Shown in pieces: positions 1 through 64,000 of a stretch of DNA of 64,000 nt; position 1 is the first letter of the stretch, and each line of letters begins with the position of its first letter. The stretch covers positions 18,201,998-18,265,997 of the forward strand of contig NC_088314.1 of the NCBI RefSeq assembly GCF_910592395.1. The letters run 5' to 3'. This DNA is from Lineus longissimus. Its lineage: Eukaryota > Nemertea > Pilidiophora > Heteronemertea > Lineidae. A program made the position numbers and the translations under genes. The notes beneath the pieces are model-generated. The model was given only the letters and a program-made list of their open reading frames with translations. It ran no database searches and was not told the origin of the DNA.

Positions 1-3000
1 AAGAATAAGGCCGAGCTTTCGTCAGGTTGATCTCGAAATATGGTATGCTAATTTTGATGCAGTAACTTATTGATCCAGTCTGAGATTTCAATATGAAAAT
101 TTTCCTTTCATAAATATTTCATCGAACACTTTCAGGCCGGGACCAGCTGCACAAGTTTGGTGACCTACGACACATCGGGAATCAGGGGTCATTCATGAAG
201 TACCAAAGCGTCGGGGAGATAAACCCCAATATCGAGATTCAGCGCAACTACATCAAAGACAACGGAATCAAAGTCCTCAACCTCACAGCGCCACCTATGA
301 TCGACATGTTTGTACAGAATAATTGGCGGATGGACTTGGCGAACAATTACATCTACAGTAATAAAGGAGGCGGGATATTCCTGTATACGTATTCGCTCTC
401 CCAGGCCTCCGGGTTGACGGGAAATGTTACGAATAATTTCGTTGATTCGAACAGCTACGGCGAGGCCTTACACATCGAGGGAACTCAATACCAGAAAGTC
501 AAATTTGCCTACAATTACTTTGGGCACAATGATGTCGAGCATCGTAATGTCATGTTCATCAAAGACGTCGCGATTAATATGACGCGGAATGTCATTTACG
601 AGAATGTCGGGGCGGCCATTATGAACATCTCAAGTTTGAAGGACGTCGGGAGTTACCAGCTTTATCAGTGGAACTCATTTTACAAGTAGGTATATCTGGT
701 GTTGAGGGTTAATGTGACGATGAGAGTTGCATTGTGGAAGTTTTCGTTGTTCAAAATTAGCTCCAGTAATTGTCGTCTTTTTGGTTGTTGGTTTGATCCC
801 TGGTCAAATTACTTCTTTGTTTTACTTTAGTCTATGTGTCACTACAGTTAGGTGCCAGTTGGGTTTATCGGCCTCGTGACCCAGTCTTTGGTCAGAAGTA
901 CCGTTCTACGCAAGGCATTCGTGTTTCTCACTTGATGAGGTATTTTTCTTGACTTGGCTTAGACACCAGATACAAGGAACCTTGGTTTTAAGTCTGATTC
1001 AAAGGACTGTAAAGAGCCAGGAAGTCTAGTTTCTTGAAAGTCCCGGCCCACTGTTTCACTGTATGTTATGATTTCAGGAATAAAGCCATTGGGAAGGTCC
1101 GTACAACAGTGTTTGCGCAAGAGGCAAGACAAGTCTTGGTGAACAACTTCTTCTTCAATGAGCAGAATGACTTTGAGTTGGCAACAAGCAATGCTTCGAG
1201 GTAAGCAAAATCTGTGAATGTAGCCTCAGACGTGTGTGGTCGGCTCAATCCAAAAACCGTGACTTGGCCATGTTCTTTGTCCTCCTAGGTTCTGTACGGA
1301 CAACGGAATGACGTCATTTTGTAAATAAAGATATCCATCAACAGTAGAACCTCTCTATTAAAGTCACTCTCGTGATTGACAAGTATTATCCTTAGTAGAG
1401 AGGTGTCCTGATTAGAGAAGTCAAGTAGAACTGAAATATTCAATTTGGGACCAAAACCAGTGTCCTTAGTACTAATAGTAGAGAGGGTGTCCTTAATAGA
1501 GAGGTGTCTGCAATGGGAGGTTCGACTGTTTATAGTGAGACTATACCAAGGATCTGAACTTGATGTATCAAATTGTCTATTCGTATTCCAGGCTTCCGAA
1601 ACTCGCACCGGACAAGGATGACCAAAAATACCCGTATATCGGACCGGACGGGAAACTCTACAACACGCCAGAACCACCGTTTGAAGATAGTCGCATCGAG
1701 GCAATCAAAAATTGGTGGGGTTCACATTTGGACGTTTATATCAAGGGCCGGATATGGGACAGAGATGATGACCGGTATCTCGTCCCGGTTGATTATAAAC
1801 CGTTTTATGCATCGAATTCCTCCGTCCTGGATGGTAAGTGACTGGGGTGATTTTTGGGGTCAGTGTCTTAAAGTGTTTTTCATATCATTCTGGCCAAATG
1901 TACTCAGTTGAACTCAGGAATGTGACCAGATCACATTAACCAAAATGTAGATGCCAGATTATCGAACCAGGGACCTCTTGACGGCTGGTTGAGCGTCAGA
2001 GTCACTAGGCCAAGGCAACTCCTGCTGGGCCCAACTGAGTAAAAAATTGATAAGTACAGGCCTTTCAATTACGTGGAGACCTCTACACCCTGTATTTTTT
2101 TAGCCTATTTTGGGGGACATGTTTTTTTGCTTTTTAGCTTAATTTGGGGACATTTCATCGCGCCAATTTGCCTGAACAGCGACTTCATAAATCAAAGTTA
2201 GTGACTGATATCACCACATACACCTGAAAAATCATAATTTTAGGGTAAAACTATAAAATTAGGCCATTTGGATGAGATTTGGTTATGTTAGGGGTCAAAA
2301 ACGCTTCATGGGGGTCATATTATTAAAAAAAAAAAAAAAGACCTAATTTGGGGACATCCTGTACGGCCTACACCGTTATACAGTGTAGGAATCATGTAAT
2401 TGAGAGGCCTGAAAAACGACCAAAACGAAAGGGGATTACGGCAGGGTTTACGGGGATTTGCTGCAGTATTTGTCAGTTGAAACAGTCCTTCGAATGAGAC
2501 TTAAAACCGAGGTTCCTTGTACCTGGTGTCTGTGCCAGGGCAAGCTAAGACCCCATCAAGTGAGAAACATGAGTAGCTTGCGTGAACTCTATCTCTCTCG
2601 CCAAAGTCGGACCACTAGGCCAATAAACCCAATTGGCGCCTAACCGTAGTGGCACGCAGGATACGCTCATCCCGCCTTGGAGGAGGATTACTCCTAGGAG
2701 AATGACCCCTCCAAGTGCAGAGCGAACGCTGAAGAAGAAGAAGAAGAAGTCAGTTGAAACTCAATGACATGTCTTTGCCATTGAAATACCTTCTCACTTT
2801 CGTTTAAGGAATTAATACCTCGCTGTCGGTCATTGGTTGTATAATCAAGACCGCTCGGGTAGACCTCAAATTAGGACTTCAAAATCTCGTGTTCTTGACA
2901 TTGTTTTGTGGGGCTGAGTCGTTGCTTCTTGGTGAAAATAATTCGTCTGCTAAAATTCAGAATTTTATACCTACCCAGGCGGTCATTGGTTACGATACCA

Positions 3001-5087
3001 AGACCGCTCCGATCAAAACGAGGCGTAATGTATTTTGTATTAGAAACAATGATATACTGTGACTAAGGCCTTTTAGAATATGCAATCCTCTTTCCCAGGT
3101 CTGTGCCCACCTGGTTGGTCGCTGCACGATGAGCGGTGTTTCCTGTACATGGGCGGCGCCGTCCCGTTCGAGGAGGCTCGGATGCAATGCAAGGTGAGTA
3201 GGAAAAGTCAAGAATAAAGACTAGTCTTTATCTTTATTACCTCTCGATGGTAGTTTTGCCTATTGAGTTTAAAGAGATGGGGTAGAGGGAATAAATAAGC
3301 ATGGTTCTGACCAAAAAAAGATGAATTTGAAGTCTTGTATAATGCTTTATACTGTACAACAGTACTGTCTCAAAGCGCTTTACACTCATCGGCCAGCCTT
3401 ATTCGAAAATCTTTCTGAAGAAACACAGGAATGCACATACTGCACTAGACTTGGCCAGTTCAGTCAAAGCTCTCCACAATAGACACCGTTATGGGCCTTC
3501 CCAGAGGCCTTGAGGGTACCAAGCAGCTGCGGCTAAAGACAACCCCGGGTGATAGCGGGTCAAATCTCAAAATTTCTAAGAACCAACAAGAGTGTCCTTA
3601 AAAACTTTGATGCCATGAATGTACTTGCATCTTTAATGTAATGGACAGATCGTAATCCAAAGATTCCATGTATATGAAATTAGGTTGGAAAGAATACGCA
3701 TGATTGGGACGTTAGGTTTTGAAACGTGACATCTTTCGATTCTATTGCAGCACGAGAATGGGAAATTGGCCGACTCGTATAAGGCGTTCGATTTCTTACG
3801 TGCCATGATCATAAGACTGCAGACGAACTATGACGAGTTCGTGACACGGGTCTGGGTATACTACACGGGAAATGCGTCACCGGGAAGGTGTACCGTCATC
3901 CGACATTGGTGGCATGAGAAGTTCGACTGCGAGGCGCTACTTCCGTTCATTTGTGAGAAAAGTAAGTGCTTAAATAACTCATCTTGGGAAGTCATGTCCA
4001 CCACTTTGGTGGCAATGTGTCAGGCATCCTGAAGCAATAGTATCTGGGGCACATTTGCCTTGCTGGTAACTGTGACATCGAAAAGAGGTAGTAGCCAACT
4101 GAACCTGCTCGGGGGCGCAGTTACTCATTTACAAATGCCACGTCATTTAAATACTCTTTCAAGGCTGATGAGGAGGTCGGTTTCATCATACCCGAAAAAA
4201 CAACAAACTAGGTGAAACGACCACAGCGAAACCAGTCCAGTCTCGCGAGATCCAATGTGTTGCTGAGGAATGTTTTGAGTTCAAAACTATTCTTTATTTT
4301 GTTTCTTTTTTCAGATCCTTATCTGCCTCCGATGTTCGATTGGGTTCCCGTCTGGATTGCGATTGGCTGCATCGGCGGTCTTCTCATCCTCGTCATCATC
4401 TTCGGCATATTCTGGTCGGTCAAAACCAAACGACGACAAAAGGAGCGATTCGAACGTCGCAGCTCGATCCGTTCGTCGATAAAATCGAACCGTACCGCAT
4501 CCCAGGCTAGTCTTGGCAGCATTGGCGGTACAGGAAAGCGGCAGAGGAACGGTTTCAGGCCTGCTGGGACACCGGACACGATTTCGAAGGTTTTGACAGT
4601 ATCGGGTATGACATTGGACGCAACCAGCACCGATTCGATCGATAAGATAAAATACAACAACCGCAATGGCACACCCTCTGCATCGACTCTAGATTACCCC
4701 GATTCTGCTCGTCACAGCGGATTCTTTGAACCGTCCGAGTTCGAGGATCCGTATTCGCCGCGGCTAGAGAATGAGATTGCGAATATTCATTCCCGCCCTA
4801 TGTACGATACTGTGTTTGAGAATCGCGCTTATGATGAGCGCAGTGTCGAGCGCCATCGGCGTCGCCCGCCCTCCATGGCGATGATGGAGGATATTGACTT
4901 AGACATGGAGAAAGATGTCAAAGATACAGACTCGTATAGCTCAAGTGGACTATCGACGTTCAAGAAGCCTCTGTCAACAAACAGCTCGACCCACAAAGAC
5001 TTGGATAGTTACGATAGTCGGAGTAACTACAGTGACGCTAGAAGCACAGATAGCTCACGGCGACCGCCAAGGCCGACTGATATGTAG
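1..5087 (+). CDS. bark: Bark beetle/Anakonda-like junction protein, 3' part of gene
   Basis: Partial gene; the 5' end lies left of the window. Coding exons read as 1-25 (less certain), 136-685, 1078-1200, 1592-1833, 3099-3193, 3751-3961 and 4315-5087. All are GT-AG bounded and phase-compatible, giving 672 codons plus a TAG stop. The first exons carry a parallel beta-helix region (asparagine-rich turns such as NNFVDSNSYGE, and IKNWWGSHLDVYIKGRI). Exons 3099-3193 and 3751-3961 encode a C-type lectin domain (CPPGW near its start, DCEALLPFICE near its end). The WND calcium-site triplet is not seen, so classical sugar binding is doubtful. The last exon has one transmembrane helix (about VWIAIGCIGGLLILVIIFGI), then a basic stop-transfer and a long Ser/Arg-rich cytoplasmic tail. 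In Drosophila, Bark/Anakonda organises tricellular septate junctions. The family call rests on domain order; the precise orthologue is inferred. Confidence 0.82.
841..1000 (+). repeat. SINE-like dispersed repeat, copy 1
   Basis: Shares AGACACCAGATACAAGGAAC and GTTTCTCACTTGATG blocks with copies at 2490-2750 (inverted) and 22669-23135. It lies in a bark intron. Confidence 0.6.
1341..1530. repeat. GAACCTC MITE copy 1
   Basis: Non-coding element with inverted ends: ACAGTAGAACCTCTCTATTA at left and GGGAGGTTCGACTGT at right, in a bark intron. The core contains the family's TTTGGGACCAAAAC and GTCCTGATTAGAGA blocks. Confidence 0.8.
2490..2750 (-). repeat. SINE-like dispersed repeat, inverted copy
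   Basis: Contains the reverse complement of the same family (GGTTCCTTGTACCTGGTGTC) and ends in a (GAA)n tail at 2731-2750. Retroposon-like. Confidence 0.65.
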
Positions 5088-5318
5088 TAGAGAATTACTT
5101 CGATTGTGTGGGATCACGCCATGAATTTAATCATTCCTTGGGGGAGTAAAAACGTACCTGCCAACACTTACTATTTGATAGTAGTTTCTACAAAAAATTT
5201 CGGGGCAGCATTGCCAATCTGTTGCAATCAACAGTGTGAAAAAATCAATGTGACGATAAAAACACAACACTGCGCTGTCCATAATCTTGCATAAAGTATG
5301 ATTTTGCAGTGTTACAAT

Positions 5319-5500
5319 ACAGTAGAACCTCTCATTTAAGAACACCCTAGGGCTTGACATAGTGCTGTCCTTGATAGAGAGGTGTCCTGATTACAGAGGT
5401 CATGTTGAATGGAAATGGCCAATTAGGGAGAAAAATTTCTGTCTTTGACAGAGAGGGTTTCCTGCGCACAACGGTGTCCGCTAAGGGAGGTTCCACTGTA
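5319..5500. repeat. GAACCTC MITE copy 2
   Basis: Starts TACAGTAGAACCTCTCATTT and ends GGGAGGTTCCACTGTA. About 180 bp, in the presumed bark 3'UTR. Confidence 0.85.
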
Positions 5501-7164
5501 TAAGGTATTTTGTGTTTTCCATCTAAGTTGGCTATCATATCAACACTTGTTCAGCGCAATGTGGTTAAAAATGATGCAATACTGGCCATTTTGGCAACAG
5601 AATTTACACTTGTGTCTTATATCAAGCAGCATGAACATACAGATCTATAAACAAAGTTTTTTAGTGCAACTCATGACATGATCTATATGATTTATATATT
5701 CATGAGAAATGAAGTGTCTCTTTTACTTATAGAGGAATTAGGAACTTTTAATATATCAATCATTACGAAGGAAAGATTTTCTAGCGATTTTAATTGGTGA
5801 CCATGTAAGATTACATTCCACTGACTTTCGTATTTGCTGCCAAAATTCTTTAAAATGTTACAGTTTTATACAAGTTTTATATACTCTTTGTGTAAGATTT
5901 TCATATTCTATTTCTGGACAGCTTAAATATGTACATATTGATATAATTTCCCGTTGTGGAAATTTACACAATTTGTCCTTTCTCAGGACTGGCCAACTCG
6001 GTGAGTTGGAAGGCCTGTCTTATTCTCGGCTAGCTGGGAATTGATTTCCAGGTTGAAGTAGATATTTGAATAGTTAGTCTAGTGATTATTTCACCTTGTA
6101 TGATCTTTTAGTTTGCCTTTAGTTGTAGCTTTAGTGATATTCATCACTCATTTAAAGGCCTGTAGCGTCTTTGTGCAATAAGCCAAGCTCTGCTAGAGGG
6201 CTAATTTCAGAATCGTTTGACAATATTCTGCTGGAAAAAATTCAGTCTTCTTTCATGATCAAGTACTGCAGACCATGAAATTTTTGCGAGCGTTTTACTT
6301 TTGCAAATTCACTGTCATTTATGAACTTAAAAATCATGAAAATTCAGCTGTAATGCATTTTGTCGAAAATATCGGGAAAAAATTTTGATTGGCCAACATG
6401 CCAATTGAAAATGAGAAAATTTGCTACCTTTTAGCTTTGCGGACAGTTCACAGTTGTGATTGTCTATTTGTATAACAGATAGTTTACTCCTGGTGGAAAA
6501 ATAATGCTTAAAAAGGGGGAAGTTTTGCTGGTCGCAAAGCCATTGCCCTAAATCCTTTTGAAATCTTATCAGTTGATGTCTGGGTAATTCAAGACCCGGG
6601 GCCATTTTCACAACAGAGGTTTTTGCTAACATGGGTGTAAAGCTTATGCCCAGTTCTCTTCAACTGTCTTCCGATACATCTTGGCAAATCTGTTGCTAGA
6701 TTTGACCAATAGACATGGGAAAAATGACAGAGGTCTTAATATGTCATATGATGTGACAGGCTTTGGGGTGAAGTAATGCTTGGAAAAAATCCCACTGTTA
6801 AGACTTAATGTCACATTAGTGATATAGAATTTTTTGCAATCGGTCCCAGAACTCAAAATCAGACCAATGATAACATTTCAAATTCAGGCATATTTTGAAG
6901 CCACAAAGTAAACCGCTGGTGCTATGTATATATTATATAATGCCTTGTGAATGCTATGAATCAATTATCGTCAACTATATGTAAGCCTTTTGTGTGTAAT
7001 TGAGAACAGTCAGGCTACATGTCTGACCCCCAAACCGTCTTTGTTGATTTTGATGGTGATTTCCCAATTTGCTCTACCTGTTAGAGTAAAAGCAGGTGAA
7101 AATTGTTGAGAGTTAGTGAGATGTAGCGTATATTTTCTACGTGTAAAATGCTGTAAATATTGGG

Positions 7165-7303
7165 GATTCGGCCACTTCTGACAAATGCTGTCCTTAAAGG
7201 AGAGGCGTCCTGATTAGAGAGGTCAATTTCTCATGACTATTTTGGGACCAAAATCAGTGTTTTGACTAGAGATGGGTTCCTGTAAAGCCGGTTTCTCTTG
7301 TAT
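7165..7303. repeat. GAACCTC MITE, degraded copy
   Basis: Internal blocks GTCCTGATTAGAGAGGTCAA and TTTTGGGACCAAAATCAGTG are clear. Both ends are eroded. Confidence 0.65.
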
Positions 7304-7701
7304 ACAGTGTTTATTACAAAGTCCATCCAGTTTTATGACCTGTCCACAAAAAAAATCCATCCATTGAAAATTCAGTGCTGAGGCAAATTGGTTTGGCCTT
7401 ACTCCAATGGTTTCAAAAAGTACATTTTAGATGGAGCATGCATTCGTCCATTTGATTTAACGTCATCATCATACAGCCTCACTAAACATTCCGTCAGTCT
7501 TTGTTTATCAAAGACAAGCCAGCCTTGAATGGATGTCAAAAGATTCAGTTAAGAAAACTACATTTTAAAATTGTTATAAATGTGCGTAATATATCTGTAA
7601 ATGCAGTATGTTTTAGTCGATTTTATAAATGACTATTGTGGTATACATATCATATGATTGTTATACTTTTATATTCAAGTCCAATATTATTCAAGTTTGT
7701 A

Positions 7702-7707
7702 AATAAA
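7702..7707 (+). promoter_or_regulatory. Candidate polyadenylation signal for bark
   Basis: AATAAA in an AT-rich stretch about 2.6 kb after the bark stop codon, with no intervening gene on this strand. The distance is long, so an earlier non-canonical site is possible. Confidence 0.3.
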
Positions 7708-9206
7708 TGCATACAATTTCTATACCTTGTTTTTATCTTTCCTTCAGAACTTGGAAAATGTCGTAACAGAGATTTTCCAATCTTGAATTGTTTTGGAAGC
7801 AAAATCATTATATGTGCTGGGGTATAAGCTGGTCTGAGCTCATGGGGTATAGGGTCACATCTTGAGAAGGTACTCAGTTGCAGACTATTAAGCTTGGAAG
7901 CTCGTCTTTGACAGGGGGCATGTTGGTCCTCCCTCAGACAAATTGAAATTTACGGCCTTGGTGCGTACGGCTGTGTTATCAGAATAAGCACCAGCTAAAA
8001 CAATGAGGCGATATTAACTGTTGTGCCCAGCTTTTGATATGTGGTCTGGAGCCTGGCTTTAGGCATGACCATTTGCATGCAGTGAGGTTCAAATCCCCTG
8101 AAGATTGTGGCTGCCCATGTGTGGGGTACCACCCTTTGGTAGCATGCAGATCCAGTTTAAAATGAAAGAGACTGAGCCAGCAGGCCTGAAATTGAACCAG
8201 GCAGGTGGATCCAAAGATAAGGCTATTCCCTTGATCTGAGATAAGATACATTTCAGGAGCATACAACTGAGGACTGCAAACAAACAACAGACGGGGCTAA
8301 AATGCATTGTCCTTGGAAAACGATCCAGGTCTTTCTGGGTGGTTATGTTGAGGCAGTCAATTGAGAGGTGGACCTCTGCTGGGTTTTATTTTTGGGGGGG
8401 GGGGGTGCACACTGTTTCAGATTGTCCTAACCATTATTATCCGTGGTGACACTCATATTACAAGCATGTGACAGGTGTGTTACAACCATGGTCTCACTGG
8501 AAAACGGCCAGCGGAAGCAAGATTTCTCTCGCAACCATTCCAGGCATTGCTGTTGCACACTACCAATCCTCTCACAGCTGCTCCAAGATCAAGATGTCCA
8601 TGCCTCCAGCACCTAACAAGTCGTTTTTTTGTAATTTGATTTTTTCTTTTCTGATATATCAATAGTACATCATAATATTAGCTTTTAGGTCAAAATAGAT
8701 TGGACCAACTTTTATGGAAAGCTGCAGAACATCTGCCTGTAAATCAACATACGAACTATTGTCTTTCGAATAATGTTCATTGGTCCGTTTTTAGTTCAAG
8801 GTTCACTTTACAGCTAACATTGTCAGAGGGCGCTGCAAAGATTTCCAGAGGCAAAATACAAAAGTTCAAACTCCTATAGTACAAATTTCAACTCTATTGT
8901 CCAATCTGTACTTTCCACACTAATTCGGGTATTAAATGCAGCTTATATGTGCCATGTCACAGCAAAACAAAGCACATGTTGCACAGAAGATGAGTCTGAC
9001 ACAAGAAAATAATGGAAGAAATTGATGTACTCAGATTTCACAAAAGGCAGACAACAGTGAAATGGACAACCAATCCGTCTCAACCTGCCAAGCTCAGAGC
9101 GCCATGTGCCTGGATTTGCTGTGATGGATCACATATGTGTGTAAGAGAAGGTCCACGAGGAAATTGTGATGTGGTCTAACACCAGGCACCGAATACCCCC
9201 AAAATG

Positions 9207-10028
9207 TCAGTAATATTTCTTCTTTACTCTGGACCTTGGCAATCTGATCGGCCGCAGGTATGGATTATCAACCTCGGCTTCATTGTTACTGTCACCACCT
9301 GTCCCCATCGCCTTCTTGTCTTTCTCCTTTTTTTCCGAATCATAAGAATCAAGTTCAAAGTCTTTGGGCAAGAGCGCTGATAGGTAGGGCATGGTAGAAG
9401 GCGAACATGCAATCAACGGATAACTCGTCGTCTCGGATCTAAACAGGTTATGAGTAGTCCCAGTTTTAGCGATGAATCGTGTAAGGGCTCGTTCTACATC
9501 CCGTTTCTGCGAGGCTGCTTTTTCTCGTATAATTTGATATTCGTTAACTGGTTGTCGTTGAGTGTCCGTCGTAATGTAGGAATGAGGATCTGGCAAGGGT
9601 GGCAAATATTCTGGAACATATCCTGGATGAGGTCTCTTGTCACCAGTTTGTAATGACTTATGTGGCGGATGATCCACCTTATGCGCAGGAGGGAGAAGCA
9701 CTGTTTTATTGGTTCTTCTGGCATAAGACAACAACGAACGGACATTGCACCCCATATCAATTTGCGCCATCAAAACGTCTCCGTACATCGGTTTCGTCCG
9801 ACACGCAAGTTCAGCATAGGCTTTACTGCTCCTCGCTAACTCAACTATGTAACTCTGCATGGCTTCAGTTAATGTTTCTAGGGCACTGTTTTCAATAGTG
9901 CCAAAGCCAATCTCACTACACAAAGCACCAGCACTGATCCGCAACATCTTTCGTCGACCATCACTGACAGTTTTTGTTGTGGGGCCACTTGATGCTCCAT
10001 CAGATTCCTTCGAAGTAGACATATTCAT
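9207..10028 (-). CDS. TAF8: TFIID subunit 8 (TAF8), intronless
   Basis: A 273-residue open frame on the minus strand, uninterrupted by introns. TAF8 is a histone-fold subunit of the general transcription factor TFIID and pairs with TAF10 in the nucleus. Residues about 27-95 form the histone fold (RKMLRISAGALCSEIGFG through MAQIDMGCNVRSLL). Around residue 135 lies the family hallmark PGYVPEYLPPLPDPHSYI. This is followed by the conserved helical part of the TAF8 C-terminal domain (NEYQIIREKAASQKRDVERA). The tail is acidic and lysine-rich and ends in a basic KKKYY, plausibly a nuclear localisation element. Human TAF8 is about 310 aa, so this looks full length. The ATG at 10026-10028 is the only sensible start before the histone fold. 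It lies 473 bp from the divergent CCDC66 ATG. Lack of introns is unusual beside heavily split neighbours; ancestral intron loss or retroposition are both possible. Confidence 0.95.
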   Translation of the reverse strand: MNMSTSKESDGASSGPTTKTVSDGRRKMLRISAGALCSEIGFGTIENSALETLTEAMQSYIVELARSSKAYAELACRTKPMYGDVLMAQIDMGCNVRSLLSYARRTNKTVLLPPAHKVDHPPHKSLQTGDKRPHPGYVPEYLPPLPDPHSYITTDTQRQPVNEYQIIREKAASQKRDVERALTRFIAKTGTTHNLFRSETTSYPLIACSPSTMPYLSALLPKDFELDSYDSEKKEKDKKAMGTGGDSNNEAEVDNPYLRPIRLPRSRVKKKYY

Positions 10029-10501
10029 TTTCTATATAAATTACTCTTTCTTTTGAAACCAGATCCGGTTCAAAACAATGCTTTAGTTAGGTAGGAGAGC
10101 AAGAAAAACATTGAAATTTTCTCTGGCTTCTCAAATCATGGAGGCGGCCATAATGGATATTAGGGTCAAGGTCACTTTATTTGTCAGGTGGTGGATCTCC
10201 CTGACAAATTTCTGTTTTTCTCTTCCGAAACTCATACCTTTGTCAATAAAGAAGTACTTTGATTTATCCAGAAATGATAATTAAATACTAAATTAAGTAA
10301 TGTTCAGAAGTTTTTAAGGCTACAAAATTTACATTATTTATTAGCTTGACATAATTTTTGATTTGATGCATTGAACTCCTCCTCCTGGTTCAGATTCAAG
10401 TTGGACATGCGCAGTTTGCGGGTTTCTAACAACTTGGAATTTTGAAAAAAGATGAATGTGATTTTATTTTTCTAGTGTTTCTACAAAAGTGACTTGTTAA
10501 A
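10029..10501. promoter_or_regulatory. Probable bidirectional promoter, TAF8/CCDC66
   Basis: The 473-bp interval between divergent start codons must hold both 5'UTRs and core promoters. No TATA box is placed convincingly for either gene. The interval is AT-rich on the CCDC66 side. The call rests on gene geometry, not on a recognised motif. Confidence 0.55.
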
Positions 10502-13500
10502 ATGAGTTTTGAGTGAGTATAAGAGTTTGTTCTGATATAGGTGCCCTATATAACCGAATTTATAAGTAATTGTTATGTTGTTTATACCTATTTTTTGGCA
10601 AGGTTCTGAAACCCTAAGAAATGTACACAGAATTTGTATGCACAGCAATAGCATAAGCCTATGTTGTGAATGTCAGTCAATGTGAACTATGCTTTGCCTT
10701 AGTACTGGATCCCTAAACCTACAATTGCATACATGCTGCATAAATGAGAGTGAGAATGGAACCATGGTCATGGATGGGAATTGGAGGATGAGGTTATAAT
10801 TGTTTAGGCAACATCCAATCCATGATAGGCACTATCAAATAAAATCTAATCATATCTTCAATCAATGACCATGGTCAGATTATTGCCAGGTCGTTCTTCA
10901 TGTTGAGTGTGAATCATCACCAACATTTCATTGGGAATTATAACGTTATGCCATCAGGGGCATAAAATGAAGACATAACGCATGACATGCCGTTGATATA
11001 TCTTGACTTGGCTGCACTCGAGAGGTCCGTGGTTTGAAACTGAAAGTGAAACCCACATTCAGCTTGTAATAGAACTTATAGGCAGGTCTCTTTACATCTT
11101 TGAGTTTTAACTTTCCTTACTCCACCGAGTCCAATGTATATTACAAAAAGGTACTGGTTGTAACCCTGAATGAACAGCTAATCTGAGTTGTCCACTGTTA
11201 AACGTTTAAGGATAGACTTGGAGTTGGATGAAGGTGTGACGTGCAGTTGAATGACACCTCTACCGTAACCCCAGTTGAAATCACATCACACTATAAACCC
11301 CAACTTTTTTTGTCTTTCAGGAAAAATTATATGGTGAGATTTGCTACGACAAAAAATGCTGGGAAAACACAAATATTCTGGGAGCAAGGTGAGTGTTCCA
11401 ATGCTTATTGTAATGAAAATGTTGATGCTGGAAATATTTTGTGTCTGGACCCCTGATGACTGATGCGCCTTTTTGCAGAGAACCTTGTTTGCAGTAATAT
11501 GCCAAAAAAAACGTTTCCAATTCCATGAATGAATGCAAAACAACCAAAAAACCTCCAAATCTGCTTTTAAATTAAGGAATTGAACCCGAGGCGGAGGACC
11601 TTGGTTGAGTTACCAAGACACTCGAGGGTGGAGCTAAAATACAGTCCAAACCCGAGCTGACAGGCGAGGGTTTGGACGAAATTTTAGCTCCACCCGAGAG
11701 TGTCTTGGTTACTCAACCAAGGTCCTCCGCCGAGGGTTCAATTTCTATTCTAAAATACCTCAAACTTAAAAAGATAGGCCACGAAAATAACTTGAATATG
11801 TGCGAATTTGGCAAATTCCATCCATCGCCGGCCCGGCCGGAGCGCCGGTAGCGCCGTTGTTTACATTATGTTACGGCAACGTTACAGAAAATGAGACATG
11901 TACATTTTGTACAGCGCGCATAGGAAGTCCGCATCGGCTCGCTCAAGTGATGCTAAAATCCACGCAAATGGGCTATTTGGAGCGTTTTTCTCGGCAAATA
12001 TGTGTAGTGCTCATTAAAAAACTTAGGGTGGTTGATGCTTCCTTGGCTGATTTGTGTTTGAAGCAGTGTTTTGAGAGCCTCAAACTTCTGAAGTGAGCTG
12101 AAATTCCATTGACGTGACGTGTGCATGGTTTCCACATTTTAGTGCAACCCGAGGGAACTTTGGTAGAGCATCTTGGTTGCGTGTCCAAAACACTCCGCTC
12201 TCAGAACGAGGCTTTATGCATTTTCCATTTAAAAGTTGACTTTACGGTACCAAGGTATTTTAGAATTTGAGACACCATATTCCGTTAAGGACAAATTCCA
12301 TGTTGTTACAATGTTAGGAAAAATGCAAATGATGTGTCCATTCTCCAATTTAGGGGCCTCTGCTGACTCTTTCTCAGGCTAAAGTACGCCCAGACAACTG
12401 CGTGATATAAGCTTAGTTGGAAAATCAGAAAATATAAGCTCCAAGTCCAAGAAGATATGATATCCTTGGCTCTTTTTCCTGCACATTGTCACCCAGTGTG
12501 ATATCTTTTTGTTGGTGTTCAAACTTGGTCACAGTTGATATTCATATTGTCAGTAAAATGTCTTATTTTATTTCAGAAAACCAAAAGAAACAAAAGAAGA
12601 AGGTACGTTATTTACATCACAGGATTCATTAATTTTCTGTGGTTATTATATTTTTGTGTGTTTTGTGACGTTTTTGAAATTCTGAAAAATCTTTCTTCAA
12701 TGAAGCACTCGCATATGTAAGCACTGCTTGGTGCACTGCAATGAACTGAGTTGGGTTTATAAATAGAATGTCTGGTAGGCATTGCTGCGAATAGCAGATC
12801 AGCATCTATAGGCCAGATGAATGCTACCTCTAATTGACTGCTGATGTCATGTGTGATGATTATGCTTTCCTTTGCACTTTGTTGCTAGATTGATATTAAA
12901 CACTGTGCACCATTGAGGATAAGTAAGGGGAAATGAAATGTTTCAGAAGTTTGGCATTTTTAGCTCACCTCTTAGCAGAGGTGAGCTTATCCCATACCGT
13001 GGCGTCCGTCGTCCGTCGTCGTCGTCGTCGTCGTCCGTTGTCCGTTAGCAGGGCACGTTTCGTAACTGTTAGAGCTATTGAGTTGAAACTTGGTACACAT
13101 GTACCCTTATGTAATGACACCTGGGAGACCAAGTTTCGGTCCGATTCGTTTCATGGTTTGGCCACCAGGGGGCCAAACGTTAAAAGTGAAAATATGCAAT
13201 ATCTCCCTTAATAGTAGTCGGGAAATTTTGAAAAAAATATGGTAGGTACTTCTAGCAAAGGTGCATCATATATCCTCCGGGTTTTTGATTTGACCTCCTT
13301 TTCAAGGTCACAGAGGTCAAATGGTGTAAATTAGCCGTTAGGATGTAATGATGGCACGTTTCTAAACTGCAATGACTATTGATACCAAATTTGGTACACA
13401 TTTACCCCTTAGTCAGGTGATCTCAGGGACCGAAGTTTGGTCCAATATGATTCACCACTTGACCACCAGGGGGCAAAATCCAAAAACCTTAAAAATGTGA

Positions 13501-16500
13501 TTATTCCTTAACTTCTTGCCCGATTGCCACCAATTTGATATCATGGGTACATCTAACCACCATACAGTATATGTCACACAGGTTTTTAATTTGACCTTCT
13601 TGTCAAGGTCACAGAGGTCAAATGACGTAAATTGGCCGTCAGGCCGTAACTATAAGGGCCGTTTAGACGACGCGAAAAAATCCGGATGCGTCCCGAATCC
13701 GGATTAATTTTTCGTCGTGTAAACGCAAAAAGATCCGGATCAATGTGGTTGCATCCGGACTAAAAAGGTACCATCGCCTTGGGTGGTTTTAATCCGGATT
13801 CATCCAGATTCGATCCGAATGCGGTCTTTTCGCCTGTCGTCTAAACGGCCCTTATGGCACGTTTCTTAACTGCAATGACTATTGATCACAAATTAAGTAC
13901 ACATGTACCCCTTGGTCAGGTGATCTCAGGTACCGAAGTTTGGTGCGATCTGATTTGCCGTTTGGCCTCCAGGGAGGGGGCCAAATCCTAAATTCTTCAA
14001 AATGCCATTATTCCTAGTAATGACTTGCCCGATTGGCACCAATTTTATATCATAGGTACATCTAATTCTAACAACCATTCAATGTGTCACCCGGGTCTTC
14101 TTTGATTTGACCTACTTTTCAAGGTCACAGAGGTCGAATGTACTGTAAATTGGCCATTTTGGGGAAATTGTAATTGCTTGGACCTACATCAAACCTAACA
14201 CTACATGACACAAGACCATGCTCTTTATCCATCTTTCCTCCACATGAGGTGAGCACAATGGCCCTGGCCATTTCATTAGAGTGATACTCTGCTCAGGCCT
14301 AAGGTGTGTCTTTTGGTGTTCTTTCCCAGGTAAATTATAAAACGCGAGACCAGCCCCACCCGTTGAGGTCGCGAGTGCAGCAGGAGACGGTGATTGAACC
14401 AGAACCGGCGCCGGTTCATAAAGCGGCACCAGCACCGAAGGTATGCCAACCGGTACAGCGTAATTCTGTTGCGGGTTACGAGCACCTGTAAACACGACAA
14501 ATCAAGATCGCATTCCTGGACCCAAATCGTTGCCATATTTACTCTTGGACAGTCACTGTCTTGGCTGATTAACCTGTCGAAGCTGAAAATGTGAAATTTT
14601 TCGGCAAAACTCAGAAAATGTGTTCGATTTGAGATATCAGGTCATGCTAAATTCGATTTCTAGCTGTTCTATGAAACACCGTGCAAAGGAGTGATTTAAA
14701 TCGCGACAACCTGCAATACATCATAATCACTGGTTTGTCTTTGTTGGCATGTTGCTGTCATCACAATAGTTTTCACTAATGTCAGGCACCATCGCAAACA
14801 AGCAAGTTTTGTTGCATGCAATCTTGTTTTCTGGGCACTTTTACACTTTTTACAGCCAATAATAATTCCTTGTAGTATTGAACAGTTCAGGATGGGTATT
14901 AAAATGTATTTTACAATGTATTGCAATTTTCAAGTGATTCTTGATGATTTTTCTTATGCTGTGTTTTCGATTTCAAAGCTGCCAAAACGGCCACAAGTTG
15001 TCCAACAACGCAAACCGCCTGGCTACACCACTAAGACACGTGATGAAAAAACTGGGAAGGACACATCGTCTAAGGCAGCAGGTGCTGTGACCTTGACCCA
15101 GGAAGAGTTGGCGGCGATTCTGACATCCCTCGGAAAGGTCTCTAAGGACCACCCTCTTCGGATCAGCATTGGTGAGTTCTGTTTTTTCCAAGGAATTAAC
15201 ACCGCATTGGCTGGCCTCTGTACTAGCTAAAAGACCAGGATGGGGGAGCCAAAATATATGCCTAAACCTAAGGTGCTTAGGGCTAAGGCTTGGGGCAGAA
15301 TTTGAGCTCCACGGGACTGTCTCGATTTCAAAGCAGACACCCAACAGTGCGGTGTCAATTTCAGTTCTATCTCACCTAAAAATAGGTTCTGTGTTGCCAC
15401 CTGGCCGATGATAGTCTGTCGATTTCAGAGGATTTTTGGCAGTTGTTGCATGTCTGTTCTGTTAGCTGTTGTTACCTTCCCAAAGTCACTCTTATTTTGA
15501 AGGAAAAACCTATTGGAAAGTTGTGTGTCTGCTGCATTTGTGAAACCTTTTTCAAAATCTAATTCTCAACTGACGAATGTATGTAATATCATGCCATGCA
15601 GTGCACAGTATTAATAGAGAATCAATGTTTGTCTGACCTCTTCTCAAAACTTGAATAATATCAACTGCACAGAAAACAAATTGATTATGTGTGTTTGGGT
15701 TCGACTTATTCATAGTTATAGCCCAGGCTTAGATCTAGTCTTGTTGTTCTTGCGATAATAATCTGTCTGTGTCTGAACGATTGGCGGTATTATCTCCTTG
15801 GCACTGCCTCAAAAAGATTTGTTTAAACATCTTTAACTCTCTCTGTTCAGAAGACAAGTTGAACGGAAAAGGTAAGCAGAACATTAGCAGGAGAGCTATT
15901 TGTTTGTTTGCTTTTAGTATATGTTCTTGTTATTTTTGTGTTGACTACAATTTTCTTCATGCTGAATAATTTTAAAACAAGGCTTCCCAGAGTGAGGCAG
16001 AATCATGATGCAACGGGTAAAAGGTAAAAAAGGCTACAGGGAAAAGGTTGCGGTAAAAAAGGCTACAAGGAAATAAATAAATAAAAAAAGCAATGCAACC
16101 AGATGTTATGTGTTGTTGATCACCCAATACATGATGAATAAATCATGATAAAAGCATTTTCATTCTGCCTCCGAAATATTGTAACCAAAGCTTAGATTTG
16201 GCCCACGAACTATTGGTGGTCAAGTTGTTTTGTCCCAGGAACAAAGCAACTATAAAACTTTATGATTTGCACCTGTTGTTAATTTAGTCATACCCTTTCT
16301 TAGCCTTTAATCAGTTGTTAATTGGTGTTATTGTTAGGCTGTTTGATCCTGACATACCTTACCTGTAATTAGTCAGGTTAACGAGGTGTGTAACGACTTT
16401 GCTTATTAAAGTTTTCAAGGCTGACTGTTCTTGAAGGCAGGTTTTTTAAAGGGACTATATAGGCATTGACAAGTTATGCCATAGCCTGGCAAGTAAAAGT

Positions 16501-19500
16501 TAGCTTTTTAAAACGCCAGAGGTGGGCCCCTTCCAGCAAACTCATTTCAAATCTCCGCCAACCTGGTGCACAGGGCCTGTTCCGAAGCAGTGTGTTGGTC
16601 TTTTAAGTTAACTTTTTAACCAAATTTTACTCAACAGACAAAGAAACTAACCGAATTACGGTTGAAGAAGAAGAGAAAGCCAAACTGGAAAAGAAGAAGA
16701 AGAAAAAACAGAAAGAAAAAGAAGAAGAAGATGGAAGTGAAGTGGAAAACAAACCGAAGAAGAAGAAGAAGGGAAAGAAGAAGTCAGAGGAACCGGAGAG
16801 TATCTACAATCTGATTGGTGCTGCTGCTGACGATGATGATGATGATGATGATGGTGAGGGAGACGATGTCGATGTTGATAGTGCAGTAGAAGTGATGGGT
16901 GCTGATGATGGTGACGATGAAGTCGATGAAGAAGAAGATGAAGAAAAAGTGCAGAAGGTAATTTTAGCACATTTCAGATTTCCACCCAAGTGTCGATAGT
17001 GCATTTGGTCCCAAATTGGTAATTTCCATTGAATTAGACCTCTGTAATCAGGACACCTCTCAATTAAAGACAAGATTTGTCAGTCTCAATGGTGTCTTTA
17101 GTAGAGAGGTCCCACTGTACTTTGAAAAAGAATACCTGATGAATTTGAAAAAAAGTGTTTACAGTCATGGATGCCTATACTAAAACTGTGATGCTTCTGA
17201 CAATTCGGCAAAGTTGTGAAACTTTGCGCTTTCTGAGAAAAAGTAATTACAATTCCTGCACTTTCCTGACGTTCTCTTCGATATCATCCTCAGGTGAAGA
17301 AGAAGAAGAAAAAGCTTGTAGAAGCTGATTCTGGTGATGAAGAGGAAGAAGTAGAAGCTAAGGAAACAAAACAGAGGAAAAAGAAGAAAACAAAGAAAGC
17401 AGACGACACTGAAGAGGAAGACGAAGAACAAGAAAAGGAAACCAAGAAGAAGAAAAAAGAAAAGAAGAAGAAATCAAATGAAGAAACTGAGTAAGTTTTG
17501 TGGTGCTTTATTGACTACCAATTAAGGCTTTTCAATCAATGAGTAAGGTAAAAAGTAAACTTTTTATTCAAAAAAATGTCCACAAGAGAAGTCAGTCAGG
17601 CAGAGGATTTAGTTCGAAAACTTTTCAATAGATGGCAGACCTTGTTTTTCACAGCACATCCCTGTCAGGTGTTGATTTGAATGGGGACACAGATTAGTTA
17701 TTCATACCTATTAAATATACATACACTACGCATTGCATTGAATAGCCTTGGACAATAGCAACAGTGGAATGTTGCAGGGATACACAGTAACAGTGTGTGT
17801 CCATGTTGCGGACCATTTGGATGTAAAATTGACCTGGCTGACGTCAGCTGCAGTTTTACAATGAAGGAAATACGCTCGAGCGGAAGTTTTCTACGGATGC
17901 CCGAGTATCATTTTCAGCAGTCTAGGCCTAGGGTACCAAAGCTTAAGTGAGTCAAGTTCTTAGGGTCAGCACTCAGCCCTGAGTAGAGTCGTCCCTGTAC
18001 ATCTGCATTTTGGCCCTGTCTACGCTGGGTGACACCATTTGGCCATAACTCTTGTCGCAGACTTCATGCGGTGGGTGGTCCTGTAGTATGAGGCTTCTTG
18101 TCATCGGTTCGGTGTTGCTGGAGCATTGGTAGGTGTCTCCTTTGCAGTTCTTGTGGGATAACTTATCCTCAACTTAATTCCTTCTCTGTCAATCTTTCCC
18201 AATAGCATCCCGCGAAGTTACTATTTATAGCTCACAAGGTCATTTGCATAAGATATTGATGACGTTTTAGTCACGTGACAGTCGGACATCGACACTTATT
18301 TCTACGCATTTCAGCTTATTTCAAAGTCAATTATCTTTGACCCTGCATTGTTTTTAGCATGAATGATACCATAGAGTCAGAGAGAGAAATATTCAGAACA
18401 ATTATGTAGTATTTCCAACACTCGGACGAATCTAACTGCCCTAGTTAGAAAGCCTGAATCCATTACGAAACCGCATGTTTGTCGGACATTGCCTGTAAAT
18501 CAGCGATGGGGAAATAGAGGGCAGCAGCTGCAGTGACGTCATCTTTGCGGAATGCTATTGAAATTGTCTGTTTCAAATTTTCCAAAGAGAAGGGGGCAGG
18601 TTTCAGGCCAAGATCAATGTATACTTGCCATTTTCAGGCTTGTAGGTTCAAGAAGTGGATGAATCATTGTACTACCAACAACAACTTTTGATCAAGAATT
18701 TTTAGTGGGGAAAACATTTCTGGTTATTTTCTGCTCGTATTTTCAGCCTGAAGCTTGAGGAATTGGATGCATCGACGCCAAGAAGTCAGTCAAAACCCGA
18801 GGAGCAGAAAAGTCTGCAGTTCTTGTCGATATCGGAAAAGAAACGTCTTCAGTGGGAGAAGGAGAGAGGTAGGTTTGCAAATTCAGACATTTCTTTAAAA
18901 TTTCCTAAAATAGATAATAAATAAACGTCAAGCCCTCTCACCACTACTGTAAATCTGAATATGTTTGCGTCTACACTCAAAAAGTTGGCAAATGTGCTCA
19001 TTTTCAATCCGCAGTTTAAAAAGTACCACATTTGCTGCAAAAATGAAATGGCCTCTGCTTTAGGTTTGAATTTTTGGACGTTTAAAGATTGCTTTTGCCT
19101 TCCGAATTGCAAAAATAAGATGGTCATGCACGTTACCTGATCAACAGCAGTCCTTTGATCTCCCTTCATTTCATAAATTTATAACCTCTGCAATATTTTC
19201 TGCTCTTCAGCCGAGCTGAAGGCTGACTTCAATCCGTGGGGTAGACCAGGGGCCGGAGCTCCCATCAAGGACTCCACCGGGGAGCTGTTGGCCGACTACA
19301 ACCAGAGGAAGGTAAGAAACTCAATATTCGTGATCCGTTTATATCGGCAGTTGTACACTTCGCTAAAAGATAAATAGGTGTAGATAGGGTATAATTTTGA
19401 TAGTTTCTAGGCCCGTTTTTGCTACAGTAGACAGGCCTGAACCTAGGATCTTCCTATTTCTGGTAAGGGTTGACCATAGGTAACTTTTAACTGCGACCCA

Positions 19501-22500
19501 CCCCCAAAGAAGGATCACCAGAGCATCCTCTGGGTTTAATCTGCTAGAAGCAAGAAGGACAAAAACTAGGTATGGTGAGCGCCGTTTTTCCAGCTGCGGG
19601 CCGTGCCTATGGAATAAACTGCCACCAGCCCTCAGGGCAGAGACAAGCATTGAACAGTTCAAGAGTCAGTTAAAAACGCTACTTTTCGACAAGTGGCGAG
19701 GGGCGCTTTGAGCATGGTTTAACCGCGGAAAGGCGCAATACAAATGACATCTATTATTATTATTATTATAGGTACCACCATTTTGGTTGGAAGTCGAAAT
19801 CCTTTAGAAAGTTATTAGAACTTCTTCAAAATTTTAATTTTGATTTTAAAAATGTATGCCTATTTAGAGTCGGGAGGCTCTGGAAAACAAAGAACAGACT
19901 CCTGCCCTTGAATTTGGCATTCACTTCGAGTTCCAATTGCTTTAGGACTAAAAGTTCCTTGAGCCAAAATAGCGATACCTGTGGTCAACCCTTGACTAAC
20001 AGTGGCAGCTGCTTGTGGCACTTTCTTGTAAATTCTGTGGGTCTTGGTTCATTTCATCGCTTGATTTCATTGCCTTGTGATGTTGTGCATGTCCCTGATA
20101 GTGTTAGAAGTGGGAAAAATGCTTCTGTCCGGGTGCTACGCCTCTAAGTGACAAACAGCATCGTGGTAAAACCCTGTGGAGAACTCTGGGTGAAGCGTTC
20201 TTGCCTTGTGAATGTGTGGTTGTAAATAAAGTGGTGACTGCTTCCTGCATGTTGTGATCGTCTGCCGTGTCTCATCTACTTTAGGGGGACGAAACTGAAC
20301 GAGGGAGTCGCCAAAAGAAGGTAGGATTGGTGAGAAGCACTTACAATGAAATTCCTCTAGTTTCACCGTTCTAAGACCAGTTGTGAATATTCAATTCAAG
20401 CAGGGTCCGGTTGTTAGAAAGTATGTTAGCTTATAACATCATGCAGATATGTTGTTACATGTGCATTGATGTACATTAAACAACATGTCAGCAAGATGTT
20501 ATAAGCTAACATGCTTTCTAACAACTGCCCCCTGGGGCTAGGATGTTATGTATACACATGGTCATTTGATGCCATTTAACATTTTCAATTTGGAAAGACA
20601 ATGGTTTAACGACACCAGCTTGTCCGATGGTCATGGCGTCATGTTCTGGCTTGGCCTTTTTTTCGATTTTCCGGTAAATAATCAGCTGGTCTTAGTTTGG
20701 TGAAACTTGAGTATCTGCACTTCTTTCACTGTCCATGATCTACCTGTTCCCACCGAGGAACGTGACACAGAATTGAACGTGGTTTAAGGCTCAAAGAAGA
20801 TGTTTGAATGGTACAAGTGACGTTACACACCAATTGCTATGTTACACACCAATCATGACGTTACACACCTATCGCGACGTTACACACCAATTGTGACGTT
20901 ACAGACCAATGGTGACGTTACAGACCAATGGTGACGTTACAGACCAATGGTGACGTTGCACACCAATTGTGACGTCCTCACTGATTTCACAGAAACTTTT
21001 TCTGCTTTCGTCTTATAACTCTAATACGCAGAAACACTTTTGTATTTTTCATCAGAACTGTGCACACTCAGTCTAAATCTACGTCGGGGTGACTGGAAAT
21101 TAGTTTTGTTTGAGCTTTAAAGGCCACCATGTTCTTTCAGCTTTAATGTGTCTGTTTTCTTGTTGCTCTCCTTTCTGCTGTTATCACTTCTCTACCTTAC
21201 ATTTCATAATCTCTTTTTTGCAAAAAAAATTTGCACTGAACACTTCTTTCACGTATTGTCTGTGTTTTTGAACGAAATTCGGAGAGTGTTGATGGTTTTC
21301 ATCAAAACTTATTCTAGGTACAGTCAAAGCTTTGTTGTGAGAGCACCCTTTGGGTATTTAAAGCAAGTTCTGTTCTTATTCCCCATTCACCTCACTCTGG
21401 AGTGCAAATAGTGTCCTGATACAGGGGTCAAATTGAAGGGACCAATTCAGTATCGTAACCAATGCCCTAATATTGTCTGCATGTTCATCAGGCCATATCT
21501 AGCCAACTGATCTGCACCATACTTTTAAACAGGAGTGAGAAGGGGCCATTTAGTAAGAAGTTTCAACCATATGTTGAAACAATTCGGTAGCCTAAAGCCT
21601 CCTGTATGAATTTTCAGCAACAAGTCGTAGAAGAGCAGATGAGCCAGGCCAGTCCACGAGGCAAGAGGACAAACAGATCCTCCCCGCAGAACACAACACT
21701 CACAACGTCACCGTACGTCGACCAATCCAAGGTGCCGGCAGCAATGAGGAGCTCATTTGCCATCGGGGTAGGTCAATGATGGAGATTTTTTCAGAGTAGA
21801 GGTTCCAATTCTTAATCCGAGTGTAATGTAGACCTAAGACCCTTACACCTTGTCCTTGGTTAGTGAGTCAGAATCCCTTGCATTGCAAGCCAGACACACT
21901 TGGATTGTGAGCCGGACACATTTGGATTGTGAGCCGGACATCCTTGCATTGAGAGTCAGACACATTTGGATTGTGAGCTGGATACCCTTGGATTTTGAAC
22001 CAGACAAATTTGGATTGTGAGCCGGACAATTTTGGTCATTTGAGCCAGACCCTCGGGTTGTGAGCCTGACACACTTGGTTGTGTGAGCCAGACATACTAG
22101 GATTTAGAGTTGGACACCCTTAGATTGTGAGCCAGACATCCGAGCCATTTTAGTTTAATTTGTAATCATCTGTTCCAGGCTACGGTAGCTGATGGTGAAA
22201 AGTTTATGACCACAAAGGAAATGGAAAAGAAGCAGTGGCTGGAGGACTTAGGTAGGTCGTTGATGTGATTCCCTTGGAATTGGTTCTTAGCCTTCTGCTC
22301 TCCGAACATCGGCTCAAGTAGAACGATGTTTTGAATCCGCACTTACGCATCAGACGTCACCCCTAAATCGGGGGTGTCCACAGGCGTTTGAAGGAAAAAG
22401 CTGCGGGCCTTTGGAGTGCTAAAGAGTTAAGTAAATGCTAATGTTTTCATTTTGTTTCTTCCAGAGCGACAGATCGAGGAGAAGAAGATGCAGAAGGCCG

Positions 22501-25500
22501 GTGGGAAGGGCAAACCGGCAGACGCCGAGGATACATGGGCAGACAAGATGAGCAATTATAAATCTGCGGCGCTGCCGGAACAGGGCGACAGCGCCGTGCG
22601 GGCGAGCACTGCGCCCAAAGAGACCGTGGAGGAGAGCGATGTAGCCTTCCCGGCGCAATTATCGTAAGTCTTCTTCATCTTCTTCTTCAGCTCTGCACTT
22701 GGAGGGATTAGTCTCCAGGGAGTATTCCTCCTCTAAGGCGGGATGAGCGTTTTTACGTGCCCTTAAGTTTTCGGCGCCAATCCCGTGACTTCAGCCAGAG
22801 GTAGAGTCCTCGCAAGCTACTCATGTTTCTCACCTGGTAGGGTCTTTCGCTTGCCCTCGCATAGACACCAGATACAAGGAATTGGGCTTATTGGCCAAGT
22901 AACTCTTGACTTCAGCCAGAGGTAGAGTCCTCACAAGGACTCATGTTTCTCACTTGGTGGGGTCTTTCGCTTACCCTTGCATGGACACCAGATACAAGGA
23001 ATTGGGCTTATTGGCCAAGTGACTCTTGACTTCAGCCAGAGGTAGAGTCCACGCAAGCTACTCAGGTTTCTCACTTAGTGGGGTCTTTCGCTTGCCCTCG
23101 CATAGACACCAGATACAAGGAACCAAGTATGTGTAAAAAGCTCTTTTTATGATGAGGTTTTGCTTTTATTGATATCGTTATTACTGTTGTTATGATTCAG
23201 TTTCATCGTCATTGTTTCGTCTTTTAGAACATTCATTCGTGGCCAGAACACGTTAATCGACCCGGCCACCATGCAGGAGCTCGCCGATAAACGCCGGCGC
23301 CATCTTGAGCACCAGCAAGCGATCCAGGACCAGGTGGAGGAGCGTCAGCGGTTGAAACGCGAGGAGCGTGAACGCAAGATTCGGGAAGAGCAGGAGGAGG
23401 AGCGCAAACTGCAGGCACAGCGCGACAATTTACAACGTCAGTTCGAGATGGAACAGTTAAAACAGAAGAAAAAAGAGGTCAGTGTTGTTTTGACTCGATG
23501 TGATCTGGACCAGATCTCACTCATTTGTTTTCTCTGGCCAGACAGCTCAGGTGCGGATCCAAGGGGGGGGGCGCACATGGCGCATACCCCCCCTCCCTGA
23601 TTCATGAAAATCTTTGAAATTGACCATGAAATTTTGGAACACAACAGGAATTTTGATGAGAAATGCAGTCCTCCCCTTGCTCCTAGATCTGCCCCTGAAG
23701 CTCCCGACCTGTATGCTTTCTGTGGCTGGAGAAAAATTAACTCGGTGTCTTGGATCACACACTCCAATAGTATTCTTGCTCCATTTCACAATGTAACTGC
23801 ATTTCAGCAGTCAAAGACAATAAAAAGTAGATTTGTCTTCTGGTACTGACCGGTGTGTGCTATTTTCAGTATGATACGGACGTGCGCATCCAGAAGCTCA
23901 AGGAGGCCATGGACCAGGCTCAGCAGGAGGCCATGCAGGAGAAGCATCTCAAGAGGATCCAGCATCTAAAGGACCACGGCCACGACATCTCACAACTCCA
24001 TAAAAGTTTCGAAGGTGAGTTAAGCAAATTTATTTCAGGCAGGTGGGGGGGGGGGGTAAACTCTCTTTTTCGGAGTCACATTAAAGGAAGTTCTGTAATA
24101 GTTTCAACAGTTACAAAGTTTTAGGTTTTGGGCCCAGTTCTTTGCTTCAAAGAAAAACTCTTTGTTTTTTTTCGAGTTCCGGCTGAGCGAAATATTAGGA
24201 TACTATGCTAAGGATTTTCAATCAACACCACAATTGGCAGAAAAGTTGGGGGAAAATTTCCCAATTTAGTATACGGTAATAGGCTTGTATGTGAACTGTG
24301 TTCAATTTCGTTGGCCCAAATTTTGGCCCGATGCGAATGACATGTAAACATGAGCAAAATTAGTTATCAAATTTTGCAGTGATTGCCTCATTCTTTCATG
24401 GGTTCTCCTTTTCTCAGCCAAATACACCCCACGAGCACCAACGACGATACCTGATTCCACGATCGTCCCCGGTCTGGACATCACCCCAAGGCAGACCGAA
24501 CTTCCCCAGGAAACCGACCTGACGAAGTTCCGGCATAATTCAGAGCCAGAGATATTCTCACACAGGAAAGAGTCTGGAGTGCAAACAGGTCAGAACTAAA
24601 TGCAGCTTGGCAGACTTTTTGCTTGGATTCTTCAGGAATTGTTGTGGTTGGTCGAATACTGTCGCCATTTTTGTAGGCCTGGTCAAATTGTTTGTTACAA
24701 GCTCAACTTGTTTGTGGGTGTCTCAGTTCAGCTCCTTACTACGAGACTCATGACCCAACGTTGGCCAGCTGGACACCTATGTACACCTCGATGGAAATAA
24801 GCCAGTGTGGTTAAGTGCCTTGGCCAAGCAAGGCACTCTATATGTTATGATACTGGTCGGCCATCTGATGAAAAACCACTCTCCAGTCGCTGACTTGACT
24901 GTAAATTCTGGCCTTAGTCAGTTCATACTCGAATTTCATTTCAAAAGAGATTTCCATCAAACGCCTGTTTTGTAAGTTTGCTTAGACTCGTTCTTTCTGC
25001 CTGTACCAGTCAGTGATAAATTTCCTGTACCTTCTTTTCTGATCTGTTTTAGATTTCAATGGTGCTGCTGATGTTGTAGAAAGAACGGCAGACACAACAA
25101 AAAACCGAGATAACAGTGCAGGTATTCAGTACAAGGGGCCGGTCAATGAACGACCCGCAGTAAATCGTGGAAACAAGGGTCGCGAGAAGAAGGTCCGGTT
25201 ACGGAGCGCGAACTCGGCACCGGCATCAAAGGATAAGATGGCGCCACCTGTTTCACAGGTACCCCCGAGGCCGCGTAAACCTGCACAGAAGCCAAGATGG
25301 AATCAACCAAAGGAGCAAAAGGCAAGACCCATGAAACAATCTGAGAAGGATCCCACGTATCAGCGCCGGAGACAGCAGTCGGAACAACGCCGATTGAAAC
25401 GAGAGCAGCAGTTGATAGCGATGCAAGAAGCTAATATGAATCGTATACCAGCGTCGGAACGAGGACGATCAAGGTCGCCCTCTGCTGGTAGATATGGTGA

Positions 25501-27117
25501 ATATGAACGACAGTGGCGGGAACTGTCACCGGAACCAGAACTAAAAACTGCGGACATAACACCGCGGGGTCATCGGCGGTCGAGATTAGACGGTCATCAT
25601 TCGCGTGTCAAGTCACGCAGTCCTGAGAATCCACCTTCTATCCTCCGTACGAGAGTTTCCCGCTCCCCGCCCACACATCGGGAACGGGCCGTGGAGTCGT
25701 CCCCTGCGTCTCTTCACATCAGTAGCGTGCGGGCACGGTCGAAATCTCCACCAGTCCCCGCCGTGCGTAATCGTTTACACAGCAGACAAGGTGCTGACGA
25801 GAATTCTCCCAAACATTTCGATACGCTCGGTGACCACAGGGGGCACTATAGTGATCTGCGGCCCTCTCACGCACCTGTTGACAATGGCGATTTCGTGCCG
25901 TTTTTACGCAGCAGTGCTTTTTTGGATCCGGCCGATTCTCAGATGCCGCTGCCAGTATCTCGTGAGATGACCCGCGTGGAACAGGGTCGCAAGGCATATG
26001 CTCAGGGATTAAAGCCGGGCGATTACGGGTCCAGAATGGAACACATCCAAGATACTGGTCTGGAGAAACTTCTCCCTGGCAAAAAGACATTAAAGGTAAG
26101 ACTGATTATCAATAGAGTTTTCAAGAGAGTTTTCGGTGGTTTGCCCAGATTTCTGGTTTCGAGACAAACCACGGAAAAGGTTTAAGGTGACAAGCCTTAA
26201 AAATGCATCAGGAATAAAAAAAATCAAACTTTTGAAAGAGAGTTTTTCAAACTTTTTGTGTCTCCAAAGTGATTTTTTCGTAGTTATAAACTCATTAAAG
26301 CCTCTTTGATTGATTGATTGGTTGATTTGTTGATTTATTGATTGATTCTCCCTTTAAAGTATTTGTATTACTTTCAGGACCCTATAATGAATCCAGGTTT
26401 AGTCAAAGATCACCCGACCACTCGACAAGACATCATTCTACAACAGCTATCAGATATAAGAAAGGTAGGTTGATTTCTAACGATACTGACGGTGAACGGA
26501 GGCATTCTTGCGGTAAAGATGTGAGGAATTTGATTGGTATGATCGATTACCCTACCACTGCAACGTCTCGGAGACTAACGTGGCATAATGTCATCGGGGA
26601 GACCCAAAGCGCGACCTTTGGCAACACGAAAAGCATCACAGGCCCTTTGAGAGCTAAGAATAACTAATTGTAGCCCCTGTCTATGATATTGATTGATATC
26701 CCCATGCATCAAACAATGCAGGGGCTACAAATAAACTGGGGCTACAATGACCCCATTCTACCCTACTTCACAAATATCACTACAAACAGAACACTTCTGC
26801 CAGGCTTGCGATTTCTTCTCTTCTTTGGCAACACGAAAAGCATCACAGGCCCTTTGAGAGCTAAGAATACCTAATTGTAGCCCATGTCTATGATTGATAT
26901 CCCAATGCTAATATGTCTATTGATTGATATCCCAATTCATCAAACAATGCAGGGGCTACAAATAAACCAGGGCTACAAAGACACAAATGCACTTCCATGG
27001 GACTGACTTTCTTTGTCCTTTGTGTTTCAGAACTTACTACAGAGGCAGCGCGAGATTGAAACCTTTAACCCACATGAGGTGGTCGCTTCGTCCAATGTCC
27101 GCTCGGGAATGGAATGA
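10502..27117 (+). CDS. CCDC66: Coiled-coil domain-containing protein 66 (CCDC66)
   Basis: Complete gene with 20 coding exons: 10502-10512, 11321-11388, 12577-12602, 14330-14440, 14979-15171, 15851-15871, 16638-16957, 17294-17490, 18747-18868, 19211-19311, 20285-20320, 21618-21767, 22179-22251, 22465-22663, 23228-23477, 23870-24014, 24418-24588, 25053-26095, 26378-26464, 27031-27117. The lengths sum to 3411 nt, one open frame of 1136 aa. Diagnostic segments are LTQEELAAILTSLGK, EKKRLQWEKERAELK with NPWGRPG, the CCDC66 coiled-coil core TFIRGQNTLIDPATMQEL onward, GHDISQLHKSFEG, SPPVPAVRNR, DFVPFLRSSAFLDP, and the terminal DPIMNPGLVKDHPTTRQ. Exons 16638-17490 add a long Lys/Glu/Asp low-complexity stretch. 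Vertebrate CCDC66 is a centrosomal, ciliary and microtubule-associated protein of about 950 aa. The 11-nt first coding exon (MSF plus a split GAG) is inferred from phase and donor. The rest is strongly supported. Confidence 0.94.
11579..11743. repeat. Foldback, about 75-bp arms
   Basis: Left arm starts ATTGAACCCGAGGCGGAGGA. The right arm ends TCCGCCGAGGGTTCAAT. The arms are almost perfectly complementary around a short GC-rich loop. It is in CCDC66 intron 2. Confidence 0.9.
12961..14276 (+). mobile_element. 1.3-kb dispersed element copy A, carrying a nested MITE
   Basis: Begins with a hairpin (AGCTCACCTCTTAGCAGAGG...). It then has a short GTC microsatellite and about three diverged internal units each containing TCAAGGTCACAGAGGTCAAA, and ends GGCCCTGGCCATTTCAT. 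It is nearly identical to 47274-48456. The hairpin, microsatellite and tandem core resemble Helitron/Helentron-type non-autonomous elements, but this is inference. It lies in the CCDC66 intron before exon 14330-14440. Confidence 0.85.
13654..13853. mobile_element. 200-bp MITE inserted in the 1.3-kb element
   Basis: Terminal inverted repeats AAGGGCCGTTTAGACGAC at left and GTCGTCTAAACGGCCCTT at right are perfect. The core repeats ATCCGGAT-type words. The paralogous site at about 48034 lacks it (ACTATGG), giving a clean empty site and a 2-bp AT duplication. Confidence 0.93.
17007..17120. repeat. GAACCTC MITE, left-truncated copy
   Basis: Starts inside the core at TTTGGTCCCAAATTGG and ends GAGAGGTCCCACTGTA. 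It lies in a CCDC66 intron, 50 bp after the exon ending at 16957. Confidence 0.75.
19530..19772 (+). mobile_element. 3' end of a CR1/L2-like LINE
   Basis: The frame 19568-19711 reads RYGERRFSSCGPCLWNKLPP, then ALRAETSIEQFKSQLKTLLF, then a stop. This is the conserved C-terminal tail of non-LTR reverse transcriptases. The stop is followed by a short 3'UTR (AAAGGCGCAATACAAATGAC) and an ATT microsatellite tail. It is a 5'-truncated insertion in a CCDC66 intron, same orientation as the gene. Confidence 0.85.
20285..20320 (+). CDS. CCDC66: Candidate 36-nt CCDC66 microexon
   Basis: Bounded by CATCTACTTTAG and GTAGGA, phase 0, encoding GDETERGSRQKK. The flanking exons are phase-compatible with or without it, so it could be a cassette exon. 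Confidence 0.55.
20408..20526. repeat. Foldback, about 32-bp arms
   Basis: The left arm contains TTGTTAGAAAGTATGTTAGC. The right arm contains GCTAACATGCTTTCTAACAA. In a CCDC66 intron. Confidence 0.85.
20817..20975 (+). repeat. Tandem repeat with TGACGTTAC in most units
   Basis: About eight units of 19-20 bp, such as GTGACGTTACACACCAATTG. In a CCDC66 intron. Confidence 0.9.
21890..22140 (+). repeat. Minisatellite, about 22-bp unit
   Basis: About eleven diverged copies of GTGAGCCGGACACATTTGGA plus TT, in the CCDC66 intron before exon 22179-22251. Confidence 0.88.
22669..23135 (+). repeat. SINE-like repeat with 120-bp internal triplication
   Basis: Begins with CTTCTTCATCTTCTTCTTCA. It contains three tandem units of about 120 bp starting GACTTCAGCCAGAGGTAGAG at 22787, 22908 and 23028. 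It lies in the CCDC66 intron between exons 22465-22663 and 23228-23477. Confidence 0.8.
26619..26990 (+). repeat. Direct duplication of about 120-130 bp
   Basis: Two copies begin TTTGGCAACACGAAAAGCAT at about 26619 and 26823. Each includes AATTGTAGCCC and AAACAATGCAGGGGCTACAA. In the last CCDC66 intron. Confidence 0.85.
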
Positions 27118-27732
27118 GTCTAATGATCAGAAAATGACATTTCCTTTCAACTAAGCTCGGAGGTGTTTCTGATAGGAAGGAGAGAGATATTGATTTCCTT
27201 TTGCCGAAGTTGAGACTTTGTAGTATACTGTGCTTTCCACACAATATTGTGAGGGCATTTCAACATTCGTGGAGATCTTGCATCGAATTGAAATCGACAT
27301 CTCTTATTTTAGCCAATAGGGGGATGCTTCTTGGCATGTTCACAGGAGAGTTGAAGGCCATTAATAGAATATATATGGAGAGACTATGAGTAACCTCAAC
27401 CCTCTGCCGAAAGGAAAAAGTATTGCATATCTAACAATGATGTGTCCATCGTGTTTGGGGACACTTGGCAAAAAGGAAGACATTTACACCCGGTTACAAA
27501 TTCTTGGGACTGGAACTTTCGTTTCTTTACATCAAACTTTTGTTATAAAGTACTGCGACCTGGGTAAATCCAACTTGCCACAGATATTTTTCCGGGTGAG
27601 TTTTCATAAACTCCGGATTTCGTTTCAACCGGGTTCGATGGATCATATTGCTTGGCACTGGGCTAAAAGGACAACAGTTATACTGCACTTGTGAAGTATT
27701 CTCACTCGAAGAGGAAACCTTCTCGTCTCCAG

Positions 27733-27738
27733 AATAAA
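27733..27738 (+). promoter_or_regulatory. Candidate polyadenylation signal for CCDC66
   Basis: AATAAA 616 bp after the CCDC66 stop, with a GT-rich stretch about 20 bp further on (the TTGTGAC context). Position and context suit the end of the CCDC66 transcript. Confidence 0.45.
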
Positions 27739-29728
27739 CTTTTATAGGATTTGAATAATGTTGTGACAACTTTTAAATAAGAGAAGTTTTGAGACATGAT
27801 TCACTCCTTGACTGCCATGGGCGTTTATCTACGTTTTAAAAACTCAACTGTTGACCTCAAAGGACGTAGATCTACGTTCAACTTTAGTTCATCAAAACGT
27901 CATCAGATGGCTCCCCAATAGGTCTGCTCCATCTTGACTGGAGAACAAAGATGGGGTGGCTCTGGCATAAGCAGTCTACCATTTAGAAATAATATGCCAT
28001 CTCTTGGTCAATTTTGGAACTAAAGTCTATCAGCTGGGAAATTTTATTTCAAAGTGAATGTTCAGGAAGGTAAAAAAGATGAGTAGTGATGGTGTCATTA
28101 GGCTATGTTTTCTATTCTCTGCAGCGTGTTATCCTGGCCCTTTGGGGGGGGGGGGGGCGGGGAACCACCATATGCGGCTCTGGCAGTCAAAGAGTTAATC
28201 AATTTTTCTTGACTATGGTGCTCAATAATACCTTCCAAGGAGCCTGCGGTATGTTGAATCAAACAGAATGTCCATTTCTTATGCAGAATTCAACAATCAG
28301 TCATATCATTTTCAACTGTTTACTTTAAGCCTTCGAGGGTTCATATATTGTATCACAAATTGTCAAAATTATATCTTTATGTTCTAAAGCATGCTGGCAT
28401 GCTGTTTTATTCATGACAACACATTGTATATATCGATAACGGTGTATCTGGGATATTTGTTTAGAAAATGATTTATGAATGTATAAATTACAATGATGTA
28501 AGATAGTTACAGTAGAATTCAACATGATGATGTAAATTTTTAAAGGAGGAGTTGATAAGTGTAGTTAAAGGAGGAGTCATGTGGTGGGGCCTGAAGCGGC
28601 ATCAGTATCATTGTGTAGTAAAGGGATCCTCCAGTGTGGTATCAAATCCTTAGACAAAGCGCTGAACCGGCATTACCTTCTGCTGCTCCTCCATCAACTA
28701 GACATAGAATCCATCCAATATTTGTTTGGAACATTGCATATTGGAGGATGTTCCAGTGGTACATTGCACTGTGCGTATTGGAGGATGTTCCAGTGGTACA
28801 TTGCACTGTTACTGGGACAAATATTCTTGTGCATAATGTACTACTGTATCCTATTCCTGGTGAAAAGGGGTGACCTCCCATTTCTATGTGTTCACTTTGT
28901 ATATTGTTGTATACATTTTCTATGAGCTGTTAAAATACAGAAAGTCTACTAGAATTTGTCTTGTTCTGTTTTTGAAGGGAGACTATCACCAGGAGCCAGC
29001 TGATCAATGCTTGTGAGGAGACCAGTAAGTCTCACATTACAATAGCAATGTTCTCAGCTTGCATGTGTCTGCAATATTGATAGCCCAAAGTAAAGTCGAG
29101 AAGAAAAGACGGGCCTTCTCTTAGCAATGTTTGACTTGACGTAGTCCACAACAGCAAAGATTGGTGATGCTCGCTGATAATGGCTTGTGAGCTAAAGCAG
29201 AGAGGGAACTCTGGAAGATAAAAGGTCCAATACCAATAGGTACTATTTCACCTATTATTCCTATTAGGCCCTTCCCCGCCAGCAAGAACTTCCTATCATT
29301 CACATTTTTACATCACTCATTCACCGTTAACTTCTATCCAATAGTTCAATCAAAACACTGGCTTGTCAGGATTTCATTGTGTAGGACGATCTCTAGGGAC
29401 CAAGTTTACTTTCTCACCATATACACGTGGCTTTTGTTTGTTGACAAAGTATTTTTAGCCTGACTGTTCCCGGGGACGGGAAAACCATAATATGGTCATC
29501 GATTTTGATGATCAATACAGAACACAAAAAATAAAAAAGATACTGTATTCATTTGGTTAATCTATATTTTCTCTCTAAGATTAATCAAACAAAGCCCTAT
29601 ATCTACACTGTTTCAAATATTTTGAATATGGGAGACCTCTGTCGCTGTTCAAAAATACTTTGAAGCGGTTACCGATTGTTGGCCGACTCTATCAAAACTC
29701 CCTGCGATTTTTGCTGACACGTGCTCTC
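27739..29728 (+). other. Spacer between CCDC66 and CDPF1
   Basis: No coding exon supported. It contains a poly-G run at 28145-28157 and a 38-bp direct duplication at about 28735-28806. The end holds the CDPF1 5'UTR or promoter. Confidence 0.4.
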
Positions 29729-31609
29729 ATGTCTGAACCGGAGAAGGTGTTTTTGTGTTCCTTGTGCAACTTCTCGATAAAATATGACTTCTTTGGAAAC
29801 AAACCACCCTTCATGAAATCATTGATGTGAGTTCTAATGTAAAAACAAATCGAATCTGTTCATTGATAGTTGGCTGCGCTTCATTCATCCATGGAGGTAT
29901 TATCTTAATAATACCTCCAAGGCTCCATGATTCATCCGGCCGTCGACGTGCAATTTTCTGTTTTCATGTTTGAGGCTTGGTCATGTGACATGTCACCATC
30001 ACACTCGTCACAGGCCACTGAATCAATTCAAGGGTCAGTAAGGGGTTAAAAGATTGTAAAATGTCCATGAAGGGTTAAGGAAGAAGAAGAAGGAATCCAC
30101 AGAGGTCCCGTAAGGGTAGAGGGACCCTCTTTGGATTTCTTGCTCCCTCTTCTAGTTCTACCATGCCCCTTTTTAAAAACATTTTAACATGTTGACCCCT
30201 TACTCATACTGACACTTCACTCAGTGGCTTGTGGTCATGTGGTACATATGATGCCAATGACGACAGGTGACATGTCGTGATGTGATATATACATCCACAT
30301 ACATGATATATGATACACTATATGAAGTGATCGCGTATCTGGGGGGAGTGGGGGGGGGGGGGGGGCGTCACTGGCATAGAATGGGGAACCCAGAAAAAGC
30401 CAGCAAAGGGTGGACATGGATGTGGATTTTGAGCTGCTCACCACCTGGTACCGGTGCCTGCTGTGTAACTGTAGGGGTTGGAGACAGGTACTTTGTCTTT
30501 GTCTTTGGGAGTGACCCACCCTCCCCCACCAGGACAACCTTGGGGAGTGACACCTACCCCAGGAAGCATAAGTTGAGCTGACATGTATGGTCTGAACGAT
30601 TATCAATCTTTAGTTAGACTTGAAAGAGTAACCAGCCTGACGTGTGCGCAAATTTTTCCAAGAGTGTATAGCGTCGAACCAGGGTGTCTAATTTCTATGT
30701 CGTCATCTCCTTGCACTTGCAGTGTCCTGGAAGAGGCGTATTTTATGAAAGATCCATTCAGCGAATCGACAAAAGCAGTAATTCTCGGTGCTCACTGTTC
30801 TTGTTGTCAACAGGCAGTCTGCGTGTCACAGGTAAGATACAGGTTGTGGTTTTATTCAGTTACACTGCATTTAGTCATCAGTTGCTAATGCATTTCCGTT
30901 TAAAGCAGGGCTCAGCATGCTCCCTTTTCCTGACTGTGGCCTGCCCTTCACTTCAGATTTCTTCCCAAAACACTTCTTGTCGGTGCAGTTAAATGTAATT
31001 GGCCCATTATGTGTAACAGACACAGTTTAATAGCTTCAACACAATATGTTTTAATGCATGACTCGACCACCATTTGGACATTCACCCACAATCTAACATA
31101 TTGTTGGTTGTGTTTTGTTGCAGACTTGTAGCCTGTTCTATACCAAGCGATTCTGCCTGCCCTGCGTCCGAAAAAACATCGAGGAGTTTCCTGTAGAGAT
31201 ACAGAAGGTAGGTACTGTAAAACCAATGGCATTATTAAGTGCATTATTACCAAGCATTCGGCTGCTCAATCACTTTCTATAGTAACTTCATTTTGCCAAA
31301 CTTACGAGCACCAGAACTCTATCAAACACCAAAATTCGGACAAGATATTGTTCGGAGGCCATTCAGGGCACAGGTGACAACGTCCTCCGGGGAATACTTT
31401 TACCATTTTGAGGATTTTGATGAGTTGTGGTGTTTCTTAGATTGGCAAAATGGAGTTACACCAATTCAACTCCTTGTATAATAGGCCCTCCTGCAAACCT
31501 CTTTGCCAGAGGTGAAAAAACAAATTTCTTCTCAATCTTGCAGATTACAGTAAAAACCAATTATGCTTTTTATTTGCAGGAAGTCGCAAAGATCAAGGAA
31601 TCTGCCTAA
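29729..31609 (+). CDS. CDPF1: Cysteine-rich DPF motif domain-containing protein 1 (CDPF1)
   Basis: Complete four-exon gene: 29729-29826, 30723-30831, 31124-31207 and 31580-31609. It has 321 coding nt, 106 aa, and all GT-AG junctions are in phase. Exon 1 carries the first Cys pair and glycine turn (FLCSLCNFSIKYDFFGNKPP). Exon 2 has the name-giving DPF motif (EEAYFMKDPF) and CSCCQQAVC. Exon 3 has CSLFYTKRFCLPCVRKNI, nearly matching the vertebrate block. The paired cysteines suggest a metal-binding fold, but the molecular function of the family is not established. Human CDPF1 is 123 aa, so the length fits. The ATG at 29729 is preferred because it lies nine codons before the first conserved cysteine. 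The last exon encodes only nine residues and the stop. Confidence 0.93.
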
Positions 31610-31643
31610 AATCCACTTGCAGGACCAGCCATGGCCGACATCG

Positions 31644-31745
31644 TAGCAGACGCCCCAAATCATGTAGCAGACACCCCAAAATCATGTAGCAGACGCCCAA
31701 AATCATGTAGCAGACACCCAAAATCATGTAGCAGACGCCCAAAAT
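31644..31745 (+). repeat. Short tandem repeat, about 20-bp unit
   Basis: About five imperfect copies of a unit reading roughly AATCATGTAGCAGACGCCCA, starting 35 bp after the CDPF1 stop and probably in its 3'UTR. Confidence 0.8.
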
Positions 31746-31777
31746 CGTTCTGAAGTTCTGCTTGGAGAACAGCGTGA

Positions 31778-31969
31778 ACATCCCAAACTTGTGCTGGGAA
31801 ACCTGCAGTCGTTCTGTCGGGAGAGTCCATGTGTGATGTCACTTTCAAGGCCCGGTGGTACTCTGAAACAGCCCACAAGATCGTCTTTGCACCTATCAGC
31901 AACTACTTTACAGCAATGTTCACCGGAAGCTTGGCAGAAAAAGATGCTTACGGGGAGTTATGTAGATAA
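31778..31969 (+). pseudogene. BTB/POZ-domain fragment, probably a broken copy
   Basis: In one frame the sequence encodes SGESMCDVTFKARWY, then ETAHKIVFAPISNYFTAMFT, then GSLAEKD. This matches the early core of a BTB/POZ domain (CDV.F, AHK.V, YF.AMF.G.L.E) as in Kelch-like and BTBD proteins. The frame is closed by TGA at 31775-31777 and TAA at 31967-31969, and no strong donor follows. It lies just downstream of CDPF1 on the same strand. I read it as a truncated gene copy. A lone exon starting after the AG at about 31807 cannot be excluded. Confidence 0.45.
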
Positions 31970-31999
31970 AAGCATATGCTAGTCTTTATTCATATCACC

Positions 32000-32830
32000 C
32001 AGTGTCACAATTTATCTCCAAGGTAATGTCACAACTCCTTTATCTAAAAGACATGGGTGATATGAATAAAGACCAGCAGATGCTTTTACTTCAATTTTGT
32101 ACAGAAAAGCCTAGTGTAAATATACATGGAGTTTTAGGCAAAAGCATTTGCTGGTCCTTATTCATATCACCCAATGTGCCGATTCCATTGTTTCAAGGAC
32201 TGTATGACATCACTACTTCAAGACAATATCCCAACTCTATCCCCAGGACTATCCCCAGGACAATGTCCCAACTCTATCCCCATGACGATCCCCAGGACAA
32301 TGTCACAATTTTTCTATCCCAAAGACCGTATACCGATGGTATTTCCAACTACCTTAAAACAATGTTGACATTTTTCTCCAAAGACAATGTCACAACTCTA
32401 TCCCAAGGACTGTAGGACATTTCGATCTCAAGACCAACTCCTCGATCCCCAGGACTATATTGCAACTTTATCTCAAAGACTGTGTGTCATCTCCACCACC
32501 TAAAGACTAAGTCACAATTCTCCTAGATCTCAAAGATAATGTCACAACTTTAACAATGTTACAACTGTGTCCCCAGGACAATGCCACAATTTTATATCAA
32601 AGACGGAGTGACAACTCCATTGGAAGGACTGTGTGTCACCTCCACTACTTCTAAACAAAGTCACAACTTCTTAAAGACAATGTCACAACCTCTCTATCTC
32701 GAGGACTATGGCATCTCCATTATCTCAAGGACATCGTCACAACTCATTTTGTCAAAGACACAATTTCATTGTGACTCGCACCACTTTAGATCTCTACTAT
32801 CTTAAAGACAATGTCACATTCACGTTTTGG
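32000..32830 (+). repeat. Degenerate tandem repeat, about 30-40 bp unit
   Basis: Roughly twenty diverged repeats built around CAAAGACAATGTCACAAC and CTCAAGGACTGTGTGTCA. Overlapping open frames here are by-products of the repeat. Confidence 0.7.
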
Positions 32831-33107
32831 GAGGGATCAATCACCAATGCATGTGAAGTGTGCATGTCAGTGTCCAGCTTCACCTGCCAAAGTCATTGGC
32901 CACTCACAGGCAGTCAAAAACAGTATCTGTCAGAATTTTCTTATTTCCAGACAGGTTCCACAGCAAAACGACCAAAGCCTTACATATTGGCCTTATCAGG
33001 TAGGTTTACCATATGAGAATATACTTCAAGGTAGCTGCAATCCTTGCAAATCTGGGAAAAAATGGCTGAGTGTTCGTCCGTCAAACTGTATTCAGTTCAC
33101 ACGCATG

Positions 33108-33289
33108 TACAGTGGAACCTCCCTTAGCGGACACCTCTCTATTAAGGACAATCTCTCTATTAAGGACACTAGTTTTGGTCCCAAATTGGTTGTTTCCATT
33201 CAGTTTGACCTCTCTAATCAGGACACCTCTATATTAAGGACAGCATTTGTCAGTCTCGAGGGTGTCCTTAATAAAGAGGTTCTAGTGTA
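33108..33289. repeat. GAACCTC MITE, well-preserved copy
   Basis: Both inverted ends are present (TACAGTGGAACCTCCCTTAG and AGAGGTTCTAGTGTA). The outermost bases are TA, consistent with a Tc1/mariner-type TA target duplication. Confidence 0.88.
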
Positions 33290-33875
33290 TTTATGGTGCA
33301 CTACCAGAACAGTCCACACAGCCAAAGATGTGTGCAAGTCTTCTGTTATGTGCATTTGGGGTCCTTGGTCGAAGGGGTTCAAAGATGAAGGCATCATTTC
33401 TACCTTAAAGGGGATTTTGCACACCAACAAACAATTCACAGCCTACTTTTGACATTTTCTCGAGCGGTGAAAGAAAATTAACCGTCTCATTTCCTATTCA
33501 TAAGTCTGTCACAGATCAGTTTGATGAATCTATTGTTACCCTTAACCAGTAATCTTTTGATAGAAGATTCTGGCGAATTTTTTGCGGCCCATTCCCAGTG
33601 TTGATTTATATCACCACTGTGAAAGTGAAGTAGCGTCACCACATTGGGTGACTTTGAACATTGGGGTAACTTTAAACACCTTACTACAGATGTTTCTCAT
33701 CACATAGCTAGATTAAGCCTGCTGAACATGGGGACAATAGGGTTCCATTCAGTAACTTACGTATGACTTGATGATGTTTTGATATCTACTGAGGCGAGGG
33801 AAGGGGATTGTATGTGTCATAGGAAATACGCTTTAATGAGGTTATCTTATGTTTTACTGTACATGGCTTAACCAG

Positions 33876-34076
33876 ATTCCAATGGAGGACTTGCAAACCG
33901 AGGTCGTCCTGTTGGAGGTCAGTCCTGGATACATTGGAGATGAATCAGATTTCTTCCCTTTCATGCCCACTACACATACATCCATGAACTCCCCTGCTTC
34001 CCCACTCCCCCACCATTTGTCCACAGACCACTTCACGTATCACTCGAGACGGAATCCACCTAGAGATCACAAATAA
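33876..34076 (+). CDS. Possible terminal coding exon of an unassigned gene
   Basis: A 66-codon open frame follows an AG acceptor (TTAACCAG) at 33875. It begins IPMEDLQTEVVLLEVSPGYI, continues through acidic and Pro/Ser/His-rich sequence, and ends in a TAA. An AATAAA follows at 34146. A 49-nt stretch at 32951-32999 is also bounded by TTATTTCCAG and GTAGGT and could splice to it in phase. I recognise no family. Composition and signals look exon-like, but there is no start exon and no homology, so this is a candidate only. Confidence 0.3.
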   Translation: MPMEDLQTEVVLLEVSPGYIGDESDFFPFMPTTHTSMNSPASPLPHHLSTDHFTYHSRRNPPRDHK

Positions 34077-34439
34077 TTAAGCAAGTGTTTTTATTATCCA
34101 TTAGTTTTATTATCATCTTTGGCATATATGTAAATAAGAATTGCAAATAAACATAACATCCAGTACTAATGACATCTTTAAAATCCTTTTAGGCTGGGAT
34201 CTACATCGAACAACCATAGTTGATTTACACGTATACATCTAACATTCAAATCACATAGATTTTACAGGGTTGTCCAGAAAACGAACAACTGTACTTCCAC
34301 TACCAGTGGACTCTACAGCACTAGTATAAGAGTGGGCAGAATCTTTCCAGAATTGAGAACAATATCTCTGGATTCTCCCACACGCCATGACATAGCTATA
34401 AATTTGGCTGGCTTTTAGTATATTTCAAGAGTTTAGCAT

Positions 34440-34927
34440 ACACCACCATTCTCACTAGAACTTGAAATCTCAAAGCAATTCAAACTCTTTCAAAACGAAG
34501 TGAATGCGCATTTCAAGGCCGGGAGTCTGTTTTTTGTTTTCACTATGTTTTAAATGGGTATTCCAGGGTTTCCGCCAGGACTAAATTTGAGGGGAGCAAA
34601 AAAATCTTTTTTTTCTAAAAAAAATTTTTTTTCTAAAATTTTTTTTTCTTAAAAAGGGTATATGACCCCTCCTGAGACGTTTTTTTGGCCCTAAAACCGC
34701 TACAATTGGCTCCCAAATGCTCTTATTTTACATATCAAATCATGAAAATTACTCATTTGACAGTAAAACAAACTTTAGTGCTCAAAATTAAGGGGGGGAT
34801 ATCCCCCTTGAAATATTTTAGGGGGGATGAATCCCCCCACCCCCCCTCTGACGGAAACCCTGCATTCACTTCATTTTGAAGGTGTTCCAATTGGTTTAGG
34901 ATTTCAATTTCTAGCCAAGGTGGTGCA
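34440..34927. repeat. TIR element, CTAGAACTTGAAAT family, copy 1
   Basis: Left arm CACCACCATTCTCACTAGAA, right arm ending TTTCTAGCCAAGGTGGTG, complementary over about 75 bp with mismatches. The interior has long T and A runs. Related copies are at 53525-53746 and, partial, at 19771-19850. Confidence 0.8.
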
Positions 34928-35104
34928 CATCGTCGACCAAAAGGGGGAGCCAATTTAGACATTTCAGACACAGCGTACTTGAAACCGTCTCTTTATATCA
35001 TTCTCCCTGATCACTACGACAGCTGTTGTTTGAAACAGGAGCACATTAAAGCCTATACCGGTACATTCTATTTGCAATAGCAAAATCAACATATTGAGTA
35101 CTGA

Positions 35105-35902
35105 GGGAGCATCTCAAAATAGGTTGAAGCTAGGACGAAATTTTTTTTTTTGGGAGGGGTTATATCAAAGTTTAACCATCAAAAGTTCAACTCATTAAAA
35201 TACTGAAGCCCTCCAAGCACGCAAGAAGGCCCATCCAGTGTATTTCATGCAAAACAGATTGTGGTTTTTTTACAATCGGGGCAGATGCTGCCCTTTTTCG
35301 ACAGAAAACGTTGACCTGGTTTTATACAAGTAAACAATGCAAACTTGAAAATTTTTTTCGGTTGACTTTTTTTTTTTATAGATGTGACAAAAGTAATCGC
35401 TTGACAGGGATTCTGTTCACCTGTACTCCTGTGATGGCTTTTAAACCGTCTGTAGAAGCAGATGAATAAAACTGTTTGCAAGAAGTAAAGATAAAGCTTG
35501 CAGCTTTTAAAGTGATACTATGATGTGATTTACAACTTTGCGGAAATACGTCCGTTTTTATTTGTTGATCACAAATGTAAAGCTCAAATTTTCCATTTTT
35601 GATTAGATTTAATATAAAATCGCTGAATGTAAACCACCGCGACCGCGAAAATGTTCATGTTGTGACGTCACCAGCGAAAACGGCATCGAAGCGAGCCGTC
35701 CAGGCGGGATTAAACCATCAATTTCTAGAAAATGTGCATTTCGATTCGAAAACCTTACCGACTTATGAGAAAGTGACGTAGTCATTTGTCAAAAACAGCT
35801 AAAACATTATATGGTGAAATTTGACACGAGTTACCCTCGAAGTCTTTTGAGAACGAAATATTTTTTTCTTCTTGGCTTTTCAACCTATATTGAGATGCTC
35901 CC
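35105..35902. repeat. TIR element with GGGAGCATCTCAA ends
   Basis: Left end GGGAGCATCTCAAAATAGGT, right end ACCTATATTGAGATGCTCCC, about 22 bp of inverted terminal sequence spanning 798 bp. The interior contains the dispersed repeat also seen at 61556-61888. Confidence 0.75.
35510..35843 (+). repeat. Dispersed repeat, copy 1
   Basis: About 330 bp starting AAAGTGATACTATGATGTGA and containing ACGGCATCGAAGCGAG. Close to 61556-61888. Confidence 0.9.
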
Positions 35903-36115
35903 AAAGCAGGTTGCATAAATTACTACGACATCAACAACATGATATTATTATTAATAATGATAGTGAGGTTTTAAAGAGCACTTTTGACCAGCGTCGGTCC
36001 ATCTCAAAGCGCTTTACAACAACTGTCACGATTATAGGTCTCCACTGAAGCACTCCGGGGAATCAATGAAATGCACATCACTCACTAGAGCCTGTCCTGG
36101 GAGGATGAATCAGTT

Positions 36116-36274
36116 CAGTAGAACCTCTCTATTAAGGACACCCCCGGGACTGACAAGTGCTGTCTTTAATAGAGAGGTGTCCTGATTAGAGGTCAAATTG
36201 AATAGAAACAACCAATTTGGGACCAAAACTAGTGTCCTGAATAGAGAGGTGTCCATTAAGGGAGGTTCCACTGT
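36116..36274. repeat. GAACCTC MITE copy
   Basis: Starts CAGTAGAACCTCTCTATTAA and ends GGGAGGTTCCACTGTG, about 160 bp. Confidence 0.85.
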
Positions 36275-36384
36275 GATAAGGTTAGAGATTGAACCCATGA
36301 CACTTGGAATGAGAGTTGAACGCCTCAACCTGTACGTCACAACCCTTGACTCTATCACTGCATCAATCCTCCGGTGTATGACCG

Positions 36385-36804
36385 ACTCGGCCTATTACCA
36401 ACTCGGCCTACCAACTCGGCCTGGGCTATAAATCATTGATTTATTGGCAGAAGTTTTTCTTATAGTTTTTTGTTTTTTGTTGGTATATATAGGCCTCCTA
36501 TGTATGCATTCCTGTTGGAAATTTGAAGAAATTTCATTGGGATTTGAAGGAGAAATCCATGAAATAACGGCGGCGAGTGTGGAAAAGTCGCGGTAGCACT
36601 CAAAATGCACATTCATGACTGTGATTTCTTGGATTTCTCCTCCAAATCTTGATGAATTCTCTTCAAATTTCCACCAGGAATGAATGAATAGTAGGCCTAT
36701 ATGTATAGCAACATAAAAAAAAAATATAAGGAAAACTTATGCCAATAAACCAATGATTTATAGCCCAGGCCGAGTTGGTAGGCCGAGTTGGTAATAGGCC
36801 GAGT
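36385..36804. repeat. Foldback element, about 65-bp outer arms
   Basis: Left arm begins ACTCGGCCTATTACCAACTC. The right arm ends GAGTTGGTAATAGGCCGAGT. Pairing continues inward through TTTATTGGC and the TATAGGCC segments, so most of the 420 bp folds. Confidence 0.92.
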
Positions 36805-37416
36805 TGCCCCGTAATCAATCCTCCAGCTATACTGTGACCAATCTTTCTACGGTATAGTAAAATGTCTTAAAGTGAAAATTTTGGGCTTGTAAATCATAGT
36901 CATAAATTTGATCAACAATGGTAGGGGTTTTCATCTTCGTACTTTCAACTCCAGCCTTTCCCTAAACCCTTCACTCAGCCCGAGATAAGCCGACTATTCA
37001 GGGCTAGAACCTGAGCATTTCTGCATACCCGTTGATACACATCGGTGAAATAAGGCAAGAAGATGCCAATAAGCTGAGCCAAAACGTATTTCTTGGAAAA
37101 ATCTTTTCCGTTGATCAGCAATCTCTTGCACCAAAATACCTCTTACATGTCTCTAAAATGCTTATTTGCTACAAATCGGAAAATTCAAAGTTCCACTGAG
37201 ACTTGAGACAAGATCATTCCAGTTCAACGATTAAATCTAGCATTTAGTTAGAGATAAAAGTCTAAAAATCCACCTAAAATCTGAAATTTGACATCCCTGA
37301 AGTCTGAAATTCACCTGCCTAGAGTCATGCCAACTGCGGGGTTCGAACCAGGTACCTCCAGACTGCTAGCGAGTCTGAGCTACTAAACCACAATAACTCG
37401 ACAGTACCCCTATTGA

Positions 37417-40400
37417 TCAGCTCGTATTCTGTGACGAGAAACCGTGGCCCATTTGTTTATAATACTCCTTCTGAAGATCTTGCAGATTCTCCTCCAGCAT
37501 TTTCACCTCGTCAAGTTTATTAGCTTTACGGGCCTGTTTAATATATTCACGTATGATATTCATCTGTTGCACCATGGGATCCGAGTTACTGTGAGCCCGC
37601 TGGTTGACATCGGCCGGGATCCATCCCGAATCTCGCACAACACTCGAAGCGTCCTGGTCTAATATCGTCCTCGTCTGATCAGGTGTTAAAGAATTTTGTC
37701 GACGTTTTTCTCGCCCGTCTTTATCACGTGCGTCTTTCTCGCGTGCCTCAATGGCCGCTTGACGTTCAATCGCAATTTTACGCTGCACCTCTCGCTCGCG
37801 TTCATCTTGTAGTTTCTGCAGTTCGACTTCGCCAGGCAGTGATTGTAATGTCAACATATTATCATGCAGATAATGACTAGCGTATATTCGGATAAATTTT
37901 TGGAGCTGAACAACTTTTGGGTGTGGTTGTTCTTCGTGATTCATGCCAAGCCCCTGTATTCTTTTGCTGAAATTGGAAATTGAGATAAAGTAACTAAGCA
38001 GCCTCTGTAAGTAATATATCATTTGCCAAGCTTTACCTAATTTGGGCATATTTTCCAATGATTTCATTGTCTTGGAGTTAAACTTCTGTCTGTCAAGTCA
38101 AAGTTGGTCAAGGAAGCTAACTTAAGGAAAATTCTATACAAGTTTTTCAAAATTTGTCATCTCGCAGTTTGCCCACTTATTTTCTTGTGTACACAAATCA
38201 TGACTTAAACAATATACCCACTATCCAACCACTAACTTTTGAGAGCAGATGTTGTGAAACACTCAATTAGTTTTGCTAGGCCTTAACACTGTCGCAGCTG
38301 AGTAGTTTTGTCCCTTAGCCTCGTTACACACACACTAGGCTTTAATTCTACAATACTGAGTTAACTATGAAATAAGTATAAAGATTTAAAATTCAAAATT
38401 TGTTAATTCACCTGATCAAGTCAATATTGTCATATAATTTAATGAGTTTGTTCCTTGTGTTGGTCGCTTCCTGGAGGCTGTATGCATTCTCACCAGCGCT
38501 GGAATGGTAAGCAGAAGACGTCAACAAAACCATCAAGCTGAAAGGACTGGGGCTTTTTGAGACAACAGTGATAAGAATAAAGACAACAGATATGAATGTA
38601 GTTTTGGGACAAGTGATACATGTATGAATGTAGTTTTGGGACAGCAGATATGAAAGAAGTTTTAGGACAACAGATACATGTATGAATGTAGTTTTGGGAC
38701 AATAGACATGAATGTAGTTTTGGGACAAGAGATATGAATGTAGTTTTGGGACAACTGATACATGTATGAATGTAGTTTTGGGACAAGAGATATGAATGTA
38801 GTTTTGGGACAACAGATATGAATGTAGTTTTGGGACAACAGATATGAATGAAGTTTTGGGACAACAGATACATGTATGAATGTAGTTTTGGGACAACAGA
38901 TATGAATCAAGTTGTCTGATTTTAGCTCTCCTCTCAATATTGGCTATCTACAATACTTACTTCAGTGAATCGGCCATTTTCTTGAAATCGGGTAAGGAGA
39001 AGTCGGCTTCACACGTACACATCTTAAGTTTCTGAAAACAAATTTAGTTTCATTATTGCTGCCATTGCCAACTCGACCAGCGCCACCTCTCGTTAGAGCC
39101 AACGTTCATGCCTACTACATGCCAACACTTTCGTCATCTACAGACAAATGTTGTAACAAACGTTGCACCTGCCACAAATATAAACTTTCTCAAAAAATAA
39201 CATAAAAAATGATGAAAACACGAAATAAGATACAGTAGAACCTCCCATAGCGGACACCTCTCTATTAAGGACACTATTAAGGACACTAGATTTGGTCCCA
39301 AATTGGGTGTTTCCATAAAATTTGACCTGTCCTATTAGGACACCTTTCTATTAAGGACAGCACTTGTCAGTCCCGAGGATGTCCTTAATAGAGAGGTTCT
39401 ACTGTATATTGAAGTTGCCTCACTGGGATACGAACCACAGTCATATACTGTGTAGACGCTATCCAGCCAGTTGAAGGGTGTCTGTACAAAAGGCCTATCA
39501 TACGTTTTATAGGCCTTGTGGAACAGACACACCAAAATCGGCATATTAGCGTCTCCACAGTATATAAGAATTAGGCCTACAGAAAAATGCCTACATCATA
39601 AAGATCCATGATCACTGGGCGCGTATTCCTGCTCTCGACCTGTTTGTCTCTTCTCTCGAGCAGAGCACGACAGTCCCAACACGTGCGTATGTGTGGATCA
39701 CCTTCTGGGTTGACCATGGAGTTGAGACTCGAGTTGCTTCCCGACCGCCGAAGGAAGCCCACGCCCTCGCTCTCAAACTGAAAAGCTGGATTCGTCAATT
39801 TTTCTGAAATCCAAAAAGACAGACTTGATTTATTTGGATATTTTGTGCAAATTTCAGGGTCTTTTAATCATCATCATCAATTCATCATCATCATCATTCC
39901 CTTAAGTACACTAAATCTCTAACAGGGTTTTGTGGGGGGGGAGGTTTCAAGTCCAAATAAAAATGTCAACATGTTTTGAGTCGAGAACTTGTTCCGTTGT
40001 AGGTGAGATCCAATTGAAATTAACAACACACTGCTTACTATGAACAGTATTAACATCAAGATTTCAGGTGGAGCTCAAATTCAACCCAAAAAATCAGACA
40101 AAGTGCCTCAGGTTAGGGACAACATTTTAGCTCCGTTTAGTCTCAATTTCAGTACAGAAATCCACCAGTGGGGTGTCATTTCCCTGCCTACTCACTTGCA
40201 AACGTAAAAGGCAGAAACTCTGAACACTTATTGCACATAATTCCCCCACAAAGACGACAGTGATGACGGCGTCGAGTCAATGTAAACGCCTTGCCGCAGG
40301 TCGGGCATAGATTCACATCGGCATCTGGTGCCCATGGCACAATCTTTTGTTCGTACACTGGAAGGTAAAAATTAGAGAAATATACACTGGAGGAATGAAA

Positions 40401-41527
40401 AAAATGTATCAAGCTGCCTTGACTTGCTAAGAGGCTTTATACTTTTTCTGGTCACTGCAAAAAATGTCTCAAAAAATTTCCCATTTTCTATTTGTGATCG
40501 AGCCACCAGGTTCCATGGCCTGGAAGACCTCCCCTAAAACAGATGATGTCATACACAGAACTTTGTCATTCTTTTGGAACGGGATACCAAAACCCTCACT
40601 ATCAATGCACACACTCCTATATGCAAGTCATCATTTAAGACGTGTGCTGAAGAGTTTAAACATGGCTGACCACATACCTCTTCTTTTCCTCTCTTCAGAT
40701 GGCGCATCTGATGACAAGAGTTTATCTAACCGAATCAGGAGCTTGTTCGTCTCCACAACAAATCGGTCTATTCTTGAATCTCGTATATGCTTGAACACAT
40801 CAGTGTGCGATTTGATAGCACCTGAAGGCAGAAGATACATGCATGTAAACAAATTATAAGAGAGGTCAAATTGAAAGGAAACAACTAATTTGGGACCAGA
40901 ACGAGTGTCCTTAATAGAGAGGTGTCCACTGAGGGAGGTTCCATCTTTGTCCCAACAAGTCTTTGTCTTTTTTTTGATCCACCCTGTATATTCATTTTCT
41001 TGCGACTCACCAAGCTCCTGAGGCTCCCAAAGGGTGGGGTCAATTCCACCAGCGTCCACAGACCTCTGTCTGATTGGCAAAGACTTGGCAACCTCCCCGC
41101 CATAGGCCCCAAATTGTTCCTCTTCCTCATCTAAACCTAATATCTTCTTCTTGGCTTTTCCGAAAAGATCTGCGGCGAAAAAGTTATCAATAGATAAATT
41201 GAATACGTTATGTTATATCACCATGGCGCTACCGACGTACATAAAGTTGAAAGAGACGTCACTCACTGACACAACGAATGACGCGACATGATAGGCCCCC
41301 ATAATGAGGCATAACGAGTCACAATATCAGAGGTCAGTTGAGCTTATGAATATTATCTTCCCACTGCCTTATAATAGTCGAGACGTTATACCTTTCAACT
41401 GTTGTAATACGGCTTTGTCTTCTGTGCTGTGAGCCTCCTCAAAGTGTTGCTGAAGCTGAGCGACTGTGCCAAGATCTTTCATGCATATTGGACAGAGGAA
41501 GCCCTCCCGTATGACAACGTCAGACAT
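37417..41527 (-). CDS. RBSN: Rabenosyn-5, short form (FYVE Rab effector)
   Basis: Eight coding exons on the minus strand: 41392-41527, 41011-41169, 40678-40821, 40196-40357, 39595-39803, 38961-39031, 38412-38498, 37417-37966. They total 1518 nt, 505 aa, all in phase. Order: an N-terminal C2H2 finger (REGFLCPICMKDLGTVAQ with a distal H..H), a WEPQEL motif, a FYVE zinc finger binding PI3P (CPTCGKAFTLTRRRHHCRLC with IMCNKCSEF, completed by CWDC in the next exon), the SLNAGENAYSL helix, a charged coiled coil, and a C-terminal Rab-binding helix pair (MVQQMNIIREYIKQARKANK). Rabenosyn-5 acts on early endosomes with VPS45 and Rab4/Rab5 in recycling. The human protein is 784 aa with five NPF motifs and a second Rab-binding domain. 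This model has no NPF and one such domain. An AG just upstream of the ATG (exon edge 41544) suggests a separate noncoding first exon. Confidence 0.94.
38575..38905 (-). repeat. Minisatellite in RBSN intron 6, about 27-bp unit
   Basis: About thirteen copies of a unit containing ATATGAATGTAGTTTTGGGA, some extended by ACATGTATG. It lies between RBSN exons 38412-38498 and 38961-39031. Long open frames with repeated SQNYIHI are artefacts of the repeat. Confidence 0.9.
39231..39407. repeat. GAACCTC MITE copy in RBSN intron 5
   Basis: Starts TACAGTAGAACCTCCCATAG and ends AGAGGTTCTACTGTA, 177 bp with both ends intact. Confidence 0.88.
40857..40943. repeat. GAACCTC MITE, half copy in RBSN intron 2
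   Basis: Only the right half is present, with TTTGGGACCAGAACGAGTGT and GGGAGGTTCCAT. Confidence 0.75.
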
Positions 41528-41691
41528 TTCTCTGGTGGGCTAATCTGGAAGCGATGATGAAAGGTTAAAAAAAAAGAATGCTAAAATTATGGAACAAAGC
41601 AAAAATCTTGAATCTTCTTTCCTGATACGACACTTCGGAACTTCGGGGATTTGACGATGGTAGGGTTTGCGCATAACCAACATTACCTCAA

Positions 41692-41800
41692 ATGCACATC
41701 TCCATCAAAGAAAACACTGCGTTGCACACCTGATATCTATAATTTTGAGTTGAGCGCAACGCAGTGTTTTCTTTGAAGGAGATATGCGTTAGAGGTCATA
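41692..41800. repeat. Foldback upstream of RBSN
   Basis: Arms contain AAGAAAACACTGCGTTGC and GCAACGCAGTGTTTTCTT, with weaker flanking pairing. It lies about 165 bp from the RBSN start codon, probably in the 5'UTR intron. Confidence 0.88.
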
Positions 41801-42309
41801 ACTCGTATCAGTTAATGAGTTATGTGAGTGCATCGGCCATCGATCGTCATCCGGGAAGTTCTGAAGTGTTCGTGTTGTATTTTTGACAATCTTTTCATTT
41901 ACGACGAGCGTTTGATCAGAATTCAAACTTAGGGCGACGAGAGTCAGTTAAAATAATGATATTGACAGTGCTTCAGACACTCTGACACATGCATCACTCG
42001 TAACACAGACTTGAGATATGTCACTGCAAGATCCAATCCATCAAAAACCAAAAAAGGTGTTATCGATCTCAAACAGTTTTAGGTTTGTTTTGGCACAAGT
42101 GCGACATTTAGCTCACACTAATTTCAGTTTTATCGATTCTTGATACATTATTCATTACCTTGATTGCGTTATAACATTGATAGGCGTAAATTTGGAGGTG
42201 TAAGGCGGCCAACAATTCGATAATTATCGAAAAAGTCCATCCCAAATCGCCATCTTTGATACACCCACATCCTGCGAGGTGGCGCTTTCGAGTCGGGGTC
42301 AAGGTCAGT

Positions 42310-42658
42310 GCGATTTGTTACATCCTCGATGTACACATCGAGGGATGTCGGAGAGTTCAGTTAGTTCATAACGCGGCAAATACGAATGTGCATGTGTGGA
42401 CCGGTTAATTACTGGGAGGTTTTTAGACATTTAAAAAACAAAGTGGTTATTTCCACGACTTCTTCGCGGATGCAATCCCGAAAATGACGTTCCGTCCACG
42501 ACAATTTTCATCCAAACAAATCGATTCAGTCCCCAGCGGGTTTTTATTGACTCGTATTTCCCGCGTAAGGAACTGATGACCTACTGGTGGCGTCACCTGT
42601 TATTACTAGAAGAACTCCGACATCCTTCGATGTGCACATCGAGGATGTGACAAATCGC
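42310..42658. repeat. TIR element with palindromic ends
   Basis: Left arm GCGATTTGTTACATCCTCGA, right arm TCGAGGATGTGACAAATCGC. Each arm also contains a self-complementary CCTCGATGTACACATCGAGG-like core. Confidence 0.88.
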
Positions 42659-42939
42659 GCCAGGTGTAGGCAAGTTGGCATTTCCGAATTTTTCGTTCAC
42701 AAAAACCTCGATTCCTGCTTATGACATTGTTGATATTCGCCGATTCCTATTTCATATAATCTTCCACAAACAGAGAATCAATATTCATAAGAACTGACAG
42801 CATGGACTGTTTTAGTGAGTTGAAATTCACTCTTTATGTTGTTTATATACATACGTCATACATGCACTGACTGTACAGTGTACATTACACATGTCGGATG
42901 TATGACTATGTATTGTTAATTTTATATGCATGTGTTCTG

Positions 42940-44753
42940 TACGGTGGCCCATAGAGGACATGCGTTTATTTTCAATAATATGAGGAAGGCTCAGGCCTTG
43001 ATAGGGAGCTCTTCGCTAATAGGGCTGGTGAGCGAGAAGACTCGGGGGGGGGGGGGATATAGTTAGGATGATGCCATCATGGCAGTTGAGTTGACCGAAG
43101 AAGCAGTTGGCTAGCACACAATGTCAATGATGGCGAGTAGTTGGTGGTTGGGAGAGGGGGGGATATAGTTAGGATGATGCCATCATGGCAGTTGACCCAA
43201 TAGATGCTGTCGCAGTATAGAAAATAGGTGGGGGAATGTGGGAAACTAAACACAACAGGAGAAGGATAGGTATTTTTGCCCGGAGATAAGCATAATAATC
43301 CCATGACCCAACTGTAGGATTTGAATTCAAAAGGTCTTAGCCGACCCCTGTCCTGAATAGTTTGAGGTCTCACTAGCCAGTGGTGATCAGGTGTTAAGGT
43401 TGTCTCATGCATTGTGCTACATCCGTCTATGCATGACTGTATGTCTAGACGACGTTGAAACTTGGTCAGATGTATTCTGCAAGAGACAGGCTATTCAGAA
43501 ATGTATAGGTTTGTGTGAGAGTAAGGTACTGCCAAGTCTACAGCCGCTGGAACAGGGGTATGCATGAAATGACGTCAGGTCATTTTTGGAGGCACGTAGG
43601 CCTGGCCTCCTCACAGGCTAGTGAGACCTGAGCGTAGCGCGTGCGTTTGAGTTAGTGCGCATGCGCTTTCTTCGGAAAATTGAAATGTTGTGGACGAGTG
43701 GTTTCAGGGTTTTAAGGTAGGATGTTGTCATGGAAACGGGGAAATAGACATTGAGACCAATGTACTTTCAAGATTATTGCATTATAAATGGAACCAGACC
43801 GTCGACATCTTGCCACACCCCATGATATTAACGAAATCGTCGTCGAAACGGGCAGCCCCGGATCGATCATGTTGGTGCGCATGCGTACAACGGAAAAGTT
43901 AGCAGACGGAAAATCTTTTGCGGAATTTTGCCAGTTCAAAGCATGATTTCTTCGCGGAAAGAGAAAAATAATCTCTGGCAGCGATGCAGATTGTTGTTTA
44001 ATGCATTTCGATTCGCCCCAGGGTATCGTCGCACTTTGATTCGGCCCTGTTTTGACGAAATCTCCAACGGAACAGCGGCTAGTCTGCGTAAACATCATCG
44101 CGTCCCGCTGAATTGTTTTGGAAAAAGAAAATCTCTCCCCAGGTAAATTGCTGTGCATTAGCGTATACGATTCGCGTGCAAAAATGTCACCTGGGTGTGG
44201 AGGTTTTCTGGTTCCGGGTCAAGTTTTTTTCGTTGACGGTATACACGCACTCTCTAACCATTTAGCTCGCTCGAGAGCTCCCTATAATAGAAAATTTTTC
44301 TTTTTATAATGCGTTTTTTTTCTCTCGAATTACAACCGCCGTCGGATTTATTTCTCACTGCCGAAAAAATAATTTCCACCGCCGGGTAAAAAATAATAAT
44401 TCCCACCACCACCAAAGAAAATAATATCGACCGCGGTGGAAATAATATCCACCGCGGGAGCTAATTCGTTATTGACACCGGGTGGATATTATTTCCCACC
44501 GCAGTGGATATTATTTCCACCGCGGTCGATATTAATTTCCACCGCGTTCGATATTAATTTCCACCGCGGTCGATATTAATTTCCACCGCGTTGGTGGGAA
44601 TTATTATTTTTTACCCGGCGGTGGAAGTTATTTTTTCGGCGGTGAGAAATAAATCCGACGGCGGTTGTAATTCGAGAGAAAAAAAACGCATTGTAAAAAG
44701 AAAAATTTTCTATTATATTGAAAATAAACGCATGTCCTCTATGGGCCACCGTA
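42940..44753. mobile_element. Inner TIR element with giant hairpin
   Basis: Inverted ends TACGGTGGCCCATAGAGGAC and GTCCTCTATGGGCCACCGTA extend to about 38 bp. They are flanked by the 6-bp direct repeat GTTCTG (42934-42939 and 44754-44759). The right third is a 435-bp hairpin (44283-44717). No transposase frame is recognised. Confidence 0.85.
44283..44717. repeat. Giant hairpin, about 200-bp arms
   Basis: The left arm runs from TATAATAGAAAATTTTTC and the right arm ends GAAAAATTTTCTATTATA. The middle consists of repeated TCCACCGCGGTCGATATTA words, themselves partly palindromic. Confidence 0.92.
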
Positions 44754-45062
44754 GTTCTGCGCTAATTACCGGTTAGCGCCGTCTTAAGATTGCGCTGCGC
44801 ATTCTTAGGATCGTTTAATTGCGCGGCAATCTCGAGATCGCGCAAGGGTGGGCGTGCACTTTTTGCCGATTGTGCATTTTAGGGATGATGATACTTTTAC
44901 AATACATGTTCATGATGTTTGGCTTTGCATTGGTAGCTTTATTTTTCACCTAAGTTTTTGCTACACCAACAGTCACATGACTGTCATGTGACTGTCTATG
45001 GGATGTTGAAAGTAAATTAATTCAATCCCGGCCAAAGTTGACTGTCTAATGGTATTTGGTTC

Positions 45063-45255
45063 CTCAGTTGTATTGTCTTGAAGTGCCAGGCCCTGCACCT
45101 TGGTCTCTTTCGTCGGACTTGCTCTCCACCACGTATTCATCGATGTCTTCTTCGTCCACTATCTTCACGTTCGCTCCTAGGATGAATGATGGCTGTGGCT
45201 GCTGTCCGAATACAACGGTGTATGGGGTCTGTTTGATAGCCTCTAGTATACTAGT
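45063..45255 (-). pseudogene. Integrase-like transposon fragment
   Basis: The minus-strand translation reads LEAIKQTPYTVVFGQQPQPS, then an acidic tail ending TSRQYN and a stop. The TPY.VVFG motif is the well-known C-terminal end of Gypsy/Ginger/KRBA2-type integrase domains. Only this end is present, inside the 42924-46512 element. Confidence 0.6.
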
Positions 45256-46512
45256 ATGAACATATCAATGGCGATCAGGTTCTGTCGTTTGTTCTAGCGA
45301 ACATTTACAATACATTTCCTGAAGTATACAAATACCTTGACTTCTAATGACTCGAGAAAGAAATTATCAGGAATAAGAATTGAATCAAGTTAGCAAAATG
45401 AACACCTCCACAATAATACCTCAATGGGCTCAAAGATAAAGGAGATGTATAGTAAGGCATTTTATCTTCTGTTTCGTAATATTGGCCTCTCGCATGATCT
45501 CACTATGACACTATAGCCGCACTTACACCACCTGAAAATGGACCACCAATCTTGGTTCGGGAACCAATGCCGCACCATCGAAAATCCACCAAGCGCTTAC
45601 ACCAGCGCTGCAGCTAGTTATAAAATCCGGCTACAGATGGCGCGCAAACAATAAATTGCATGCGCAGAAAGCGCCATTTCGAAAGCGCCGCCTGGAGCCG
45701 AACCATCTAACTAGCCAATTGCCGATCCATTTGCGCGTACACCACGACAAAGCCGAGCTTTTAACAAGCCGGGCGAATTTGGACCATCAAGCTTGGTGGG
45801 ACAAATTCGCTCGGCAATTTGTATCGGCAATGGATTGCCGAACCAATTTGTCGCTGCAATGTGGTGGTGTAAGTGCAATTGGTCCACTAATATTTCGTGG
45901 TCTAAGCGCAGCTAATGACACAATATTTACTGACCATCATCTCAGAAGCCTAATTAGCAGTGCTAATTAAGGCGACCATGCCTTTGTCTTTGATATTGTG
46001 AACAGATCTCACTATGACACTTTGACCAATATTTACTGACCATCATCTCAAATCCAACAATAAATCCCTGAACAATCATTGAACAATATGGTAGAACGAA
46101 TTCTACTACTAGTAATACGTAGGGGACACCATTTTCTTTCACACCAAGTTTCCCGTCCTCATTTTCTTTCATTCTGTCCCTTATACAATAAAACATTGCA
46201 GAAGTTGATGTTACTTTTCAGAATTCAAGCCCATGATCCGTGCAGAAGATTATTGTTGGAATGGCAACCCATATTTGTTATTTCACATATTTCATCATAA
46301 TTTATGCAGTTTGATGTTGCAAATTCTCGGAGAGAACATAAACTCAGTTGTATTATTTGCAGGACAACATCTCACATTGGCTCATGCAACACACACACGA
46401 CCCCAACACCCTTGCGCGATCTCGAGATTGCCGCGCAATTATAGGATCCTAAGAATGCGCAGCGCAATCTTAAGATAGCACAGATCGGTAAAATGCGCGG
46501 AACACATGCATG

Positions 46513-47042
46513 CCTGTCATGTACATCAATCATGCATGGCATACACACTTCTGTGAGACTAGATGGCTTCACTGACCGTTTACTTCTATGGTGTAGCATA
46601 TTAAAAGAGGATCATATGGAGGCTCCATACGCCCAGCCCTAGGCTACGGGCCTAGGCCTAGACTACCAAGCAATCAACCATTGACTATAATCTATAAATA
46701 ACTGTCACGACAGAAGGCACAGCAAGCTGTTCATTTGTGTCATCAGTCATAGCATTACTCCAAATGACATTTCAACAATAGATCTACATGTCATAATTAT
46801 TCATTCATTGTCGCGGTGGAATGTGGAAGTATGATGATAATAACAATGAGTTGTTGGCTATGTTGAAATGAATCAATCCTTATTCTCCAAAAGATTACTA
46901 TTCCTGTTTTTCAGTCAATTCAGATGTTTTTTTTTACTACATTTACATGTATGTATGTTCTTTTATAACTAACTCTAGGCCTTTTAGTTGTTGGGTTCTG
47001 GGCAAAAAGGGAATTGTTATCTCTTGCATCATGACTTCCCTG
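46513..47042. other. Spacer, nothing recognised
   Basis: AT-rich sequence between two TIR elements. No coding, RNA or repeat signal that I can support. Confidence 0.4.
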
Positions 47043-47273
47043 TGGTTGTCCCGGCTGTTATAAAACGCGGATTCCGCGGAAATCCGCGGAAAAATCACAA
47101 AGCCGCCAGTAAATACGCGCATAATATTTAATGATAATTATATTATACAAATAACAACATAAATCATAAATCGGAGGCAAGAACTACCAGTTATCTGCAC
47201 ATTTCATCAGTCAGATTTTAATCCTCTGGAGCGCCATTCATGCCATTCCGATCGACTCTTCCCTCTTGCTTTT

Positions 47274-47325
47274 TAGCTCACCTCTTAGCAGAGGTGAGCT
47301 TATCCCATACCGTGGCGTCCGTCGT

Positions 47326-47417
<92 letters not shown>

Positions 47418-48456
47418 CGTCGTCCGTTAGCAGGGCACGTTTCGTAACTGTTAGAGCTATTGAGTTGAAACTTGGCACACATGTACCCTTATGTAATGAC
47501 ACCTGGGAGACCAAGTTTCGGTCCGATTCGTTTCATGGTTTGGCCACCAGGGGGACAAACGTTAAAAGTGAAAATATGCAATATCTCCCTTAATAGTAGT
47601 CGGGAAATTTTGAAAAAAATATGGTAGGTACTTCTAGCAAAGGTGCATCATATATCCTCCGGGTTTTTGATTTGACCTCCTTTTCAAGGTCACAGAGGTC
47701 AAATGGTGTAAATTAGCCGTTAGGATGTAACGATGGCACGTTTCTAAACTGCAATGACTATTGATACCAAATTTGGTACACATTTACCCCTTAGTCAGGT
47801 GATCTCAGGGACCAAAGTTTGGTCCAATATGATTCACCACTTGACCACCAGGGGGCAAAATCCAAAAACCTTAAAAATGTGATTATTCCTTAACTTCTTG
47901 CCCGATTGCCACCAATTTGATATCATGGGTACATCTAACCACCATACAGTATATGTCACACAGGTTTTTAATTTGACCTTCTTGTCAAGGTCACAGAGGT
48001 CAAATGGCGTAAATTCGCCGTCAGGCCGTAACTATGGCACGTTTTTTAACTGCAATGACTATTGATCACAAATTAAGTACACATGTACCCCTTGGTCAGG
48101 TGATCTCAGGTACCGAAGTTTGGTGCGATCTGATTTGCCGTTTGGCCTCCAGGGAGGGGGCCAAATCCTAAATTCTTCAAAATGCCATTATTCCTAGTAA
48201 TGACTTGCCCGATTGGCACCAATTTTATGTCATAGGTACATCTAATTCTAACAACCATTCAATGTGTCACCCGGGTCTTCTTTGATTTGACCTACTTTTC
48301 AAGGTCACAGAGGTCGAATGTACTGTAAATTGGCCATTTTGGGGAAATTGTAATTGCTTGGACCTACATCAAACCTAACACTACATGACACAAGACCATG
48401 CTCTTTGTCCATCTTTCCTCCACATGAGGTGAGCACAATGGCCCTGGCCATTTCAT
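47274..48456 (+). mobile_element. 1.2-kb dispersed element copy B (empty site for the MITE)
   Basis: Nearly identical to 12961-14276 but lacking the 200-bp MITE and with a GTC microsatellite about 69 bp longer. It sits inside the TIR element 47052-48962. Confidence 0.9.
47325..47419 (+). repeat. (GTC)n microsatellite
   Basis: About 30 GTC units. The poly-Arg and poly-Thr frames here are repeat artefacts. Confidence 0.95.
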
Positions 48457-49347
48457 TTTCTTGGTGTTGATAAACTTTGCATGTTATCTTCGACACCACC
48501 GTGGTTCCTTCCCTATAACGGAACACATTACGAGGCTGCTTTCAAGTGTGACTGTTGCCCGGATTGATGTACGTTATGGTATATGCCTCCTTCAAATATA
48601 AGTCGATGATGAACTGAATTCTGGTCTACGAAATTTTTTAGGACAATCAACCTAACCAACCGAACCTAACCAACCATATGCGACTGCACATTGGAGTCTA
48701 TTTTAAGCAATCACAAAAACTTACTTCGCGGCCCGTCTAGAGTATAAGTTTATTTCAAACTACCAGGTGCTTGTGATTTACGGCGCATACAGCGCACCAT
48801 ATAACGGGGATTCCCAAAGACCTTGTCACCAGGAGTACTTCATGCGCACAACAATGCACACTACTAATATGAAAAACTCTCACCTGCGGTTCAGGTAGCC
48901 ACCCTGTAGCCAAGTTAGATTTTTCTGCGGATTTCCGCAGAATCCGCGTTTTATAACAGCCATGGTTGTCCAGAGTACAAAATAGGAAGTATACGTGTAA
49001 ACCACCTCACCATGATCCTTCTCAGTCTGTGTTAAGAGTGTTACTGTTATGTATGTTGTCTTCCCATTGCCAGCATCCCCCCTCAGAGGGGCAGGGCTTT
49101 TATACTACCACCACTTTTCAAAGCAGCTAGAGTAGGGAACCAATTTGAGGGGGGGGCATCTGAAATCTGCCAAGCTGCCAAGCCCCCCCAAAAAAAATTT
49201 TAGTGATGTCAGTGGCAAATATGAAATTTCCTTTCTTTGGCAGATTTCAGGCATTTGCCTCTTCATAAGTACTAAATTTGACTGCAGGAATGAAAATATC
49301 TCGGTTTTAACTCTCTGTGGATCTTTTTCCAAAATTGGACAGTAAAT

Positions 49348-49544
49348 GTGACCCGCTCTACCAAAACTAGGCGCTTGTCGCATCTGAACTTGACAGGTTG
49401 ATATGGACTTGTTGTTCATTTCCCTATTGTAGACCTTTGTGACACATTCAACAAAAGGTCTACAATAGGGAAATGAACAACAAGTCCGTATCAACCTGTC
49501 AAGTTCAGATGCGACAAGCGCCTAGTTTTGGTAGAGCGAGTCAC
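49348..49544. repeat. Near-perfect long hairpin, about 90-bp arms
   Basis: Left arm starts GTGACCCGCTCTACCAAAAC; right arm ends GTTTTGGTAGAGCGAGTCAC. Only about two arm mismatches and a loop of about 16 nt. Confidence 0.95.
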
Positions 49545-50505
49545 AAATAAGCTTTTAGAGGCATTTTGGTGCAGGTGAGTGGTGATTAGGGAACAAGATT
49601 TTGAGGTTGTTGTGCATTTTTCGCGGCATTGTCGTCAGAGACCTTCAGCAGCAAACCAACTTTAGGATAAGTCATGTTAGTTAGAAAGCTCTGCCCCACC
49701 CTGTCTTATTTCATGCATGTAAATACCGTATCAATAACCTCATGTACATGTATGTATTCCCCTTGGTTTCAGATTGAGACGTCTTTCTTGTATAGGTCAA
49801 AGTAGGTTTTCATTCATTGCTCCCATGGCGGTCATCCTAGATAGCGCTCATCAGGTTTAAATTCAAGTTTAAAGCCATCAAAATGAATTTTAGCAGTCAT
49901 AAACAAAATTAGTAGTAAGACAGGTAAGACCATCTAACACATAAAACAAAAGTTCATGACATTTTGGTGTAAGAAAAGGGACTGGTCAAAAATCGCAAGT
50001 GTTCAGTAAATTGGAAAGCTCATCCTTTGAATCCAAAATGTCCTGCTTATTTTGTTGATGACTAATATAAGTCTTTTGATGACTTCTGGTGGACGTTATT
50101 TAGAGTGCCCCCCCCCCCCCTCGCTGGTCTGCAGTCTTCTCCACTTGATTTTTGTAAGGGCGTGGAATTTTTCATCCGATGAAGGACGATACCAATTTGT
50201 CATTATATCTTACTTAGTAATTTTCACACATTTAAAGTTTTTAACTTTTATGTTGTATTGACCCCCAAACAAAAATAAATTGGTTTACACTTTCTTATTT
50301 TGCTTGGGGATTTAAGGTCTGTCTGGTATAAGCCGGTTGCTTTTTGGGGAAATTTTAGTTTGGGGAGACTGCCAAAGCCAAAGTGGCCCAATGAATTCAT
50401 TAGGAGGTGCTGCCACTCTGTGACCTTTTCAAGGCCAGCTATGACGGCGAAGTCAGTGTTGTGGTATAACCTTGTCATATTTCATTTCATGTTTATGCAG
50501 TTTAT

Positions 50506-50872
50506 GCAAGTATCAATTCGTTTCTTGTACCCCCCCCCCCCTCCTCAAGGGTAGTTAAGCTATCACCACTAATCTTTGCCAATGCTTGAGTAGTATTTAT
50601 TTTTCCTTTAGTGAAAATTTGGCGAAGCTGGAAAGAATAAGGATGCTAATGTGTCGATGTCTTGTCGAACATACAGCCTTACCCAGTAAAATTAGTCCGG
50701 TTACTTTATATGATGGTGATAACTGATATATTGTTGATGGTGATGTCTTGACGAAAGAAAAAGTAGCATTGGTGAAAAAAGGGTGATGCTTGAGCCTTAA
50801 GATGTCGTTATAGGGTGATAAGGTGTCGTACCCTTGAGGAGGGGGGGTACAAGACACGAATTGATACTTGCA
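50506..50872. repeat. TIR element with poly-C/poly-G termini
   Basis: Left TGCAAGTATCAATTCGTTTC and right ACGAATTGATACTTGCA. Pairing continues through the C- and G-runs to TCAAGGGTA, about 50 bp each side. Confidence 0.88.
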
Positions 50873-51032
50873 TTAATTAGTAAGTTAATCATCATATTAC
50901 ATGCCGTTGGGTTGGTTTGCATTTAATTCTTATCAAAAAAAATTGTGATAATAAAAAGTATTCTGTCAACAAAATATTATCCACATGATTTATGAGGAGA
51001 TTGACTGACTTCTTGTGCAACTCCTACACCAC

Positions 51033-51605
51033 TTGAGCCAAATCTTGTCTTCCAACACTTTATCATTAGTGATAAGTGACCAGATTCTTGTCTTCCAATA
51101 CCTAATATTAGTAGTGATTAGTGACCAGAATCTTGTCTTCCAACCATTTATAAGTGATCAGTGACCAGAATCTTGTCTTCCAACACCTTACTAGTGATTA
51201 GTGGCCAGAATCTTGTGTTCTAACACCTTGTTAGTGTTAAGTGGCCAGAATCTTGTGTTCTAACACCTTATTGGTGTTAAGTAGTCAGAATGTTGTCTTC
51301 CAACACCCTACTACTACTAGTGATTAGTGGCCAGAATCTTGTGTTCTATTAACACCTTACCAGTGATAAGTACTCAGAATGTTGTCTTCCAAAACCTTAT
51401 TAATGATTAGTGACCAGAATCTTGTCTTCTAACACTTCACTAATACTAGTGATTAGTGACCAGAATCTTGTCTTCTAACACTTCACTTATACTAGTGATT
51501 AGTGACCAGAATCTTGTCTTCCAACACTTCACTAATACTAGTGATTGGTGACCAGAATCTTGTCTTCAACACCTTATTAGTGATTAGTGACACGTAACTT
51601 GTCTT
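51033..51605 (+). repeat. Minisatellite upstream of SLC41 exon 1a, about 40-bp unit
   Basis: About fourteen copies around TGACCAGAATCTTGTCTTCC and AACACCTTATTAGTGATTAG. It ends 27 bp before the exon-1a acceptor. Confidence 0.92.
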
Positions 51606-51631
51606 CTAATACGAAATTGTCTTATTTCCAG

Positions 51632-54600
51632 ACGCACACTGCAGAGGGACCTCAGACAATCAACACGCAACGGAGTTGCATCGCGTCGCAAAACAATCAC
51701 AAGATGGACGATAACGTACGTAGGAGAAAAATGGTTCCAAAAATCGCTACAGAGGGCGCGTCAGTCTCATCTGAGTATGACTTGGATTTGTCATCTGGCG
51801 TTGAGACATCGCAACCCAAGCGATCAGATACTAAAAACGGTGCTTTTATAAAAACTGAGACTTCACTAACTGAATTGAATGATGATACTGATGATCGGGA
51901 CACGACGCCGTTACTTGGCGATGATGAGACGTCGGTGAGAGACCGTGATAAAGATGTTGATGCGGTCGTCGTCGAGGTCAAGGACGGGGACGAGACATCT
52001 CTGACGATCGCCCTTCAGATATTCTTGCCGTACATCATCGCTGGGTTTGGAATGGTCGGTGCAGGAATGGTGCTTGACGTTGTCCAGGTGAGCAGACAGT
52101 TTATTTTCAAATCCACGGGTGATGGAAAATGTCTTCTGAATCATATTTGATATCAAAGGGGTACGCCGTTCGTAAATACTGGTGGTCCAGGAAAAAAGAA
52201 ATACACTAGTATTAGATCATGCATTCAACTTTTCTGAAACTTGTATCCTGTTTACCCAACAGCAAATGTTGAAATTTATATTCAGCTCGTATACTACGCC
52301 AAAAAATTGGAAATTTTCAAATTTAATTTCAAATTTTGCAATTGGTGTAGGTCTTGATAAAGTTCTTGGTACTATCTTGTTCATCAAACTGCCCTCTAAC
52401 AATCTTAAATTCAAAAGCATTGCCCTTCTAAGTACAACTATTAGTCGCAAAATATTGAAAACAGCCACTTGGAGTATGATTCCGGTTTCGGTAGGTGGCA
52501 AAATGACCAATCTCCCGTGAATCCAGTGGTGAAAGTGAACTTCATATCATAGTGTGAATGTAAACCGCCTGGCTTAGGCCTACTGAACACACACCTGTGT
52601 TGCCTCAGTGAAATACAACATCAAACTTCAAAGCCTATGTGATGTAGGCCCTGCTCTTGTTGTGATAGGAGTTCTTGTTTATATATTGTTGAACCTCACA
52701 TTGCGGACACCTCTATTAAAGACACCCTCTCTATTAATGGTGTAGTTGGTCCCAAAGTGGTTGCTTCCATTGCAGACCTCTGTCGTAGGACACCTCTCAA
52801 TTGAGGACAGCATTTGTTAGTACCAAGGAAGGGTGTCCTTGATAGGGAGGTTCTACTGTAATTGTCAGTCCCAAGGGTGTCCTTAATAGAGAGGTTCTTC
52901 GACTTCTGTATTGGCATGATCAAACTCTGGGACTTAACACACCTGTTTTGCCTCCTTGTGTCAATTGGTTGGCTCCATAAAGGCCTATGGTGTGGGCTTT
53001 TCTAAGCCCTAAAGTTTATTAGACATGAAGAAATCAATAAAATATATACCGTGTGTGAAATTCAAAGCAGAAATCAAGGACAACACATCATAATACCCAA
53101 TACAAGTCAGGATTGTAAAGTACAGTAGAGGAGGGAAACCTTTCACATTTTTTTGGTTATTTTTTTCCCCCGAGTGAAAAATTCTGAAGGCATGCAATTG
53201 CAAGTGGATCGGAGTAATGATATGTTCGAGTCCTGATCACGTGGAACAAAATCTGGAGTTTCGAATCAAAATTATTTGTGATGTTTTCACCTCTGCGATG
53301 ATACGTATCAGCCAAAATTTAGGCCTCGTGCTTCATGCATCCAGATGGCTCAAAAACCCTTTGCTGATGTATTTTAAGGTGAAACTCTAAAAATATGTCT
53401 TATCAAAAGTAAAGAATGACAAAATTGGCATCCTCACAAAAAAAATTTTTAAACGCTGGTACGTTCAAATCAAGCTCGGTAACTTCTGGGTTGAAACGTC
53501 TCCATGTTTAAAGAGTTGATCATAGGCACTACCATCTTCGCTGGAACTTGAAATCCTATAGAGGAATTGGAAGACTTTTAAAACGAAGTGAGTGCCAATT
53601 TCAAGGGTGGGAGTCAGTTCCTTGTTTTCTAGAAAACAAAGTCCCACTTTTGAAAAATAGCATTTATTTCATTTGGAATGAGTTCTGCATGTAATTTATC
53701 GCTTCAGGATTTCAAGTTCTAGCCGAAAACCGAAAAGGTGTTGCCCATTATTGTCTACACTTAAACAGTCATTCATAAATAACCAGACAATGACGGCGCT
53801 CGTGACCATACTCTAAATTGTTTCAGTCACAATAGAAAAGTTGATTTATTGAAAGAACACAATTTGTTGCTTTTGTTGGCCTGATGTCACAGATGTTTGC
53901 GGGGAGATGTAATGATGGTTATGCCAAGAGTCGAGATACCGAGATATCGTAGAATTAGTATGTTGTTCAGTCATTCATGTACGTTTGGCAGATGGAGGCT
54001 AAGCGACCGAAGCACCGGGTGTGATGCGTCAATAGACGGGTTACTCAAAGTCTGTCTTATAATTCCGATTATTTGTAATTTCAAAGGAATACAGGATGAC
54101 CTGAGTGATTTCGTTGTCACACAGCTGAGGGAAAATTACCAATATTTTCGACCAGTTATCAATATTTTGTGGAGTGGCTCTTTCGGTCTTCGTTGTTTTG
54201 TGAGATCTCGTCGTTCAACTTTGCGTCAAATGCGGCACATATTGTTGGTTGGTATGGTTCCTCTTGTCGTAGTTTGTGGATTTGCACGGATATCTTGATA
54301 TTTCTCGTCCACATATGGGCCCCTCCTGCCTTCAGCAGGAATGGTTCCCTTGTCTCTCGTTGTGATGACTGTCATGCAATCATTTGAATCAGGCTGCATT
54401 TCGTTGAACTCAGGAACAAGGTTGTCGGCATGAATTACTGGTCTTCGGTGTTAAAAGCAATGTTGTTTTGAATGGTACATATGCTTGAATCATACATGTA
54501 CTTCTTCTGAATGTTCTATGCAGTCACTCCCATATTGATGAAAAAATCTGCCTTTCTTCAGGCTGTTTGTATATCTAATCTGCTCAACACAGCTGGTCCG

Positions 54601-57600
54601 GTCGTGCAAGTTCCCTTGGGCGAAATCTTTCCGAGCAAGAACTGTTGCAAGTCTTTGCTGTCCTGCTTGGATTTTCTACGCAGTTCTTGATTGAAAGCAG
54701 CCGGGGATCTGCACAGTCCAGGCACCGAGGGCATGAAAACAATGACCAAAAGCAGCTGAGCTATCACTCCAGTCCGGAACCACATTCGAGAACGGCGGAA
54801 AAACCATTGTTGATCCAGCGGTGGAATGGACCGCTGCAAAATAATAATTTGCGACAATAATTGCTTGTTTTTGGTGGGTATCGCACATGTCTGCTGTTTT
54901 ACCCGCAGACAAGAGATTCTTATTTTGCGACTTGAGATTTTTTCCTCCATATAAGATGATGTATTGTCAATGTGATGAAAGTTTATTTCGTTTTGAAGCT
55001 ATCCGTTTTTTGTCGTCATTGGCCTGAACAGCACTCTCTCTGGTGACTTGTAAGTGATGTTGGAATAACATCACCTGGAATGATTTAAAACAGTTAACCC
55101 ATGCCATAGTATTATAACAACTTTACAAATAGAACTTGTCAACGATACTGTAGTGTTGCTTCGTAAAATGACGTTAAAAGACGCAGAACGAGTAACAGAA
55201 AATGGATTACATGTGCATGCAACTGGGGATTTATGCGCAGACGGAAAAGAGACGCCCGGCCCGGTCACAGATGTGGACCTTGACGTCCATTTAGCGGGCA
55301 ACGGAGTGCTCCCGACGACTTTTGTAAATGATTGGACCAGAAACCCTGAGGTGATTCCTCTTCTTGACAGTTGTACAGAACACGACTCTTCAGAAACTGA
55401 GGAGACAGAGGATGGTATCGTTATCGAGGAAAATGAGGACAGTTCGTTTCGGATACTCCTGCAGTGTTTTATACCCTATTTATTCGGTGGAATTGGGTTC
55501 GCGCTGACTGGCGTATTGTTTGATTATGTTCAGGTAGGCATTACATTCTCCTTGTCCAAGACCGGAACTCTAGTTATGATGACGTCATTCCGACCCTGCT
55601 TCAACTGGCTGCCATTGCCACCAAATGGCCTTAACTAAGCCATTTCATTACTATGGGGGATCATCTGCTCACTTACCAGCTACGCCCCTGGATAATCCGC
55701 CCCTGGATAATCCACCACCCTCTTTATATCTTTGCAGCATTGGGAAGTATTCCGGAAAGTCTCTGAAGTCTTCATATTGGTGCCGGCTTTACTTGGTCTC
55801 AAGGGCAACCTGGAGATGACGCTAGCATCCAGACTTTCAACGCAGGTAAGAATCTATTCTTTAAGTGCCGCAGAAATGAGCGATATTAGTCGCTGCAATG
55901 GAGCCTTGATGACAATATGACAAGTGATTATAATTTAACCAATTGGTAGCCAAATTCCAACCAATTTAGTCAGATTGTTTTTTCATAAATTTTCTAAAAA
56001 TTGCTTTGGGTTGACAAGAGTGTTCAATTGTTTTTCAGGCCAATTTAGGTAAAATGGATACAGCTAAGGAAAGGTGGAAAATGATAGGCGGGAACCTGGC
56101 CCTGATTCAGGTACGTGTGTGATGTGATGTCCAAGCACGGAACTTGGAAGGCGTATACTTTTGATTGGATGTGGTCAACGCGTGAGCAAACTTATGCTTC
56201 TCTGTTCGAGCTCCTTTGTGCGTCTTTGGAACTTTTTGAGCAACTCGCACATCAGCCTGTCCATACAAGAAAGACTTTCATATTATTGACGGTGGATTAT
56301 TTATTTTCTTTTAGGCACAAGCCATAGTGGTGGGGTTCCTTGCATCATTAGCTGCGATGGTGTTCGGTTGGATCCCGGAGGGGAAGTTTGACGTCAACCA
56401 CGGTCTACTCCTGTGTGCGGCCAGTGTCACCACTGCGTCCTCTGCCAGCTTCGTTTTAGGTAAGCGTAAATCCTAAAAACGTAAATCCTCTACTTTTCAG
56501 GTTGTACAATGGTAACAGTGGTGTTAGGCTCAAGAAAATGTAACGTAAATCCTCTACTTTTCAGGTTGTATAATGGTAGCAGTGGTGTTAGGCAAGGAAA
56601 ATGTAACGTAAATCCTCTACTTTTCAGGTTGTATAATGGTAGCAGTGGTGTTAGGCTCAAGAAAATGTAGCGTAAATCCTCTACTTTTCAGGTTGTATAA
56701 TGGTAGCAGTGGTGTTAGGCCAAGAAAATGTAACGTAAATCCTCTACTTTTCAGGTTGTATAATGGTAGCAGTGGTGTTAGGCTCAAGAAAATGTAACGT
56801 AAATCCTCTACTTTTCAGGTTGTATAATGGTAGCAGTGGTGTTAGGCAAGGAAATGTAACGTAAATCCTCTACTTTTCAGGTTGTGTAATGGTAGCAGTG
56901 GTGTTAGGCCAAGAAAATGTAATGTAAATCCTCTACTTTTCAGGTTGTATAATGGTAGCAGTGGTGTTAGGCCAATAAAATGTAACGTGAATCCTATACT
57001 TTTCAGGTTGTATAATGGTAGCAGTGGTGTTAGGCCAATAAAATGTAACGTGAATCCTATACTTTTCAGGTTGTATAATGGTAGCAGTGGTGTTAGGCCA
57101 AGAAAATGTAACGTAAATCCTATACTTTTCAGGTTGTATAATGGTAGCAGTGGTGTTAGGCCAAGAAAATGTAACGTAAATCCTCTACTTTTCAGGTTGT
57201 ATTATGGTAGCAGTGGTGTTAGGCCAAGAAAATGTAACGTAAAATCCTCTACTTTTCAGGTTGTATAATGGTAGCAGTGGTGTTAGGCTCAAGAAAATGT
57301 AACATAAATCCTGACAACGTTGCGACGCCGATTGCCGCTAGCCTCGGTGACCTCACCACATTAGCATTATTAGCCGCCATCAGTACAGCACTATTTCGTG
57401 CAATCAGTAAGTATGATGTGTTTCGAATTATTGGCAGTAGCCAATTGACCCTACACCCTCCATTAAGGGGCCTACGCTGTTTGGCAAATATTTGAAATTT
57501 GTAATTGAATTTGAAAATTTCCAATTGCATCATACAAAATATAAATTTCAACATTATGGTTGTGTGGACAGATGTTTGAATACTATGTATACCAAATTTC

Positions 57601-60600
57601 AACAAATTGGGATGCGTGATTATATGTACTCCTCTGCGGCATCAGAATATCTGCGTTTCTATTCTCCTGACCCATGATTTAATATGAACGCTGTACCCCT
57701 TTAAGAGTTTGTCGCTAACCACTGGGGCACTCTCAAATGTTGTGCCGCCTGAATCTTATGTATCTTTCACAACTCTTCTGTAACGCTTTGACGGATTTTA
57801 ATTATGGTACTCCTGAGGAATTGTGCGACCGGATTGTGTAGTTAGCTTGAGGGAAAGGTTCCCTCAACAATTGTGTGACAGATTTGTGTTGTTAGCTTGA
57901 GGGAGAAATACCCCTCAGCAACTGTGCGTCAGTGTTCTGTTGTTAGCTTGAGGGAGGGGCACCCCTGAGGAATTGTGTGACAGGGGTGTGTTGGTAGCTT
58001 GAGGGAGGGGTACCCCTGAGGAATTGTGTGATAGGGGTGTGTTGGTAGCTTGAGGGAGGGGCACCCCTGAGGAATTGTGTGACAGGGGTGTGTTGGTAGC
58101 TTGAGGGAGGGGTACCCCTGAGGAATTGTGTGATAGGGGTGTGTTGTTAGCTTGAGGGAGGGGTACCCCTGAGGAATTGTGCATCAGTGTTCTGTTGTTA
58201 GCTTGAGGGAGGGGTACATTGAGGAATTGTGTGACAGTGTTGGGATGTTAACTTGAGGGAGGGGAGTAGGAGACACACTTAGAATAACTTTCGTTCTCCA
58301 TTCTTTCCAGATGGCCATGCGTGGCTTTCTCCTGTGATATTAGGGACTTTCATTCTACTCATCCCCCTGTGGTGCGTGATATCTGCCAAAAATACATATA
58401 CGTCCGAGGTGATATATACCGGCTGGACACCTGTTATATCAGCTATGATGATTAGTAGGTAAGCATGTACACTGAAGGTGATATATACCGGCTGGACACC
58501 TGTTATATCAGCTATGATGATTAGTAGGTAAGCATGTACACTGAAGGTGATATATACCAGCTGGACACCTGTTATATCAGCTATGATGATTAGTAGGTAA
58601 GCATGTACACTGGAGGTGATTTATACCGGCTGGACACCTGTTATATCAGCCATGATGATTAGTAGGTAAGCATGTACACTGGAGGTGATATATACCGGCT
58701 GGACACCTGTTATATCAGCCATGATGATTAGTAGGTAAGCATGTACACTGAAGGTGATATATACCGGCTGGACACCTGTTATATCAGCCATGATGATTAG
58801 TAGGTAAGCATGTACACTGGAGGTGATATATACCGGCTGGACACCTGTTATATCAGCCATGATGATTAGTAGGTAAGCATGTACACTGGAGGTGATATAT
58901 ACCGGCTGGACACCTGTTATATCAGCCATGATGATTAGTAGGTAAGCATGTACACTGGAGGTGATATATACCGGCTGGACACCTGTTATATCAGCCATGA
59001 TGATTAGTAGGTAAGCATGTACACTGGAGGTGATATATACCGGCTGGACACCTGTTATATCAGCCATGATGATTAGTAGGTAAGCATGTACACTGAAGGT
59101 GATATATACCGGCTGGACACCTGTTATATCAGCTATGATGATTAGTAGGTAAGCATGTACACTGAAGGTGATATATACCGGCTGGACACCTGTTATATCA
59201 GCCATGATGATTAGTAGGTAAGCATGTACACTGGAGGTGATATATACCGGCTGGACACCTGTTATATCAGCCATGATGATTAGTAGGTAAGCATGTACAC
59301 TGGAGGTGATATATACCGGCTGGACACCTGTTATATCAGCCATGATGATTAGTAGGTAAGCATGTACACTGGAGGTGATATATACCGGCTGGACACCTGT
59401 TATATCAGCCATGATGATTAGTAGGTAAGCATGTATACTGGAGGTGATATATACCGGCTGGACACCTGTTATATCAGCTATGATGATTAGTAGGTAAGCA
59501 TGTACACTGGAGGTGATATATACCGGCTGGACACCTGTTATATCAGCTATGATGATTAGTAGGTAAGCATGTACACTGAAGGTGATATATACCGGCTGGA
59601 CACCTGTTATATCAGCTATGATGATTAGTAGGTAAGCATGTACACTGAAGGTGATATATACCAGCTGGACACCTGTTATATCAGCTATGATGATTAGTAG
59701 GTAAGCATGTACACTGGAGGTGATATATACCGGCTGGACACCTGTTATATCAGCCATGATGATTAGTAGGTAAGCATGTACACTGAAGGTGATATATACC
59801 GGCTGGACACCTGTTATATCAGCTATGATGATTAGTAGGTAAGCATGTACACTGAAGGTGATATATACCAGCTGGACACCTGTTATATCAGCTATGATGA
59901 TTAGTAGGTAAGCATGTACACTGGAGGTGATATATACCGGCTGGACACCTGTTATATCAGCCATGATGATTAGTAGGTAAGCATGTACACTGGAGGTGAT
60001 ATATACCGGCTGGACACCTGTTATATCAGCTATGATGATTAGTAGGTAAGCATGTACACTGAAGGTGATATATACCAGCTGGACACCTGTTATATCAGCT
60101 ATGATGATTAGTAGGTAAGCATGTACACTGAAGGTGATATATACCGGCTGGACACCTGTTATATCAGCCATGATGATTAGTAGGTAAGCATGTACACTGA
60201 AGGTGATATATACCAGCTGGACACCTGTTATATCAGCCATGATGATTAGTAGGTAAGCATGTACACTGGAGGTGATATATACCGGCTGGACACCTGTTAT
60301 ATCAGCCATGATGATTAGTCGGTAAGCATGTACACTGGAGGTGATATATACAGTGGAACCTCCCTTAGCGGACACCTCTCTATCAAGGACAACCTCTCTA
60401 TTAAGGACACTAGTTTTGGTCCCAAAGTGGTTGTTTCCATTCAATTAGACCTCTCCGAGGGGTGTCCCTAATAGAGAGGTTCCACTGTACTTGCTTGATA
60501 ACTGCATGGTAACATATTGGATTTTTGCCGGAGGAATGTAGTCCACTACAGGCTACTGTCCATCTATGTGGGTGCTTTTACTAGCCCTGGCATAGACACT

Positions 60601-63600
60601 CCGGTACAAGGGATCACTACCTTTAGTCTCATCTGACAGACCCTGAAATATTTATGCGTTGTGACGAGGCAGGAATTTTAGTTCTGGTGCCTCTAGACAT
60701 ACAATACTGGGTCCTCGCCAGTATCCTAGGCGGGCTCTTATGCGTGCTAGGAGACGCGGTGACGCAGTGGTAGAGAGTCGGACTCATGATCCGGAGGTCG
60801 TGGGTTCGATTCCCGGCTTAATCGCCACTTTGTTTCTCCTACTGGTCGAGTTCAAGAATGAGCGCTTTGTAGCTGCTCCTTGAAACCCCAGATTGACTTC
60901 TGTGGAGACCGGGATGATGATAGTCCCAAAGCGCTTGAGAATACCCAGCTATTGAGTAATTTGAGCGCTATATAAGCGCCGACTATTATCATTATTATTA
61001 TTGCTAGCAAGCAGGCTCCACTAGGATATGAGGCTCCTGATGTAGTATTTCAGCTGGGGAGTTTTAGTAGTGTGCAGCACCCAACCTTTTCTCAATGATC
61101 TCTCAGTGTCATCAGTGGCCAATGCATTTCCTTATGAAGCAGGACACGCACCCTGCTTTATACGTGTCTTCTTGCCCTGCCCTTTAAGATTAGTATCTGA
61201 AACACCAGAGGTTTTCTGAATGCCAAACAAGAGTCTCTCGAGCATGTTATTAAGTGTGGTTTGTCTGTTTTTCAGTATGGGTGGCTTGATATTAGACTTC
61301 ACAGTTGCAAACTACCATGGCATTGCGGTGTTTCAACCAGTTATAAATGGTGAGTATTTAAAATTTGGCCCATTCTTGAGGGATGGCGTTATCTGAAGAA
61401 CCTTGGTTACATACCCAACATGTAGACTTCGCGTTGCTTATAAACTGGGCGAGTCCCTTTTTTTCAGTTGTTATGTCCTTTGAATGAGATGTATTTGGGC
61501 AGTGTGGATTGCGGTTAAGGTGTCAGACTTGTTATCCAAATATTCAGGGCTCGTTAAAGTGATACTATGATGTGATTTACAGCTTTGCGGAAATACCTCC
61601 GTTTTTAATTGTTGATCACAAATGTAAAGCTCAAATTTTCCATTTTTGATTAGATTTATTATAAAATCGCTGAATGTAAACCACCGCAACCGCGAAAATT
61701 TTCATGTTGTGACGTCATCAACGAAAACGGCATCGAAGCGAGTCGTCCGTGCGGGATTAAACCATCAATTTCTAGAAAATGTGCATTTGATTCGAAAAAA
61801 AACCTTACCGATTTACGTAGTGACGTAGTCATTTGTCAAAAACAGCTAAAACATTATATAGTGAAATTTGACAGGAGTTACCCTTTAAAGACACAGAGAG
61901 CGGTATATTTGGAAAAATCTGTTTTTCAAATACATGTACTTATCCTTTTTGAGCAGTATATTTCAGCTGAGCGCCTGGCCCTTGGGCCTCTTGTTCGGTA
62001 AACTTCATGGTGCTTCTTCTCTTACAGGTGTGGGTGGTAACCTCGTCGCTGTCCAGGCGAGCCGCATCTCAACCGCCTTGCATCGAGTCAGCAAACCGGG
62101 GGTCCTCCCTCTTGGCTCCGTCAAAGGCTGCCCGAACCCTTGTTCTACGTTCTTTGCAAAAAGTAAGTACAGTAGAACCTCCCTGAGCGGACACCTTTAT
62201 TAAGGACATCCTCTCTATTAAGGACACCCTCTCTATTAAGGACACCCTCTCTATTAAGGACACCCTCTCTATTAAGGACAACCTCTCTATTAAGGACAAC
62301 CTCTCTATTAAGGACAACCTCTCCATTAAGGACAATCTCTCTATTAAGGACAACCTCTCTATTAAGGACAACCTCTCTATTAAGGACAACCTCTCTATTA
62401 AGGACAACCTCTCTATTAAGGACAACCTCTCCATTAAGGACAACCTCTCTATTAAGGACAACCTCTCTATTAAGGACAACCTCTCCATTAAGGACAATCT
62501 CTCTATTAAGGACAACCTCTCTATTAAGGACAACCTCTCTATTAAGGACAACCTCTCCATTAAGGACAATCTCTCTATTAAGGACAACCTCTCTATTAAG
62601 GACAACCTCTCTATTAAGGACAACCTCTCTATTAAGGACAACCTCTCTATTAAGGACACTAGTTTCGGTCCCAAATTAGTTGTTTCCATCCATTTTGACC
62701 TCTCTAATCAGGACACCTCTCTATTAAGGACAGCGCTTGTCAGTCCCGAGGGTGTATTTAATAGAGAGGTTCTACTGTATTGTAACTATTCGAAGAATAA
62801 GGATTAACACTGGCTAAAGGACACCACCTCACACGCAATAAACCCTTGTTAGACTTATTGGATGTTCCGATAGGCTCTACGGTGTGAACTGTTCCTCTTG
62901 TCTAGTCAAATAACCAGGCATGTGACCTTTTGACTGGGACTATGGAGAATGAACATGCTCAATCTTCTCCAAGGTCACAAGTTCACGGCGCCACCAGTCC
63001 ATAAGTCCTCGACAGTCCATAAGTCCACCAACAGTCCATAAGTCCACCACCAGTCCATAAGTCCACCAACAGTCCATAAGTCCACCACCAGTCCATAAGT
63101 CAACCACCAGTCCATAAGTCCACAACCAGTCCATAAGTCCACCACCAGTCCATAATTCCACAAACAGTCCATAGTCCACCAACAGTCCATAAGTCCACCA
63201 ACAGTCCATAAGTCCACCAACAGTCCATAAGTCCGCCAGTCAATAAGTCCACCAACAGTCCATAAGTCCACCAACAGTCAATAAGTCCACCAACAGTCCA
63301 TAAGTCCACCAACAGTCCATAAGTCCACCAGTCCATAAGAGAACAGCCTGAGTACGGATTCCAAAAGTACTAATGTGTGTGCCCCTCCCCCCCCCGAAAT
63401 TGTGTTTTTAAGTTTGTCTCATTTGCATTCCAGACTTAAACTCGAGAACAGCACGAGTATTGATGTTGATGGTAGTGCCGGGTCACCTTATATTCGTCTA
63501 CACCATTCACTATATGAATGCAGGACACACGTCCATCACCCCTATATTTACTTGTTTTTATTTGGTGGCTGCCTTACTACAGGTGAATATTGAAATCTTT

Positions 63601-64000
63601 CTTGCACTTTTAGCTCCTTGTATTTCAGCAGAGCTCAAGGCCCATGGGCCTCTTGTCAAAAATTTCCCATGAAATTTTCGATGTCTTGAGGCCTGATTCC
63701 AATAGAGCCTTTTCCCGCTGCTGTCAACCACAGCGCTCTGATGTAATCAGCTCTTTGCATGTGCTGTATAATACATACCAAGGCAGTGTTAGGGTACGAA
63801 GGGTTTGAATTTTGTTTTGGATGCTATTTTGTCTCTAAAATTTCATTTTTCAAAAAATCGAAAATTTCATTTTTCGATCAGTTTGATGCCACAACTGCAC
63901 CAGGTACAAACTTTTATATATAAAGTCATATGTTGTTTTTTTTCGTTGCCAGGTGGCGCTGCTGTTGTATATAGCCAATTGGATGGTGCATTACATGTGG
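51632..64000 (+). CDS. SLC41A1: SLC41-family magnesium transporter, 3' end beyond window
   Basis: Exons: 51632-52087 (ATG 51704) or alternative first exon 55168-55533; then 55738-55845, 56039-56110, 56315-56459, 57260-57406, 58311-58458, 61276-61349, 62028-62162, 63434-63582, and 63953 to beyond 64000. All junctions are GT-AG and in phase, giving 470 codons so far against about 513 in human SLC41A1. The protein is a plasma-membrane Mg2+ transporter with two MgtE-like halves. Half signatures are [20 protein letters not shown] and [16 protein letters not shown] in the first, and [20 protein letters not shown] in the second, with [16 protein letters not shown] between. The last visible exon ends [14 protein letters not shown], where the human protein has about 44 residues left. 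Introns are packed with minisatellites and MITEs, two of them built from this gene's own splice junctions. Confidence 0.96.
51704..52087 (+). CDS. SLC41A1: SLC41 alternative first coding exon 1a
   Basis: 128 codons starting [13 protein letters not shown]. The exon begins after CTTATTTCCAG at 51631, so a noncoding exon lies upstream. It encodes an acidic cytosolic N-terminus and then the first membrane helix ([26 protein letters not shown]). It ends in phase 0 at GTGAGC. The helix is closer to vertebrate SLC41A1 than exon 1b is. Confidence 0.9.
52688..52905. repeat. GAACCTC MITE with duplicated right end
   Basis: A full-length copy ends GGAGGTTCTACTGTA at about 52860. It is followed directly by a second right-end segment (GTCCTTAATAGAGAGGTTCT). 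It lies in SLC41 intron 1. Confidence 0.8.
53525..53746. repeat. TIR element, CTAGAACTTGAAAT family, copy 2
   Basis: A shorter relative of 34440-34927, with GCTGGAACTTGAAATCCTAT at left and AGGATTTCAAGTTCTAGCCG at right. In SLC41 intron 1. Confidence 0.75.
54558..54785 (-). CDS. Candidate small secreted protein, antisense in SLC41 intron 1
   Basis: A 75-codon minus-strand frame starting [20 protein letters not shown]. The N-terminus looks like a signal peptide, with likely cleavage after VPGLC or shortly after. It continues to a basic RRK site, then [24 protein letters not shown] acceptor lies about 50 bp upstream, so a spliced 5'UTR is possible. No family is recognised. The layout would fit a peptide precursor, but one short frame with no homology is weak evidence. 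Confidence 0.25.
   Translation of the reverse strand: MWFRTGVIAQLLLVIVFMPSVPGLCRSPAAFNQELRRKSKQDSKDLQQFLLGKISPKGTCTTGPAVLSRLDIQTA
55168..55533 (+). CDS. SLC41A1: SLC41 alternative first coding exon 1b
   Basis: 122 codons starting [13 protein letters not shown]. It gives a different acidic N-terminus but the same helix plan ([25 protein letters not shown]), again ending in phase 0 (GTAGGC) just before exon 2 at 55738. Its similarity in layout to exon 1a indicates an exon duplication used as an alternative start. Expression was not tested. Confidence 0.78.
56490..57312 (+). repeat. Exon-5 acceptor minisatellite, 62-64-bp unit, 13 copies
   Basis: Each unit is CTACTTTTCAG plus the first roughly 53 nt of SLC41 exon 5 (GTTGTATAATGGTAGCAGTG...). 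Acceptor-proximal GTTGT starts at 56501, 56565, 56628, 56692, 56755, 56819, 56881, 56944, 57007, 57070, 57133, 57196 and 57260. Only the last continues into the full exon. Confidence 0.97.
57835..58262 (+). repeat. Minisatellite in SLC41 intron 5, about 60-bp unit
   Basis: About seven copies around GTTGGTAGCTTGAGGGAGGG and TACCCCTGAGGAATTGTGTG. It ends about 50 bp before the exon-6 acceptor. Confidence 0.93.
58409..60348 (+). repeat. Exon-6 donor minisatellite, 69-bp unit, 28 copies
   Basis: The first unit is the last 50 nt of SLC41 exon 6 (from GTGATATATACCGGCTGGAC) plus GTAAGCATGTACACTGAAG of intron 6. It repeats every 69 bp up to 60340, then is cut by a MITE in the 29th unit. Copy variants include GAAG/GGAG, GCTATG/GCCATG and CCGG/CCAG. 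The 607-codon minus-strand frame over it is an artefact, since 69 is a multiple of three. Confidence 0.98.
60349..60489. repeat. GAACCTC MITE at the end of the 69-bp array
   Basis: Starts TACAGTGGAACCTCCCTTAG inside the TATATA of the last 69-bp repeat unit and ends GAGGTTCCACTGTA. The array does not resume after it. Confidence 0.87.
60753..61003 (+). repeat. tRNA-derived SINE
   Basis: The head resembles a tRNA, with a GTGACGCAGTGGTAGAGAGT A-box region, a CAT anticodon-like loop and a perfect B box (GGTTCGATTCC) at about 60803. The body contains GTCCCAAAGCGCTTGAGAAT and TGAGCGCTATATAAGCGCC, ending in an ATT-rich tail. The acceptor stem pairs poorly, so it is not a functional tRNA gene. Confidence 0.85.
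61556..61888 (+). repeat. Dispersed repeat, copy 2
   Basis: About 330 bp, close to 35510-35843 with scattered substitutions and small indels. In SLC41 intron 7, not enclosed by the GGGAGCATCTC ends. Confidence 0.9.
62168..62779. repeat. GAACCTC MITE with internal 18-bp minisatellite
   Basis: Ends are TACAGTAGAACCTCCCTGAG and GAGGTTCTACTGTA. About 25 tandem copies of CTATTAAGGACAACCTCT occupy 62197-62660, inflating a roughly 180-bp MITE to 612 bp. The element starts 5 bp after the GT of the exon-8 splice donor. The long minus-strand frame (LIERLS repeats) is an artefact of the 18-bp period. Confidence 0.92.
62988..63340 (+). repeat. Minisatellite in SLC41 intron 8, 19-bp unit
   Basis: About eighteen copies of CCACCAACAGTCCATAAGT. 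The W/G-rich minus-strand frames are artefacts. Confidence 0.95.

Follow-up and report, generated by a model that had tools for sequence, protein, structure and literature searches.

Arrays of duplicated intron/exon boundaries

Minisatellite-like tandem duplications of an intron/exon boundary, termed mirages, have been described in amphioxus in Adh3, in the globins BflGb6 and BflGb9, in troponin C and in PGBD5 (PMC3087553, PMC3902484). Adh3 units measure 10-72 bp, BflGb6 represents an acceptor-side form and BflGb9 a donor-side form, and many copies keep their AG/GT signals. RT-PCR together with earlier Adh3 data are taken by the authors to suggest normal splicing (PMC3087553). In human, the 31-bp VNTR of CBS, c.1444_1467+7(16_21), has a unit that by its name takes in 24 nt at the end of an exon and 7 nt at the start of the intron, and a donor site is thus repeated within a working gene (PMC2630376). 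Human genes of segmental duplications with internal tandem repeats have minisatellites at exon-intron boundaries, where new splice sites are possible and where the repeats are described as lengthening exons and introns or as forming new introns (PMC2812944).

Here we analysed a window of 64,000 nt, the whole stretch of DNA under study, from the ribbon worm Lineus longissimus (Nemertea; contig NC_088314.1, positions 18,201,998 to 18,265,997, forward strand). An SLC41A1-like gene in it bears an acceptor-side array on the intron-4/exon-5 boundary, a clean example of this known but little-studied kind, and a second array of opposite polarity on the next exon. As in the amphioxus mirages, the units are minisatellite-like duplications of the boundary which keep their splice signals, and their lengths of 63 and 69 nt fall within the range given for Adh3. 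Unlike amphioxus, where the acceptor-side and donor-side forms are reported from different globins, both lie here on neighbouring exons of one gene, which is another gene in a protostome phylum and is known from sequence alone; the copies number 13 and 28, as against 6 and 3 in two amphioxus BflGb6 haplotypes (PMC3087553). The CBS repeat is like the acceptor array in repeating a splice site but differs in being donor-side, 31 nt long, human and a documented copy-number polymorphism (PMC2630376), and the human boundary repeats alter exons and introns whereas the coding structure is kept in L. longissimus (PMC2812944). A literature search by animal or phylum name, with most subscription journals outside its scope, returned no mirage report for Lineus or Nemertea, and the mirage is likely new for the phylum. 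The occurrence of mirages, known from lancelets, in a protostome phylum suggests their presence in other genomes with many young minisatellites.

Gene model and protein

The gene model comprises ten exons on the plus strand from 55168 to the end of the window, where the gene runs off, and encodes 464 residues with no stop and with GT-AG at all 9 introns. In a protein search, all 464 residues were 100% identical to a public L. longissimus protein (P0001, 509 residues) named 'solute carrier family 41 member 1-like isoform X2', which by its name we take to be a pipeline prediction and whose record may partly be based on protein homology. The similarity search with the model yielded 3831 of 7986 scored proteins at E <= 0.001, the best of them being named SLC41A1-like, and the Pfam domain MgtE (PF01769) was found on the exon 4-5 piece (E 6e-11) and not on the exon 1 piece. 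Solved structures gave no match to the protein at E 0.001. By its sequence, the gene is an SLC41A1-like, MgtE-type predicted divalent cation (magnesium) transporter.

Exon 1 (55168-55533, +) is of the isoform X2 type, the spliced model being identical to P0001. Exon 4 (56315-56459, +) ends in TTTTAG/gtaagc (the slash marks the junction) with the intron after codon position 1, and intron 4 (56460-57259, +), 800 nt long when the thirteenth acceptor copy is used, consists of the array except for its first 18 nt. Exon 5 (57260-57406, +; 147 nt) has copy 13 as its coding acceptor, as judged from the public protein and the alignment. It is followed by an intron 5 of 904 nt and by exon 6 (58311-58458, +; 148 nt), whose coding donor TAG/gtaagc lies after 58458. 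In an alignment of 120 listed proteins out of the 3831 matches, P0001 included, a 27-residue block across the exon 4/5 junction was gapless in 119 of the 120 and carried an insert in none, the exception being P0024, which lacks eight residues just before the junction; a 21-residue block across the exon 6/7 junction was gapless in all 120 of these 3831. As these blocks are gapless and the model is identical to P0001, acceptor 13 and donor 1 are therefore needed for the protein.

Two possible alternative first exons were observed (51704-52087 and 55168-55533), each open in frame to exon 2, and the second alone is present in P0001. A 40/80-nt minisatellite at 51041-51606 stops 25 nt short of a likely acceptor, with an exon start at 51632, that belongs to the region of the upstream alternative first exon.

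Anatomy of the acceptor-side array

TRF delineated the array on the plus strand at 56478-57312 (period 63, 13.2 copies, 95% matches, score 1499), the units measuring 62-64 nt and being typically made up of 11 nt of intron end and 52-53 nt of exon start. Thirteen such boundary-spanning units, each an intron end plus an exon start, stand head to tail. The first exonic bases are 56501, 56565, 56628, 56692, 56755, 56819 and 56881 for acceptors 1-7 and 56944, 57007, 57070, 57133, 57196 and 57260 for acceptors 8-13, with successive spacings of 64, 63, 64, 63, 64, 62, 63, 63, 63, 63, 63 and 64 nt. Between 55000 and 64000 there are 13 occurrences of TACTTTTCAGGTTGT, a 15-mer across the acceptor junction, as against none in 200 dinucleotide shuffles of that region, and the splice signal TACTTTTCAG/GTTGT is kept in 13/13 copies. 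The first-pass annotation had proposed thirteen tandem acceptors of which only the last leads into the full exon, and both the position search and TRF bore this out, as they did the 53 nt of exonic sequence that the last copy contributes to the array (57260-57312). Its start had been placed 12 nt too late, since the 12-mer AACGTAAATCCT at 56478-56489 belongs to the array, and the single acceptor tract described for all thirteen copies holds for ten, which carry CTACTTTTCAG, while copies 9-11 carry ATACTTTTCAG.

The units differ by pairwise edit distances of 0-6. Units 10 and 11 are identical, and pairs one edit apart are 8-9, 4-5, 3-5, 2-6, 4-10, 4-11 and 5-13, so that the nearest pairs are in some cases adjacent and in others not, the copy at the exonic edge (13) being one edit from copy 5. 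Copy 13 is set apart by an A that replaces G within AACATAAATCCT, after which comes GAC, and by one additional A ahead of its acceptor. A single T had been put forward earlier as the marker of the real copy, but the T-bearing form GGCTCAAG, in which the T keeps the exon frame, is shared by copies 1, 3, 5 and 13 (4/13) and so does not mark the real one. In copy 4 (56692-56754), taken as an example, a donor-like AAC/GTAAAT (PWM 4.6) stands 43 nt into the exonic part of the unit; a short pseudo-exon is conceivable from it, and the real exon reads ATAAAT at that place.

An assembly error in the array, or an atypical number of copies as in a rare haplotype, is a highly improbable reading. One mirage in the amphioxus draft genome did look aberrantly assembled (PMC3087553). 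Against this, most copies carry distinct mutations, the only identical pair being units 10 and 11. Moreover, the two arrays measure only 0.8 and 1.9 kb, which long reads easily span.

The donor-side array on exon 6

The donor-side mirage (58406-60351, +) holds 28 copies of a 69-nt unit composed of 53 nt of exon 6 end and 16 nt of intron start, the first donor being coding and the 27 after it pseudo-donors. All 28 copies match the donor signal AGTNGGTAAGC and 27 of them read AGTAGGTAAGC. From each of the 27 later donors the stop AGG TAA is read. The exon-proximal site is thus the coding site in both arrays, namely donor 1 on exon 6 and acceptor 13 on exon 5. The donor-side array is bounded by GAGGTGATATATAC at both ends (58406-58419 and 60338-60351).

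Predicted outcome of splicing to the upstream acceptors

With copies 1-7 as acceptor, intron 4 would measure 41, 105, 168, 232, 295, 359 and 421 nt, and with copies 8-13 it would measure 484, 547, 610, 673, 736 and 800 nt. Each of the twelve pseudo-acceptors (56501-57259, +; the first and the twelfth have their first exonic base at 56501 and 57196) leads to a premature stop, 32-167 nt past the junction and 164-795 nt ahead of the next exon junction (12/12). A stop that lies far enough before an exon junction makes a transcript a target of nonsense-mediated decay (NMD) by the 50-nt rule, and as these distances are 164-795 nt, transcripts spliced to copies 1-12 are predicted NMD targets. The earlier proposal that only the last acceptor opens the coding frame thus stands, stops being found in all twelve upstream readings; its companion, that most units run into the stop internally, applies to nine of the twelve (32-44 nt after the junction), and in copies 1, 3 and 5 the stop comes at 107-167 nt.

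Among the upstream acceptors, copies 1 and 6 leave the total length a multiple of three, which might be taken to favour several productive acceptors that insert repeat peptides and so give alternative protein forms. The in-frame stop in 12/12 upstream readings leaves this reading with next to no probability. Productive alternative isoforms were rejected as contradicted by the sequence, from which only read-through or RNA editing could rescue them.

To compare the strength of the sites we used an acceptor PWM trained on only 8 sites, the gene's other acceptors. Copies 1-8 and 12 scored 6.7, copies 9 and 10 scored 9.2, copy 11 scored 6.2 and copy 13 scored 6.0, the lowest of the thirteen by this 8-site matrix, the twelve others lying at 6.2-9.2. 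A better local signal at the real acceptor was accordingly rejected on this PWM of only 8 sites. Since the 8 training acceptors, left out one at a time, range over 3.9-11.8, the array copies are ordinary acceptors. The first-pass annotation had called the twelve preceding sites strong, and none of them does score below the real site, but by this small PWM they are ordinary rather than exceptional. Despite the small training set, any local model would rank the copies about equal, as the units are only 0-6 edits apart.

TGTAAC precedes 10 of the 13 acceptors, with the second A of the motif at position -22, or at -23 for copy 13; the corresponding position reads TGTAGC before copy 4 and TGTAAT before copy 8, and the motif is missing before copy 1. 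By its consensus we take TGTAAC to be a branch-point-like candidate. With a candidate of their own in 10/13 copies, scanning alone would give copy 1 no advantage. The expectation that a 5'-to-3' scan should settle on the first copy is therefore not supported: scanning to the first AG is described as beginning at the branch point rather than the 5' splice site (PMC1431707), and with copy 1 the intron would be only 41 nt long.

Choice of the correct acceptor

As local sequence cannot single out the last copy, the choice must therefore be made by position. We consider it probable that the acceptor array is a mirage on the intron-4/exon-5 boundary in which exon definition picks copy 13 and errors pass to NMD. 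Exon 5, flanked by long introns of 800 and 904 nt, would form one recognition unit together with its own donor, which lies 147 nt downstream. The exon-proximal acceptor, copy 13, would then win although the local sequence is nearly equal in all copies, and transcripts spliced to copies 1-12, carrying premature stops, would be destroyed by NMD. Exon definition with an NMD clean-up is what we infer as most likely, and the array itself is most likely without function.

This reading draws on human data (PMC9225289). There a splice site pairs with its nearest partner across the unit that is recognised first, so that short introns favour the intron-proximal site and long introns the exon-proximal one, the transition between intron and exon definition being cited at 200-250 nt; introns 4 (800 nt) and 5 (904 nt) both exceed it. 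In five exon-defined minigenes carrying a pair of identical strong 5' sites, splicing went exclusively to the exon-proximal site, and when the identical donors were weakened the larger exons were skipped (PMC9225289). For competing 3' sites, the same paper gives an overall upstream preference that exon definition reduces, with no reversal stated, and exon definition may thus not suffice (PMC9225289).

An array that leaks, in which frequent use of pseudo-acceptors yields nonsense transcripts that lower SLC41A1 output and copy number tunes expression, is on balance unlikely. It would agree with the premature stop behind 12/12 upstream acceptors, with their PWM scores as high as that of the real site and with the tendency of upstream 3' sites to be favoured in human data (PMC9225289). 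It sits poorly with the amphioxus mirages, which reportedly leave regular splicing alone (PMC3087553), and with the other tandem arrays in the gene region, which span no splice site and suggest a general tendency over selection. Still less probable is a copy-number rheostat, in which each unit would be a poison acceptor diverting transcripts to NMD and the donor array would act likewise one exon later; if true, the output of a Mg2+ transporter would be tuned as the number of repeats changes in the germline or in somatic cells.

The arrays are of value more for testing how splice sites are chosen than as a new mechanism. They constitute a natural experiment in which the last of 13 near-identical acceptors and the first of 28 near-identical donors must win, and junction counts there would tell apart, for an animal gene in its natural state, a rule of the first site from rules of the nearest site across the intron or across the exon. 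To identify the acceptor copy, a read must extend 6-96 nt beyond the junction, depending on the copy, and 45 nt for copy 13. At mirages, junctions may be placed wrongly by gene predictors and in short-read alignments. A predicted SLC41A2 of Branchiostoma lanceolatum (P0107) has a 16-residue tandem duplication, VHAKTARVLFLLVVPG, which is absent from P0048 of B. floridae; the annotation may here have taken a mirage copy for exon.

Origin of the arrays

The edges of the acceptor-array units are 12-nt near-identical direct repeats, the intronic AACGTAAATCCT at the left edge (56478-56489, +) and the exonic AACATAAATCCT, coding for N-I-N-P, at the right edge (57301-57312, +). A near copy of this flanking 12-mer, AGCGTAAATCCT, adjoins the donor (56463-56474, +). 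As the residues encoded by the exonic 12-mer belong to a motif that the aligned proteins conserve, some form of this 12-mer is probably older than the array. A tandem duplication between the intronic and the exonic repeat would have started the array, which would then have grown through slippage or unequal exchange. The repeats at the array ends are in keeping with tandem duplication at short repeats, but partial end copies would give the same picture, and the 12-nt repeats could be just such copies, an effect rather than the cause of the array. Arrays of this kind appear to be accidental products of DNA copying.

A birth of intron 4 itself by the tandem duplication, along the lines of the amphioxus globin intron model, would explain why the array makes up the intron apart from 18 nt, and intron gain of such a kind has been proposed for amphioxus (PMC3087553). 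The acceptor tract CTACTTTTCAG is however absent from the joined coding sequence on both sides, so that the intron end is probably older than the duplication, and we regard an origin of the intron in this way as very improbable.

Placed at random in this gene, a 63- or 69-nt unit would lie across a boundary, with no fewer than 10 nt to either side of it, in 9-10% of cases and a 51-nt unit in 7%, and the chance that two of the gene's three long-period arrays do so is about 0.02 by arithmetic after the fact. As this is mildly unusual but post hoc, a boundary-linked cause is conceivable, though we do not claim it strongly. Intron 5 holds a minisatellite of 51 nt x 9 (57806-58264, +; TRF), which was rejected as a mirage as it spans no boundary of the gene model. 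The array at 22786-23122, upstream of a CCDC66-like coding stretch, was likewise set aside since no exon boundary was seen within it by eye. The Pfam survey of the window took in 20 ORFs among the 201 that run from stop to stop over 70 aa or more, and further mirages may lie elsewhere in it.

Other features of the window

A tRNA scan of the window with the bacterial code found none. By Pfam, other genes are TAF8-like (9210-10031, -), CCDC66-like (23196-23597, +) and Rabenosyn-like (37420-38097, -). Two MITE-like elements with TA ends and the inverted repeats TACAGTRGAACCTC and GAGGTTCYACTGTA were observed, one of which (60349-60489) abuts the donor array and the other (62168-62779) contains 25.6 copies of an 18-nt satellite. 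Further MITE-like ends occur at 5318, 5487, 33108, 39231, 39393 and 52847.
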